Shown here one piece after another: positions 1 through 57,216 of a DNA stretch of 57,216 nt. The notes beneath the pieces were generated by a model. It ran no database searches. It had not been told where the DNA came from and worked only from the letters and a program-made list of their open reading frames with translations. Both the position numbers and the translations under genes were made by a program. Numbering within the stretch: the stretch's first letter is position 1; the number at the start of each line of letters is the position of its first letter. The DNA comes from Bryobacterales bacterium (GTDB lineage Bacteria > Acidobacteriota > Terriglobia > Bryobacterales > UBA6623): positions 1 through 57,216 of the forward strand of contig JAJEHF010000013.1 in NCBI GenBank assembly GCA_022823865.1, in the 5' to 3' direction.

Positions 1-223
1 TGGCCGTCTGGTACTCCACGTGCGCCGTCGCGATCGTGATGCCACGCTCGCGCTCCTCCGGCGCGTTGTCGATCGAGTCGAACGAGCGCACCTGGTTGGA
101 CGGGTCGTGCTTGGACAGCACCCGCGTGATGGCCGCCGTCAATGTCGTCTTGCCGTGGTCGATGTGCCCGATCGTGCCCACGTTCACGTGCGGCTTCGAG
201 CGATCAAACTTTTCCTTTGCCAT
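1..223 (-). CDS. tuf: Elongation factor Tu, N-terminal part (cut by window edge)
   Basis: GTPase that delivers aminoacyl-tRNA to the ribosome in the cytoplasm. Only the first 74 codons are inside the window. The reading begins [20 protein letters not shown] and continues through the P-loop region [13 protein letters not shown] and the switch-I-side motif [15 protein letters not shown], which is diagnostic for EF-Tu. The ATG at 223 is preceded by a purine-rich GAGAGGG ribosome-binding site. It lies 33 bases downstream of fusA on the same strand, the classical last position of the str operon. The C-terminal part continues beyond base 1. Confidence 0.97.
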
Positions 224-256
224 GGTTTCCCTCTCTTCTTAGATGTGCTGGTAGGC

Positions 257-2347
<2,091 letters not shown>

Positions 2348-2377
2348 CGGAACTCGCTTTGAACCTGTGGCTCGGGA

Positions 2378-2848
2378 CTACCAGCGGAAGTGCGCGAAGG
2401 CCTTGTTGGCCTCGGCCATGCGGTGGACGTCGTCCTTCTTCTTGATGGTGCTTCCGCGCCCCTGCGCGGCTTCCAGCAGCTCGTAGCCGAGGCGGTCGGC
2501 CATGCGGTTCTCGCTGCGATTGCGGGCGTTGCCGATCAGCCAGCGCAGCGCCAGCGACTGGCGGCGGTTCGGCCGGACCTCGATCGGCACCTGGTAATTC
2601 GCGCCGCCCACGCGGCGGGACTTGACCTCGACGACGGGCTTGGAATTCTCCACCGCCTTCTTGAATATCGGCAGCGGGTCCTCGCCGGTGCTGCTGCGGA
2701 TCCTCTCCATCGCCTCGTAGAAGATGCGCTCGGAGACGGACTTCTTGCCGTCCCACATCATGCAATTGATGAACTTCGACACCAGGGTCGAGTTGAAGAC
2801 CGGATCCGGCACCGGGACCCGAACGGGAACTTCTCGCCTGCGCGGCAT
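2378..2848 (-). CDS. rpsG: 30S ribosomal protein S7
   Basis: Primary 16S rRNA-binding protein that nucleates the head of the small subunit; 156 aa, standard length. The sequence begins [10 protein letters not shown] and contains the S7 signatures [20 protein letters not shown] and [12 protein letters not shown], ending in [12 protein letters not shown] as bacterial S7 does. The ATG at 2848 has a strong GGGAGGG site upstream and lies 20 bases after rpsL. It is the second gene of the str operon. Confidence 0.98.
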
Positions 2849-2868
2849 GGCTGCTGTCCCTCCCTAGC

Positions 2869-3243
2869 TCACTTCTTGGGGCGCTTGGCGCCGTACTTGC
2901 TGCGCGCCTGGCGCCGGTCCTCGACGCCGGAGGCGTCCAGCGTCCCGCGCACCACGTGATAGCGCACGCCGGGCAGGTCCTTGACGCGGCCGCCGCGAAT
3001 GAGCACGATCGAGTGCTCCTGCAGGTTGTGGCCGACGCCCGGGATGTAGGTGGTGACTTCGATGCTGTTGGTCAGCCGCACGCGGGCGACCTTGCGCAAC
3101 GCGGAATTCGGCTTCTTGGGGGTGACGGTGTACACGCGCGTGCAGACGCCGCGCTTCTGGGGGCACTTCTGCAGGGCCGGCGAAGACGTCTTGTACTTCG
3201 GCGCCTTGCGGCCCTTGCGGACCAATTGGCTGAATGTCGGCAC
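2869..3243 (-). CDS. rpsL: 30S ribosomal protein S12
   Basis: Decoding-centre protein of the small ribosomal subunit, 124 aa. S12 proteins start [12 protein letters not shown]; here the matching codon is GTG at 3243 ([12 protein letters not shown]), giving the family's usual length, so I take GTG at 3243 rather than a longer reading up to 3300. The upstream sequence GGAGAGG lies 11 bases before it. Conserved segments seen are [13 protein letters not shown], the [10 protein letters not shown] loop where streptomycin-resistance changes map (the lysines are present, i.e. sensitive type) and the [10 protein letters not shown] loop. First gene of the str operon. Confidence 0.96.
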
Positions 3244-3725
3244 GATCCTGGCTACCTCTCCGCGATGTCGCCCGCCGCGTCCGCACCGGAGCGCGTGCAT
3301 GGCGCACGCGCTGCCCGCGCATTCGCAAAGCTAAGTTGAGCCCCTGCTCGCCCTGCCATAACGAGTCCCGGCTGGGACCTTCTCGGCATCGGCTCGCGCG
3401 GGGCGGCACCCCCCGAGGCCCGGTGGCGGGCCCCGTCCAACCCCCGGCCCAAGCTCCTAGGGGACTCGCCCCGCAGGATCGGCCGGTACGCTACAAGCGC
3501 TGACACGCCCCCGCGGCTCCGATTCGGAATCGGAACCCCGCGAACGCGCCCTAATCACTTCTTCAATCCATCATACAACATCGCGCGCGCGATGGTGCAA
3601 GCGCTCCGAAGAGCGCTTTCCGGCGAGCGGGGTCCACTCGCGACGCGGTCTCTCCAGCCTAGCACATGGCGGCCTGCAGGACTTCGCGCGAGACCGCTCT
3701 TCGCGTAAGGCCCCCCTGCGAAAGC
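3244..3725. other. Gene-free leader/intergenic stretch upstream of rpsL
   Basis: No convincing coding sequence. It contains the promoter candidate at 3570-3600 and an 8-base-arm palindrome at 3518-3534 (TCCGATTC then G then GAATCGGA) that could fold in the leader RNA. The segment 3610-3725 lies between this promoter candidate and the 3' end of the next minus-strand gene and shows nothing recognisable. Confidence 0.5.
3570..3600 (-). promoter_or_regulatory. Candidate str-operon promoter with palindromic spacer
   Basis: On the minus strand, TTGCAC (3595-3600) and TATGAT (3570-3575) are separated by 19 bases. The spacer contains a perfect 16-base palindrome, CATCGCGCGCGCGATG, at 3579-3594. TATGAT matches five of six consensus -10 bases; the -35 is weak (3 of 6) and the spacer long. 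If used, it would give a leader of about 320 bases before rpsL. This is inferred from position and pattern only. Confidence 0.35.
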
Positions 3726-4364
3726 CTACTCCTCGGCGTGGCCGTCCACCACGATCCCGACCACGGTGCCGGCCACCGCCACGTCGAGCACCCAGTGCTC
3801 GTAGTCGTTCTCCCAAAGGTGCGGCCCCTGATCGCCCTCCGGCAGCTCGAGGCGCGCGACGGTGGGGTGCGGGTTGCCGACATCGGCGCTCAATTCCACG
3901 ATGCCGTCAAAGTCGAAGTTGCGCGTGACCTCCAAGTCCTTCCCGACAGGGGCCAGCAGGCCGAAGTCGCGGCTGGCGGCGACGCCCATGTGATTGCCGT
4001 CCTCGGGGTGCAGGCCAAAGCGCAAGGTGTAGACGCCTTCCGGCACGGACTGCTCGCGGAAATCCGAGCCCTGCCCCACGAACTCGAGCACGCCCAGGAA
4101 CGCGCCCTCGGGGACGTTGTCGAAGCGCACTCCGAAACCGCTGGCGGGATCGCCCTCAAACGGCGCCGTGCGCATCCAGAAGCGCATCACCACCTCGTCG
4201 CCAGACTTGACGGCGACACCCTCGGCAGCGACCAGCTCGCGCGTCGCTTCCGGCACGCTGTCAGGCAGCGGCGCGCCGCTCTCGGCCGTGTACTTCTGGG
4301 CCAGCCCGGCTGGCAGCAGGGCGAGCGCCCCAAGAACCATCACAAAGCGGCACGAGCGTCGCAT
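3726..4364 (-). CDS. Secreted protein of unknown function
   Basis: 212 aa when started at the ATG at 4364, chosen because GAGGAG lies six bases upstream and a clean signal peptide follows (MRRSCRFVMVLGALALLPAG, then LAQ as a plausible cleavage site). The mature part has no obvious catalytic residues. It contains a beta-rich pattern with VPEGVYTLRFGLHPEDGNH, DFGLLAPVGKDLEV and PTVARLELPEGDQGP, somewhat reminiscent of DUF2911-type secreted domains, but I do not claim that family. It lies 122 bases downstream of the DUF1326-like gene on the same strand and may be co-transcribed. Probable periplasmic location; function unknown. Confidence 0.7.
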   Translation of the reverse strand: MRRSCRFVMVLGALALLPAGLAQKYTAESGAPLPDSVPEATRELVAAEGVAVKSGDEVVMRFWMRTAPFEGDPASGFGVRFDNVPEGAFLGVLEFVGQGSDFREQSVPEGVYTLRFGLHPEDGNHMGVAASRDFGLLAPVGKDLEVTRNFDFDGIVELSADVGNPHPTVARLELPEGDQGPHLWENDYEHWVLDVAVAGTVVGIVVDGHAEE

Positions 4365-4486
4365 CCAATTCTCCTCGCCAACTCCGCCGGCCGATCCGGC
4401 CGACACCTAACAAATGGGACAAGCCGGAGCCGCCGACAGCGGCGGCCCCGGCACGGAATCTCTATCCAGCCTGGGTAGCGGGAGGC

Positions 4487-5182
4487 CTAGCTTCCGCTGA
4501 CGGCGAAGGTGCCCACATAGGCACTCGAGCGCCGGTACTCGCGCATCTGGTGGCCAAGGCCGTCGCCGCGGAAGGACTGCTCGATGGCGAACGCCGGCAT
4601 GGCGTGATCCAGCGCGACCAGAGGCTCGTAGTAGATGTCGTCAAGGTGGCACAGCGAATCGCTGCCGCGGATCTCCCGCGTCTCCAGCGAGACAATCTCG
4701 CCGGCGCGCAGGGTCGCCACGCGGTCGTGCAGGCTGCCGTGGAAATCGATCTCGATCGGGGCCGTGTCGGTGTGGACGACATTGCTTACCAGCGGGCCGG
4801 CCTGGGCCTTGACGAACGCCGCCAATGCTCCGCGCTGCAGCACGGAAGTGGCCTCGTCGAAGATCAGCATCGATTTCGCCGGGAGCGGGTCGCCGAACGG
4901 ATTGCCGATAGTGGACGTGGCGTTGACCACGGCCACGACCCTAGTATTCGCCAGGGACACGCCCTTGAAACTGCCCTGCTCGATGTCCCACGCCATCACG
5001 GCAAGATCGCCAGTGATGCCGACTTCGCTGTTGGCGAAGCAGTGAGAGGCGTAGATCTCGGCGTTGCGCGATTCGATGTAGCTGCCGCGGATCTCGGGAC
5101 CGGACAGCGTGGCGGCGGAAAGCGCGCCCATCGTCAAAGCGAGGCAGAGAACGGCTAGGCTGGCCGAACGGATGGTTCTCAT
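4487..5182 (-). CDS. Secreted DUF1326-like protein
   Basis: 231 aa. The N-terminus MRTIRSASLAVLCLALTMGA followed by LSAATLSG is a standard Sec signal peptide. The mature protein begins IRGSYIESRNAEIYASHCFA, with the pattern GSYIE-(N)-C found at the start of DUF1326 domains, followed by AVMAWDIEQGSFKGVSL, AKSMLIFDEATSVLQRGALA and FVKAQAGPLV, all in the DUF1326 order. A single cysteine near residue 48 and another near 179 remain. DUF1326 proteins have no established biochemical role. Likely exported; possibly in an operon with the small secreted gene that follows. Confidence 0.72.
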   Translation of the reverse strand: MRTIRSASLAVLCLALTMGALSAATLSGPEIRGSYIESRNAEIYASHCFANSEVGITGDLAVMAWDIEQGSFKGVSLANTRVVAVVNATSTIGNPFGDPLPAKSMLIFDEATSVLQRGALAAFVKAQAGPLVSNVVHTDTAPIEIDFHGSLHDRVATLRAGEIVSLETREIRGSDSLCHLDDIYYEPLVALDHAMPAFAIEQSFRGDGLGHQMREYRRSSAYVGTFAVSGS

Positions 5183-5298
5183 GATTGGTACTCCTTCAGT
5201 GAATCTTCACGCCCGAGGCTGGTCGGGCACCATTGATTCTACACAACACAGCGATCAGATCGCGACCCGGAATTGCAAGAAACCGGCCGGCCCGCGAA

Positions 5299-8200
5299 TT
5301 AATCGCCCTCCGCAGGCTGCAAAGGCTCAGACACGACGCCCCGCCGGCGACGCCCCGCCACCTTCTCGGCAAGCTCCTCCAACGTGGCGTACACCACCGG
5401 GATGAACACGAGGGTGATCAGCGTGGAGGTCAGCAGCCCGCCGATCACCACGCGCGCCATCGGCACTTGCAGCTCCGACCCCTCGCCCAGGCCGAGCGCC
5501 ATCGGCGTGAGGCCCAGGATGGTCGTAATCGTGGTCATCATGATCGGCCGCAGCCGGCGGCCGCCGGCCGTGATGACGGAATCCATGATGCCGTACCCGT
5601 GGTCGCGGCGCAGCTGGTTCGTGTAGTCGATGAGCACGATCGCGTTGTTGACGACAATGCCCACCAGCACAATCACGCCGAGGAACCCCTGCATGTTGAA
5701 GGTGGTCTCCGTGATCACGAGCATGGTGACGACGCCAATGGCCGCCAGCGGGATCGAGAACAAGATGATGAACGGGTCGCGCAGCGACTCGAACTGCGCC
5801 GCCATGACCATGTAAACCAGCAGCAGCGCCAGGATGCCCGCGAACGTCAGCTGCCGGAAGGACTCCTGCTGGTCCTCCCACTCGCCGCCGAAGCGGATCT
5901 CGTAGCCGTCGGGGCGGTTGATCTGGGCGACCTCGCCGCGCAAGTCCGCAATGACGGCGCCCAGGTTGCGATCACCGATCGTGCCCGACACATAGACGAT
6001 GCGCTCTTGGTCGACGCGGTTGATCTCGACCGGGCCCTCCTGGCGATTCAGGCGAACGACGTCGTTGGCGTAGATGAGATTCCCTTGCGGCGTGCGCAGC
6101 GGTATGCGCCCAACCTGGTCGAGTTGCAGGCGGTCCTCCTCGCGCAGGCGCACCACGATGTCGTACTCGTCGCCCTGCTCGCGATAGAAGGTCGAGCGGC
6201 GCCCGCCCACGGCGGTCTCGAGAGTCGCTGCCACCTCCGCTACCGACATGCCCACGCTGGCAGCCTTGAGCCTGTCGACGCGGACCAGCATCTCGGGAGT
6301 GCCGGGCCGGCGGCTGATCTGTGCCTCCTCCACGCCGTCGACCGACAGCATGGCGTCGCGCACCTGCAGGGCGAGGTTAGCGGTAGTGTCCGGGTCGTAG
6401 CCGCGAATCGTGACCTGCAGGCGGTCGTCGGCACCATCGCCGCCGCCGCGCCGCCGTCCGAAGTTGCCGCTGGAAATGCGCGTGCGCAGCTGCACGCCCG
6501 GCGCCACGGCCATCAGCTTGGGCCTGAGCATGTTGGTGATCTCGCGGGCCGTGCGGTCGCGCTGGCTCTGGTCGACCAAGGTTATGCGCAGTTCGCCGAT
6601 GTGGGTGGCGATCGAGCGGAAGGGGCTGTCGCTGCCGGCCTCGGTCATGATGTATTCAATCTCGGGCACGTCGCGCATGATGATCGCCTCCATTTGATCG
6701 ACGATCTCCTTCGTCACCTCCGCTCGCGTTCCGGGCTCGGATTCCAGGTTGATGCGGATCTGGCCTTCGTCGACCTGCGGTTCCAGTTCGACGCCGACAT
6801 AGCCGGTCAGCCAGAGCGCGCAAACAAACAGCCCAACGGCCATTCCCGTCACCACCAGGCGGTTTGCCAGCGACCAGCGGATAATCTCGGAATAGTTCCG
6901 AGAGAGCGCTACCATGACCTGCTCGGCGTAGCGCAGGATGCGGATCCCGCCGCCGCTAGCGGTGCCCGTGCGCCGCGAGCACAGAGCGGGCACGACCGTC
7001 AGCGCCACGACCAGCGAGCACAGCAGCGAAAAGCTGACCACGTACGCCAGTTGCTGGAACGTCTGCGCCGCGTAGCCGCCGATGAACATGACCGGCACGA
7101 AGACGGCGATCGTGGTCAGAGTGGACGCCGTGATCGCCATGCCCACCTCGCGGCTGCCGACGAGCGCGGCCTGGCGCGACTCCGTGCCTTCCTCGCGATG
7201 GCGGTAGATGTTCTCCAGGACCACGATCGCGTTGTCGACGAGCATGCCCACGCCTAGGGCCAGCCCGCCGAAGGAGACGATGTTGAGCGTGAAGCCGTTG
7301 AAGTACATCAGGGCGAAGGTCGAGACGACCGAAATCGGTATCGCCGCACCGATGATCAAGGTGCTCGACAGGCTGCGCAGGAACAGCAGCAGCACGAACA
7401 CGGCGAGCACCGCGCCCACGGCGGCGGCGGCCTCGACATTGCGGATCGCGGCGTTGATGAAGTCCGCGGTGTCCATGGTCTTGTCGATCCTGATGTGCGG
7501 ATAGTCGCGATGAATCTCGGCAATTTCTTCCCAAATCGCCTCCGAGACCTTGACCGTGTTGGACCCGGACTGCTTGAACATGATCAGGCGGAGTGCCTGA
7601 GCGCCATTCACGCCCACGTAGTGGCGGATGTCCGGATGCGAATCGTCGACCTCCGCGATGTCACGCACGTACACGGGAACACCGTCGCGGGAAGCAAGGG
7701 CCACATCGAGGAGCTGGTTGACGTTGTTGAATTCGCCGCTGGTGCGCAGCAGGACGTCGAAGCGGCCCTCCTTGACCGGGCCCACCGGGCGGTTGAGGTT
7801 CTCGTCCCGCACCGTGTTGACCACCTGCGCCACTGACAGATCAAGGGCGCGCAGCTTTTCCAGGTTCAGGTCGATGTGGATCTCGCGGCGCAGGCCGCCG
7901 CCGACGCGCACCTGGCCGACGCCCTTGATGCGCTCGAAGCGATAGAGGAGGCTCTTCTCGGTGAACATGCGCAGCTCGCGCGGGTCCATGTCCTCGGTGG
8001 CCACCGTGAGAAACATGATCGGGAACTGGGTCACGTCGAACTTGAAGATCGTCGGCGGCTCGATATCGTCCGGCAGGGTGCGGCGCCCCCGGTCCAAGCG
8101 CGAGCGCACCTCGTCCGCCGCAACTTCGATGTCGGTGCCGAAGACGAACTCAATGCGCACCGAGGAGCGACCCTCGCTGGACGTCGAGGTGACGCGCTCG

Positions 8201-8430
8201 ACGCCAGGGGCCGCGGAGACAATCTGCTCTAGGGGGCGACTGATGAGCGTCTCGATCTCCTCGGGGCCCACGCCCTCGTAGTCGGTGGTGACGCTCAGGG
8301 TCGGATAGTTGACCTCGGGCATCAGATCCACCGGGATCTCGGTGAATGCGATGAAGCCGAGCAGGAGGCAGACCATCACCGCCATCAGCACCGTGACCGG
8401 TCGCTTGATCGAAAACTCAGGAAGGCTCAT
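5299..8430 (-). CDS. RND-family efflux pump, inner-membrane subunit (second of a tandem pair)
   Basis: 1043 aa, full AcrB-family length. The N-terminus SIKRPVTVLMAVMVCLLLGF is TM1, followed by the porter domain with PVDLMPEVNYPTLSV. TM4 carries GGLALGVGMLVDNAIVVLEN, where AcrB has two aspartates (DD) and this protein has DN, as in several non-AcrB branches. The second half repeats the fold, with EFLGV-like MQGFLGVIVLVGIVVNNAIV and the last TM bundle near RPIMMTTITTILGLTPMALG. ATG at 8430 has GAGGTG upstream. It follows the first RND gene by 121 bases and the adaptor gene upstream of that. Role: proton-driven export across the envelope; substrate cannot be read from sequence. No outer-membrane factor is encoded nearby. 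Confidence 0.93.
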   Translation of the reverse strand: MSLPEFSIKRPVTVLMAVMVCLLLGFIAFTEIPVDLMPEVNYPTLSVTTDYEGVGPEEIETLISRPLEQIVSAAPGVERVTSTSSEGRSSVRIEFVFGTDIEVAADEVRSRLDRGRRTLPDDIEPPTIFKFDVTQFPIMFLTVATEDMDPRELRMFTEKSLLYRFERIKGVGQVRVGGGLRREIHIDLNLEKLRALDLSVAQVVNTVRDENLNRPVGPVKEGRFDVLLRTSGEFNNVNQLLDVALASRDGVPVYVRDIAEVDDSHPDIRHYVGVNGAQALRLIMFKQSGSNTVKVSEAIWEEIAEIHRDYPHIRIDKTMDTADFINAAIRNVEAAAAVGAVLAVFVLLLFLRSLSSTLIIGAAIPISVVSTFALMYFNGFTLNIVSFGGLALGVGMLVDNAIVVLENIYRHREEGTESRQAALVGSREVGMAITASTLTTIAVFVPVMFIGGYAAQTFQQLAYVVSFSLLCSLVVALTVVPALCSRRTGTASGGGIRILRYAEQVMVALSRNYSEIIRWSLANRLVVTGMAVGLFVCALWLTGYVGVELEPQVDEGQIRINLESEPGTRAEVTKEIVDQMEAIIMRDVPEIEYIMTEAGSDSPFRSIATHIGELRITLVDQSQRDRTAREITNMLRPKLMAVAPGVQLRTRISSGNFGRRRGGGDGADDRLQVTIRGYDPDTTANLALQVRDAMLSVDGVEEAQISRRPGTPEMLVRVDRLKAASVGMSVAEVAATLETAVGGRRSTFYREQGDEYDIVVRLREEDRLQLDQVGRIPLRTPQGNLIYANDVVRLNRQEGPVEINRVDQERIVYVSGTIGDRNLGAVIADLRGEVAQINRPDGYEIRFGGEWEDQQESFRQLTFAGILALLLVYMVMAAQFESLRDPFIILFSIPLAAIGVVTMLVITETTFNMQGFLGVIVLVGIVVNNAIVLIDYTNQLRRDHGYGIMDSVITAGGRRLRPIMMTTITTILGLTPMALGLGEGSELQVPMARVVIGGLLTSTLITLVFIPVVYATLEELAEKVAGRRRRGVVSEPLQPAEGD

Positions 8431-8551
8431 TCGTCACACCTCGCAAAGCTAGCCGCAACCCGCACCCGTGGGCGTGCCACGGGACAGCCGGTGTCTCCAA
8501 CAACTATGTATATGGCGCGGGTTTGGTGGCATCCGGTTACGGGCGCATGGA

Positions 8552-11500
8552 TCAGTCGCCCGCCACAGACTCGGCCGCGCGCATGGCCGGCTGGGCAACC
8601 CGCCGCCGGTAGAACAGCTCCTCGAAGGCTACGTACATCACCGGAATGAATACCAGCGTGATCACTGTGGACGTCGCCAGCCCGCCGATCACCACGCGCG
8701 CCATCGGCGCTTGCAACTCCGAACCCTCGCCCAGCCCCAGCGCCATCGGCGCCAGGCCCAGCACGGTTGTGATGGTCGTCATCAGGATCGGCCGCATGCG
8801 CCGCATGCCAGCGGTCACTACGGCCCGGTACAGGCCCAAGCCGTGCTCGCGGCGCAGCAAGTTGGTGTAGTCCACCAGCACGATGGCGTTGTTGACCACG
8901 ATGCCGAGCAGCACGATCAAGCCCAGGAACGCCTGCTGGTTGAAGGTTGTCTCGGTGAGCAGGAGCACCAGCACGACACCGATGGCCGCCAGCGGCACGG
9001 AAAACAGGATCAGGAAGGGGTCCTTGAGCGATTCGAACTGCGCCGCCATCACCATGTAGACCAAGATCAGGGCCAGAATGGACGCGAAGAACAGGTTGCG
9101 GAAGGTCTCCTGCTGCTCCTCGTACTCGCCGCCGTACTCGATCGAGAATCCCTCGGGCATTGCCATCCCCCGGAACTCGGTCGCCAGATCGTTGACGATG
9201 CTGCCCAAGTCCCGGTCCGCCAGCGCTCCGGAGACGAACATCCGCCGCTCTTGGTTCACCCTGCTGATGTAGGTCGGGCCCTCCTGCCGCCGGAGGTCGA
9301 TCACGCTCCCGGCCGTGATGGTCGTGCCGAGCGGGGTGGTCAGGGGGATGCGCCCCACGTTGTCAAGATCCAGGCGATCCTCCTGCCGCAGGCGCACTAG
9401 GATGTTGTACTCGTCGCCCTCCTTGCGGTACATCGAGCTGCGGGCGCCGCCGATCGCCGTTTCCAGCGTGAGGGCGATCTCGGACACGTTGAGGCCCATG
9501 TTGGACGCGCGCATGCGGTCGACCTCGACCAGCATTTCCGGCATGCCGGGGCGCTGGCTGATCGTAGGCTCGGCGATTCCCGGGGTGCGCTCCATGGTCT
9601 CGCGGATCGTCTCGGCGAGCTGGGCCGCCGTGTCCATGTTGTGCCCGCGGATCTCCACCGAGAGGCGGTCGTCATCGGTATCGCTGCCCCGGCTCCTGAA
9701 CATGCCGCCCGAGACGCGCGTCCTGACCAGCATGCCCGGCTGGATCTGCAAGGCCCCGCGCAGCTCGTTGGCCACATCGCGGGCCGACCGGCTGCGCTCG
9801 GTCTTTGGAACGAGATTGAGGCGCAATTCGCCGAGATGGGCGCCCGATCCGCTGCTGCGGGAGCTCCCGCCGGCCGTCACCATGGCCGTTGTGATTTCCG
9901 GCGCGGTCTCCATCGCGACCGCGCGCAGGTGCTGCATCACGCTGTCGGTGACCTCGACCCGCGTGCCGGGCTCGAGCTCAACACTGACACGGACTTCCCC
10001 CTCATCAACTTCCGGCTGCAATTCGACGCCGAGATATGGCATCAAGTACATCGCCACGGCGAACAGCAGCGCCGCCACCAAGACTACCGGGGCCTTGTGG
10101 TCGAGCGACCACTGCAGTGATCCGCCGTACGCGGCGGCCAGGTTGCGCTGCCAGGTGCGCGCCATATCGCTGATCTGCGTGAGCTGCGTGCCCGGCCCGC
10201 GGCGGCTGGCCAGCTTCGCACACAAGCCCGGAACCACCATCAGCGCGACCGCCAGCGAGCACAGCAGCGCGAAGCTGACCACGTACGCGAGCTGCTTGAA
10301 CGTCTGCGCGGCGATTCCCCCGACGAAGAGCACCGGCACGAAGACCGCCACCGTCGTCAGCGTGGAGGCGGAAATCGCCATCGAGACCTCGCGGCTGCCT
10401 TCGACCGCCGCATCCAGCGGAGCCTTGCCTCCCTCGCGGTGGCGGTAGACGTTCTCCAACACCACGATCGCGTTGTCCACCAGCATGCCGACGCCCAGCG
10501 CCAGGCCGCCGAACGAGACGGTGTTGAGCGTGAACCCGTTGAAGAACATCAGCGCGAACGTGGCGATGACTGAAATCGGGATCGCGATGCCGATGATCAG
10601 GGTGCTCGAGACGCTGCGGAGGAAGAACAGCAGCACGACCACCGCGAGACCGGCGCCCTGCAACATGGCGCCCTGCACGTTGTCGATCGAGGCGCGAATG
10701 AAGTCAGCGCTGTCGCGGGTCTTCTCGATGCGGATATTGGGAAAGGCCTCGTGGATGCGATCCACCTCGACCCACAAGGCGTCCGAGACCTCGACCGTGT
10801 TCGCCCCGGCCTGCTTGTAGACGTACATGCGCACGCCGGGCTCGCCGTCGACGCTCACCAAGTAGTCGATGTCCTCGTGACTGTCGTGAACCGTGGCTAT
10901 GTCGCGCACGTGCACGGGCACGCTATTGCGCGTGGTCAGCACGACGTCGCGAATCTCCTCCAAGCTCTGGAATTCCCCGCGCGTGCGGAGCAGCACTTCG
11001 AAGCGGCCCTCGTCGACCGGGCCGACCGGGCGGTTCATGTTCTCCTGCCGCAAGATCTGGACCACGTGCGGGATCGACAGGTCGAGCGCCCGCAGCTTCT
11101 TCAGGTCGAGGTCGACGTGGATCTCGCGGCGCAGCCCTCCGCGCACCGTGAAGGCGGCGATCCCGGGAACGCGCTCGAGGCGAGGCTGGATCTGCTTCTC
11201 GACGTAGTGCCGCAGGTCCTTCGGCCCCATCTCGCGGGCCGAAACGGCCAGGTACATGATGGGATACTGCGAAGAATCGTACTTGTACATGGTCGGCGGA
11301 TCCATGTCCTCCGGCAAGTAGCGGCGCCTGCGGTCCAGGCGAGTGCGCAGCTCATTGGCCGCTTCGTCGATGTCGACCCCGTAGTCGAAACCGACGCGAA
11401 CGTAGCTCAGGCCCTCGTACACGGAACTGGAAATGCGCTCCACGTGCGGGGCCGACGAGAAGGCCTCCTCCAGCGGGCGCACCACCAGCGTCTCCATCTC

Positions 11501-11677
11501 TTCGGGGGCCACGCCGGCGTACTCGGCCCTGACGCTGATCGTCGGGTAGACAATCTCCGGCATCAAGTCGACGGGGATGTTGACGAACGCAACCGCGCCC
11601 AGCAGGATGGCGACCAAGCACGCCATCAAGACGGTGACGGGGCGGTGGATGGATGCGGTGGAGAGACTAAAGTTCAC
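8552..11677 (-). CDS. RND-family efflux pump, inner-membrane subunit (first of a tandem pair)
   Basis: 1041 aa, homologous to its downstream neighbour across the whole length but clearly diverged. TM1 is SIHRPVTVLMACLVAILLGA, the porter domain starts with PVDLMPEIVYPTISV, TM4 has GGLALGVGMLVDNAIVVLEN (DN instead of the DD of AcrB), and the second repeat contains NQQAFLGLIVLLGIVVNNAI. The reading starts at GTG 11677 (AGGGTGA lies a few bases upstream); the next in-frame start would remove part of TM1. With the adaptor gene upstream, the two pumps may assemble as a heteromeric trimer as MdtB/MdtC do. That is inference. Confidence 0.92.
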   Translation of the reverse strand: MNFSLSTASIHRPVTVLMACLVAILLGAVAFVNIPVDLMPEIVYPTISVRAEYAGVAPEEMETLVVRPLEEAFSSAPHVERISSSVYEGLSYVRVGFDYGVDIDEAANELRTRLDRRRRYLPEDMDPPTMYKYDSSQYPIMYLAVSAREMGPKDLRHYVEKQIQPRLERVPGIAAFTVRGGLRREIHVDLDLKKLRALDLSIPHVVQILRQENMNRPVGPVDEGRFEVLLRTRGEFQSLEEIRDVVLTTRNSVPVHVRDIATVHDSHEDIDYLVSVDGEPGVRMYVYKQAGANTVEVSDALWVEVDRIHEAFPNIRIEKTRDSADFIRASIDNVQGAMLQGAGLAVVVLLFFLRSVSSTLIIGIAIPISVIATFALMFFNGFTLNTVSFGGLALGVGMLVDNAIVVLENVYRHREGGKAPLDAAVEGSREVSMAISASTLTTVAVFVPVLFVGGIAAQTFKQLAYVVSFALLCSLAVALMVVPGLCAKLASRRGPGTQLTQISDMARTWQRNLAAAYGGSLQWSLDHKAPVVLVAALLFAVAMYLMPYLGVELQPEVDEGEVRVSVELEPGTRVEVTDSVMQHLRAVAMETAPEITTAMVTAGGSSRSSGSGAHLGELRLNLVPKTERSRSARDVANELRGALQIQPGMLVRTRVSGGMFRSRGSDTDDDRLSVEIRGHNMDTAAQLAETIRETMERTPGIAEPTISQRPGMPEMLVEVDRMRASNMGLNVSEIALTLETAIGGARSSMYRKEGDEYNILVRLRQEDRLDLDNVGRIPLTTPLGTTITAGSVIDLRRQEGPTYISRVNQERRMFVSGALADRDLGSIVNDLATEFRGMAMPEGFSIEYGGEYEEQQETFRNLFFASILALILVYMVMAAQFESLKDPFLILFSVPLAAIGVVLVLLLTETTFNQQAFLGLIVLLGIVVNNAIVLVDYTNLLRREHGLGLYRAVVTAGMRRMRPILMTTITTVLGLAPMALGLGEGSELQAPMARVVIGGLATSTVITLVFIPVMYVAFEELFYRRRVAQPAMRAAESVAGD

Positions 11678-11783
11678 AACTCACCCTGCCCAATCTTAGC
11701 TCGCACCAAGCTCTAGAGCCAATAAATCCCGCCACGACCGGGAATCGCGCCGAGAAAAATCGTCTGGCTGGCCGGAAAAACGC

Positions 11784-13049
11784 CTAGCTGGCGCTCTTGG
11801 TGGCGGCCTTCTGGGCCGCGCCGGCACCGCCGCCGGGGCCGCCGCCACCCCCGCCAGCACCACCGCGGCCACCGCCTGCGCCAGCACCACCGCGGCCGCC
11901 GCCCGGGCCGGTGCTAATGCGGTCGCCATCCCGCAGCATGGTCGCCCCGCGGCCGACGATGCGCGTGCCAGCGTCCAGGTTCGCCAGGACCTCGATCTGC
12001 CCCTCGCGCGTGAGCCCCGTCTCAATCACGCGAAAGACCGGCCGGTCCTGCTCGTCCGGGACCACGTAGACGCCGGGCTGCTGGCCGCGATAGACCAGGC
12101 CGTCCCGAGGAATCAGGGTGGCCTCGCGGGTCGAGCCCAAGTCCAGGGTGATGCGCGCGAACATCTCGGCCTTGAGCACGGCTTCGGGATTGCGGATGTC
12201 GATCTCGATGATCGCGCTGCGGGTGGCCGCGTCAAGCACCGGCGCGATGCGCGCGATGCGTCCCTCGAACTGTTGCCCGGGGATAGCGTCTACGTGCACG
12301 GCCGCCGTGTTGCCGACGGCCAGCTTGTCGATGTTCCGCTCGGGCACGTTGCCGCGCGTGACCATCGTCGAAAGGTTCACGATCTGGATGATCGGGCTGC
12401 CCGGGGTCACGAGCGCGCCCGGGTCCACGTAGCGGGCCGAGACCAAGCCGCTCATCGGCGCGTAGATCTTGGCCTGCTCAAGTCGGATGCGCAGCTCGGT
12501 CAGTTCCGCGGTGGATTGTTCGAGCTGGGCCTCGGCAAGTTCGACCTGGGCCTCCAGCACCTCCAGAGAAGTCTGGGACTGCTGGAATTCCTGGGGCGAG
12601 AGCAGATCTTCGTCGAACAGCAGCTTGGCGCGGTCAAGGTCCGCCTTGGCGCGGGCCAGCTCGGCCTTGCGGGCGGAAATGTTGGCCTCGCTCACCGAAT
12701 AGGACGCTTCCGAGCGCCTGACCTGCTGCGCCAGCTCGTCGACTTCGATTTCTGCGACAACCGCGCCCTGCTCCATCCAGTCGCCGACCAAGAAGTTGAT
12801 CTTCTCGATGCGCCCGGTGATCTTCGGGTTGATATCGACGGTCTCTTTCGGCTTCAGCGAGCCGGTCAGCAGCAGCTCCTCGCGGATGGAGCCGATGCGG
12901 GCCTCGGTCACGTCGACGTTGACCACGCGGCCTCCGGCCTTCTTCTTGGCCGGAGCGTTCGCCAGCTGGTTGGCCTCGTACACCCTGCTGCCCACCAGGT
13001 AGACGATCGCGATGCCGAACACGATGGCGATGAGGCGCTTCTTGGACAT
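11784..13049 (-). CDS. RND efflux periplasmic adaptor (membrane fusion protein)
   Basis: 421 aa from the ATG at 13049 (MSKKRLIAIVFGIAIVYLVG, a single N-terminal membrane anchor); TTG at 13076 and GTG at 13073 are alternative starts, none with a good ribosome-binding site. It has the MFP order: barrel-sandwich half VDINPKITGRIEKINFLVGD, a long alpha-helical hairpin (about residues 85-160, rich in SEANISARKAELARAKADLD), second lipoyl half IYAPMSGLVSARYVDPGALV, then beta-barrel and membrane-proximal domains. The C-terminus is an unusual low-complexity Gly/Arg/Ala tail of about 40 residues. It is upstream of and in line with the two RND genes and should bridge them to an outer-membrane channel. 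Confidence 0.9.
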   Translation of the reverse strand: MSKKRLIAIVFGIAIVYLVGSRVYEANQLANAPAKKKAGGRVVNVDVTEARIGSIREELLLTGSLKPKETVDINPKITGRIEKINFLVGDWMEQGAVVAEIEVDELAQQVRRSEASYSVSEANISARKAELARAKADLDRAKLLFDEDLLSPQEFQQSQTSLEVLEAQVELAEAQLEQSTAELTELRIRLEQAKIYAPMSGLVSARYVDPGALVTPGSPIIQIVNLSTMVTRGNVPERNIDKLAVGNTAAVHVDAIPGQQFEGRIARIAPVLDAATRSAIIEIDIRNPEAVLKAEMFARITLDLGSTREATLIPRDGLVYRGQQPGVYVVPDEQDRPVFRVIETGLTREGQIEVLANLDAGTRIVGRGATMLRDGDRISTGPGGGRGGAGAGGGRGGAGGGGGGPGGGAGAAQKAATKSAS

Positions 13050-13119
13050 AGTCTGCGGGGCGAGCGGACGCACCAACCCCTGACAGAGGATGGCGGATTC
13101 CCTGCCAGTGGGGTTACGT

Positions 13120-13632
13120 CTAGAAGTCTAGCCGATCACCAATTTGCAGCCCATGAGCGTCGGACTGGCCAGCGGCCAGTTCCAAGACGTAGACCGAGTT
13201 GGCGTTGCCTCCGTAGCTCGGGCAGTCGCCCGGATCGGTCGAGCTGCAAGGAGGCGCCGAGCGGACGATCTCGACAATGCGGTGCGCGCCATCCATCCAG
13301 ATGAGATCCAACGGGATCAGACACTGGTACATCCAAAATGAACGCCGGCTCGAGCGGCTGCCGACAAACAGCATGCCGCGATCCGGCGGCAGCTCGGCGC
13401 GAAACATCAGCCCGCGCGCCTGCTCCGCGGGCGAAATCGCCAACTCGGCCTCGATCAGCGCCCCGTCAGGCAGAGTGACCTGCGTGGTCGGGAGCTGCGC
13501 CGGCTGCGAGCCGCTCGGCGCCGCTGGCGGAGGCCCGCTGCAAGCGGCCCAGAGGGCGAGGGCAAGAATCGCCAGCGGCGCCAAGCCCGAGACGCCGAGG
13601 CGAGGCGCAGCGCGCTGTCCGCGCAGTAGCAT
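13120..13632 (-). CDS. DUF192 lipoprotein
   Basis: 170 aa. The N-terminus ends in LALALWAAC, a lipobox with the cysteine near residue 34, so the protein is probably lipid-anchored. The rest matches the DUF192 (COG1430) layout: ISPAEQARGLMFRAELPPDR, then GMLFVG, FWMYQCLIPLDLIWMDG, VEIVRSAPPC and finally VYVLELAAGQSDAHGLQIGD. It starts 6 bases after the E1 gene's stop codon and is therefore probably co-transcribed with it; the adaptor gene begins 70 bases downstream. Function of DUF192 is unknown. Confidence 0.85.
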   Translation of the reverse strand: MLLRGQRAAPRLGVSGLAPLAILALALWAACSGPPPAAPSGSQPAQLPTTQVTLPDGALIEAELAISPAEQARGLMFRAELPPDRGMLFVGSRSSRRSFWMYQCLIPLDLIWMDGAHRIVEIVRSAPPCSSTDPGDCPSYGGNANSVYVLELAAGQSDAHGLQIGDRLDF

Positions 13633-13638
13633 GCGGGC

Positions 13639-15666
13639 CTAGTACTTTAGCAGCCGCTCCATCGCAAGCTTGACGGATTCCTGCGAGGGCAGGGTCTCGC
13701 GCTCGAGATTGACCGCCGACGGGACGAAGCAATCCTGCGCCCCGACACGGGCGACAGGAGCGTCGAGGCGGTCGAAGCAATGCTGCGAGATCTCGGCGGC
13801 AACCTCGGCCCCGAATCCCATGGTGAGGCTGTCCTCGTGGGCCACTAGGCCGCGGTTGGTGCGCCGGACGCTGTCGAACACGGCCTGCTTGTCCCAGGGG
13901 ACGATGGTGCGCAAGTCGATCACTTCGACCGAACCCGCGCCCTCTTCGGCCAAGGCATTGGCGGCCGCCTCGGCCTGGTGCACGGTGTAGCCCCAGGTGA
14001 CGACCGTAAGGTCGGTGCCGGAGCGTCGCGTCGAAGCCTTGCCGAACGGGATCAGATAGTTCTCGTCCGGCTCCGGAGTCCGCGCGGGCATCGCCCGGTA
14101 GAGGCCCTTGTGCTCGAGGAACAGGACCGGGTCTTGCATCCGCGCGGCCGTCTTGAGCAGGCCCTTGGCATCCTGGGCGGAGCAAGGGTAGGCGATGTAC
14201 CAGCCCGGAATGTTCGCGAAGAAGCCCTCGATGTTGGCCGAGTGCCACGGGCCGCCCTTGATGTGACCGCCCACGGCGACGCGGCAGACCATCGGGCAGC
14301 CCCAAGCGCCGCCGCTGCGCCAGCGCATCGGCGCGATCTCGTTGCGCATCTGCATGAAGGCCGGCCAGATGTAGTCCCCGAACTGGATCTCCACGATCGG
14401 CATGTAGCCCGCCGTGCCCATGCCGCCGGCAATGCCCAAGATCGAAGCCTCGGCGAGGGCAGCATTCACGCAGCGGTCCTGGCCGAATTCGTCGGCCAGG
14501 CCCTTGGTCACGCCGAACACCCCGCCCTTCGGGTCTTCGATATCCTCGCCCCACATGACGATCTTGGGGTTGCGCGCCATCTCCTCGCGCAGCGCGGAAT
14601 TGATGGCTTGGACCATCGACACCTTGGACCCTGTGAAGTTAGGCCGCGACTCCTCGGTCACCGGCACGTGATCCGAGAACACGTGCCGCGTGACGTCGTA
14701 GTTGTGAGGATGCGGGTGGCCGCTTGCCTCTTCCGCGGCCTGGTCGACCTCCGCCTTGATGCGGGCGCGCAAGTCCGTGATCTCGGCCGGGTTCATGATG
14801 CCGGCGTCCAGCACCTGCCGCTCGGCCTGCAGCACCGGATCGCGCGAGACGGCCGACTCGATCTCGGACTCGCTGCGGTACCTGCGCTGGTCGTCGGACG
14901 AGGAGTGATTGTCCAAGCGGACGACGTTGAACTCGATCAGCGCCGGCCCGTTGCCGGCGCGGATGTCGCGGATCAGGCCAGGCACGAGCCGGTAGATCTC
15001 GTCGAAGGCGCCCGTGCCGTCGAGTTCGTAGGCGGGCAGGCCGAAGCCCTCGGCGATCCTGTGGATCTTGGAAGCCGTCTGGTACTTCTGCGGCACGCTG
15101 ATGGCGTAGCCGTTGTTCTGCACGACGAACAGCACCGGCAGGCGCTCGCGCGCAGCCCAGTTGAGCGACTCGAAGAACTCTCCCTCGCTGGTGGCACCCT
15201 CGCCGGAGGAAGCATAGACGATCGCGTCGGAGCCGTCGTAGCGCATGGCGCGGGCAGCGCCGAGGGCCGGCAGGTACTGGGTGCCGGTGGCGGCGCTCTG
15301 CGCCACCAGCCTGAGATCGGGGGAAGACCACTGCTCGGGCATGTTGACGCCCCCCGAATTGGGGTCCCCGTCACGAGAGAGCAGGCCCAGGAAGATGTCC
15401 TTGTAGGGCATTCCGAGCGTGACGGCCACGCTCTTCTCGCGGTAGTAGGTGTAGAACCAGTCGTGGCCCGGGCGCATCAGCATCGGCACGCCGACCTGAA
15501 CCTGCTCGTGCCCGCGAGTCGAGGCATAGAAGGCCAGCCTGCCCTGCTTCAAGAAGACCTTGGCGCGCTCCTCGACGTAGTAGCACTGGAGCATTTTCTC
15601 GTATAGCTCCCGGAGCACCTCGCTGGGAACGACACTTTCGGCGATGTCTGCTAATTGGGTTGCCAT
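13639..15666 (-). CDS. 2-oxoacid dehydrogenase E1, fused alpha and beta subunits
   Basis: 675 aa from the ATG at 15666 (MATQLADIAESVVPSEVLRE); the frame is open for another 90 codons upstream but that part is not conserved-looking and lies in promoter-like sequence. Residues about 15-330 are the E1-alpha part with the ThDP/Mg motif GEGATSEGEFFESLNWAARE and VVQNNGYAIS. From about residue 345 the E1-beta part begins (SMVQAINSALREEMARNPKI), with GEDIEDPKGGVFGVTKGL and EHKGLYR. The fusion type is common for branched-chain or acetoin-type complexes. It decarboxylates a 2-oxo acid and passes the acyl group to an E2 lipoyl enzyme. No E2 or E3 gene is adjacent, so the substrate is unsettled; branched-chain 2-oxo acids are the best guess. 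Confidence 0.9.
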   Translation of the reverse strand: MATQLADIAESVVPSEVLRELYEKMLQCYYVEERAKVFLKQGRLAFYASTRGHEQVQVGVPMLMRPGHDWFYTYYREKSVAVTLGMPYKDIFLGLLSRDGDPNSGGVNMPEQWSSPDLRLVAQSAATGTQYLPALGAARAMRYDGSDAIVYASSGEGATSEGEFFESLNWAARERLPVLFVVQNNGYAISVPQKYQTASKIHRIAEGFGLPAYELDGTGAFDEIYRLVPGLIRDIRAGNGPALIEFNVVRLDNHSSSDDQRRYRSESEIESAVSRDPVLQAERQVLDAGIMNPAEITDLRARIKAEVDQAAEEASGHPHPHNYDVTRHVFSDHVPVTEESRPNFTGSKVSMVQAINSALREEMARNPKIVMWGEDIEDPKGGVFGVTKGLADEFGQDRCVNAALAEASILGIAGGMGTAGYMPIVEIQFGDYIWPAFMQMRNEIAPMRWRSGGAWGCPMVCRVAVGGHIKGGPWHSANIEGFFANIPGWYIAYPCSAQDAKGLLKTAARMQDPVLFLEHKGLYRAMPARTPEPDENYLIPFGKASTRRSGTDLTVVTWGYTVHQAEAAANALAEEGAGSVEVIDLRTIVPWDKQAVFDSVRRTNRGLVAHEDSLTMGFGAEVAAEISQHCFDRLDAPVARVGAQDCFVPSAVNLERETLPSQESVKLAMERLLKY

Positions 15667-15868
15667 TGGCGTGGACCCGCTCGTCTGGCCAGATGCCAGA
15701 GAGGCGCGCGCCGCCCTTCCGCCCCGCCCGTTACCTGCAATGGCCGGGAATTCGAGGCTGGAAGTGAAGATCTGGCGGCGACGCCCGCTTCGAACTTTGA
15801 GTATAAGGGGTGCTCGACTTGCCGCCGCGAATCGCGCCGCGCGGCACGGGCATTTCCGGAACGATTGT

Positions 15869-16829
15869 AATATAGTGTAAATCAGATGGGTGGCCTCCGG
15901 AGCGCGGACTCCGGGAGGGCTGGGGAACGATGACAATCAAGGACGCGTTCAAGGCCTTCCTGGAGGAGGAAGCCCGCTTGCGCGACCTCGCGCGCGAAAG
16001 CGTGTAGGGGTACCAGTCGCTGCTGGCATTGCTGGCACCCCGGGCGGAGCGGAACGGCCTCTCACGCTTGGAGGAACTGGACTAGGACGGCATCCGCTGC
16101 GGGGTGGGCAAGCGGACCTGCCGCGCTTGCACGGCGCGCCTGCGGCTGGCCTGGGCCAAGGCGTTCTTCGGCTTGGCCGTCGAGCTTGGCCGGGCGGCGC
16201 TTCCTGGTGGCGGCCGCAGCGAAGCAGCCCGACATGCGCGCTGCTCCTGCTGATGCGCAACTCGGGGCTGGCCATCGGCGACGCGGTGCCGCTGTGCAGG
16301 GACGTGCTCGTGGGCACCGAACTGGCCCTGCGGCGGGCCAAGAGCGGGGATTTGGTGATGGTCGACCTACCGCATCTGGTAGTGCGGGCGCTGCGGCAGC
16401 TGCGCGGGCCGAACCCGGGCCACTTCTCGCGGTCGGGCAAGAGGGGGCGGTGACCACCGCGAACTAGTGGCGCTCGCGGCTGCGCGCCGCGGAGGGGCGC
16501 GCGGCAAATCGGCTGGGTCCGCTGCTGGCGGAAATGGGCCCTCTGGGCAGCGGGGCGGGACTCGCCGCGTAGCTGGATGGCCGGGAGATCGTGTTACGTG
16601 GCGCGACCTGTGTCACGTTTAGTCAGTTCTAGCCGAACTGACCATGCCAGCTGAAGCGTATTCCTGACGGAGGGTCGTAGGAACAGCCCTCCAGCGCGAG
16701 CGAGCGCCGTGATCCGAACCCTGATCTGTCTAATTTTCGGTCCGATTGCCTTGGAATCCATCATTGTGACCCGGAAATAGCTCACAGTGTTTCCGAATTA
16801 CACGATGATAATGCAACCTACACTATATT
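15869..16829. repeat. Short inverted repeat pair flanking the integrase relic
   Basis: AATATAGTGTA occurs at 15869-15879 and its reverse complement TACACTATATT at 16819-16829, enclosing the recombinase relic. Such AT-rich 11-mers are conspicuous in this G+C-rich region. They could be ends of an old element or just two promoter-like sequences (each includes TATAGT). Confidence 0.3.
15930..16500 (+). pseudogene. Degenerate tyrosine recombinase (phage-integrase family)
   Basis: A good start survives (GGGAGGG, then ATG at 15930) and the N-terminal SAM-like domain is readable: TIKDAFKAFLEEEARLRDLA, interrupted by TAG at 16005, then GYQSLLALLAPRAERNGLSR LEELD, interrupted by TAG at 16083. After a frameshift the core domain appears as LLLLMRNSGLAIGDAV (box-I arginine region), followed by LALRRAKSGDLVMVDLP and HFSRSGKRGR. 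A further shift and a stop precede VTTAN-WRSRLRAAEGRA. The His-x-x-Arg and catalytic tyrosine portions are not found. At least two in-frame stops and two frame changes make it non-functional. Confidence 0.82.
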
Positions 16830-16962
16830 TCTCGATCAGCAACCGGGCTCGCACCGGCCATCTTCCGTTCGGCCCCGCTGTTCACCAGCCCGAAGCCTTG
16901 ATTCCTGTCGGTTGAGGCCCCGTTTTCGCGGGCCATGTAGTCAGTTCGGCTAGAACTGACTA
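16620..16962. mobile_element. 343-bp segment bounded by inverted 23-bp palindromic repeats
   Basis: The 23 bases at 16620-16642 recur exactly as reverse complement at 16940-16962. Each copy is itself a hairpin: arms TAGTCAGTTC and GAACTGACTA around a 5-base centre, GGCTA at the right copy (perfect 10-base arms, 16938-16962) and TAGCC at the left copy. Neither is followed by a T-run, so they do not look like intrinsic terminators. The enclosed about 300 bases hold no recognisable gene. It resembles a small non-autonomous element or a pair of recombination-site-like palindromes next to the broken integrase. The class is an inference. Confidence 0.5.
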
Positions 16963-17042
16963 GGTCCGAAACTGGTCGCTCCATCCATCCCCAGCGCCTC
17001 CCTCTTCCGCACGCCCGAAGCGCGCGGCGAGCGGCTTGGCGC

Positions 17043-20000
17043 GTGGCCATCGCCCTCGCCTTGCCGCTCGTCTTTCCGGCGGCGCTGGACGTCCTCGCGC
17101 AAACCGCTCCGAGCGTGACGGCGGTGGAGATCACCTCGACGCCGATGGGCGACGCGAACTCCGACGACACGCCGGAGACCTACGGGGGGGAGGAGACGAT
17201 CAAGGTCCGGCTGACCTTCAGCGCAGCGGTTGTGGTAACGCCAAGCACGCCAACGAACCCGCCGAACCTGAGGATTAGCCTGGGATCGGGCAGCGGAAAC
17301 GACCGGCTCGTGTACTACGACAGCGGCAGCGGCTCGACTCAGCTGAAGTTCGTCTATAGGGTGGACACGGCGGACGTCTCGACCCTAGGCATCGCGGTGC
17401 TCCAGAATTCGCTGGTGCTGAACGACGGCACGATCGCCGCGCAGGCGGACAGCTCGATCAACGCGGTTCTGACGCACACGGGGCTGGCCCGCGATCCCAA
17501 TCACAAGGTGAACGGTAGCCTGGACACGGCGGCGCCGGGCCCGCAGAGCGCGCGGGTGGACGGGCGGCGGCTGGAAGTGATCTTTACCGAGTTCCTCGAC
17601 ACCGCGTCGCAGCCCGCGGGCAGCGCCTTCACGGTGACGGCCACGCCCGAGGGCGGCACGGCCCGCTCCATCAGCGGCACGGGCACGGCGGCGGTTGTCG
17701 GCGGCACGGCGACTGTCATACTAGCCGGCTCGGTCGCGCCCGGCGAGGCGCTCACGGTCGCGTACGCCAAGCCGGCCAGCGGCCCGCTGCGGGACACTGC
17801 CGAGAACGAGGTGGCCGACTTCTCCGGGCAGGAGGCGACCAACATCACCCCGCAGGGACCGGCCTACACTCTGGTGCGCAACACGGGGCAAAGCGTGGAC
17901 TCCGGTTTCATCTTCGCTACCGGGGACATCGCACAATCGTTCACGACTGGCAGCCAGACCGGCGGCTACCGGCTGACCAGCGCGGAGATCTACCTGAAGA
18001 ATGCGGGCACCTCGTCGGTGACCTACAGCGTGAGCATCGTCAACGCCGCGTCGGGCCCCCTGCCGGGCAGCACCGTTCTGGGCACGCTGGAGAAGCCGGA
18101 CGCACTGGTCGGCGGACGCAACACGTTCACGGCCGCCGGCGAGGGCATCCAACTGGACGCCAGCACGACCTACTTCTTGGTCTTCGACACGCTGACGGGC
18201 GGGTTCAACTGGTTCGACTACGAGGCCGACCTGGCGGCATCGGACGATGAGGATCCCGGCGCGGCGGCGGGCTGGAGCATCGGGAACGCGCACTATCAGC
18301 GGAGTGGATCCACGTGGACGCAAGCGTCCGAAATCAGCCCAGGGAAAAGAGGCTCGGCGCTGATCGCCGTCAACGGTCACGAGGCGCGGTCGAAGACGCT
18401 GGTGGCCAACACCGGGCAGACCTCCGCCGCCAGTTCCACAAACGCCGCCTTCAGCAACGACCAAGCCCAGCCGTTCGATACCGGCAGCAACAGCGGCGGC
18501 TACCGGCTGACCGCGGTGCAGGTCGAGACCGCCATCGACAATCCGGGCAACGCGACCGCCCCGACTTACGAGGTGAGCATCCGATCCGATTCGTCCGGCG
18601 ATCCGGGCGACAGCGAGGGCACGCTGGAGAAGCCGTCCGCGCTGTCCCAGGGGGTCAGCACGTTTACGGCCTCCGGCGCGGGCATCAAGCTGGACGACAG
18701 CGAGACGTACTTCGTGTTGATAGACGTGAGTGCGGCGGGGAACAAGGGCGTCAAGGTCCAGCGCACTACCACGAACGCCGAAGATTCGGGCGCGGCGGCC
18801 GGCTGGAGCATCGGGGACACCTACCGGCGGAGGGGGAACTCGGACACCGACTGGACCAGCGCCACCGACGACGCCAACGAGGTGAAGATCGCCGTGCGCG
18901 GGCACGGCATCGGGCCGGACTTCCAGAGCGCGGAGGTGGACGGGAACGAACTGGAGGTGACCTTCGCTGGGAACCTGGGCGCCAGCGCGACGCCCGGCAC
19001 GGCGTTCGACATCATCGCCACCAAGCCGGACGGCACGGCGCGCGGCATCGGCGGAACCGGCAGCGCGACGATCTCGGGGGCCAAGGCGACCGTGACGCTG
19101 GCCCAGCGGGTGGACCCGGACGAGACGCTGACGCTGCGCTACACGCCGCCGGTCGTTGGCGCGCTTGGAAACGGCAGCGGCAACTGGGTGGACGCCTTCT
19201 CCGGCGAGCAGGCGAGCAACGCCAACGAGGGGACGCCGTTCGTGACGGCGGTGGAGATCATCTCGACCCCGTCGACCGATTCGGACGCCGATGGCACGGT
19301 GGACGCCTACGGGTCGCGCGAGACGATCCAGGTCCAGCTGACCTTCGGATATGCGGTGGCCGTGACGGGCACTCCGCGGCTGAAAATCGACCTCAGTTCA
19401 GCAGACGGAGACGAGAAGTGGGCGGAGTACGCCGACGGCGATGGCACGACGCAGTTGACGTTTGCCTATTCGGTGGGGACGACGGACGTCTCGACCGCCG
19501 GCATCGCGGTGCTGCAGGACACGCTGGAGTTGAACAGCGGCACGGTGGTCGCGCAAGCGGACAGCACACTCAACGCGATCTTGGCGCATGCGGGGCTGGC
19601 CCACGATCCCGGCCACAAAGTCAACGGCAATCTGGCGGTGCCGTTCGTATCGGCGGTGGCGATCACCTCGACACCGTTGATTGACGTCGACAACAACGGC
19701 ACGCCGGACACCTACGGGGGGCTCGAGAAGATCCGGGTCCGGCTGACCGTGAGCGCAGCGGTGGCGGTGACGGGTACCCCGCGGCTGCAGATCGACCTGA
19801 GCACGAACAGCGGGGGCGAGCGCTGGGCCGAGTACGCCAGCGGCAGTGGCACGACGGCGCTAACGTTCGCCTACACGGTTGGGACGGGGGGAGATGACCT
19901 CTCGACCGAGGGCATCGCGGTAATCCGGAACACGCTGCAGCTGAATGGCGGCACGATCGTGGCACAGTCGGACAGCACGCTAAACGCGATTCTGACGCAT

Positions 20001-23000
20001 GCGGGACTGGCCCACGATCCCGGGCACAAGGTGAATGCCGCCCTGGACGTGGTGGTGCCGGTCGCCCAGAGCGCGGAGGTTCGAGGGCGGACGCTGGCGG
20101 TCACCTTCTCCGAGGTCCTCGACACCGGGTCAAAACCGGCCGGAAGCGCCTTCACGGTGACGGCAACGCCGGAGGGCGGCACGGCCCGCTCCATCAGCGG
20201 CACGGGCACGGCGGCGGTTGTCGGCGGCACGGCGGCGGTCACGCTTGCCGGCTCGGTCGTGCCCGGCGAGGAACTCACGGTTGCCTACGCTCTGCCGGTC
20301 GGCGGCGGTCCGCTGCGGGACCCCTCCGAAAACGAGGTGGTCCCCTACTCCGGCCAGGAGGCGGCCAACGTCACCCCGCAGGGGCCGGCCTACACGCTCG
20401 TGCGCAACACGGTGCAGAGCGTAACCAACGAGTTCAATTTCGCCAACGGGGACCTGGCGCAGCCGTTCACCACCGGGGGCCAGGCCGGCGGCTACCGGCT
20501 GACCAGCGCGGAGATCTGGTTCAGGTACGCGGGCGACTCGGAGGTGACCTACAGCGTGAGCATCGTCAACGCCGCGACGGGCGGCGCGCCGGGCACCACC
20601 ACCCTAGGCACGCTGACAAACCCGGCCGCGCTGGCCGGGGGGCGCAACACGTTCACGGCCGCCGGCGAGGGCATCCAGCTGGACCGCAACACGAAGTACT
20701 TCCTAGTCTTCGACACGCTGACCGGCGGATCCAACTGGGGCGACTATGGGGCCGACCAGACGCGATCGGACGACGAGGACCCCGGCGCGGCGGCGGGCTG
20801 GAGCATAGGGAACGCGTACTATTTCCGGAATGGAGCCACGTGGACGCTATCGTCGTTCGCCGACCAACCGACACAGGATCGATACTCGGCACTGATCGCC
20901 GTCCACGGTCACGAGGAACGGTCGAAGACGCTGGTGGGGAACACCGGCCAGACCTCCGGCGCCAGCTCCTCCAACGCCGCCTTTAGCAACGACCACGCCC
21001 AGCCGTTCACCACGGGCAGCCACGACGGCGGATACCGGGTGACCTCCGTGCAGGTCGGGACCGACATCGACTCGCCGTCTAACTCGACCGAGCCGACGTA
21101 CGAGGTGAGCATCCGGTCCGATTCGTCCGGCGATCCCGGCACCAGCCTGGGCACGCTCGCCGGACCGGCCGCGCTGGCCGCGGGGACCAACACGTTCGCG
21201 GCCTCCGGCGCCGGCATCAAGCTGGACGACGGAACGAAGTACTTCCTGCAGGTGGACGTGAGCGCGGCGGGGGACCGGGGCGTCAAAGTCCAGCGCACCG
21301 CCACGAACGGAGAGGACGCGGGAGCGGCGGCGGGCTGGAGCATCGGGGACAAGTACCGGCGGAAAGGCAACACCGCCACGACTTGGAGCGAGGACGACAA
21401 CGAGGTGAAGGTCGCCGTCCGCGGGCACGGCATCGGACCGGCGTTCCAGAGCGCGGTGGTGGACGGGACGCGGCTGGTGGTGACCTTCGACGGGAGTCTG
21501 GGCTCAAGCGCGACGCCCGGCTCGGCGTTCGACCTCATCGCCACGAACTTGGGTGGCACGGCCCGCGGCATCGGCGGCACGGGCAGAGTGCGGATCTCCG
21601 GCAGGAAGGCGACCGTGACGCTGGCCCAGGAGGTGACCGCGGACGAGGCGCTGACGCTGCGCTACACCCCGCCTGCCGCCGGCGCGCTGGGGGACGGCAG
21701 CGGCAACTGGGTGGACGGCTTCTCAGGACGGGATGTGAACAACGACTGGGGGAGCACACCGTTCGTGACGGCGGTGACGATCACCTCGACCCCGGGGGGC
21801 GACGCGAACTCCGACGGCACGCCGGACACCTACGGATTGGGCGAGACGATCCTGATCCGGCTGTCCTTCAGCAAGGCGGTGGCAGTCACGGGCACGCCGC
21901 GGCTGACGATCGCAATGCGTGATGGCTTCAATCGCTGGGCGTTTTACGTCAGAGACACCAGCGGCCCGACTGAGCTGATGTTCGCCCACACTGTGGCGGC
22001 ACCGGACCACTCAAACGGCATCGAGGTGTTGCAGAACACGCTGAGTCTCAACGGCGGGAAGATCGTCGCCCAAGCGGACGGCTCGGTCGACGCGATACTG
22101 ACGCACGCGGGGCTGGCCCAACAACGCGGCCACGGAGTGGGCCACTGGCTTGTGGAGACGATCCCGCCGACCCCGCGGATCGCCGAGGTGTCCCGGCAGA
22201 CCCTAGCCGTCGGCTTCACCGAGTACCTCGACAGCGGGTCGGCGCCGCCGGGCAGTGCCTTCACGGTCACGGCCACGCCGCCGGGCGGGACGGCCCGCAC
22301 CATCCGCGGCACGGGCATCGCGTCGGTTTCCGGCGGCGCGGCGACGGTGACGCTGGCCGGCTCGGTCGCGACCGGCGAGGCGGTCACGGTCCGGTACGCC
22401 AAGTCCACCAGCGGCCCGTTACGGGACCTCCGCAGCAACGAGGCGCGCGGCTTCTCGGGCCAGCAGGCGGCCAACGGCACCCCGGCGGGGCCGCGGCTCG
22501 TGAGCAACACGGGGCAGAGGTCAGTCACCCTCGACCCCAACGCCCCGTTCGACAACTCTGTCGCGGAGTTCGGCGCCGACCTCTCGCAGGCGTTCACCAC
22601 CGGCAGCTACAGCGGCGGCTACAGGCTGAACAGCGTGGAGATCCACATGGCGAGGGCGTTCCCGACGGGGCTGCCCTACAGGGTGAGCATCCGGAACACC
22701 GAGGCGTCCGGCGCGCCGGGCAGCACCGTCGTGGGCACGCTGACCAACCCGGCCTCGCTGGTCGTCGGGCTCAACGCATTCACGGCCGCCGGCGAGGGCA
22801 TCCAGCTGGCCGCCAACACGACGTACTGCGTGGTCCTGACCCCGCAGTACAGCGTTAAGAGATTCAGGGACATTGCGATCAGCCTGACGCTTTCGAACTC
22901 CGAGGATGCCAGCGGGACCGTAGGGTTCAGCATCGCGAATACCAGATGGGTTCGAGTCCTCACTCCAACAATCCCTTGGGAGAAAGTCACTGCCACCAGA

Positions 23001-26000
23001 ACCGTTTGGAAGATGGCCATCAACGGTGCCGAGGAACGGTCGACCGCGCTGAGAAGCAACACCGGGCAGACCGCATCGGCCAGCTCATCGGACGCCGCCT
23101 TCGGCAACGACCACGCCCAGTGGTTCCGTACCGGCAGCCAGACCGGCGGCTACCGGCTGACCAGACTGCAGCTCGGCACGAACATCGGCACTCCCGCCAA
23201 CACGACCGCGCCGACCTACAGCGTGAGCATCCGGAACCCGGCCACCAACAATTCCCAAATCCCCGGCACCTTGGCGGGCGATCTGGAGAATCCGGACGCG
23301 CTGGCCGCCGGGGGGCTCAACACCTTCGCGGCCACCGGCGTGGGCATCAAGCTGGCCGCCAGCACGACCTACTTCGCAGTGCTGGACGTGAGCGCCGCGG
23401 GGGACAAGGCCGTCCAGATCCAGCGCACGAACACGAACAACGCAGATGCGGGCGGGGCTACGGGCTGGACCCACGGCCAGCAGTCCCGGCGGAGGACGAA
23501 CTCGGCCACCGACTGGAGCGGCGGCGTCGACGACGACCACGAGCTGAAGTTCGCCATCTACGGGCACGGCGTGGGGCCGGGGTTCCAGAGCGCGACGGTG
23601 ACCGGGGACCAGCTGGTGGTGACCTTTGCCGGGAATCTGGGCACGGGCACGACGGTGTCCGGCACGGTCTTCGACGTGACCGCCACGAATCCGGACGGCA
23701 CGTCCCGCGGCATCGGCGGCACGGGCAACGTGACCATCTCGGGGGCCACGGCGACCGTGACGCTGGCCTCGGCGGTGACCTGGGACGAGACGGTGACGCT
23801 GAGCTACTCCCCGCCGGCCGCCGGGGCGCTGGGGGACGGCAGCGGCAACTGGGTGGACCCCTTCTCCGACCAGGCGCTGACGAACGACACGACGGCGCCG
23901 CTGCTCGTCGGCAACACCGGTCAGACGTCGGACGGCGGCACCATCGGATTCGGCACGGTCTCGGGGGTTAACTGGCTCATCGGGCAAACCTTCACGACCG
24001 GCGGCAACACGGCCGGCTACACGCTCTCCTCAGTCGACGTGAAGCTGGCCTCCGGAACGCCCTCCTCCAATACCCGGGTGAGCATCTACACCACCTCCTC
24101 CGGCAGCCCCAGCGCCAGCCTGCACGTGCTGACCAACCCCTCTTCGCTCACCGGCAATGCGACCAACAAGTTCACGGCGGCCGCGGGCACGTCCCTGGAC
24201 GCGAACACGACCTACGCCGTGGTCTTCGAGGTCACCAGCGGAACGGTCACAACCACCCTGGACCGGACCGCCAGCGATGCCGAGGACTCGGGCGGGGCCA
24301 GCGGATGGAGCATCGGTGACAGGCACCATACGAAGCAGGGCCCCGGCACCTGGACGGAGAGAGACCCAACCATTAGCGAGGTACCGCTGATCGCGATCAG
24401 GGGGACGGCGAAGACGCTCGTGATAACGCCGCCCCCCTTGGACCCGCCGCCCCCCCCGTCGGACACGACGGCGCCGACGGTGGTGAGCGCCACAGTGGAC
24501 GGGGCGGCGTTGACGCTGGCCTTCAGCGAGGACCTGGACACGACGGCGGCCCCGGCCGCGTCGCGCTTCACCGTCTCCGGGACCGCGAGCACCACGACGG
24601 TGACCGCCGTTGGGTTCAAGAGCGGCGACGCGAGGTCCGTGGAGCTGGCCCTGAGCCGGCCGGTGACCGGAAGCGAAACCGGGATCACGGTCGCGTACGC
24701 GAAGGGGAGCGATGCGAACCCGCTGAAGGACAAGGCGTCCCCCGCGAACGAGGTCGCGGACTTCTCCGGCGTGTTGGTGACCAACAACACGCCGGCGACG
24801 GAGACGCCCGTGACGCTAGTCAGCAATACCGGGCAGGCGTCGGATGGCGGCGCCCTTTTGGTAGGCCCATCCTCAGGGGTTCACTGGTCCCAAGCGATAA
24901 CCTTCACGACCGGCGGCAACTCGGCCGGCTACACGCTCTCCGAAGTCGATGTGAAGCTGGCCTCCCACACGCCCTCCGCCAATACCCAAGTGAGCATCTA
25001 CACCACGACCGGCACCCCCCCGGTCCCCAGCACCAGCCTGCACGTGCTCAACAACCCCTCCTCGCTCACCGCCAGCGCGGTCAACACGTTCACGGCGGAC
25101 GCGGGCGCGTCACTGGCTGCGAGCACGACCTACGCCGTGGTCGTCGAGGTCAACACCAGCGGAACAGACAGAACCGAGCTTGACCGGACGGCTAGCGATG
25201 CCGAGGATGGCGGCTCGGCCAGCGGATGGAGCATTGGCAACACGAGAATCAATCGGCAGGGCACCGGCAGCTGGAACTATTCAACCCATTCCTCGGTACC
25301 GCTGATCGGGATCAAGGGGGCGGCGACGACGGACACGACGGCGCCGACGGTGGTGAGCGCCACAGTGGACGGGACGGTGTTGACGCTGGCCTTCAGCGAG
25401 GACCTGGACACGACGGCGGCCCCGGCCGCGTCGCGCTTCACCGTCTCCGGGACTGCGAGCGCCACGACGGTGACCGCCGTGGCGTTCAAGAGCGGCGACG
25501 CGAAGTCCGTGGAGCTCACCCTGAGCCCGGCGGTGCCCGCAAGCGACAGCGGGATCACCGTCGCGTACGCGAAGGGGAGCGATGCGAACCCGCTCAAGGA
25601 CACGGCGGCCACCCCGAACGAGGTCGCGGACTTCTCCGGCCAGGCGGTCGTGCAGGTCGTGACGCTCGTCGGCAATACCGAGCAGACCTCGGATACCAGC
25701 CACCGCACAGTCGGCGTGGTCTCGGGGGTGAACCGTTCCGCAGCGCTTTCCTTCACGACCGGCGGCAACACGGCCGGCTACACGCTCTCCGCGGTCGACG
25801 TGAAGCTGTCCTCCGGATCGCCCTCGGCCAATACCAAGGTGAGCATCTACACCACCTCCTCCGGCAGCCCCGACTCCAGCCTGCACGTGCTGAACACCCC
25901 CTCTTCGCTCAGCGCCAGCGCGACCAACACGTTCACGGCGGACGCGGGCGCGACCCTGGCTGCGAACACGACCTACGCCGTGGTCTTCGAGGCCAGCAGC

Positions 26001-27911
26001 GGCCAAACCAACCTGGACCAGACAACTAGCGATGCCGAGGACCCGGGCGCGGCCAGCGGATGGAGCATCGACACCCATACACGTAGCAAGGACGGCAGCG
26101 GCAGCTGGAGTCTGTCAGGCAGTACGATACCGCTGATCGCGATCAAGGGGACGGCGAAGACGTTCGTGATAACGCCGCGGCCGGGCACCACGCCGCAGGG
26201 CCCCTCGGGCGCGAGCGAGCGGCCGCGCCGCGACCCCGTGCCGCTGCAGCTGGCGCTGTGGACCGACCGGCCCGCCTACCGCGCCGGCGAGAGCGTCCGC
26301 CTGTACCGCACCCTCGACCCCCACGAAGACGAGGCCCGCTACCACACCTTCGTCTATCTGGAGCGGGCTGGGGGCGAGGAAGGCGAGGAGGCCGAAGAAG
26401 GCGAGGAGGCGGAGGGAGTCGAGGAGGCCGAGGAGGGCAAGGAGCGGAGCTATCTCTCCCCTCTGTCTGCCGCGGCGGAGTTGCACGCCGATCCCGTCAA
26501 TGACCGCGGCATGCCGGAGGACCTTGCCAAGGCGTGGCGCCTCACCCCCGCCGACCGGGAACTGATCTTCGAGGTCCCCGTCCCCGAACCGGGCCTGTGG
26601 CAGTTCGTGCTCGAGCTGCGGCCCGGGGGGCCGATGGAGCAGGACCGCGGCTTCGAGGAGCCCTTGAGAACCCGCCGGGCCTGGGCCAAGTTCGTCGTCG
26701 CCGAGGGCGGCCAGCTGCTCAACCGGCGCGGCTTCACCCGCGAGGTCAAGACCGAGCTGACGCTGCGCGCCGACAGGATCTACTACCTGCTGCACCAGAT
26801 GTTCGTCCGCGACGGGGCCACGCTGACGATCGAGCCCGGCACGTACCTGCAGGCCTTCGGCCCGCAGACCGCGATCATCGTCGAGCCGGGCGGCCAGATC
26901 GTGGCCGAGGGCACCCGCGAGGCGCCGGTGGTGCTGACCTGCGTCGATCCGGTCGGACAGCGCAAGCCAGGCTGCTGGGGCGGCCTGCGCCTGCTGGGCC
27001 GGGCGCCGGTGACCCGCCTGGAGGGCAGCGTGCCGGGCGTGCTGCCTGCCGAGCGGGCGGTCTACGGGGGGACGGACGCAGAGGACTCCTCCGGCGTGCT
27101 GCGCTACGTGCGCGTGGAGTTCGCCGGGGCGGCCGCCGAGCCGGAGGCGAGCGCTCCGGCGATCGGGCTGTACGGGGCCGGCTCGGGCACGGTCCTGGAT
27201 CACGTCCAGGCGCGCGCCAGCGGCGGCGACGGCATCGCCTTCAGCGGCGGCACCGCCACCTGCAGCCACTGTATTGCCAGCGCCTCGAGCGGCGCCGGCC
27301 TGTCGTGGGAGCGGGGCTGGCAGGGCACCGGCTCGCATGTGTACGTGCAGCACGGTCGCGAGGGCGGCGACGGCCTGGCCGGCGCCCACGACCCCGAAGG
27401 CCATGACCGCGAGCCGCGCTCGCACCCGACCCTGTCCAACGTCACCCTGGTGCACGCCGCGCCCTACGGCCGGAACGCGCGCAAGGCGGTCGCCGTGCAG
27501 CTCTCCACCGGCAGCGCCATCCGCGCCTACGACTTGGTGGCGACCCACTTCGGCGGCGGCGCGATCGAGGCCTCGGGCCGCTCGCGCCTGCTGTTCTTAG
27601 ACGGCGAGAGCTCGGTCTACGGCGCGCTGCTGTGGCTCAACGGCGCGCCCCAGGTGCCGCGCGGCTTCGCGGACGCGGTGGAGTTCTCGGCGAGCAACCC
27701 GCAATTGCGCGACGTGCGCGACTTCGCCAACCCCGACCCGCGCCCCAAGACGTCCCTGTCCGTCGTGAACTACGTCTTGGACGTTGAAGCGTACAACCGG
27801 GCGGGCTACATCGGAGCCTTCCACTGGGAGGAGAACTGGCTCGACGAATGGACCGTGTTCGGACCCGAGTCCCTGTATGACCTGCGGGAGAGGGGCGCGG
27901 ACGGGAACTAG
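17043..27911 (+). CDS. Giant repetitive secreted/surface protein with C-terminal beta-helix
   Basis: 3622 aa from GTG at 17043; the first residues MAIALALPLVFPAALDVLAQ look like the core and cleavage site of a signal peptide without a charged n-region. Four modules recur. Module A starts like FVTAVEITSTP with DGTPDTYG (about residues 24, 732, 867, 1573). Module B is a SwmB/Ig-like unit such as FTEFLDTASQPAGSAFTVTA (about 165, 1008, 1715), with shorter forms at 627, 1467 and 2181 and a TAPTVVSATVDG form at 2477 and 2767. Module C resembles choice-of-anchor-R domains (NTGQ at the start, FTTG, GYRLTS or GYTLS; nine copies from 278 to 2876). A highly acidic Glu-rich linker lies near 3111-3134 and a right-handed beta-helix-like region from about 3229 to the end, with GATLTIEPGTYLQAFGP. 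Role inferred: adhesin or large cell-surface protein. Confidence 0.85.
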   Translation: MAIALALPLVFPAALDVLAQTAPSVTAVEITSTPMGDANSDDTPETYGGEETIKVRLTFSAAVVVTPSTPTNPPNLRISLGSGSGNDRLVYYDSGSGSTQLKFVYRVDTADVSTLGIAVLQNSLVLNDGTIAAQADSSINAVLTHTGLARDPNHKVNGSLDTAAPGPQSARVDGRRLEVIFTEFLDTASQPAGSAFTVTATPEGGTARSISGTGTAAVVGGTATVILAGSVAPGEALTVAYAKPASGPLRDTAENEVADFSGQEATNITPQGPAYTLVRNTGQSVDSGFIFATGDIAQSFTTGSQTGGYRLTSAEIYLKNAGTSSVTYSVSIVNAASGPLPGSTVLGTLEKPDALVGGRNTFTAAGEGIQLDASTTYFLVFDTLTGGFNWFDYEADLAASDDEDPGAAAGWSIGNAHYQRSGSTWTQASEISPGKRGSALIAVNGHEARSKTLVANTGQTSAASSTNAAFSNDQAQPFDTGSNSGGYRLTAVQVETAIDNPGNATAPTYEVSIRSDSSGDPGDSEGTLEKPSALSQGVSTFTASGAGIKLDDSETYFVLIDVSAAGNKGVKVQRTTTNAEDSGAAAGWSIGDTYRRRGNSDTDWTSATDDANEVKIAVRGHGIGPDFQSAEVDGNELEVTFAGNLGASATPGTAFDIIATKPDGTARGIGGTGSATISGAKATVTLAQRVDPDETLTLRYTPPVVGALGNGSGNWVDAFSGEQASNANEGTPFVTAVEIISTPSTDSDADGTVDAYGSRETIQVQLTFGYAVAVTGTPRLKIDLSSADGDEKWAEYADGDGTTQLTFAYSVGTTDVSTAGIAVLQDTLELNSGTVVAQADSTLNAILAHAGLAHDPGHKVNGNLAVPFVSAVAITSTPLIDVDNNGTPDTYGGLEKIRVRLTVSAAVAVTGTPRLQIDLSTNSGGERWAEYASGSGTTALTFAYTVGTGGDDLSTEGIAVIRNTLQLNGGTIVAQSDSTLNAILTHAGLAHDPGHKVNAALDVVVPVAQSAEVRGRTLAVTFSEVLDTGSKPAGSAFTVTATPEGGTARSISGTGTAAVVGGTAAVTLAGSVVPGEELTVAYALPVGGGPLRDPSENEVVPYSGQEAANVTPQGPAYTLVRNTVQSVTNEFNFANGDLAQPFTTGGQAGGYRLTSAEIWFRYAGDSEVTYSVSIVNAATGGAPGTTTLGTLTNPAALAGGRNTFTAAGEGIQLDRNTKYFLVFDTLTGGSNWGDYGADQTRSDDEDPGAAAGWSIGNAYYFRNGATWTLSSFADQPTQDRYSALIAVHGHEERSKTLVGNTGQTSGASSSNAAFSNDHAQPFTTGSHDGGYRVTSVQVGTDIDSPSNSTEPTYEVSIRSDSSGDPGTSLGTLAGPAALAAGTNTFAASGAGIKLDDGTKYFLQVDVSAAGDRGVKVQRTATNGEDAGAAAGWSIGDKYRRKGNTATTWSEDDNEVKVAVRGHGIGPAFQSAVVDGTRLVVTFDGSLGSSATPGSAFDLIATNLGGTARGIGGTGRVRISGRKATVTLAQEVTADEALTLRYTPPAAGALGDGSGNWVDGFSGRDVNNDWGSTPFVTAVTITSTPGGDANSDGTPDTYGLGETILIRLSFSKAVAVTGTPRLTIAMRDGFNRWAFYVRDTSGPTELMFAHTVAAPDHSNGIEVLQNTLSLNGGKIVAQADGSVDAILTHAGLAQQRGHGVGHWLVETIPPTPRIAEVSRQTLAVGFTEYLDSGSAPPGSAFTVTATPPGGTARTIRGTGIASVSGGAATVTLAGSVATGEAVTVRYAKSTSGPLRDLRSNEARGFSGQQAANGTPAGPRLVSNTGQRSVTLDPNAPFDNSVAEFGADLSQAFTTGSYSGGYRLNSVEIHMARAFPTGLPYRVSIRNTEASGAPGSTVVGTLTNPASLVVGLNAFTAAGEGIQLAANTTYCVVLTPQYSVKRFRDIAISLTLSNSEDASGTVGFSIANTRWVRVLTPTIPWEKVTATRTVWKMAINGAEERSTALRSNTGQTASASSSDAAFGNDHAQWFRTGSQTGGYRLTRLQLGTNIGTPANTTAPTYSVSIRNPATNNSQIPGTLAGDLENPDALAAGGLNTFAATGVGIKLAASTTYFAVLDVSAAGDKAVQIQRTNTNNADAGGATGWTHGQQSRRRTNSATDWSGGVDDDHELKFAIYGHGVGPGFQSATVTGDQLVVTFAGNLGTGTTVSGTVFDVTATNPDGTSRGIGGTGNVTISGATATVTLASAVTWDETVTLSYSPPAAGALGDGSGNWVDPFSDQALTNDTTAPLLVGNTGQTSDGGTIGFGTVSGVNWLIGQTFTTGGNTAGYTLSSVDVKLASGTPSSNTRVSIYTTSSGSPSASLHVLTNPSSLTGNATNKFTAAAGTSLDANTTYAVVFEVTSGTVTTTLDRTASDAEDSGGASGWSIGDRHHTKQGPGTWTERDPTISEVPLIAIRGTAKTLVITPPPLDPPPPPSDTTAPTVVSATVDGAALTLAFSEDLDTTAAPAASRFTVSGTASTTTVTAVGFKSGDARSVELALSRPVTGSETGITVAYAKGSDANPLKDKASPANEVADFSGVLVTNNTPATETPVTLVSNTGQASDGGALLVGPSSGVHWSQAITFTTGGNSAGYTLSEVDVKLASHTPSANTQVSIYTTTGTPPVPSTSLHVLNNPSSLTASAVNTFTADAGASLAASTTYAVVVEVNTSGTDRTELDRTASDAEDGGSASGWSIGNTRINRQGTGSWNYSTHSSVPLIGIKGAATTDTTAPTVVSATVDGTVLTLAFSEDLDTTAAPAASRFTVSGTASATTVTAVAFKSGDAKSVELTLSPAVPASDSGITVAYAKGSDANPLKDTAATPNEVADFSGQAVVQVVTLVGNTEQTSDTSHRTVGVVSGVNRSAALSFTTGGNTAGYTLSAVDVKLSSGSPSANTKVSIYTTSSGSPDSSLHVLNTPSSLSASATNTFTADAGATLAANTTYAVVFEASSGQTNLDQTTSDAEDPGAASGWSIDTHTRSKDGSGSWSLSGSTIPLIAIKGTAKTFVITPRPGTTPQGPSGASERPRRDPVPLQLALWTDRPAYRAGESVRLYRTLDPHEDEARYHTFVYLERAGGEEGEEAEEGEEAEGVEEAEEGKERSYLSPLSAAAELHADPVNDRGMPEDLAKAWRLTPADRELIFEVPVPEPGLWQFVLELRPGGPMEQDRGFEEPLRTRRAWAKFVVAEGGQLLNRRGFTREVKTELTLRADRIYYLLHQMFVRDGATLTIEPGTYLQAFGPQTAIIVEPGGQIVAEGTREAPVVLTCVDPVGQRKPGCWGGLRLLGRAPVTRLEGSVPGVLPAERAVYGGTDAEDSSGVLRYVRVEFAGAAAEPEASAPAIGLYGAGSGTVLDHVQARASGGDGIAFSGGTATCSHCIASASSGAGLSWERGWQGTGSHVYVQHGREGGDGLAGAHDPEGHDREPRSHPTLSNVTLVHAAPYGRNARKAVAVQLSTGSAIRAYDLVATHFGGGAIEASGRSRLLFLDGESSVYGALLWLNGAPQVPRGFADAVEFSASNPQLRDVRDFANPDPRPKTSLSVVNYVLDVEAYNRAGYIGAFHWEENWLDEWTVFGPESLYDLRERGADGN
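17541..22500 (+). repeat. About 2.5-kb super-repeat inside the giant gene
   Basis: The modules are arranged as A-B-C-C-B' blocks. Corresponding positions in block 1 and block 2 are about 840 codons apart (B 165 to 1008, C 278 to 1120, C 455 to 1297, B' 627 to 1467). At the DNA level the run AGCGCCTTCACGGTGACGGC at 17622 recurs at 20145, an offset of 2523 bases, with near-identity continuing for about 90 bases. Block 3 (from about residue 1573) is the same order with one A module less than block 2. Confidence 0.75.
24461..26200 (+). repeat. 870-bp tandem duplication in the giant gene
   Basis: The sequence from GGACACGACGGCGCCGACGG at 24461 recurs at 25331, exactly 870 bases (290 codons) later. 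The first about 200 bases are nearly identical, and the remainder encodes the same SwmB-plus-choice-of-anchor-R pair with more substitutions. The in-frame offset preserves the reading frame. Confidence 0.8.
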
Positions 27912-28370
27912 CCCCGCTCATCCCGGCGAGGCCGCCAAGCCGACCGCCGCCTTCCGGCAGGCTGCGAAGCGGACTTCCGGGCAGTGCCGACAGGCACGGC
28001 CCTCGCCGCCCTTTCAAGCACCGCGAGAAAGGCGCTTCGGAATTCGGCTCACTGCCTCGGCCAGCTAACAGAGCGACCCATGACCCGGCACTCGCACGAG
28101 AGCAGTCAGCTTCCGATTCGGACCTCCCCCTCGACGTGCAGCAGTCGCGATCCGGGAGAAATTGCCAATAGCAATGATGTACCGGAACTTGGTTGGTCTT
28201 GGCCACCGAACACGATGTGTCCTGCCCCATGGCAGTTTTCGCGTCCGGGCTGTCCAGCGCTCGCGGTTGTACGGCCCGGATCGCGCAGTGAACCTACCCG
28301 GGCGAATCGCGATGCCGGACCCGCCGAGCAGTCACGAACGCGAGAGTTCGATCTGGCATACACTGAACGA
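27912..28370. other. Gap without recognisable gene
   Basis: About 460 bases between the giant gene and the redoxin gene. No reading frame in it resembles a known protein, and no clear terminator hairpin with a T-run was seen. The promoter of the redoxin operon should lie at its right end. Confidence 0.4.
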
Positions 28371-29426
28371 ATGTTCCGACCCCGGTTACGCCGACGCGAC
28401 TGGGCCTTTGGCCTCGCGGCGTCATTGTTCCTTATGTCCGCACCGGCTTCAGGTATCGCAGCCGGCCCCGAAGTCGGGGAGAGCATCCCGGCTTTCGAGG
28501 CCATCGATCAGTCCGGCAACGCCCGGGACTTCGCCAGCCTGACGGGGGAGCGGGGGCTGCTGCTGCTGTTCTACCGCTCGGCGGACTGGTGACCGTTCTG
28601 CAAGGGCCAGCTCGTGCAGCTGGAACGCAAGCGCCAACAGCTTGAAGCCAGTGGCGTTAACATCGCCGCCATTAGCTACGACAAGCGGGAGGCCCTGAGC
28701 AATTTCGCGGAGCGGGCCGGAATCGGATTCCCGCTGCTCTCCGACCCCGACTCCGAGATCATCCGCGCCTTCGGGGTGCTGAACGAGGACGTTCCGGAAA
28801 CGCACCAGTTCTACGGCATCCCGCACCCGGTCGAGCTCCTGCTGCGTCCGGACCGGACCGTGGCGGAGAAGTTTCACGAGGAAAACTACAGGGATCGCTT
28901 CACTGCCGGCCGCATCTTGGTCCGCCAACTGGGTTCCGACGCGGGAGGCGCGCGGACACAGCAGCGGACATCGCACCTGAAGGTGACCAGCTGGGCCAGC
29001 GACGAGACCGTGCGCGGCGGCAATCGATTCGCCCTGGTGCTCGACATCGGCCTCAACGACAAGATGCACGTCTACGCCCCGGAGGTCGAGGGCTACATTC
29101 CCATCGCTTGGAACATGGACGAAGGCTCCGGCGTGACCCTCTACGACGCGGAGTTTCCCGAGGCGAAGACCCTGCACCTTCCGGCGATCGACGAGCGCGT
29201 GCCCGTCTACGAGGGCAAGTTCCGCCTAGTGCGCGACATCATGATCGGCCAGGCGAACGAACTCGGCGATCTGCTCGAAGACGGCGCGCTGAAGATTCGC
29301 GGCAGCCTGCGCTACCAAGCGTGCGACGACAAGGTCTGCTACCTGCCGACGACCGTGCCGCTGGAATGGACGATCCAATTCGAGCAGCACGATCGCACCC
29401 GGGTGCCGGAAGCCCTGCGCCGCTGA
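28371..29426 (+). CDS. Redoxin / DsbD-alpha fusion, probable selenoprotein (Sec at codon 74)
   Basis: 351 aa if the in-frame TGA at 28590-28592 is read as selenocysteine. The ATG at 28371 opens MFRPRLRRRDWAFGLAASLF, a Sec signal peptide. Residues about 35-190 are an AhpC/TSA-type redoxin: VGESIPAFEAIDQSGNARDF, then LLLLFYRSADW-TGA-PFCKGQL, with the TGA exactly at the first position of the CxxC-like motif that in relatives reads SADWCPYC or similar. The frame continues without another stop for 278 codons through YDKREALSNFAERAGIGFPL and FYGIPHPVELLLRPDRTVAE. Residues about 205-345 resemble the DsbD N-terminal domain, with LRYQACDDKVCYLPTTVPLE supplying a cysteine pair. A hairpin suitable as bacterial SECIS follows the TGA. 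The role would be periplasmic thiol/selenol redox exchange or peroxide reduction. The alternative is a Cys-to-stop mutation. Confidence 0.8.
28590..28627 (+). promoter_or_regulatory. Candidate bacterial SECIS hairpin after the in-frame TGA
   Basis: Directly after the TGA (28590-28592) the sequence can fold with an upper stem CCAGCT (28607-28612) against AGCTGG (28618-28623) around the 5-base loop CGTGC. A lower CGTT/AACG stem (28594-28597 with 28624-28627) lies below a 9-base bulge. The loop starts 20 bases after the TGA and has G in its second position, within the accepted spacing and loop rules for bacterial SECIS elements. A weaker competing CTGCA/TGCAG pairing exists. Confidence 0.65.
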
Positions 29427-29483
29427 GCCGGTCGCGTCGGAACTCGACGCGGCCCCATTGGCTAGGATGAAGTTGCGCCTGCA

Positions 29484-29969
29484 ATGTCGCGCGAAGGATT
29501 CACGGAACTGGAAGGCGGGCTCGAGGCAGCGGAGCTGCGCTTGGGCTGCGTCGTGTCGCGCTTCAACAGTTTCATCACGGACCGGCTGCTCGCAGGGGCG
29601 CTGGACGCGATCCGCCGTCACGGCGGCGACGCGGACAAGGTGTTCGTGGCCCGCGTGCCCGGTTCGCTAGAGTTGGCAACCGCCGCCCGGGCCTTGGCAC
29701 AGAGTGGCAATTTCGATGCCTTGATCTGCCTGGGAGCCGTGATTCGCGGGGAGACTTCGCACTACGAGCACGTGGCATCGGGGGCGGTGAGCCAGATCGC
29801 GCGCGTCGGACCAGAGACCGGCGTGCCGACCATCTTCGGCGTGCTGACCTGCGATACCGTCGAACAGGCGATGGATCGCTCCGGAGCCAAGAGCCGCAAC
29901 GCCGGGGCCGAAGCCGCCGCCTCAGCCATCGAAATGGCCCACTTGCTGAGCGCGATCCGCGCCATCTGA
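29484..29969 (+). CDS. ribH: 6,7-dimethyl-8-ribityllumazine synthase
   Basis: 161 aa, normal length. Penultimate step of riboflavin synthesis: joins the ribityl-aminouracil with dihydroxybutanone phosphate. Signatures seen are VVSRFNSFITDRLLAGAL (substrate-binding FN), VPGSLELATAARALA, LGAVIRGETSHYEHVA (with the catalytic histidine of the HYEHV type) and FGVLTCDTVEQAMDRSGAKS. ATG at 29484 starts 57 bases after the redoxin gene and the gene is followed 24 bases later by nusB, the usual ribH-nusB pairing. The protein forms cytoplasmic icosahedral or pentameric assemblies in the family. Confidence 0.96.
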   Translation: MSREGFTELEGGLEAAELRLGCVVSRFNSFITDRLLAGALDAIRRHGGDADKVFVARVPGSLELATAARALAQSGNFDALICLGAVIRGETSHYEHVASGAVSQIARVGPETGVPTIFGVLTCDTVEQAMDRSGAKSRNAGAEAAASAIEMAHLLSAIRAI

Positions 29970-29993
29970 CCGCAGCGGCCACAGCGTTACGCC

Positions 29994-30449
29994 ATGCTCT
30001 CCCGTCGCCGATCCCGCGAGTGCGCCCTGAAAATGATCTACCAGTGGGACGCTGGGGGAGCGGACCCGGACCAGGTCGTTGCGGACTTCTTCGGCCGCCT
30101 GGCGTCCGATGATCCCCAGCCGGTGGATGCCTTTGCCGAGCGGCTGTTTCGCGAGGCCACCGAAAACGTTGCGGAGCTGGACGCGATCATCGCTCGCCAC
30201 AGCGCCGACCGCTGGCAGCCGAGTCGCATCGAACCTGTGGTGCGACACCTGCTGAGACTGGCTCTGGCAGAACTGCGCGGCGGCGACACGCACCCCGCGA
30301 TCGTCATCAACGAGACCCTCGAGATCGGCAAGCGCTACGACGGCGACGCTTCGACGCGGTTCATGAACGGCATCCTGAACGGGTTCGTCGAAGCATCCGA
30401 TCCTGACAAGGCCAAGTCGCGTCCGCCCAGCGAGCAGAAGAAACCCTGA
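29994..30449 (+). CDS. nusB: Transcription antitermination factor NusB
   Basis: 151 aa all-alpha RNA-binding protein that with NusE (S10) binds boxA of rRNA operons. The sequence has the NusB pattern: SRRRSRECALKMIYQWDAGG at the start, then IEPVVRHLLRLALAEL, HPAIVINETLEIGKRYDGDA and FMNGILNGFVEA near the end. It follows ribH by 24 bases on the same strand. The C-terminal tail (DPDKAKSRPPSEQKKP) is a charged extension. Convergent with the next gene, whose stop is 21 bases away. Confidence 0.96.
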   Translation: MLSRRRSRECALKMIYQWDAGGADPDQVVADFFGRLASDDPQPVDAFAERLFREATENVAELDAIIARHSADRWQPSRIEPVVRHLLRLALAELRGGDTHPAIVINETLEIGKRYDGDASTRFMNGILNGFVEASDPDKAKSRPPSEQKKP

Positions 30450-30470
30450 CGCTCGCAACGTGGCGCCGGG

Positions 30471-30842
30471 CTATTTCGGATGCACGACCGCGAAGCCGTC
30501 GTAGCGCGTCTCCTGCGAGTGCGACGATAGCGCGGGCCAAGCCCGCTGGTGCTTGTCCGAGGCAACCCACTCCACCCGCTGCTCCTCGGTGTCAAAGCTG
30601 AGACGCACTGTGAACTCGGAGGTTGCGGGCTTGCGCATCAACAGCGCGCTCCGGAAGCCGGGCATGCTGCTCACGGCCGGGTAGAACACCTCGGCGAACG
30701 TCTTCTCGAGTTGTTCGGCCTGGCCGCTCTTGGCCGTCATCCAGATGTGCAATTCCATCGGGCCATCGATGTCGAAAACCCGCTCGGCAACTGCCGGCAG
30801 CGCCATACAGGCGGCCAGACAGATGATTGCAATTCCGCGCAT
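30471..30842 (-). CDS. Small secreted protein with ABM-like dimeric alpha/beta-barrel fold
   Basis: 123 aa from the ATG at 30842, chosen because AGGAGGGAC precedes it and a signal peptide follows directly (MRGIAIICLAACMALPAVAE). The mature part resembles the antibiotic-biosynthesis-monooxygenase-like fold: MELHIWMTAKSGQAEQLEKT, then FYPAVSSMPGFRSALLMRK and VRLSFDTEEQRVEWVASDKH. No cofactor site is evident. Proteins of this fold are often heme-degrading or quinone-forming mono-oxygenases or simply regulatory, so no function is assigned. It is 71 bases downstream of the NHL gene on the same strand and may be its operon partner. Confidence 0.7.
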   Translation of the reverse strand: MRGIAIICLAACMALPAVAERVFDIDGPMELHIWMTAKSGQAEQLEKTFAEVFYPAVSSMPGFRSALLMRKPATSEFTVRLSFDTEEQRVEWVASDKHQRAWPALSSHSQETRYDGFAVVHPK

Positions 30843-30913
30843 TTCGTCCCTCCTGCGGACAGCCGTGAATGGGCGTGCCCCGTCGCCATGATGGCACACG
30901 CGCTGCGCCGGAA

Positions 30914-31981
30914 CTAGGGGCGCACGATGCGCACCCTATGGTTCTCGCTGTCCCCGATGTAGACGTTGCCAGCTGGGTCCACGTAGACACCGTGGGGCCG
31001 CGCCAGGCCGCATTGGAGCGGATCGCCGTCCGGGCCGTCGTGGACCGTGCCGTCGCCCGCCACCGTGGAGATCGCGCCGCTTGCGGCATCGATCCGGCGA
31101 ATCGCGTGATTCTCGGTATCGGCAAGATACACCGCCAGGTCGGGGCCGACCTCGATGCCCTTCGGGCCGGCCAGGGTGGCCTCGGTTGCAGGCCCCCCAT
31201 CACCGGTGTAGCCCTTGGCGCCGGTCCCGGCGACGTGGTACAGGCGCTTCGCCTCCATGTCCAGCCGATACACCGCGTTGCCCTCGCGCAAGGCGATGTA
31301 CATGTCTCCGTCGGGGGCAAACGCTAGCGCGCGAGGACCGTTAAGGGGCGTTCCGTCCAGCGGAGCGCCGTCCGGCGTAGGCTCGCGCTCGCCAGTGCCG
31401 GCAAACGTGGTCACGGTCCCGGTGGCTAGGTCAACCCGCCGGATCCTGTGATTGCCGATGTCCGCGACATACAACGAGCCCTTTCCGTCCAGAGCGATCG
31501 AGTGCGGGCGGTTGAACGTCGCCTCCACGGCCGGGCCGCCATCCCCTGAGAACCCGCGCTCGCCAGTGCCGGCGATCGTCGTGATCGTGCCGTCACCGGC
31601 ATCGACCCGTCGGACCACCGCACTGAGCATCTCGACGAAGTACATGTTGCCGTCGTCATCGAAGCGAACTTCATACGGGTCATTGAGCTCGGCCTCGACG
31701 GCGGGTCCGCCGTCGCCGGAGTAGCCGGTCTCGCCCGTCCCGACAACCGTCGAAATCGTGCCGTTGCCCATGTCGACGCGACGGATCCGGTCAGTGTCGA
31801 TCTCGCAAACGTACAGCGCGCCGTCCGGACCCAGGGTGAGGCCATAGGGATTTCCGACCCGAGCGGCGGTCGCCTGACCGCCGTCCCCGGTCGCGCCGGA
31901 GATGCCCGTGCCGGCGAGCGTATCAGCAGTGCCCGCCAGCATTCCGGACGAGGCAACTAGGACAGCCAAGATCAGTCGCAT
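30914..31981 (-). CDS. Secreted NHL-repeat beta-propeller protein
   Basis: 355 aa with N-terminal signal MRLILAVLVASSGMLAGTAD. It is built of five to six NHL repeats, each beginning like AGTGERGFSGDGGPAVEATF followed by NRPHSIALDGKGSLYVADIG and NHRIRRVDLATGTVTT. The DGGPA/EA-L...P-G(I/L)-D-G-(L/V)Y(V/I)AD pattern is typical of the acidobacterial and planctomycete family of secreted NHL proteins. Likely a periplasmic or surface six-bladed propeller for protein or sugar binding; no catalytic residues are identifiable. Transcribed together with the small ABM-like gene downstream. Confidence 0.88.
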   Translation of the reverse strand: MRLILAVLVASSGMLAGTADTLAGTGISGATGDGGQATAARVGNPYGLTLGPDGALYVCEIDTDRIRRVDMGNGTISTVVGTGETGYSGDGGPAVEAELNDPYEVRFDDDGNMYFVEMLSAVVRRVDAGDGTITTIAGTGERGFSGDGGPAVEATFNRPHSIALDGKGSLYVADIGNHRIRRVDLATGTVTTFAGTGEREPTPDGAPLDGTPLNGPRALAFAPDGDMYIALREGNAVYRLDMEAKRLYHVAGTGAKGYTGDGGPATEATLAGPKGIEVGPDLAVYLADTENHAIRRIDAASGAISTVAGDGTVHDGPDGDPLQCGLARPHGVYVDPAGNVYIGDSENHRVRIVRP

Positions 31982-32464
31982 GCGGTTAGGATAGCCTTCT
32001 TCGGCGGCCGGGCACTCAACGACCTTGCCTGATAGTGCGCTGATGCCCAGCGCCTTGAGCGAAGGTGCCCGTCACCTCCCCGCATCGGCCAGTCGCATCG
32101 AGAGTGCTCGGCCGAGAACGCCTTGAAGCAGACCGACGGTGGCGAAGAGGCTGGAGGTGACAGATGCTTGATCTGCTGCTCCCGGTCCAGAGGATGAGCG
32201 TTGGTAGGCTGGATTGGATGCGCGGCTCGGTCATTGCTCTTGGAGGGGTCGCGAGACTCGTGTTGGTATCCGGATTGGTGGACGGCTGCTCGGTTCCGTC
32301 AGAAAGTGCTGCACAGCGGGGAATGGAGAGTTGATTGGAGGAGCTCGGGGCGGCTCTGAACGCTGCGACGAGCGAACCGATCGGTCCGATTGTTCCGACG
32401 GAGAGTCCTTGCGAAGACCTGAAGGCTAAGTCGGTTCTGGTTGAGCAATTGGGAGGCATTTGCG
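31982..32464. other. Intergenic stretch of lower G+C, no confident gene
   Basis: Divergent region between the NHL gene and the ZIP/CNB gene. A frame from ATG at 32218 reads like a lipoprotein start (VARLVLVSGLVDGC, SVPSESAAQRGMES) but ends at TGA 32332-32334. It continues in the same frame into the next gene's 5' end with low third-position G+C. I regard this as non-coding or decayed. Promoters for the two flanking genes should lie here. Confidence 0.35.
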
Positions 32465-34291
32465 GTGTTGGAACCCCTGACCCTTCTTGCGTTATCGATG
32501 GGAATTCTGAGCGCATGCTCGCTGCCGCTTGGAACACTCACGACCCTGTTCTGGCGGCCCGATGATCGCTCCGTCGGGATCCTCATGGCCTTCGGCGGCG
32601 GCGCGCTCCTCGCAGCGCTGACGCTCGATCTGGTCGCCTCTGCGCTCGCCCAGGGGCACTTCCCCTGGCTGGCGGCCGGCTGCGTGCTCGGCGGCGGGAT
32701 GTTTGTCGGACTCAACAACGTCATCAACAACCACGGGGGATTCCTGCGCAAGTCTTCGACCGTGGTGAACTACCTCCAGCGCAGGAGCCGCAAGCGCTTC
32801 CGGAAGGCGCTCGGCGAACTGGAGCGGATCGGCACATTTCGCGACCTGAAGCGCCATGACCTCGAGGAAGTGGCGTCCGCAGCCGTGTACGCCGAATTCG
32901 AGGATGGCGCGACAGTCTTCAGCGTTGGCGATCCCTCCGACTTCCTCTATGTGGTCGCGGAAGGGGAGGTGTCGACCACGGATCCGGCGCTCCCAAGTGA
33001 TCCGCCTGCGGTGCACCGCGCTGGAGGGACTCCCGGGCAGTATGCCTTCATCACCGGGTCTCCTCACACCAGGCATGCGGTCGCGACCCAGGACTCGCAG
33101 GTCTGGATGCTGCCGCGCGAGGAGTTTCAGCGGGCCTTGGCGATCTCGGCACCACTCGCCGCTGCCGTCATGAAGCTCGTTTCCGACGATTCCGTCACCC
33201 GCTATTTGAAGGAGCGCCAGAGGCTCACTGCCGAGCAAGTCGCTCGATGGCGGGAGAGCGCTCTGGCCGGCGTCACAGCGGGCGTGCTGCCGAGTGCCGT
33301 CACCATCGAGCGCAATCGCGACGAGTTCGTCCGCACGTCCGCCGGACTCCGCAGTCTTCCGATCTTCCGCGGGCTGTCACCGGCGGACTTGAGCGCCGTC
33401 GCCGACCGGCTGTTCTGCGTCCGCTATGAACGGGGCGAGACGATCTACCGCCACGGCGAGCTGGCGGACCGCCTCTACGTCGTGGCGGGCGGACAGGTGG
33501 CGTTGATTCCCCCTGCGGGCCGGGCTCTCCGGCGCCTGACCGCGGAACCGGGCCAAGCGCTCGGCGGCAGATCGTTCATCACCAATGCCCGCCGCTTCTA
33601 CAGTTCCATCGCGATCGATCCGACGGAGCTTTGGGTGCTCCGCAAGTCCGACTTCGACGCATTGATGCGGAGCAACCCGGCTATTCACGAGAAGGTCAGG
33701 GACTACCTGTCGGGGGTGGAGAACAAGGACTACTTGACGGACGTGCAGGGGTTCGCCGCGCGGGAAGTGCAGCGTTGGATCAGTCGCGCCACGCGCAGCG
33801 TCGACAGCGGTCGTCTCATGCCGTCGGTCTCGGACATGGCCGTACATGCCAATCTCCACAAGGGCGCGCCCCTCGCCATCTGGCTGGGCATCCTGCTCGA
33901 CGGCATTCCCGAATCCGCGGTCATCGGTAGTTCGCTCATTCACGGTCCGGTCAGTGCTTCCCTGATTGCCGGTCTGTTCCTGTCCAACTACCCCGAGGCG
34001 TTGTCAAGTTCGGTCGGCATGCAGCAGCAAGGGATGAGCTTTGCGAGGGTCCTATTCATGTGGACCTCGCTCATGGTGCTGACCGGCATCGGGGCGGCAC
34101 TCGGCAGCATATTCTTCGTCGGGGCCGATCCGCACGCCTTCGGCCTGGTGCAAGGAATCGCAGCCGGAGCGATGTTGACCATGATTGCGCAAACGATGGT
34201 GCCCGACGCCTATCTCAAGGCGGGCCCGGTGATCGGCATTTCGACGCTGATGGGTTTTCTCGCTGCGATCTTCTTCACGACCTTGGAGTAG
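32465..34291 (+). CDS. ZIP-family metal transporter with two inserted cyclic-nucleotide-binding-like domains
   Basis: 608 aa from GTG at 32465; GGGAGG is eight bases upstream, which decides the start over the upstream TTG at 32441. Residues about 2-88 contain three membrane helices (FGGGALLAALTLDLVASALA). A soluble region from about 120 to 405 holds two CAP-effector-like domains: ELERIGTFRDLKRHDLEEVA with YVVAEGEV, and LRSLPIFRGLSPADLSAVAD with YVVAGGQVALIPPAG. Their phosphate-binding cassettes are degenerate (PGQYAFITGSPHTRHAVAT; LGGRSFITNARRFYS lacks the usual GE and Arg). From about 464 the ZIP core returns with HKGAPLAIWLGILLDGIPES and four more helices. Inferred role: divalent-metal (Zn/Fe-like) transport gated or sensed by the soluble domains. 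Confidence 0.82.
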   Translation: MLEPLTLLALSMGILSACSLPLGTLTTLFWRPDDRSVGILMAFGGGALLAALTLDLVASALAQGHFPWLAAGCVLGGGMFVGLNNVINNHGGFLRKSSTVVNYLQRRSRKRFRKALGELERIGTFRDLKRHDLEEVASAAVYAEFEDGATVFSVGDPSDFLYVVAEGEVSTTDPALPSDPPAVHRAGGTPGQYAFITGSPHTRHAVATQDSQVWMLPREEFQRALAISAPLAAAVMKLVSDDSVTRYLKERQRLTAEQVARWRESALAGVTAGVLPSAVTIERNRDEFVRTSAGLRSLPIFRGLSPADLSAVADRLFCVRYERGETIYRHGELADRLYVVAGGQVALIPPAGRALRRLTAEPGQALGGRSFITNARRFYSSIAIDPTELWVLRKSDFDALMRSNPAIHEKVRDYLSGVENKDYLTDVQGFAAREVQRWISRATRSVDSGRLMPSVSDMAVHANLHKGAPLAIWLGILLDGIPESAVIGSSLIHGPVSASLIAGLFLSNYPEALSSSVGMQQQGMSFARVLFMWTSLMVLTGIGAALGSIFFVGADPHAFGLVQGIAAGAMLTMIAQTMVPDAYLKAGPVIGISTLMGFLAAIFFTTLE

Positions 34292-34435
34292 CCGGGCCTG
34301 CGGAGCAATCCCCCGCGGGCTCGGGACGCTCCGGCAGAGGGAGCGAAGCAACCGGTCCGGGAGACAGTTGACGGCAGTTACAGTCTCTCGGTATCCCGCA
34401 GGCGCCCAGTAACCTGCGGCTGCGAGCCGAACATG

Positions 34436-34457
34436 CCGTGCGCGGTTGGGCGCACGG
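34436..34457. terminator. Candidate bidirectional terminator hairpin
   Basis: CCGTGCGC and GCGCACGG form a perfect 8-base stem around GGTTGG, between the convergent ends of the ZIP/CNB gene and the desaturase gene. No T-run follows on either side, so efficiency as an intrinsic terminator is doubtful. Confidence 0.35.
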
Positions 34458-34461
34458 GCGC

Positions 34462-35355
34462 TTACGCGGCGGCCTTCAGGCCGGAGGCCACGTCTTTTTC
34501 CTGCTGGCCCTCCAATTCGGCCAAGCCGGGCGCGTACACCGCCTTGGCGATGCGAAGCTTTTCGAGCAGGCGGATCTGCCAGTAGGTCAGATCCAACTCG
34601 TACCAAGCCACTCCGTGCCGCGCCGAGACCGGGTTGGCATGGTGGTTGTTGTGCCAGCCCTCGCCGAACGAGATCAACGCGACCCACCATAGGTTGCGCG
34701 AATCGTCGGTGGTGCGGAACCGCCGCCTGCCCCACATGTGCGTGGCCGAGTTGACCAGCCAGGTCGCGTGCAAGCCAGCGACCACCCGCAGCGGAATCGC
34801 CCACAGCATCATCCCGACGCCGCCGACCAGCAAGATCACAACTCCGAGAACCGTCAGCGGAACCCAGTGCCAGGCGCTGAGGACCCGGTAGAACCGGTCC
34901 TTGCCCAAATCAGGCGCATACTTGTCCGCCAGGGTCGTGCTGGAATGCATCGTCTCGCCGAACAGGATCCAGCCCATGTGCGCCCAGAATCCGCCGTGCC
35001 GCGGAGTGTGGGGGTCGTGATCCGTGTCCGAGTGCTGGTGGTGGCAGCGGTGCGCGGCGACCCAGTAGATCGGACCGCCCTCCAGCGCCAGCGTGGCGCA
35101 GATCGCCAGGAAGTACTCCAATGGCTTGGGAACCTTGTAGCCGCGGTGCGTGTGCAGGCGGTGGTAGCCCATCCCGATACCCCAGCTCATCGACACCCAA
35201 TACAAGGCAACCGCCACGGCCAAGTTCGTCCAAGTAAAGAAGAACGGCGCAGCCAGCGCGCCAAGGTGGAAGAGACCCAAGGCAACCGTAGTGCCCGTGT
35301 TCAGCTTCGACCGGTCGCCGAATTCCAATGCAGGTGTCTGCGGGGTATCGTTCAC
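34462..35355 (-). CDS. Fatty-acid / acyl-CoA delta-9-type desaturase
   Basis: 297 aa from GTG at 35355 (VNDTPQTPALEFGDRSKLNT), chosen because GGAGG lies ten bases upstream; a longer frame reaches 35445 without a ribosome-binding site. Membrane di-iron enzyme introducing a cis double bond into acyl chains. The three histidine boxes are present: HRLHTHRGY near residue 65, HRCHHQHSDT near 101 and EGWHNNHHANP near 237. Hydrophobic stretches such as VALGLFHLGALAAPFFFTW and VLGVVILLVGGVGMMLWAIP flank them. Stands alone; the genes on both sides are in opposite orientation or unrelated. Confidence 0.93.
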   Translation of the reverse strand: MNDTPQTPALEFGDRSKLNTGTTVALGLFHLGALAAPFFFTWTNLAVAVALYWVSMSWGIGMGYHRLHTHRGYKVPKPLEYFLAICATLALEGGPIYWVAAHRCHHQHSDTDHDPHTPRHGGFWAHMGWILFGETMHSSTTLADKYAPDLGKDRFYRVLSAWHWVPLTVLGVVILLVGGVGMMLWAIPLRVVAGLHATWLVNSATHMWGRRRFRTTDDSRNLWWVALISFGEGWHNNHHANPVSARHGVAWYELDLTYWQIRLLEKLRIAKAVYAPGLAELEGQQEKDVASGLKAAA

Positions 35356-35591
35356 GTAGCTCTGGCCTCCAATGCTCGCCGACAGGAACCTCAGGCGCGA
35401 CGAAGCGGCAGCCGCCCCATCGGGATGCAACCTAAGAATGCCCAAGATACCAGCGTGCCGATTCGCCTTCTGTAATAGTTGGGTAACAATGAGGGTTATC
35501 GGTCACGGAGGGGCGGTGCTAGGCCCCTCAGGTCGGCGGCTGTAAGCTGTGCGTAGTGGCGGGGGGAGCGGCAAGCAGGAGCAGAGAACCG

Positions 35592-35870
35592 ATGAGCGCA
35601 GTCAAGGAAATGGGAAGCGAGCCGCCGTTGAAATGGCAGGACCTGCCGAAGGAAGGCGTGTTCGCTACGCCGCTGGTGCAGACCGAGGACACGCGCTGGG
35701 GGCGCGTACGGTTCGAGGGGACGCGCGTGCCGGTCGCCACGCTCTTCGACTATCTTGCGGACGGGCAGTCCCTAGCGGACTTCCTCGAGGCGATTCCGGC
35801 AGTCCGGCGCGAGCAAGCCGTCGCCGCGCTACGCCTTGCAAGCCGCGTCCTAGCGGGAGAGCGCGGCTGA
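35592..35870 (+). CDS. DUF433 antitoxin
   Basis: 92 aa from ATG at 35592 (AGGAG ten bases upstream). The C-terminal half is a clear DUF433 domain: RVRFEGTRVPVATLFDYLAD, then GQSLADFLEAIPAVRREQAV and AALRLASRVL, a short helical DNA-binding-like fold. The N-terminal 40 residues are an extension. DUF433 proteins are the antitoxins of modules whose toxin is a DUF5615 (PIN-like) protein. The remains of such a toxin start at the stop codon of this gene, so the antitoxin appears to be orphaned. Confidence 0.88.
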   Translation: MSAVKEMGSEPPLKWQDLPKEGVFATPLVQTEDTRWGRVRFEGTRVPVATLFDYLADGQSLADFLEAIPAVRREQAVAALRLASRVLAGERG

Positions 35871-36128
35871 AGGTGCTGCTCAACGAGGATCTGGACTACA
35901 GGCTGGCGCACTCTTTCCCCACCGGGTTCGATGTCTACTCGACGCAAAGGATGGAGTGGTCATCCGCCGCAGACGAGATTGCCCGAGCGATTTTCCGTGC
36001 TGCGAAGCCGCCCGATCCCTCGAAACGCATTCCAAAGTCACGTAGAGCTCCTTGAGAATGACGACAGAGGTTTTCGGGTCTTGGCAACTCTTCCGGATAA
36101 TCCGCTAACGTTGCCGCGCCAGGGCTAG
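35867..36128 (+). pseudogene. Remnant of DUF5615-type (PIN-like) toxin
   Basis: The first codons overlap the antitoxin stop (CTGA) and read LKVLLNEDLDYRLAHSFPTG then FDVYSTQR, matching the start of DUF5615 toxins (KVLLDENLP-RL...GHDVYTV). The expected MGWSG motif appears as KGWSG only in another frame (35931 frame), and a late motif-like GFRVLATLPDN appears further on. Frame disruption and absence of the rest of the fold indicate a dead gene. The reading ends in stops at 36055 and 36128 depending on frame. Confidence 0.6.
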
Positions 36129-36132
36129 CGAC

Positions 36133-38298
36133 TCAGCGCAGCAGCGCCTTGCCTAGAGCGGTGTTGCCGGCCCGGTCGCGCACGCGCAGAACGACCAGGT
36201 GCTCGCCCGGCTCTAGGTCTCCCAGCCGCAACGTGAAGGTCTCGGTGCGAGCATCCAGGATCCCGTCGTCGGACAGAACGGGCTTCCACTCGCCAGCATC
36301 CACCGAGTATTCGGCGACTCGAATTGCGGAAGCCGCGTCGCTGGCCTGAAAGCGCGGCTCGCCGCCAGCGCCGGCCGCCAGCGCCGTGACGCTCGGAGGT
36401 GTCTGGTCCACCAGCACCGGGCTGCTGATCCTGTCGGCGCTCAGCGACCGCTCAGCGGGATTGACCAAGCCATCGTCCACGCGCACGCGAAATTCGTAGC
36501 GGCCGTCGGCAAGCGCATCGCTGTCAATCGAGAACTTCGGTCCCGGCAGGTCCTTGCGGATCGTCTTCCAAACGGTCTCCCCCTCGCCGCGGAACGACAC
36601 CTCGGCACGGAGCTTGTCCCCGTCGGGGTCTTGGGCGCTCCAGATCACGGCCAGCTTGCGCACCGATCCGGCTCCGGCTTGTTGGGGCGTCGGCGTGGGA
36701 GGAGACGACTCGCCAGAGGCCGAGACGGTGATGCTATAGCTGCTGTTGGCGCTTGAGGACTGGCTGTCGGACGTCGAATCCGCCTCGACGGTCTCAGGCA
36801 CCACGTTGACCGAGCGCACGACCGGGGCAGAGTTCTGCGGCAGGTAGTGCACGCGCACCGATCTCAATCTCGCCTCGCCCCGCAACGTCGCCTGCCACTG
36901 CAAGAACCTAGCCGGCGGAGACGATACCGCAGAACCCTCGCTGTCGGCCAGCGGCTCGGACCACGGGCTCCATCCCGGCCCCGGCCGGTGCATGTTCCCG
37001 CTGCGGGTGCGAATCTCCAGCTGCGAGCCGTCCGGCACACTGGCGCGCCAAGAGAGCTGTCCCCAGGACGAGACCCCGCCGGTGTCGCGCGGCGCCGTCT
37101 CGTAGACCCCGCTCGCGGCCGGCTGGGGGTTAAGCCGGTAAAGCGCGCCGCCATGGGCGGATCCGGCAAGCATTCCGTCGCTTCCGCCCATCAGCACCGT
37201 CATTTGGGACTTGCCGGTCTGTGAAACCAAGCTCAGCTGCCGGTCCGATCCAGTGCGGTAGATGCGCCCTCCTCGATCGGTCGCGAACAGCACGCCCGCA
37301 TCGCTGGAAGCGCCCAGCGACATGCCCAAGAGTTGCTCTTCGTTGGACGTCCACAGCTTTTCCACGGCCCGTCCGTCGACGATCTTCATCAGCGCCGAGC
37401 GCTCTCCGGCGTAGACCACTTGCGGCTGTTGCGCATAGCTGACGACCGACGAAACCCCCTGGACGGCAACCGCGGCACCTGCCGGCGCGATCGTGGCGGT
37501 ACCCGCAACAGGGGCCTGCTGGGCGGGTATGGCCTGCAAGATGCGATCCATGCCGCCTCCCATCGCCGCAAAGAAGATCGCGCCATCCTCGTCGACCGCG
37601 ATGGCCTTCACTTCCGGCAGATCCGAATCGTGCAGCGCGAACGCCTTCCCTTCGGGCGAGACGCGGTAGAGAATTCCGTCGGGGTCGGTGCCGACGAGCA
37701 CGTTGCCCGCGGCATCGACCGCGAGGCTCATCACGTGGCGCTGGCCGGACTCGAACCAAGCCTGACCCGTGCCGTCTTGCGTTACGCGATAGACCTTGCC
37801 GCCGGCACCCGTGCCCACGTGGAGGCGACCCTGCGCGTCAAATGCAAGCGACCAGATGTACTCCTCGCCGGGGTCGAAGAACTCGCTGGCGGCCCCATCC
37901 GCGGTGACTTTGTAAACCTTGCCTTTGGGAGAGGTGCCGACGTACAGGACTCCATCCGCTCCGACCGCGAGGGCAAACACCTCGATCTCCGGAGCCCGCC
38001 ATAGCAGTTGCCCGGAACCGCCCGGCGCAACTCGAAATACCGCCCCCTGATGGCCAGTCCCGTAGTACACGCTGCCGTCCGGCGAGCGCGCCACCGACCA
38101 GACCACGGCCTGTTCAGACTCATGCACGACATCGAGCGACGGGGCCACGCGCACGACGCCCTCGCGCTCCAAGGCAATGTTCGTGAACGTGCCCGCCAGG
38201 AACTGCCCGTACGTCGACAGGTCCCAACTCTGCGGGGCCGCGCCGGAGACCACGCCGGCTGGCAGTGCGAACAGCAATGGAAAGGCGAGCCAGCGCAT
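36133..38298 (-). CDS. Secreted beta-propeller protein with C-terminal Ig/FN3-like region
   Basis: 721 aa from the ATG at 38298 (MRWLAFPLLFALPAGVVSGA, signal peptide); the open frame upstream overlaps the S55-peptidase gene and is not used. Residues about 50-430 contain propeller blades such as GADGVLYVGTSPKGKVYKVT and DAAGNVLVGTDPDGILYRVS. The C-terminal part has fibronectin-like strands (APVVRSVNVVPETVEADS; AVIWSAQDPDGDKLRAEVSF) and ends with YSVDAGEWKPVLSDDGILDA and VVLRVRDRAGNTALGKALLR. It starts 11 bases after the S55-peptidase gene, so the two form an operon. Likely envelope or secreted binding protein; ligand unknown. Confidence 0.85.
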   Translation of the reverse strand: MRWLAFPLLFALPAGVVSGAAPQSWDLSTYGQFLAGTFTNIALEREGVVRVAPSLDVVHESEQAVVWSVARSPDGSVYYGTGHQGAVFRVAPGGSGQLLWRAPEIEVFALAVGADGVLYVGTSPKGKVYKVTADGAASEFFDPGEEYIWSLAFDAQGRLHVGTGAGGKVYRVTQDGTGQAWFESGQRHVMSLAVDAAGNVLVGTDPDGILYRVSPEGKAFALHDSDLPEVKAIAVDEDGAIFFAAMGGGMDRILQAIPAQQAPVAGTATIAPAGAAVAVQGVSSVVSYAQQPQVVYAGERSALMKIVDGRAVEKLWTSNEEQLLGMSLGASSDAGVLFATDRGGRIYRTGSDRQLSLVSQTGKSQMTVLMGGSDGMLAGSAHGGALYRLNPQPAASGVYETAPRDTGGVSSWGQLSWRASVPDGSQLEIRTRSGNMHRPGPGWSPWSEPLADSEGSAVSSPPARFLQWQATLRGEARLRSVRVHYLPQNSAPVVRSVNVVPETVEADSTSDSQSSSANSSYSITVSASGESSPPTPTPQQAGAGSVRKLAVIWSAQDPDGDKLRAEVSFRGEGETVWKTIRKDLPGPKFSIDSDALADGRYEFRVRVDDGLVNPAERSLSADRISSPVLVDQTPPSVTALAAGAGGEPRFQASDAASAIRVAEYSVDAGEWKPVLSDDGILDARTETFTLRLGDLEPGEHLVVLRVRDRAGNTALGKALLR

Positions 38299-38309
38299 CC
38301 TAGGTTCCG

Positions 38310-40058
38310 TCAGCTGCCCGTGACCACGAACTGGAGGCTGAGGCGCCCTCGGACCACGCCACCGAATCCTCCGACCTTTCTGTCTTCGATCGTGGTGGAG
38401 AGTGCATCGACGGCGCCCGCTGCCCGACCTGAGGTAGTCGCCAGGACCGCTCGCAGCGAAGCCGGGGGTGAATTCAAGTGGTCGGAGTGCAGCCACAACG
38501 AGCGCTTGCGCCGCCACACGCGCAAATAGGCTTGGTCGCTGCCGCGGAGGCTGTTCAGGAATCGAATCGTGGACGCGGCGTCGCGCACTTTGCGGCCCGC
38601 GAACAGCCCGCGCCACATTTGCAGGTTCGCCGTGAACGCATCACCTATGGTGACCTGCACCGGGCCAGCGGAGAGCGAGGCCGGGACATCGTACGAGACA
38701 GTGCGCGTCTGCTCGCTGCCATCGGGCTGCTTGGCGGCGATGCGAATCTCTACCGTCTCGCCGGGCCGGACCTGCTCGTGCGAGAGCCAGCCCCGCACCA
38801 AGTCGGTATAGCGGTCGGCAGGCTCGGCCTCGATCTCTAAGTCGATCGAGTCGATCTCCAGCCCGGCGTGACCGGTCTCCATCAGGTACGCCAGGGGAAC
38901 GGCCGTGGACAGCGCAGCCACCTGGCCCACGCCACCGCTGCCCGTGTATATATCGTCGAGAACCAAGCGCGGAAGCCCCTGCTTGAACTCCACCCCGCCG
39001 CGGACTCGCACCGTCAGAGGCCCGAGCATACGCTCGCTGGCGCTGATCGAAGAGAACAGTGCGAGCTGCAACAGGAAGGGCGTCAGCTGAGCGTCGCGGA
39101 CGAGTTCCATGGAGTAGTCCGCGGACTGCCCGCCAGACTGCCGCAACCGGATCGTGCAGGGCACCATGGACGGACCGGGCCCGAGCTCGCCCGCGATGCC
39201 CGCCTCGCGGTCCAGCGTGACCTTGCCGATCAGCGGCCCGGTGCCGCTGAGCTTGAACGATGAGTTCAGGTTCGGCACCAGCGCCATCACGGCAGCCCGC
39301 ATCAGCGGCATCTCGGTGGTGCCGGCGGAAAGAAACCGGTGGCCGAGGGCGAACACGGTGTCGCCCTGTACATGGGTGACAGTCCCGGAAGCCGAGAAGT
39401 CCAGATCGCCGCGAATGAGCCCGACGCTGATCATCGAACCGGGCACCAACGGCTGCCCGGCCTCGACGTCCACAGCTCCCCCGGCACCCTGCATCGGCTG
39501 CAAGCCGAGCCGTCGGAATTCGTCCCGAAACACATCCAAGGTGCGCTCCGCGAACCCCCCGAGCGCCACCGGAGTGGCAATCGGCTGGAGTCTCCGGGAG
39601 CGCTCGCCAGGCTCTTCCGGCCGGCGACTCGGAAGCCCCGCCACTTCGCGCCATGCCTCCAACGGCGTGGCCGCGGCCTGACTCTGCGACCCGACACCGC
39701 GGACCATCTCGCCGATCGGTCGAATTCCGGCCAGCGGCTCGGTCTGGAACGGGTACATGAAAGCCACCGCACCCGCCAAGCGCCCGTCGATATAGACCGG
39801 ACTGCCGCTCATACCGGCCAGCACTCCCGTGTCGGCGAGCGGGCCGCCGTCGAGGCGCGCGAAGATCACCGATGTCTTCGGGCCCGAGAAGTTCTTCAGC
39901 ACGCCGAGGATCTCGACGTCAAACTCCTCGACCTCGGTGCCCGAGAAGACGGTGCGGCCGACGCCCCGCTGGCCGGCCTGCACCTGCTCGATCGGGAAGA
40001 AGTCTTGGCCTGGGAGCACGCCCGCGAGCAATAGCACCAGCGTGGGAAGGCGGTACAA
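38310..40058 (-). CDS. SpoIVB peptidase S55-domain protein
   Basis: 582 aa read from TTG at 40058 (MYRLPTLVLLLAGVLPGQDF, signal peptide); the start codon is not certain. Residues about 75-110 carry the S55 serine motif LAGMSGSPVYIDGRLAGAVA, and a histidine motif FALGHRFLSA lies near residue 239. This pattern is that of acidobacterial SpoIVB-S55-domain secreted proteins. The C-terminal half is beta-rich (VEIRIAAKQPDGSEQTRTVS) and probably mediates assembly with the propeller protein encoded directly downstream. Predicted exported serine peptidase; its target is unknown. Confidence 0.85.
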   Translation of the reverse strand: MYRLPTLVLLLAGVLPGQDFFPIEQVQAGQRGVGRTVFSGTEVEEFDVEILGVLKNFSGPKTSVIFARLDGGPLADTGVLAGMSGSPVYIDGRLAGAVAFMYPFQTEPLAGIRPIGEMVRGVGSQSQAAATPLEAWREVAGLPSRRPEEPGERSRRLQPIATPVALGGFAERTLDVFRDEFRRLGLQPMQGAGGAVDVEAGQPLVPGSMISVGLIRGDLDFSASGTVTHVQGDTVFALGHRFLSAGTTEMPLMRAAVMALVPNLNSSFKLSGTGPLIGKVTLDREAGIAGELGPGPSMVPCTIRLRQSGGQSADYSMELVRDAQLTPFLLQLALFSSISASERMLGPLTVRVRGGVEFKQGLPRLVLDDIYTGSGGVGQVAALSTAVPLAYLMETGHAGLEIDSIDLEIEAEPADRYTDLVRGWLSHEQVRPGETVEIRIAAKQPDGSEQTRTVSYDVPASLSAGPVQVTIGDAFTANLQMWRGLFAGRKVRDAASTIRFLNSLRGSDQAYLRVWRRKRSLWLHSDHLNSPPASLRAVLATTSGRAAGAVDALSTTIEDRKVGGFGGVVRGRLSLQFVVTGS

Positions 40059-40197
40059 GTGCCTATTTTATGCCTATTGGGAGAGGGATGGGCCTGAGTA
40101 AGGACGCCGCAGGACTTTTTGATATTCGACGCCCTCACGAGTCCCTGAGCTCAGGCCTGTGTGCGCAATTGACGAGCTGACTGCGGATACAGAGGGC

Positions 40198-40470
40198 TTA
40201 TGCGCGATAGCAGGCGTCACAGTAGTGCCGCAGGGCGAGCACGGTCACCTGATCGCCGTCGTGCCGGTACAGGCAACGTAGCCGCTGTCGCCGAATGCGA
40301 TCAACAGCTTCCGATACTCCGGCATTTCCTCGGCAGGCCTGCCGAGCCCGGGGTGCTGCCCGAGGCCCCTCACTGCTTCAGTGATGAGAGCTGGGGCGCG
40401 GCGCACTCTTGGGCTGCATGAACGCGTACAGGCGCTGCAAGTCGCGCACCGCGGCTGGGGCGAAGCTCAC
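40198..40470 (-). pseudogene. Frameshifted RelE/ParE-type toxin
   Basis: 91 codons long, starting at GTG 40470 overlapping the antitoxin stop by four bases (GTGA). The ends are in one frame: VSFAPAAVRDLQRLYAFMQP at the start and YRHDGDQVTVLALRHYCDAC at the end. The middle GLGRPAEEMPEYRKLLIAFG then DSGYV is in a second frame. Two compensating shifts plus an in-frame TGA destroy the protein, although total length is still that of a live RelE-family toxin. Confidence 0.75.
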
Positions 40471-40727
40471 TCCTGGCACACCGGGGCCGCCGTCTCGGAT
40501 TCCCCGCCCCAAGTCGCGAGCCACTCTAGAACCTCCTCAGCGCTGGCCTGCAGACGAGTCTGTCGATGTTCCTGCCAAGCGTCACGCGCCTGCCGCAGGA
40601 ATGCGTCACGTGCCTCTTCCCGCTCTACGTACTGACGGACCGCGTCACGCGTGAGCCAGTCTGGGGTGCGCTGCCGCCTTTCTGCGAGGCGCTTCATGCG
40701 CTCGCGCATTTCCAGGTCAATCTTCAC
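40467..40727 (-). CDS. CopG/ParD-type ribbon-helix-helix antitoxin
   Basis: 86 aa. N-terminus MKIDLEMRERMKRLAERRQR followed by TPDWLTRDAVRQYVEREEAR is the ribbon-helix-helix DNA-binding region of a family usually paired with RelE/ParE toxins; the C-terminal AEEVLEWLATWGGE is the toxin-neutralising tail. The partner downstream (40198-40470) is broken, so this antitoxin is apparently orphaned but intact. It would act as a dimeric autoregulator. Confidence 0.85.
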   Translation of the reverse strand: MKIDLEMRERMKRLAERRQRTPDWLTRDAVRQYVEREEARDAFLRQARDAWQEHRQTRLQASAEEVLEWLATWGGESETAAPVCQE

Positions 40728-40826
40728 GGCTTCGGAAACTGCCTGGAAACCACGGCTGTCCCTCCCAGTGTTCCTTGGGATTACTTTTGGGGATCATATA
40801 CGAGATGACCCAATGCGCGGCGCTAG

Positions 40827-40960
40827 TCAGCGCTTGCGCTCGGGCTTGACGCAGCGGATCTTCGCGGGGCGCACAACCGCGGCCGTCAACTCCTCGAACG
40901 TGGCATCCACGCCCAGGTCTTCGGCCAGCTCGGCAGCGCTCGGCCGTTAGCTTTGTTCAT
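40827..40960 (-). pseudogene. Short frameshifted remnant of unknown small protein
   Basis: ATG at 40960 has a good AGAGGAC site but its frame (MNKANGRALPSW) ends after about 25 codons. A second frame from just downstream reads AAELAEDLGVDATFEELTAA then VVRPAKIRCVKPERKR to a TGA at 40827-40829. One frameshift would join them to a protein of about 45 aa. I do not recognise the family. Confidence 0.35.
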
Positions 40961-41038
40961 GGTGTGTCCTCTTTTCGGATGGATAGCGCGCTGGATAGCT
41001 TGTTGGGACCTGGCGCTCGGGATCATGGTCAGTTGGGC

Positions 41039-42496
41039 TCATTGCATAGCGCCGATGGGTTCATGATGCGTGGGGATCGCTTTGCGCATCTTGGTTTTGA
41101 TAGCCGCGTATTCAGGATCATTCGCGAGGTTGTGCCATTCCCACTTGTCGACTTGGTGGTCGTACAGTTCTTCCGAGCCATCCTCGTACACGATATATCG
41201 ATACCGTTCGGAGCGAACGCCGTAATTCTTGAAGCCAAAGGTAGTCAAAGAGACTTTGTCCCAGGCGGCGTCAGGGTCTTTCATCAAGACAGAGAGGTCG
41301 TTCCCTTCCAGCTGTCCCTCAGGCGGATCGATTGCCGTCAGTGAGGCCAAGGTCGGATAAATATCCAGCAGGTTCGCCGGCTTGGCCGTGGTCGAGCCAG
41401 GCGTGGTCACGCCCGGCACCACCCATATCATATTGACCCGCGTGGCCCTTTCCCAGAGGGAATATTTTGCCCAACGTTCTTTTTCACCCAGCTGAAAGCC
41501 ATGGTCGCTCCACAACACAATAATCGTATTGTCGGCGTACTGTGACTTCTCGAGCGCCCCGACCATCTGACCAATCAGCTCATCGGTCATGGCACTGGCC
41601 GCCAGGTAAGCCTGAATGGCGTGCTTCCACTGACCCGCAGCCCTGATCGCCTTGGCCCACGCGATATGCCGCTGCTTTGAACTCGCTGCAGGCACATCTT
41701 CCAAGTCATCTTCCAGGTAGCCTTCCGGGATCTCTATCTCATCCAGAGGGAATCGATCGAAATATTCCTGAAGTGCGTAGTTGGGCAGATGTGGTTGGAA
41801 GATGCCGGCGCCTACAAAAAAGGGTTCTTTCACCTCACCTCCCAGCAATGTCTCTGCCGCCCATTTCGCAGTTTTCCCATCGTTGACATCCTCCAGGGTG
41901 ACATCGGGAGCATAGGGGCCCCAGTCGGCGTGTCTTGCGACTCCCTTCGTCATCCCATTGAGAGGTCTCGGAGATGCGAATCTGTCTATAAACGGGAATA
42001 GGTCCTGCGTCTTGCTCGGGTAATAGTCATCAAAGCCCCGACCCTGTACTTCATTCTTAAAATGAGCGCCGTGAAACAACTTGCCGGAGCCGGCTACGTA
42101 GTAGCCATTCTGTTGCAACAACTCAGTCAAGAGCACCGAGCGATTCAGGATGGGGTTTTTTGTGAACGAATTTTGATTCACGTAATTGCCTGACGTCGAA
42201 GGGCGCATCCCAGTCATAAGGGCAGACCTCGAAGGACCGCAAGCTGGAGCCGCGCAGTGCGCATTGGTGAACACCATGCCCTTGGAAGCCAGTTTGTCCA
42301 TGTGCGGCGTCCGGGCCTGAGGGTTGCCCTCAAGGGCGCCCGTCCAGTCATTCAAGTCATCGATCGCGATGAAGAGGACATTGGGTCGGTCGGCCTGTCC
42401 TTGAACCGCATCGGGAGACGAGAGCAGAGCGAGGACCAGCGCGGCTAAGGCGACCATCGCGGCCCCCCTGTGAAACTTCACTGCAAGTTTCCCCAC
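41039..42496 (-). CDS. Sulfatase (formylglycine type)
   Basis: 485 aa from GTG at 42496 (AGGGAACGATC upstream). An N-terminal signal peptide (VALAALVLALLSSPDAVQGQ) precedes the alkaline-phosphatase-fold sulfatase domain RPNVLFIAIDDLNDWTGALE, with the first metal-binding Asp pair. The modification motif is CAAPACGPSRSALMTGMRPS, i.e. C-x-P-S-R, so the cysteine should be converted to formylglycine. Later metal residues are in IIVLWSDHGFQLGEKERWAK. Overall it resembles iduronate-2-sulfatase-like bacterial sulfatases. It starts 15 bases after the dimethylformamidase-like gene, so the three genes 45720-41039 are probably one operon. Exported; the sulfated substrate is unknown. Confidence 0.9.
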   Translation of the reverse strand: MGKLAVKFHRGAAMVALAALVLALLSSPDAVQGQADRPNVLFIAIDDLNDWTGALEGNPQARTPHMDKLASKGMVFTNAHCAAPACGPSRSALMTGMRPSTSGNYVNQNSFTKNPILNRSVLLTELLQQNGYYVAGSGKLFHGAHFKNEVQGRGFDDYYPSKTQDLFPFIDRFASPRPLNGMTKGVARHADWGPYAPDVTLEDVNDGKTAKWAAETLLGGEVKEPFFVGAGIFQPHLPNYALQEYFDRFPLDEIEIPEGYLEDDLEDVPAASSKQRHIAWAKAIRAAGQWKHAIQAYLAASAMTDELIGQMVGALEKSQYADNTIIVLWSDHGFQLGEKERWAKYSLWERATRVNMIWVVPGVTTPGSTTAKPANLLDIYPTLASLTAIDPPEGQLEGNDLSVLMKDPDAAWDKVSLTTFGFKNYGVRSERYRYIVYEDGSEELYDHQVDKWEWHNLANDPEYAAIKTKMRKAIPTHHEPIGAMQ

Positions 42497-42510
42497 GATC
42501 GTTCCCTTCC

Positions 42511-44091
42511 CTATGCTGTGAATCGCTTGAACAAGTTCTCCGTCATGCGCTGCACGCGCGAATCCACACCTTGTGGCTGAGCGGCCCTGTGGGCGGGAAG
42601 CACGTGGCCTGGGGGCGATGACAAACCTTGCGCCCACCAGATGGTCCCGGCGTTGAAGACGACGTTGCCTTTGGGGCCGTCGTAGATCGTTGCTTCATGA
42701 GGCGTTCCGGGCGCTCTGCCGGCTTTCGTCTCACCATGAGTCAGGACTTCCATGCCGGGCAGGTCGAGGAGAGGATAGCCGTGCCACTCCCAGCCCACGA
42801 GGCCTTTGATTGCGTCGCCTTCCTTCATGCCCGTGCCTTCACACAGCCAGTGATCGGGCTTGGTGCAAACCCAGTCGCCGCCGCCGACGCCGCCGGTCCG
42901 TCCACCCATGAGCAGCGCCCCGTCCGGTCCCGGTTGGTTGTTGAGTTCAAAGCCTCGTCGCTTGTAGAACACCTGGGCGAGTTTCTCGCCCAGAAAATGG
43001 CTTTCCCGTCGAATCACCCGACAGGACTGGCCCACCGCGGAGGGCAGTAAGGGCACAACGCCCCACACCGAATTGCCGCTTAGGAACGCGAGATTGACCC
43101 CGGCGTCGCGGGCCGTGCTGACGTTGTCGTACATCTCGCGCGTCCAATACTCGTCATGCCCCACTGAGATGAAGCCCTTTGCCCGCTGTAGTCCCGGCCC
43201 ATCCGTATGCGTGTCGACGTTTGATATGTACGACACGTCGTAGCCATGCTGCTCGATCCAACAGGAAAGAGGGAATTCCCAAAGAAGAAATTCGCTCGAA
43301 CCCACCGAAGAGGGTCTGTCGATCAGGTGATCCTGGCAGTACTGCGCGTAGGGACGGTCAAAGCTCACCCACCCGGTGTCGCTGGGATCGGTGCTCCACT
43401 TTTTCCTTTTCTTGTATCCGGTGTAGCCATTCTTGTCGTTGTGATAAAGAGAGAACTCGTTATTCGGCCAGCTGTTGTAGGCGGCCCAAGTCATGTCGCT
43501 GCATTGGAAGAGCAGGTCGCAGGCACGGTCGTCTCGCACGATAAAGATGACGTAGCTCTGTAGGCCCTCTTTCTTGGCAGTGAGCTTGCCGAGGTAGACG
43601 CCGCTCAACCAGTCGTCTGGAATCTCGAATTCCACTGACGGCTCCCACTTGCATTCGCGCAGGCGGTCGGCGCCGATCGACGGATCGGGTTGAGTCTTGC
43701 CTTGCAATGAACGGAACCGCTTCATGCTCCGCCCGCCGTCTCCCCCGTAGTAACCGGTCCGGAAAATTTCCAAATCGAATTCCGACACGGGGTCCGTGCT
43801 CACCATCACTTTCAATGTGTCGCCGGTGCGAACGCTCGTCTCGGAGCAGTAGCCCTCGATCGCCGGAGAACGCCACAAAGAGTCCGGCTCGACGTGGGTG
43901 ATGTTTGTCTTGGTGAGCATCCAGTCCCGCGTACCGGGCTTGGCGTTCTCCTGGCGAATGAGATCCGATGCGGCTCGGGCAGCGGTCGGGCCGCGCCCGA
44001 GTGCAGACAATCCCAATCCCGCCGCTGCAACGCCTTTGATGACGTCGCGACGAGGGAGCCCGCTCGGTCGATCGTTTGGCTGTTTCCGCAT
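42511..44091 (-). CDS. Tat-exported protein related to N,N-dimethylformamidase large subunit
   Basis: 526 aa from ATG at 44091 (MRKQPNDRPSGLPRRDVIKG); a TTG start at 44124 is possible. The twin-arginine signal (PRRDVIKG, then VAAAGLGLSALG) predicts Tat export. The body carries the large-subunit features: SVEFEIPDDWLSGVYLGKLT, YVIFIVRDDRACDLLFQCSD, HGYDVSYISNVDTHTD and FISVGHDEYWTREMYDNV. It is a paralogue of the upstream gene, sharing the order and spacing of these motifs. The family acts on N-substituted amides in characterised members; here the substrate is not known, and pairing with a sulfatase points to a secreted catabolic system. Confidence 0.82.
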   Translation of the reverse strand: MRKQPNDRPSGLPRRDVIKGVAAAGLGLSALGRGPTAARAASDLIRQENAKPGTRDWMLTKTNITHVEPDSLWRSPAIEGYCSETSVRTGDTLKVMVSTDPVSEFDLEIFRTGYYGGDGGRSMKRFRSLQGKTQPDPSIGADRLRECKWEPSVEFEIPDDWLSGVYLGKLTAKKEGLQSYVIFIVRDDRACDLLFQCSDMTWAAYNSWPNNEFSLYHNDKNGYTGYKKRKKWSTDPSDTGWVSFDRPYAQYCQDHLIDRPSSVGSSEFLLWEFPLSCWIEQHGYDVSYISNVDTHTDGPGLQRAKGFISVGHDEYWTREMYDNVSTARDAGVNLAFLSGNSVWGVVPLLPSAVGQSCRVIRRESHFLGEKLAQVFYKRRGFELNNQPGPDGALLMGGRTGGVGGGDWVCTKPDHWLCEGTGMKEGDAIKGLVGWEWHGYPLLDLPGMEVLTHGETKAGRAPGTPHEATIYDGPKGNVVFNAGTIWWAQGLSSPPGHVLPAHRAAQPQGVDSRVQRMTENLFKRFTA

Positions 44092-44130
44092 CTTTTTTTC
44101 GTTGCAGATTCCTTTCGGGAGCAAACTGGC

Positions 44131-45720
44131 TCAAGCCTTTTGACCAACAATGCGCCTAAACAGGTTGTGGGTGATTCGCTGCACTCGCTCGTCTACCCCT
44201 TGTTGCGTCACCCCGTGTCTCACGGGAGTGGCGTGACCCGGCGGGCTCGACAGACCGTTGGCCCACCAGATGGTCGCGGCATTGAAGATGATGTTGCCCT
44301 TGGGTCCGTCGTAGATCGTAGCGGTGTAGTGGCCCGGCTGCTTTCCATTGATTCGCGTCTCGCCTTCGGCAACGATCTGCATGCCGGGCAGGTCCATCAT
44401 CGGGGCGCCGTGCCACTCCCAGCCGATTAGGCCTTTGACCGAATCCCCCTTCTTCATCCCGGTCCCCTCAAACAGCCAGTGCTCCGGCAGGGCGCACGTC
44501 CAATCGCCGGCGCCCCTGACGGGCGGGGTCGTCCGCGCTCCCATCAGCAGGGCGCCGTCGCGGCCCAAGGTGGGTTTAAACCCTTCCTCATAGGGCGACT
44601 CCATCCGGCCCCTTTCGCCGAACTCGGATTGCTCAGGGAAGAACCAGCCTTCCCGGCGCGTGGTGCGATAAGGCCTACCGCTGCTGGACGGATGTAGCGG
44701 TACGACACACAAGACGGCATTGGCGCTCAGGAACGCGAGGTTCACGCCTTCATTGCGTGCGTGCATCACGTTGTCGTACATGTCCTCGGTCCAGTACTCG
44801 TCGTGGCCGACCGAGATGAAACCCTTCGTACGCAGCAAGCCCGCTGGGTCGGCGTGCGTGTCGATGTTGGAGATGTAGGAGACGTCGTACCCGTGCTGCT
44901 CCAGCCAAAACGCCAACGGGAACTCCCAGGGCAAGTATTCGCCCGAACCGCCTGACTTCTCGATCTTGTTGACGGGGTGCGTGAACAAGGCGTAAGGACG
45001 ATCGAAGCTCACCGTGCCGCTGGGCGCGGTCGTGCTGGGGCGTCCGTCATGCTTTGTATAGATGCAATAGTCGGTTGGCCAGCGGTTGTAGGCGGCCCAC
45101 GTCAGTTCGCTGCACTGGAACAGCAAGTCGCAGGGGCGGTCATCGCGGACGATGAAGATGACGTAGCTTTGGATCCCGCTGATCTCAGCGGTCAGCTTGC
45201 CCAAGTAGACGCCGCTGAGCCAATCGTCGGGGATCTCGAACTCCACCGAAGGCTCCCACTGGCATTCGCGGATGTAGTTTTCACCAATGGACGGTTCTGG
45301 CTGTACGACGCCTGGAAGCGATTCATACGTTCTGACAAGCCGGGCGCCAGCCCCGTTGTAGTAGCCCGTCCGGAAGATCTCCAGCTTGAACGCGGACACC
45401 GGATTCGTGCTGACCATGACCTGCAACGTCTCGCCGGCCCGTACGCTGTTCGCGGAACAGTAGCCTTCGATCCACGTGCTGCGCCCGCTGGGCAGCACAT
45501 TCACCTTCCCAGGGACGGTGCGTGTCTTGGTGAGCAACCAGTCGCGGGTGCCAGGCTTGGCGTTTTCTTGGCTGACGAGGTTGGAGCGTGACTGAGCGTT
45601 GGCTTGTTTCGCGCCGCTGGCAGCCGATAGCCCCAAGGCGGTCGCGGCGGCGCCGCGGAGCAGGTCACGTCGGGGCAGCTCGCGCCGGGGCAAGCCTGAT
45701 GGGGAATTCGATTCGTTCAT
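44131..45720 (-). CDS. Tat-exported protein related to N,N-dimethylformamidase large subunit (paralogue)
   Basis: 529 aa from ATG at 45720, supported by GGGAGG eight bases upstream; the frame open beyond it to 45930 reflects overlap with older sequence. MNESNSPSGLPRRELPRRDL then LRGAAATALGLSAA is a twin-arginine signal. The same core motifs as the next gene are present (SVEFEIPDDWLSGVYLGKLT, YVIFIVRDDRPCDLLFQCSE, HGYDVSYISNIDTHAD, FISVGHDEYWTEDMYDN, GWEWHGAPMMDLPGMQIVAE). Its start codon overlaps the stop of a truncated cytochrome-like reading (ATGA), suggesting the operon once began further upstream. 39 bases separate it from the paralogue downstream. Confidence 0.82.
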   Translation of the reverse strand: MNESNSPSGLPRRELPRRDLLRGAAATALGLSAASGAKQANAQSRSNLVSQENAKPGTRDWLLTKTRTVPGKVNVLPSGRSTWIEGYCSANSVRAGETLQVMVSTNPVSAFKLEIFRTGYYNGAGARLVRTYESLPGVVQPEPSIGENYIRECQWEPSVEFEIPDDWLSGVYLGKLTAEISGIQSYVIFIVRDDRPCDLLFQCSELTWAAYNRWPTDYCIYTKHDGRPSTTAPSGTVSFDRPYALFTHPVNKIEKSGGSGEYLPWEFPLAFWLEQHGYDVSYISNIDTHADPAGLLRTKGFISVGHDEYWTEDMYDNVMHARNEGVNLAFLSANAVLCVVPLHPSSSGRPYRTTRREGWFFPEQSEFGERGRMESPYEEGFKPTLGRDGALLMGARTTPPVRGAGDWTCALPEHWLFEGTGMKKGDSVKGLIGWEWHGAPMMDLPGMQIVAEGETRINGKQPGHYTATIYDGPKGNIIFNAATIWWANGLSSPPGHATPVRHGVTQQGVDERVQRITHNLFRRIVGQKA

Positions 45721-45857
45721 TGCGGGCGCCTCCCTGGCTGCGGCGTGTCGGGGCCGTGGGTGTCGGTGATGCTGATCAATCGCCATTTGACGCTCTTGAC
45801 GTAAGCCACTAGGTCGGCGATATTTTCGGGATTTAGTGTAAAGGATCTTGTAGTTGG
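45717..45857 (-). pseudogene. C-terminal scrap of a c-type cytochrome
   Basis: The frame ending in TGA at 45717-45719, overlapping the ATG of the next gene as ATGA, reads SFTLNPENIADLVAYVKSVK. This matches the C-terminal helix of class I cytochromes c (typically ...LTPEEIADLVAYLKSL). No CxxCH or other upstream part is present; the frame hits a stop just above 45857. It is therefore a 5'-truncated remnant of a gene that formerly preceded the dimethylformamidase-like genes. Confidence 0.55.
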
Positions 45858-46028
45858 CTATCACGCTGAGAACACCTGATGCGGGTTCTTTGCGTTGACC
45901 AGAGCTTCTTTGCGCCGCTGTGAAGACCATAGAGGGGCTCAGGGGCTTTCCAGGAAGGGCTCCCGCCAGTGTGACGGCCCCGACCGCGCGTGGAACGAGA
46001 CGATTCGATGCCTAGCGACGCGCTCTGA

Positions 46029-46523
46029 CTAGGAGCGAACCCGAAACTCTTCAAGAGCGTCGGCGTGGACATCGAGACCCAATCCTGGGATCTCAGGCAG
46101 CTTTCCGTACCCGTCCTCGATTTCGAAGACATGCTTGGTCCGCAGGACTTTCAACGCCGGCGACCATTGCTCCTCAGGCAAGTTCGGCTGGCCGATCATT
46201 TCCTGGTACTCGCAATTCGGCATCGCGCAGCCGGCCTGGATGTAGCCGGCGAGCGACGGGCCTTGCGTACCGTGCTGTATGCAAGGGACGTGGAACGCCT
46301 CGGCAAGGATGCTGATCTTACGGGCGTTGAGAATGCCTTCGCAAATCCGCGTGTCGGGTTGGAGCACGTCGTAGGTCTTGCGAGTCAAGAAGGCCAGGAA
46401 CTGGTGGATGCTCTTACCTAGCTCGCCGCCGGTGATGGGGATATCAACTTCGGCGGCCAGCCGGGCCGGGCCTTCGAGGTCGTGTCCGTCGAAGGGCTCT
46501 TCGAGCCAGCGCGCGTTCTCCGG
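46029..46523 (-). pseudogene. 3' remnant of an enolase-superfamily (mandelate racemase-like) enzyme
   Basis: Readable as the C-terminal barrel half of a mandelate-racemase/muconate-lactonizing enzyme: NARWLEEPFDGHDLEGPARL, then IPITGGELGKSIHQFLAFLT, YDVLQPDTRICEGILNARKI and FHVPCIQHGTQGPS, ending GLDVHADALEEFRVRS. The metal-ligand glutamate/aspartate positions of the C-terminal half (EEPF, GGE, QPD) are present, but the N-terminal capping domain and first part of the barrel are missing. The frame further upstream (to 46670) does not look like this family. Truncated and presumably dead. Confidence 0.72.
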
Positions 46524-46720
46524 ATTCTGGTGAGCCTGCCGCCCGACGGACGGAGTGCACCTACACGCCCCCTCGGATCTGTAAGGGTTCTGCCGCGGCC
46601 TGCCAACGTGTTGCCTAGCGACGTATCGCCGCAACGATTCACTCAACCACCGATGCTCGATATTGCGCAAGGGCGGATCAAACGGCTCCCAGCGCTAACT
46701 TCTTGCTGAAGCCGTCCGCC

Positions 46721-46745
46721 ACAACTGTCATACGATGGCAGTTGT
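46721..46745 (+). promoter_or_regulatory. Palindrome covering the TonB-receptor start codon
   Basis: ACAACTGTCAT, then ACG, then ATGGCAGTTGT: 11-base arms with one G.U-type mismatch and a 3-base centre. It includes the ATG at 46735-46737. As DNA it has the shape of a repressor operator; as RNA it would lock the start codon into a stem. The mechanism is inferred. Confidence 0.5.
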
Positions 46746-49700
46746 GAGGTACCAGCGAGCGGCGCTAGCGGCGCTAGCCATGCTATTCGGGACGGCGAAC
46801 CTCGCCGCCCAACAGGTTCAGGGTCGCATCCACGGCCTGATTCTCGATTCCAGCGGCGCCGTCGTCGGTGGGGCGGAAGTCGAGGTGCGGCGCATCGAGA
46901 CCGGCGCCACCCGACACGCGACCAGCAGCGCCAACGGGCGCTATAGCGTGCCGGCGCTGTCGCCGGGGAGCTACTCGGTCGGCGTCTCGGCAGGGGGGTT
47001 TCGTCCGGTCTCCACAGAAGCGATCCCGCTCTCGATCGGCGGCGAGGCCGATGCCAGCTTCGTGCTGGAGGTCGGTCCCGCGAGCGACGCGATCACCGTG
47101 TCCGGCGAATTATCGGCCCTCGATTCCACCCAAGCTGCGATCGGCAACGTGATCCCCAATCGCTTTGTCGTCAGCCTGCCATTGAACGGCCGGAACTTCT
47201 TGCAACTCTCGCTGCTGGTTCCTGGAACGGCGCCGGCAGCTGTGGGCTCGCCCGGCAGCGAGCGCGGCCGCTTCGCGTTCCAGACCAACGGTGCCCGCGA
47301 ATCGGCCAATTCGTTCCTGTATGACGGCGCCTACGCGATCGACCCGATCTTGAACAGCTTCAGCTTCGCCCCGCCGGTCGATGCCGTGAGCGAGTTTCGC
47401 ATCCAGACTTCCAACTCGGAGGCCGGGCTGGGCCGCAACAGCGGCGGCCAGATATCGGTTGCGATCAAGCAAGGCACGAACGAACTGCACGGCACGGCCT
47501 ACGAGTTCCTTCGCAACGATCACTTCGACGCGCGCAACTTCTTCAGCCAGCCGAGCGATCCCGTGCCCACGCTCCGCAGGCACCAGTTCGGGGCGTCGCT
47601 AGGCGGCCCGATCGCCCGCAATTCCACCTTCTTCTTCGCCAACTTCGAGGGCTTGCGCGAGACGCGGGCCCAGACCCGCACCACGAACGTTCCGACCCGG
47701 GCGGAGCGCGAGGGGGACTTTTCCTCCAGCGCAGGCAACGCGCCCATCAATTTCTTCACGCAACAGCCGTTCCCGAACGCCCTGCTGCCCTATGCAAACC
47801 CCATCGGGCAGGCCGTGGCCGGGCTCTACCCCGAGCCCAACCGGTCCGCGCTCGGCCAGAACTTCGTGGCCGCGCCGGAAGGCGAGAACAGCACCAACAA
47901 GTCCGACATCCGCCTCGACCGCCGCGTCGGCGACGGCGGGCAGCTGGCCGGCAGGTACAGCTTTGCCGACAGCGATGTCCACGAGCCGTACGCCGCCCAG
48001 CAATTCTCGTCCGTGCCCGGCTACGGCAACTTGCTGGACCAGCGCGGCCAGAACGCGATGGTCTCGTACACCGACAATCTAGGCCCACAGTGGATCAACG
48101 AGGCGCGCTTCGGATACAACCGGATCGGAAACCGGACGCTGCACGAGAACAGCGGGACCAGCCTGAACAGCACGCTCGGCCTGCCCGACCTGGCCACGCG
48201 CGAACTCGACCTGGGGCTGAGCTTCTTCCAAGTCACCGGCTATTCGTCGCTAGGCGGCGAGTTCAACAACCCCCAGGTCAGCACCGTGAACACTTGGCAG
48301 ATCTCCGACACGCTGAGCTATTCGCGCGGAGGCCACCTGCTGCAATTCGGCTTCGAGCAGCGCGGCATCCGCCAGGACGGCTTCCGCAACGTGCTCGCCA
48401 GGGGCAGCGTGTACTTTACGGACCTCGCGTACACGCAGAACGCATTCGCCGACCTGCTCTTCGGCTTGCCGAGCTACACGCTCGGCGCGAGGGCCGACGG
48501 CCTGCAGGCGGCGCGCACGGGCGCGACCAGCGCGTTTGCAACCGGCACACTGCGCCTGTCGCGCGCGCTGACGCTGACACTGGGGCTGCGCTACGAGAAT
48601 AACCAGCCGGCCTTCGATGCCGAGGACGCGGCGTCGGTCTTCGATCTCGAGAGCCGTCAAGTCATGCGACTCGGCGAGGGCGGGGTCCCCCGCTCCGGCT
48701 TCTACCGCGACAACAACAACCTGGCCCCGCGCATCGGTCTCGCGCTGCGACCGGCCGCTACCGACCGGCTCGTGATCCGCGCCGGCTGGGGCGTGTACCA
48801 CAATTTCTCGGATCTAGCGGCGGGCCAGGGCATTTACTTCAACCCGCCGTTCTTCAACGCCATGCTGTTCATCCCGTCCTTGCAGACTCCGCTGACGATT
48901 GCCGAGCCCTGGCCAGAAGGGCAAGCCGCGCCGCTTCCGCCGAGCGTGACGACCTACGACCGCAACATGCGCACGAGCTACGCCCAGCAATGGAACTTCA
49001 CCGTGCAGTCCGAAGTATTCGAGGACACCGTGCTCAGCATCGGCTATAACGGCACGCGCGGCACGAAGCTGGTGGGCGCTCGCGACATCAACCAAGCGGC
49101 TCCCTCCCCCGCCCAGCCGAACTACCGGCCGCTGCCGACGTTCTCCGACATCAACCTGATCGCGTCCGGGTTCGACTCGGTCTACCACAGCCTGCAAGCG
49201 CAGTTCCAATGCCGCCTGCAGACCGGGCTGACCGGCTTGTTCACGTACACGTGGTCCAAGTCGCTCGACAACGCGTCGAACTTCTTCGCCTCGGCGGGAG
49301 ACGCGAACTACCCGCAGGACAGCAACAACATCGCGGCCGAGCGGGGCCGCTCCAGCTTCGACGTGCCGCATCGCTTCACGGGCGGCTTCGTCTACCAGCT
49401 GCCCGTCGGTCCCGGCCGGGCGCTAGGCAGCAGCTGGACCGGAGCCGCGGCCCGGCTGCTGGGCGGCTGGCAGTTGAACGGCATCGTCTCCCTCCAGTCG
49501 GGCCAGCCGTACACCGTCGCGCTGCCCGGCGAACTCGACAATTCCAACACCGGGCGCTCCAGCTACGGATTCGGGGCAGGCGACCGCCCGAACGTCACCT
49601 CAAACCCGAACCTTGCCAGTCCGGACCCGCAGCAGTGGTTCGATCCGGGAGCGTTCTCGATGCCGGAATACGGCAGCTTCGGCAATGCCGGCCGCAACAT

Positions 49701-49920
49701 CATCGGCGGCCCCGGCCTTGCCAACGTGGACTTCTCGGTGCTGAAGGACATCCAGATCGCCGAGACGACGACCCTGCAGCTGCGCGCCGAGCTGTTCAAC
49801 ATGCTCAACACGCCGAATTTCCTCAATCCGAACATCTTCTTCGGCACGCCCGGCTTCGGGCGGGTGCTCGCGGCCCGCGACGGGCGCGAGGTGCAGTTCG
49901 GAATGAAGCTGATCTTCTAG
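46735..49920 (+). CDS. TonB-dependent receptor, Oar-like, with N-terminal regulatory-like domain
   Basis: 1061 aa. Outer-membrane active transporter. The ATG at 46735 opens MAVVRYQRAALAALAMLFGT, a signal peptide; the GTG at 46744 is an alternative start. Residues about 28-110 are a carboxypeptidase-regulatory-like beta-sandwich (GRIHGLILDSSGAVVGGAEV), followed by a plug region (SLPLNGRNFLQLSLLVPG; ESANSFLYDGAYAIDPILNS). The rest is a barrel with alternating strands, such as YSFADSDVHEPYAAQQFSSV, ending in FGMKLIF with a C-terminal phenylalanine typical of barrel insertion signals. It belongs to the large Oar-like group in Acidobacteriota. Neighbour of remnant catabolic genes; substrate unknown. 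Confidence 0.92.
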   Translation: MAVVRYQRAALAALAMLFGTANLAAQQVQGRIHGLILDSSGAVVGGAEVEVRRIETGATRHATSSANGRYSVPALSPGSYSVGVSAGGFRPVSTEAIPLSIGGEADASFVLEVGPASDAITVSGELSALDSTQAAIGNVIPNRFVVSLPLNGRNFLQLSLLVPGTAPAAVGSPGSERGRFAFQTNGARESANSFLYDGAYAIDPILNSFSFAPPVDAVSEFRIQTSNSEAGLGRNSGGQISVAIKQGTNELHGTAYEFLRNDHFDARNFFSQPSDPVPTLRRHQFGASLGGPIARNSTFFFANFEGLRETRAQTRTTNVPTRAEREGDFSSSAGNAPINFFTQQPFPNALLPYANPIGQAVAGLYPEPNRSALGQNFVAAPEGENSTNKSDIRLDRRVGDGGQLAGRYSFADSDVHEPYAAQQFSSVPGYGNLLDQRGQNAMVSYTDNLGPQWINEARFGYNRIGNRTLHENSGTSLNSTLGLPDLATRELDLGLSFFQVTGYSSLGGEFNNPQVSTVNTWQISDTLSYSRGGHLLQFGFEQRGIRQDGFRNVLARGSVYFTDLAYTQNAFADLLFGLPSYTLGARADGLQAARTGATSAFATGTLRLSRALTLTLGLRYENNQPAFDAEDAASVFDLESRQVMRLGEGGVPRSGFYRDNNNLAPRIGLALRPAATDRLVIRAGWGVYHNFSDLAAGQGIYFNPPFFNAMLFIPSLQTPLTIAEPWPEGQAAPLPPSVTTYDRNMRTSYAQQWNFTVQSEVFEDTVLSIGYNGTRGTKLVGARDINQAAPSPAQPNYRPLPTFSDINLIASGFDSVYHSLQAQFQCRLQTGLTGLFTYTWSKSLDNASNFFASAGDANYPQDSNNIAAERGRSSFDVPHRFTGGFVYQLPVGPGRALGSSWTGAAARLLGGWQLNGIVSLQSGQPYTVALPGELDNSNTGRSSYGFGAGDRPNVTSNPNLASPDPQQWFDPGAFSMPEYGSFGNAGRNIIGGPGLANVDFSVLKDIQIAETTTLQLRAELFNMLNTPNFLNPNIFFGTPGFGRVLAARDGREVQFGMKLIF

Positions 49921-49935
49921 GGCCGGCCGGCAGCC

Positions 49936-50646
49936 TCAGTCGAGGCGGTCCCAAACCTGCGAGAACTCGTGGACGCCTCGCTGGCCCATGATCCAGCGGG
50001 CAGCCTTGAGCGCCCCGCTGGCGAATCCGACGCGGTTGCGGGCCGTGTGGCTGACCCGGATGGTGTCGGCTGCGGAGTCGAACCCTAGCTCGTGGATTCC
50101 GGGGAACTGCCCGCTGCGCTGCGTCGCGACGTCGACCGGGCGGGCATATCCGGCCTCCCGCACCGCATCCAGCAGGCGCAGCGCCGTGCCGGACGGAGCG
50201 TCCTTCTTGTACTTGTGGTGCGCCTCGTAGAGAAACGCATCGTAGTCCGGCTGGCCAGCGAACGCCTGTGCCGCCGCCGCCACGATGCGGTAGAAGGCGT
50301 TGACCCCGATCGAAAAGTTCGCTCCGTAGACTAAGGCGGCGTCATGGCGCTCGACCGCGGCTCGGACGCGTTCGAGTTGATCCAGCCAGCCCGTTGTGCC
50401 GATCGCGAGGGGCACGCCCAGCTCAGCGATGCGGACGGCGTTCTCGGCTACCACGTCGGGCATCGAGAAGTCGATGGCCACGTCCACGCCGGCGAAATTC
50501 TCGCGGGTGACGCCCGCGGCCTCTTGATTGTTGAACTCGTCGAGCTTGAGCACGACCTCGAAGCCGTGTGCCGGGGCCAGCTCCTCGACGAGCCGGCCCA
50601 TTCGCCCGTAGCCGACCAATGCCAGCCTGTTAGCGGGTGAACTCAC
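49936..50646 (-). CDS. dapB: 4-hydroxy-tetrahydrodipicolinate reductase
   Basis: 236 aa, the short form of the family. It reduces tetrahydrodipicolinate precursor in the lysine/diaminopimelate pathway using NAD(P)H. The nucleotide-binding motif is LALVGYGRMGRLVEELA, then VAIDFSMPDVVAENAVRIAE and PLAIGTTGW. The catalytic/substrate motif is EAHHKYKKDAPSGTALRLL, with the HH pair and the KDAPSGTA segment conserved. GTG start at 50646 overlaps the lysC stop by four bases (GTGA), so translation is coupled to aspartokinase. Confidence 0.95.
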   Translation of the reverse strand: MSSPANRLALVGYGRMGRLVEELAPAHGFEVVLKLDEFNNQEAAGVTRENFAGVDVAIDFSMPDVVAENAVRIAELGVPLAIGTTGWLDQLERVRAAVERHDAALVYGANFSIGVNAFYRIVAAAAQAFAGQPDYDAFLYEAHHKYKKDAPSGTALRLLDAVREAGYARPVDVATQRSGQFPGIHELGFDSAADTIRVSHTARNRVGFASGALKAARWIMGQRGVHEFSQVWDRLD

Positions 50647-52013
50647 TGCTGCGACGCTCCCGGCGGCTGAGACAGTTCAGGAAAGAAGGCCGAGTGGATG
50701 CGGCTCACAGCCGGGGCGAGCTGATCCTCGTCCACTACGAACCCGACATTTACACGCGAGGCGCCAAGGGAGATCATGCGGATGTGAATGCCCTCGAGAA
50801 CCTGAAAGACCCTGGCCGCGATGCCCAGAGTATAGCGGATGCGCTCCCCGACCACGCACACGATCGCCTTGCCGGGAGTCGCCTTGACCTGGGCGAATTC
50901 GCCGAGGTCGGACAGGATCTGGGCCAGCTTTTCGCTGCGGTCCACGGTGAGCGAAACGCTGACCTCGGATGTCGAGACCATATCGACCGCCGTCTCGTGA
51001 CGTTCGAAGATGGCGAAGATCTTGGCCAAGAATCCGTGAGCCATCAACATGCGGGTCGAGTAGATGTCGATGAGCGTGATGTTCTCCTTGTAGACAACCG
51101 CCTTGACGACTTGTTCGGACTCCGGCGGATGCTTGACGATCAGGGTGCCGCGCCCGGCGGGGCGCAGCGAGTTCAAGACACGGATTGGAATGCCGTGTTC
51201 AATCGCCGGCAGCATGGTCGCCGGATGCAGCACGCGACCGCCGAAGTAGGCGAGCTCGGAAGCCTCCAACAGAGACATTACGCTGAGGCTCTGCGCCGAG
51301 CTGATCAGTGACGGATCGGCAGTCATCACGCCGTCGACGTCAGTCCAGATCTGCACCTCCTCCGCATTGAGCGCAGCGCCGGCCAGCGATGCGGTGAAGT
51401 CCGACCCGCCGCGTCCGAGAGTTGTCGCGGTGCCATCCTCGCCTGTCGCGATGAATCCCCCCATGACAGGCACGGCTCCAGCGGCCAGCACCGGAGGCAC
51501 GGCGGCGCGCAGCCGTTGTTTGGTGACCTCGAAAAGAGCGTCCGCGCCACCGTGCTGCGACTCGGTAACGAACAGATCCCGCGCGTCCAAGAGGGTGGCC
51601 GCCACGCCCCGCTCGCGCAAGGCGAAGGCCGTGACCTCGCTCGAGATTCGCTCTCCGCAAGCCAGCAGGGCATCGAGTTCGGCTGACTGCTCTCGCCCGC
51701 GAGAGCCGATCCTGCCCAGCAGTTCTGCCGCATCGTCGAACACTGCGCGCACGCGGACGATGAGCCCAGCGCTGTCGGCCTCGGAAACGACGGCTCGGGC
51801 CGTTGCCTCGGTCGCGTTCCGCAGATCCGCCAAAATCGCGCGGCCGCGCTCCAGATCGGAATCAGCGGCCGCAGCGAGCTGGTCGGTCGTGGCGCCGATG
51901 GCCGAGACCACCACCGCTGGATCGCGCTGGCGGGCCCGCTCGACGATCGCGCAAACGCGCTCGATCGCCGCAGCGGTAGCGAGCGAGGTGCCCCCGAATT
52001 TCATGACCAGCAT
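50643..52013 (-). CDS. lysC: Aspartate kinase
   Basis: 456 aa. First enzyme of the aspartate family pathway (Lys/DAP, Thr, Met). The N-terminus LVMKFGGTSLATAAAIERVC contains the KFGGTS kinase motif; GGSDFTASLAGAALNAEEVQ holds the substrate-binding region and EVQIWTDVDGVMTADPSL the nucleotide site. Two C-terminal ACT-type regulatory regions follow (ITLIDIYSTRMLMAHGFLAK; TPGKAIVCVVGERI), so feedback control by lysine or threonine is expected. ATG at 52013. Overlaps dapB by four bases. Confidence 0.96.
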   Translation of the reverse strand: MLVMKFGGTSLATAAAIERVCAIVERARQRDPAVVVSAIGATTDQLAAAADSDLERGRAILADLRNATEATARAVVSEADSAGLIVRVRAVFDDAAELLGRIGSRGREQSAELDALLACGERISSEVTAFALRERGVAATLLDARDLFVTESQHGGADALFEVTKQRLRAAVPPVLAAGAVPVMGGFIATGEDGTATTLGRGGSDFTASLAGAALNAEEVQIWTDVDGVMTADPSLISSAQSLSVMSLLEASELAYFGGRVLHPATMLPAIEHGIPIRVLNSLRPAGRGTLIVKHPPESEQVVKAVVYKENITLIDIYSTRMLMAHGFLAKIFAIFERHETAVDMVSTSEVSVSLTVDRSEKLAQILSDLGEFAQVKATPGKAIVCVVGERIRYTLGIAARVFQVLEGIHIRMISLGASRVNVGFVVDEDQLAPAVSRIHSAFFPELSQPPGASQQ

Positions 52014-52237
52014 GGATGCTTCCTCGGTGCCGCTCGAGAAACCCGGGACAACGGTCGACTCTCGACAAGTGCCAGACGCGGCCTATGTCTCATTATGTTG
52101 CCAGCCCGCGCTCTCTCGATATTCGCATCGCAACTCCGCCTGTCCGCTCCCGCCGTGCGAAGCTAGCGGTTGGCAACGAGTTCGCAGTAGTTCTCGTCAA
52201 ATCGAAAGTGAAGCCGACCCCCGTCACGACCTGTCGC

Positions 52238-54358
52238 ATGACCGATGCTCTCTGGCGCGGAGCGCGCGGCTTGGCCGCCGCAGCTGCGCTGATCGGCTCG
52301 GCGGCAACTCTATCGGGGCAGCCCGCTCCAGTCTTCCAGTCGGAGACCGCGCTGTTCGAATTCGAGGTTCGCGTGACGGACAGGCGCGGCCAACCCGTGG
52401 CCGGGCTTTCAAGAGACGATTTCGAACTGCGGGAGAACGGCCAACCGCAAGCCATTGCGACGTTCGAATTCGTGCCCGGCCCGGCAGCCGGACAAGCGAC
52501 GGCCGCTCTTGGAATAGCACCAGGGCGCGTAGGTCAACCGGGCACAGATGCCGCCAGCGAGCTGCGGCGCAGCACGTTCGTCTACATCGCCACTCGAGGA
52601 CGCCGCCAGGACCAGCTCCAGATCTACCAAGCCGTCAGGGACTTCTTGGACAACGACCTGCAGCCCGGCATGTTGGTGTCGATCCAAGGCTCGCCCTTCA
52701 CGTCGCGCCGCAGCGAGCTCTACGAGCGACTTGAGGCGATGCGAACGGGCGGCGGCAACGGCGTCGATGGATTGGTCGATACTTTGGCGGTCGACCTCTC
52801 CCGGGACATCGAATACAGCGATGCGCTCGAGGCCTTGATCGCGGATACGAACGAGGAGTTCGAGGAGGCGCTTGAGGAGATCGCGGATCGCAGGGCCTTT
52901 TATAACCGCCTGCGGATGTACGAGTACATCGACCTGATTCGGGCCTTGAGCATTTATCCGGGCAAGAAGCTCGTAGTGCTGTTCGCCACCGGGTTGCCCG
53001 TGGAAGAAGACAACCTCGACATCATCAAGGTCTTGGAGGACGAGGCGATGAAGGCGCGGGTTCGCTTCTTCGTCTCCGACGTCGGCCGCCTCGCCGCAAC
53101 CCCGCCCGGCGGTGACGCAGAGGTATCTCTCGGCGCTGGTGCCCCTGCGGACGTGGGCTTGGCCCAAGTCTTCAGCCAGCTCGAGCAAGGACGGATCGAG
53201 TTGCGCCAAGACAACCAAGACGGCTTGTGGGAACTGGCGCAGCGCACGGGCGGGAAGGCGATTCTGAACAGTAACGATTTCGGCGAGGTCTTCGATGTCG
53301 TCAAGGAAGAGAACAGCGGCTACTACCTGCTCGGCTACTATCCCGAGGATCGCGAGCAACGCGGACGGCTGCGCCGCCTCCGGGTTCGCGTAAACGATTC
53401 AAGCCTGCGAATCAGCCACCAGCGAGGCTACTACGAGGAGCGCCCGTTTGGGCAAATGTCGCGCACGGAGAGAAACCTGCGCATGCATCAGGCCCTCACA
53501 TTCGACACCCCGTACACGGACCTGCCCATCTTGGTCGACCACGAGTTCTTTCGAGACTCCAACGGCGGCCCGACTCTGATCTACAGCGTCGGGCTCCATG
53601 CGCGCGACATCCCCACCGAAACGGTAAAGAAGGGCGAGACAGTCAAGCTAACGGTGATCGCGCAAGCCGTGGCACAGCCCTCGGAAGGCAACCGGCGGCA
53701 GCCGCCCGTGCTCGACGAGCGGCGCTTTGCAATGACGGTGGACCCGGCGGCAATGGAGCGTCTCAGCGGCGATCCGGCGTCTTGGCTGCACTACGGCTCG
53801 CAGATGCCGCTCGCCCCGGGGGAGTACGACTGGAAGGTCATCGTGCGGGACGATCTGTCCGGCTCGCTGGGCAGCTACCAGACTCGCTTGCGCATTCCGG
53901 AACTGTCGGCCGGGACAACGGGAAGTTCGCTGCTGCTGACAAGCCGCATCGACGACGTCAGCCGGGCCAAGACCATAAAGCCGGCCCGCAAGGCTCCCGA
54001 GGACGTCTTGCTCGTCGACGGCAGCCGGTTTTTCGCAACGGCAGTGAAGGCATTTCGGCGTGGCACGCCCATCTACCTGCTCTACGACGTCTACAATCTC
54101 GGGCCGGGCAGCTACGACGATCCCCCCGGGCCGCGGCTCGCACTGTACCGCGAGCGTGAAAGCGTGCCACGATTGCCGGTCAGCAGCTACCAGACCGTGC
54201 CGCAGCCCGAGGCACACCGCGTGCGCCATCTCGCGGCACTTGCCACGGGCAGCCTACTTGCCGGGGAGTACATCTTGGCCGCGATGCTGCCGCCTTCGTC
54301 GGGCGAGGCAGCAGTGATCTATCAGAAATTCCGTATCGTCGACGGCGATGGCCGATAG
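52238..54358 (+). CDS. VWFA-related acidobacterial-type secreted protein
   Basis: 706 aa from ATG at 52238, giving a signal peptide (MTDALWRGARGLAAAAALIG, then SAATLSGQ); longer frames extend upstream with no support. Residues about 35-360 match the VWFA-related domain common in Acidobacteriota: ALFEFEVRVTDRRGQPVAGL, then DDFELRENGQPQAIATFEF and KLVVLFATGLPVE, ending with FGEVFDVVKEENSGYYLLGY. The C-terminal part is a set of beta-sandwich regions (TVKKGETVKLTVIAQAV; LAPGEYDWKVIVRDDLSGSL). The canonical MIDAS serine signature is not obvious. Divergently transcribed from lysC across 224 bases. Envelope or secreted function unknown. Confidence 0.85.
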   Translation: MTDALWRGARGLAAAAALIGSAATLSGQPAPVFQSETALFEFEVRVTDRRGQPVAGLSRDDFELRENGQPQAIATFEFVPGPAAGQATAALGIAPGRVGQPGTDAASELRRSTFVYIATRGRRQDQLQIYQAVRDFLDNDLQPGMLVSIQGSPFTSRRSELYERLEAMRTGGGNGVDGLVDTLAVDLSRDIEYSDALEALIADTNEEFEEALEEIADRRAFYNRLRMYEYIDLIRALSIYPGKKLVVLFATGLPVEEDNLDIIKVLEDEAMKARVRFFVSDVGRLAATPPGGDAEVSLGAGAPADVGLAQVFSQLEQGRIELRQDNQDGLWELAQRTGGKAILNSNDFGEVFDVVKEENSGYYLLGYYPEDREQRGRLRRLRVRVNDSSLRISHQRGYYEERPFGQMSRTERNLRMHQALTFDTPYTDLPILVDHEFFRDSNGGPTLIYSVGLHARDIPTETVKKGETVKLTVIAQAVAQPSEGNRRQPPVLDERRFAMTVDPAAMERLSGDPASWLHYGSQMPLAPGEYDWKVIVRDDLSGSLGSYQTRLRIPELSAGTTGSSLLLTSRIDDVSRAKTIKPARKAPEDVLLVDGSRFFATAVKAFRRGTPIYLLYDVYNLGPGSYDDPPGPRLALYRERESVPRLPVSSYQTVPQPEAHRVRHLAALATGSLLAGEYILAAMLPPSSGEAAVIYQKFRIVDGDGR

Positions 54359-54376
54359 CCTCGCGCCGGGGGAGCG

Positions 54377-54928
54377 TTAGCCCTCCAAGCAGGCGAAGAC
54401 TTCCCGGTAGAACTCCGGATGGGACTCCCAAGTCTGGGCGCTCACCAGATTGCCATCGCGCACGGCCTGCTGCTGCGAGTAACAGGCGCCCGCCCGCTCG
54501 GCTTCCGAGCGGACGTGCTCGTAGCACGTCACGGTCTTGCCATCGACCACGTCGGCGGCTACCAAGATCTGAATCCCGTGGCAGATCGAGAACACCGGCT
54601 TGCCCTGCGCGACAAACTCCCGCACGATGTCCACGACGCGCTGGATATGCCGCAAGAACTCCGGCGCCCGGCCGCCCAGCAGCAGCACCGCTGCATACCC
54701 ATCCACGTCCACGTCGTCAAACGCGATGTCGGCGTCGAGCCCGTAGCCTTGGCGCTCGATGTACGTGTCCCAGCCGGGCTCGAAATCGTGCATGACTAGA
54801 TGGAGCCGGCGAGCAGAGGGCGCGGCCACGACGGGCTCGTAGCCCGCCTCCTGAAAGCGGTGCAGCGCAAACAGCGCCTCGTAGCTCTCGCCTGCGTCTC
54901 CGGTAACGAGCAGGATCCTCTTTGCCAT
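54377..54928 (-). CDS. DJ-1/PfpI-family protein
   Basis: 183 aa class-I glutamine-amidotransferase-like fold. The N-terminus is MAKRILLVTGDAGESYEALF; the nucleophile elbow is FSICHGIQILVAAD with the cysteine near residue 116; DGYAAVLLLGGRAPEFLRHI is the preceding strand-helix. Family members are glyoxalases, deglycase-like proteins or peptidases; no specific role can be read here. Convergent with the VWFA gene, whose stop is 18 bases away, and 46 bases downstream of the MBL gene on the same strand. Confidence 0.88.
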   Translation of the reverse strand: MAKRILLVTGDAGESYEALFALHRFQEAGYEPVVAAPSARRLHLVMHDFEPGWDTYIERQGYGLDADIAFDDVDVDGYAAVLLLGGRAPEFLRHIQRVVDIVREFVAQGKPVFSICHGIQILVAADVVDGKTVTCYEHVRSEAERAGACYSQQQAVRDGNLVSAQTWESHPEFYREVFACLEG

Positions 54929-54974
54929 ATGCCACGATTCTAGCGACCGGCGGCGCGCCCGCCCGAGAGGCTTC

Positions 54975-55607
54975 CTAGAGATTCCTCAGGAAATAGTTGT
55001 GCAAGCGCTCGCGCCCGATCGTCGTGGTCTGCCCGTGGCCGCAGACCACGCTGATTTCGTCGTCGAGCGGGAGCAGCTTGGTCTTGATCGAGCGCAGAAT
55101 CTGGCCGTAGTCACCGCCGGGGAGGTCGGTCCGCCCGATCGAGTCCCGGAACAGCGTGTCCCCCGCGATCAGCTTGTTCTGGGCGGCCATCAACAGGCAC
55201 ACGCTTCCCTGTGTGTGCCCGGGGGTATGGAACACTTCGAAGCTCTCTCCGGCCATCTTGAGCAGGTCCCCGTCATTGAGCGCGACGTCGATCGAAGTCT
55301 CGTCCGGCTCCGGCATGCCCAGCCAGTTGGCTTGGTCCGGGAGGGCTTTGACGAGCCCGTAGTCGGCTTCGTTCATGTAGATCGGCGCCCCGGTCAGAGC
55401 CCGGAGTTTGCCGGCAGCTCCGATGTGGTCGATGTGCGCGTGAGTGATGACGATCCACTTGACCGTTAGCCCGTGCCTCCGCAATACCGATTGAATGCGG
55501 TCGATTTCGTCGCCTGGGTCGATTACAACCGCCTCGCGGGTGCTCTCGTCGCCAATGATCGAACAGTTGCACTGCAGCATGCCGACAGGCATGGTTTCGT
55601 GGATCAT
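54975..55607 (-). CDS. Metallo-beta-lactamase-fold hydrolase (glyoxalase II-like)
   Basis: 210 aa. The zinc-binding motif is IVITHAHIDHIGAAGKLRAL; the later ligands are FHTPGHTQGSVCLLM, AGDTLFRDSIGRTDLPGGDY and CGHGQTTTIGRER. The set corresponds to YcbL/GloB-type hydrolases cleaving thioesters such as S-D-lactoylglutathione. ATG at 55607 opens MIHETMPVGMLQCNCSIIGD. Divergent from ygfZ, with only 24 bases between start codons. Confidence 0.9.
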   Translation of the reverse strand: MIHETMPVGMLQCNCSIIGDESTREAVVIDPGDEIDRIQSVLRRHGLTVKWIVITHAHIDHIGAAGKLRALTGAPIYMNEADYGLVKALPDQANWLGMPEPDETSIDVALNDGDLLKMAGESFEVFHTPGHTQGSVCLLMAAQNKLIAGDTLFRDSIGRTDLPGGDYGQILRSIKTKLLPLDDEISVVCGHGQTTTIGRERLHNYFLRNL

Positions 55608-55631
55608 CGCTGGTATGCTATCAACTTTTCA

Positions 55632-56570
55632 GTGACGGCCAGCGAAGCGTTCCACCAGCGCGCGGCGTGGAGCGATCTCTCGGCGTGCGGCAGGCTCCGC
55701 GCAACCGGCGAAGATCGGATCCGGCTGCTCCACGCGATCTGCAGCAATGACATCGAGGGCTTGTCGCCGGGGCAAGGAGCCTATGCGTTCTTCTTGAACC
55801 CGCAAGGCAGAATTCAAGCCGACAGCTGCATCTATGTCGACCACGATCATGTCGTGATCGACTGCGAACCGGAAGCCGCGGAATCGCTGAGGCAGCACAT
55901 CGAGAGCTACATCATCATGGACGATGTCGTCCTCGAAGCGGTCTCGGCCCAGACCGCTCGACTGGGCGTCGCCGGGCCGGACGCAGCCAGCATCGTCGCG
56001 GCCATGGGCTTGCCGGCGCCCGCAGGGCGCTTGACCTTCGCATGGAACGGCACGACCTGCGTGCGCCAGGGCTTGGTCGCGGGCAGGGACGGTTTCTGGA
56101 TCGAAGTGCCGGCACTGGAGGGCCCGGCCTTGGCGGACCAGCTCCTAGCCGCAGGGGCGCACCATGCAACCGCCGAAGAGTGCGAGGCAAACCGCGTGTT
56201 GATGGGCATCCCTCGCTTCGGCGCCGACTTCGGCCCCAAGAATATTCCCCATGAGACCCAGCAGCTCTGCGCCGTCTCGTTCACGAAGGGCTGCTACACC
56301 GGCCAGGAGATCGTCGAACGGGTGCGATCGCAAGGCCAAGTGCGCCGACTGCTGGTCGGAATCGAGCTCGACTCCGCAGCCGTGCCGACCGAGACGGTGG
56401 TGCGGTATCAGGGCAGCGCCTTGGGAGAGATGACTTCGGCGACACCGGGATGCGGGTCTGGGGGCAAAGCCCGCGGATTCTCGATCGTCCGGCGCGAAGC
56501 GGCAGGCGCGGGCACGGCGATCCGCGTCGGCGATACCTCAGGGGTGGTGATCGACGTCTCCAGAAACTGA
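55632..56570 (+). CDS. ygfZ: YgfZ/GcvT-family folate-binding protein
   Basis: 312 aa from GTG at 55632 (VTASEAFHQRAAWSDLSACG); an upstream extension overlapping the MBL gene is not used, and no strong ribosome-binding site is present. The protein has the GcvT-like fold: RLRATGEDRIRLLHAICSND, GQGAYAFFLNPQGRIQADSC, and the family signature KGCYTGQEIVERVRSQGQVR near residue 220. In other bacteria YgfZ supports tetrahydrofolate-dependent repair of certain Fe-S enzymes. The C-terminus has a short OB-like region (GSALGEMTSATPGCGSG). Confidence 0.92.
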   Translation: MTASEAFHQRAAWSDLSACGRLRATGEDRIRLLHAICSNDIEGLSPGQGAYAFFLNPQGRIQADSCIYVDHDHVVIDCEPEAAESLRQHIESYIIMDDVVLEAVSAQTARLGVAGPDAASIVAAMGLPAPAGRLTFAWNGTTCVRQGLVAGRDGFWIEVPALEGPALADQLLAAGAHHATAEECEANRVLMGIPRFGADFGPKNIPHETQQLCAVSFTKGCYTGQEIVERVRSQGQVRRLLVGIELDSAAVPTETVVRYQGSALGEMTSATPGCGSGGKARGFSIVRREAAGAGTAIRVGDTSGVVIDVSRN

Positions 56571-57216
56571 GCCGTGCGGACCATCGAGACGCCGTTTGGG
56601 GAGAGCTTGCCGACGGACCGGCGGCGATTCCGACGTGGCGTCGAGGGCGCGGAATCAGCTCTGCCTGTTAGAGGCAACAAAGCATGTCGTCTCTAACGCC
56701 CTAGTCGGATCGATCCAGCGGCGTACTACAGATCTAGGACTGGCGCGCACACACCGTCTGGGCGGTCCGGGGCCGATTCAGACAGCGGCAACCGAAATCC
56801 AAACAGGCGATGGCGTGTCCCACTTGCGCGTATGCAGTGGGGATTGAAGGAGACGAACACCGGGCAATCGCTGGATGGTAAGACACAGGGTCGGTTCCCG
56901 AACCCGCGGGAGGCCATGCCCGGCAGTTGCTTGGAGAGGAGTGGGGCGCTGGGCGAGAAGCGCGAAACGACTCCGACGCCTACCGCGAGCGATTGGGCTA
57001 GTCCATCAATCGCGGCCATCTAACGTCGAGCCATATCCCTGATGTTTGCCGAGATCGTTACACGATCCCCCGGTTCCCCCCAATGGCATTAACTTTGGGA
57101 CACAGGCGCATTAACTTACAGATCGGAGGCCAAATCGACTGAGCAAGGCCGAAAGGGGCGGGTTTCAGGCTTGGCTTGCGGTCGGATCGGTGGTGCGCTT
57201 CCTCCATTTGTTGGCA
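56571..57216. other. Right-end stretch without recognisable gene
   Basis: About 650 bases after ygfZ. Short frames exist but none resembles a protein family. At the right end is a direct repeat of GCATTAACTT (57086 and 57108) around TTGGGACACAGGC, which may be near the end of an insertion element lying outside. Confidence 0.4.
57086..57117. repeat. Direct repeat of GCATTAACTT, 22-base period
   Basis: GCATTAACTT at 57086-57095 and again at 57108-57117, i.e. two helical turns apart, with TGGGACACAG between. Could be a protein-binding site pair or part of an element terminus. Confidence 0.35.

Follow-up and report, generated by a model that had tools for sequence, protein, structure and literature searches.

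An in-frame TGA within a redoxin/DsbD-alpha fusion gene

The locus at positions 28371 to 29426 raises the question of whether a TGA interrupting an otherwise continuous reading frame marks a broken gene or is read as selenocysteine (Sec), and what kind of protein would result in the latter case. The window, i.e., the whole stretch of DNA that was analysed (57,216 nucleotides), is contig C68 of a 6.07 Mb bin of 231 contigs with an estimated completeness of 94.3%, and the nearest named relatives of the protein, found in bins of Bryobacterales/Terriglobia, are 92-95% identical to it. The initial annotation had placed this TGA at the active-site motif of a redoxin with intact frame on both sides, which we could confirm, as the frame runs from ATG 28371 to a stop TGA at 29424 and is split by TGA 28590-28592 as codon 74, with 73 codons upstream and 277 sense codons plus the stop downstream. 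The following features were assigned:

28371..29426, + strand: whole coding sequence with TGA 28590 as Sec, 351 residues; nearest relatives align across residues 1-351
28371..28463, + strand: probable signal peptide, residues 1-31, judged by eye from a basic start, a hydrophobic run and small residues
28473..28868, + strand: AhpC/TSA (redoxin) domain, residues 35-166 (Pfam AhpC-TSA)
28590..28592, + strand: in-frame TGA, read as Sec74 of a U-P-F-C motif; TGA in 71/83 and a Cys codon in 12/83 distinct loci covering the codon
28599..28601, + strand: Cys77, the second member of the UxxC pair; Cys in 114/114 loci, aligned to the peroxidatic Cys of E. coli Bcp
28607..28623, + strand: bSECIS-type hairpin with a stem of 6 bp (28607-28612/28618-28623) and the loop CGUGC at 28613-28617, in which G28614 and U28615 are conserved
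28614..28616, + strand: GTG, possible false start call within the apical loop of the hairpin; opens a 270-aa remainder ORF
29019..29354, + strand: DsbD-alpha (nDsbD / DsbD_N) domain, residues 217-328 (Pfam DsbD_N)
29322..29324, + strand: Cys318 of the alpha-domain CxxxxC; Cys in 112/114 loci (gap in L182, Pro aligned in L201)
29337..29339, + strand: Cys323 of the alpha-domain CxxxxC; Cys in 113/114 loci (gap in L182)

The redoxin half matched Pfam AhpC-TSA with an E value of 2e-25 (89.6 bits, cut-off 26) and the C-terminal part matched DsbD_N with 3.4e-9 (37.2 bits, cut-off 25), the fold agreeing as well, so that the C-terminal DsbD-alpha domain with a CxxxxC pair (C318, C323) initially proposed is well founded. 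The structure model reached a pLDDT of 90.4 and a pTM of 0.85 for the whole protein, and 88.4 and 0.82 for the alpha domain, while residues 1-30 had a mean pLDDT of 45-51. The start ATG is present in L024 too. As anticipated in the initial annotation, an automatic gene call could split the gene at GTG 28614, since this codon opens the remainder ORF; more generally, where TGA is taken only as a stop, the gene would be split or truncated in every Sec-carrying genome and the redox protein can stay hidden. Located 3' of the gene are those for lumazine synthase (ribH) and NusB (nusB), and nothing was seen in the neighbourhood that further explains the gene.

The TGA is shared among homologs

A search of 150 genomes of the same order gave matches in 73 at E ≤ 1e-20, and the 81 loci read carried TGA in 71 cases (window included) and a Cys codon in eight, codon 74 being uncovered in two. 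Adding 11 full-length loci of a scan of named genomes, among which five coincided with TGA loci and one with a Cys locus from the order search and two were mutually alike, resulted in 83 distinct loci covering the codon, with TGA in 71 (window included) and Cys in 12. The 71 distinct TGA loci come from 64 of the 150 order genomes, making this redox protein frequent in the order, and they include assemblies of 1, 3 and 10 contigs (G005, G019, and G007). The named-genome scan itself found 80 loci, 79 of them covering codon 74 (TGA in 5, at 92-95% identity, and Cys in 74); since its patterns included ADWCPFCK and were thereby biased toward Cys, the proportions of TGA and Cys were taken from the order search. 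At the level of the phylum, 47 of 396 genomes matched at E ≤ 1e-35, and the 29 loci read had TGA in 24 and Cys in 5; these overlap with the order set (L187 and L147 are one gene, and in the tree L212 is identical to L034), the genus of the window not being recounted. In close relatives codon 74 is TGA, and part of the more distant ones carry Cys instead.

No additional stops were present within the aligned stretches of the 90 reads. The wider search added a TAA near the start of the gene in G069, outside the aligned stretch, and the phylum search reported two TGA in the scored range of L191 (G203:C45), in which the stretch read has one. Apart from these, random stops elsewhere, regarded in the initial annotation as a sign of a nonsense mutation or an assembly error, were not seen. 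Compared with the five nearest relatives, the codon changes after the TGA were mostly synonymous, amounting to 25/11, 24/9, 42/17, 43/17, and 41/16 (synonymous/nonsynonymous, raw counts), and codons 75-86 were nearly unchanged, while in four distant Sec relatives (65-73% identity) the counts of 94/65, 86/66, 76/76, and 77/120 were not mostly synonymous in all. A Cys protein affected by a nonsense mutation or an assembly error, with translation ending at the TGA and the remainder being a dying remnant, would fit with TGA being one base away from the Cys codons TGC/TGT of the homologs, but we dismiss this explanation as extremely improbable, since an identical TGA at one codon in 71 distinct loci of 64 genomes, including the assemblies of few contigs, makes a shared error not credible, and since the frame is intact past the TGA and a hairpin is tied to it.

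A few loci differ from the general pattern. Genome G023 holds both copies of the fusion protein, one with Cys (L117) and one with Sec (L134). L177 (G005), L178 (G007), and L213 (G284) belong to a second, distant paralog group, about 31% identical and with an RSAVW-TGA-P motif, thus also carrying TGA; L177 and L213, both placed in the tree, have the hairpin. In L183 (G090) and L184 (G052) the match covered only the C-terminal portion, beginning at residue 152 or 184, the N-terminal half being different or absent.

A conserved SECIS-type hairpin follows the TGA

Bacterial SECIS elements are described as having an apical loop of 3-9 nt with a G at position 1 or 2, an upper stem of 4-16 bp, a distance of 16-37 nt from the TGA and a minimum free energy of at most -7.5 (Fig. 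2 of PMC13188914). The hairpin of the window, with its 6 bp, the loop CGTGC and a spacing of 20 nt after the TGA, is of this kind, the energy of the bare hairpin (-7.4) just missing the limit and that of the whole 51-nt fold being -15.3 kcal/mol. The spacing noted in the initial annotation was thus correct and proved to be conserved, but the single sequence is no more stable than its shuffles (-15.3 versus a shuffle mean of -15.34 kcal/mol, z 0.01). Being ordinary by energy alone, the hairpin gains its significance only from comparison among homologs.

We therefore rely on the order's 71 TGA rows, of which 69 are distinct, compared with 500 shuffles. The six stem pairs form in 98.6% of the cells of the 69 distinct rows as compared to 90.4% in shuffles, and sliding one arm of the stem by 1-3 columns lowers the pairing to at most 50.5%. 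Double-sided changes in the stem occurred in 41 cells versus 14.4 in shuffles, whereas the number of further pair types showed no excess (6 versus 5.0, equalled or exceeded by 36 of 500 shuffles). In the main covarying pair, the third position of a Gln codon is paired with the first position of a Leu codon, and a change from G-C to A-U is therefore silent on both sides; this pair was GC in 34, AT in 28 and GT in 2 of the 64 rows that are distinct over the first 45 bases. The synonymous covariation at columns 21/31 (57 GC, 31 AT, and 2 GT in 90 rows) was retained after correction for kinship, with 10 independent pairs, of which 9.4 agree and 0.0 disagree (median p 0.004).

The hairpin also distinguishes the Sec from the Cys genes. 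Scanning for at least 5 bp at the permitted spacing and E ≤ -4.5, a limit for the bare hairpin of our own choice, detected it in 63/64 distinct TGA genes, 0/12 Cys genes and 1102/14080 other codons of the TGA genes, and at -7.5 these numbers were 38/64, 0/12, and 425/14080, respectively. In the set of 113 rows used for the tree, it was present 20-21 nt past the codon in 88/90 Sec rows and 0/23 Cys rows, eight of the latter being outgroup rows, and within its loop the G was invariant in the 90 Sec rows and the next U was found in 89. The two Sec rows failing the hairpin test, L119 and L121 (G021 and G025), lack the outer stem pair. With kinship taken into account, seven independent pairs on starred branches could be compared, of which 6.9 on average agree and 0.0 disagree with the association between hairpin and Sec (median p 0.016). 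In summary, compensating synonymous changes maintain the bSECIS-type hairpin, a result that survives the correction for relatedness.

The genome encodes the machinery for Sec insertion

All four components that the initial annotation had named for a genome search were present above their cut-offs, namely SelB (369.6 bits, cut-off 242.25), SelA (518.2 bits, cut-off 267.9), SelD (302.4 bits, cut-off 125), and a tRNA-Sec (Rfam 71.2 bits, cut-off 47), for which ARAGORN also reported tRNA-SeC with anticodon tca. The SelD resides in a 752-aa frame (L021, 1390-3648, - strand) behind a part that by eye resembles Ndh, and its active-site loop carries CxxC instead of Sec, in agreement with the Ndh-SelD fusions described earlier (PMC2398784). 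Among 14 control genomes, 2 exceeded the cut-off for SelB, 1 for SelA, 2 for SelD, and 5 for tRNA-Sec, so the Rfam tRNA-Sec match is less specific than those of SelA and SelB. Moreover, the bin contains an FdhA-like frame (L216, G000:C159, at about 1732; 81.1 bits, cut-off 814.2) with an in-frame TGA in the context CNRT-TGA-HAPS, which we take to be typical of Sec-FdhA, followed by a hairpin with a GGTC loop as read by eye; judged by its sequence, this frame is very likely a Sec formate dehydrogenase. Together with the four components, it indicates that the host very probably is a Sec-using organism.

Across the order, SelB was above the cut-off in 61 of the 63 genomes that have the TGA form only; of the other two, G069 has SelA, and G147 (85% complete) has neither SelB above the cut-off nor SelA at E ≤ 1e-20. 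Of the seven genomes with the Cys form only, two have SelB, two others have SelA, and three, all of one genus, have neither; as four of the seven thus keep SelA or SelB, the association between the Cys form and the machinery is imperfect. An association of the Cys form with loss of the machinery was considered, either from SelB alone (61/63 versus 2/7, Fisher 3.5e-5) or including SelA, which was searched in 10 of the 150 genomes (62/63 versus 4/7, Fisher 0.0024), but as these tests ignore kinship and the three machinery-less Cys genomes are of a single genus, we do not rely on it.

Another explanation would be that the TGA is read as a different amino acid by recoding or a suppressor tRNA, with the hairpin being incidental. 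What is seen is the codon and not the inserted residue, and allo-tRNAs thought to be serine acceptors have been reported in some Acidobacteria (PMC7609411). However, the gene itself terminates at a TGA (29424), the genome has tRNA-Sec along with SelA, SelB, and SelD, and a hairpin that covaries and has no counterpart in the Cys genes calls for a SECIS-type reader, making this explanation highly improbable. With TGA in 71/83 loci, the hairpin in 88/90 Sec rows against 0/23 Cys rows, and the Sec machinery in place, the probable selenoprotein of the initial annotation is strengthened, and we conclude that the gene almost certainly encodes a selenoprotein.

Evolutionary history of Sec and Cys in the family

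A quick tree of 113 rows was rooted on eight Cys redoxin-only rows, with the Sec column masked except in L164. It needs nine changes between Sec and Cys, seven of which are forced by starred branches, and has Cys rows nested inside Sec clades. By parsimony, and with 34 of 108 inner branches open, this suggests a history of one Cys-to-Sec gain followed by about eight reversions to Cys, other mixtures of Sec gains and losses being possible. In comparison, Table 1 of a survey from 2006 gives a balance of 33 Cys-to-Sec versus 15 Sec-to-Cys events (PMC1794560). The family therefore offers a natural experiment, since about eight Sec-to-Cys switches within one family would make the advantage of Sec over Cys testable among near relatives.

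Proposed function of the fusion protein

It is highly probable that the selenoprotein has two functional domains, an AhpC/TSA redoxin with a Sec-Pro-Phe-Cys site and, fused to it, a DsbD-alpha domain with CxxxxC. In the mechanism that we propose, SelB positioned on the hairpin would guide Sec-tRNA to the TGA, and the protein, which is probably exported, would operate outside the cytoplasm. There, a membrane DsbD-like reductase could reduce C318/C323, by analogy with the transfer from cDsbD to nDsbD in E. coli, and the resulting dithiol would hand its electrons to the Sec74-Cys77 selenenylsulfide, after which the redoxin site would reduce extracytoplasmic peroxides or protein disulfides. By fusion, a working redoxin and its own electron feed would be combined on a single chain, and, if true, such a relay would tie selenium chemistry to extracytoplasmic thiol reduction within that chain. 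We give the relay from DsbD via the alpha-domain dithiol to the selenol an even chance of being correct. Profile searches for DsbD_TM and DsbD_2 in this bin (about 94% complete) did not find the membrane partner; since DsbD_TM was over the cut-off in 13/13 relatives searched, their best matches each lying in an open frame of 607-731 aa, its absence here is probably a gap in the bin. Beyond the single protein, we tentatively suggest a selenoprotein family wired to DsbD by fusion, in which one Cys-to-Sec gain close to the root of the Acidobacteriota fusion family was followed by about eight reversions, each without a SECIS-type hairpin, although we lean slightly against this history being right in full.

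Alternatively, the protein could be a PrxQ/Bcp-type peroxidase, with Cys77 as the residue attacking the peroxide and Sec74 as the resolving one. Cys77 aligns to the peroxidatic Cys of Bcp, among curated models the thiol peroxidase NF006960 comes nearest (61.2 bits, below its cut-off of 140), and peroxiredoxins head the PDB sequence, Foldseek and VIA results, with no ResA among the 50 VIA rows listed. On the other hand, ResA and another thiol-disulfide oxidoreductase rank second and third in Foldseek, and Sec or Cys takes the place of the Thr of TxxC, giving WUxxC as in thioredoxin-like reductases. In the alignment with E. coli Bcp, Sec74 lies opposite that Thr and Cys77 opposite the peroxidatic Cys, and the motif is therefore of the UxxC type and not that of a TxxU Sec peroxiredoxin. 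We consider a peroxidase of this type less likely than not.

The two domains might also work separately: thioredoxin-like partners or small thiols would then reduce the redoxin, and other proteins would be reduced by the alpha domain as in DsbD/ScsB. In many Cys homologs of other phyla the match ends at about residue 176, and the four inspected have a stop soon after; since such redoxin-only homologs exist, the redoxin does not require an alpha domain. In addition, DsbD_TM was not found in this bin, and L100, judged by eye, may represent an alpha-type protein that has a signal peptide of its own. Against such independence, the redox residues are kept jointly (Cys77 in 114/114, Cys318 in 112/114, and Cys323 in 113/114 loci), and DsbD_N was matched by 80/83 rows. 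A selenoprotein with separately working domains appears rather unlikely.

Relation to known selenoproteins

Redoxin selenoproteins with UxxC are already known. The Prx-like thiol:disulfide oxidoreductase selenoprotein (PF00578, UxxC) is of the same AhpC/TSA family and has Sec first in UxxC, but the published tables give it (representative WP_010940744.1) no DsbD-alpha domain, a comparison made by description (Table 1 of PMC13188914; Table 1 of PMC1794560). A redoxin with UxxC is also shared, again by description, with the Redoxin family selenoprotein (PF08534, UxxC, HEU0032618.1) and GOS Prx-like 3. In 2008, Prx-like 3 was reported as fused to a Cys-bearing domain of unknown kind whose cysteine pattern differs (PMC2398784), and Unknown_3, which by its description has three conserved Cys with CxxC, is set apart from the window protein with two, as CxxxxC in a DsbD-alpha domain. 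TsoB, a rhodanese/DsbD fusion-like selenoprotein (NF045694, UxxxxU; Table 1 of PMC13188914), likewise has a DsbD-type part, but it combines rhodanese with UxxxxU, whereas the window protein combines redoxin with UxxC, and NF045694 was not among the NCBIfam matches of the window protein at E ≤ 1. Those matches comprised 19 families, none over its cut-off (SelL_rel_redox, 47.4 of 120 bits). A redoxin/DsbD-alpha selenoprotein is absent from the main table of a 2026 review, which, supplementary listings aside, covers 119 families or subfamilies (PMC13188914).

As for non-selenoproteins, DsbD-alpha/nDsbD and the N-terminal domain of ScsB sit on a membrane protein, whereas the alpha domain of the window protein sits on a redoxin. 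The fold of the redoxin half is shared with the thiol peroxidases Bcp/PrxQ and with ResA, and E. coli Bcp is 33% identical over 145 columns; Bcp, however, has TxxC where the window protein has UxxC, and the latter has the extra alpha domain.

Two further open reading frames were observed in the window. The one at 17043-27911 (3622 aa) has seven SWM repeats (Pfam) and long direct repeats of 62-93% identity, and thus represents a very large repeat protein, and the one at 32441-34291 (616 aa) contains two cyclic-nucleotide-binding domains together with membrane-like stretches seen by eye.
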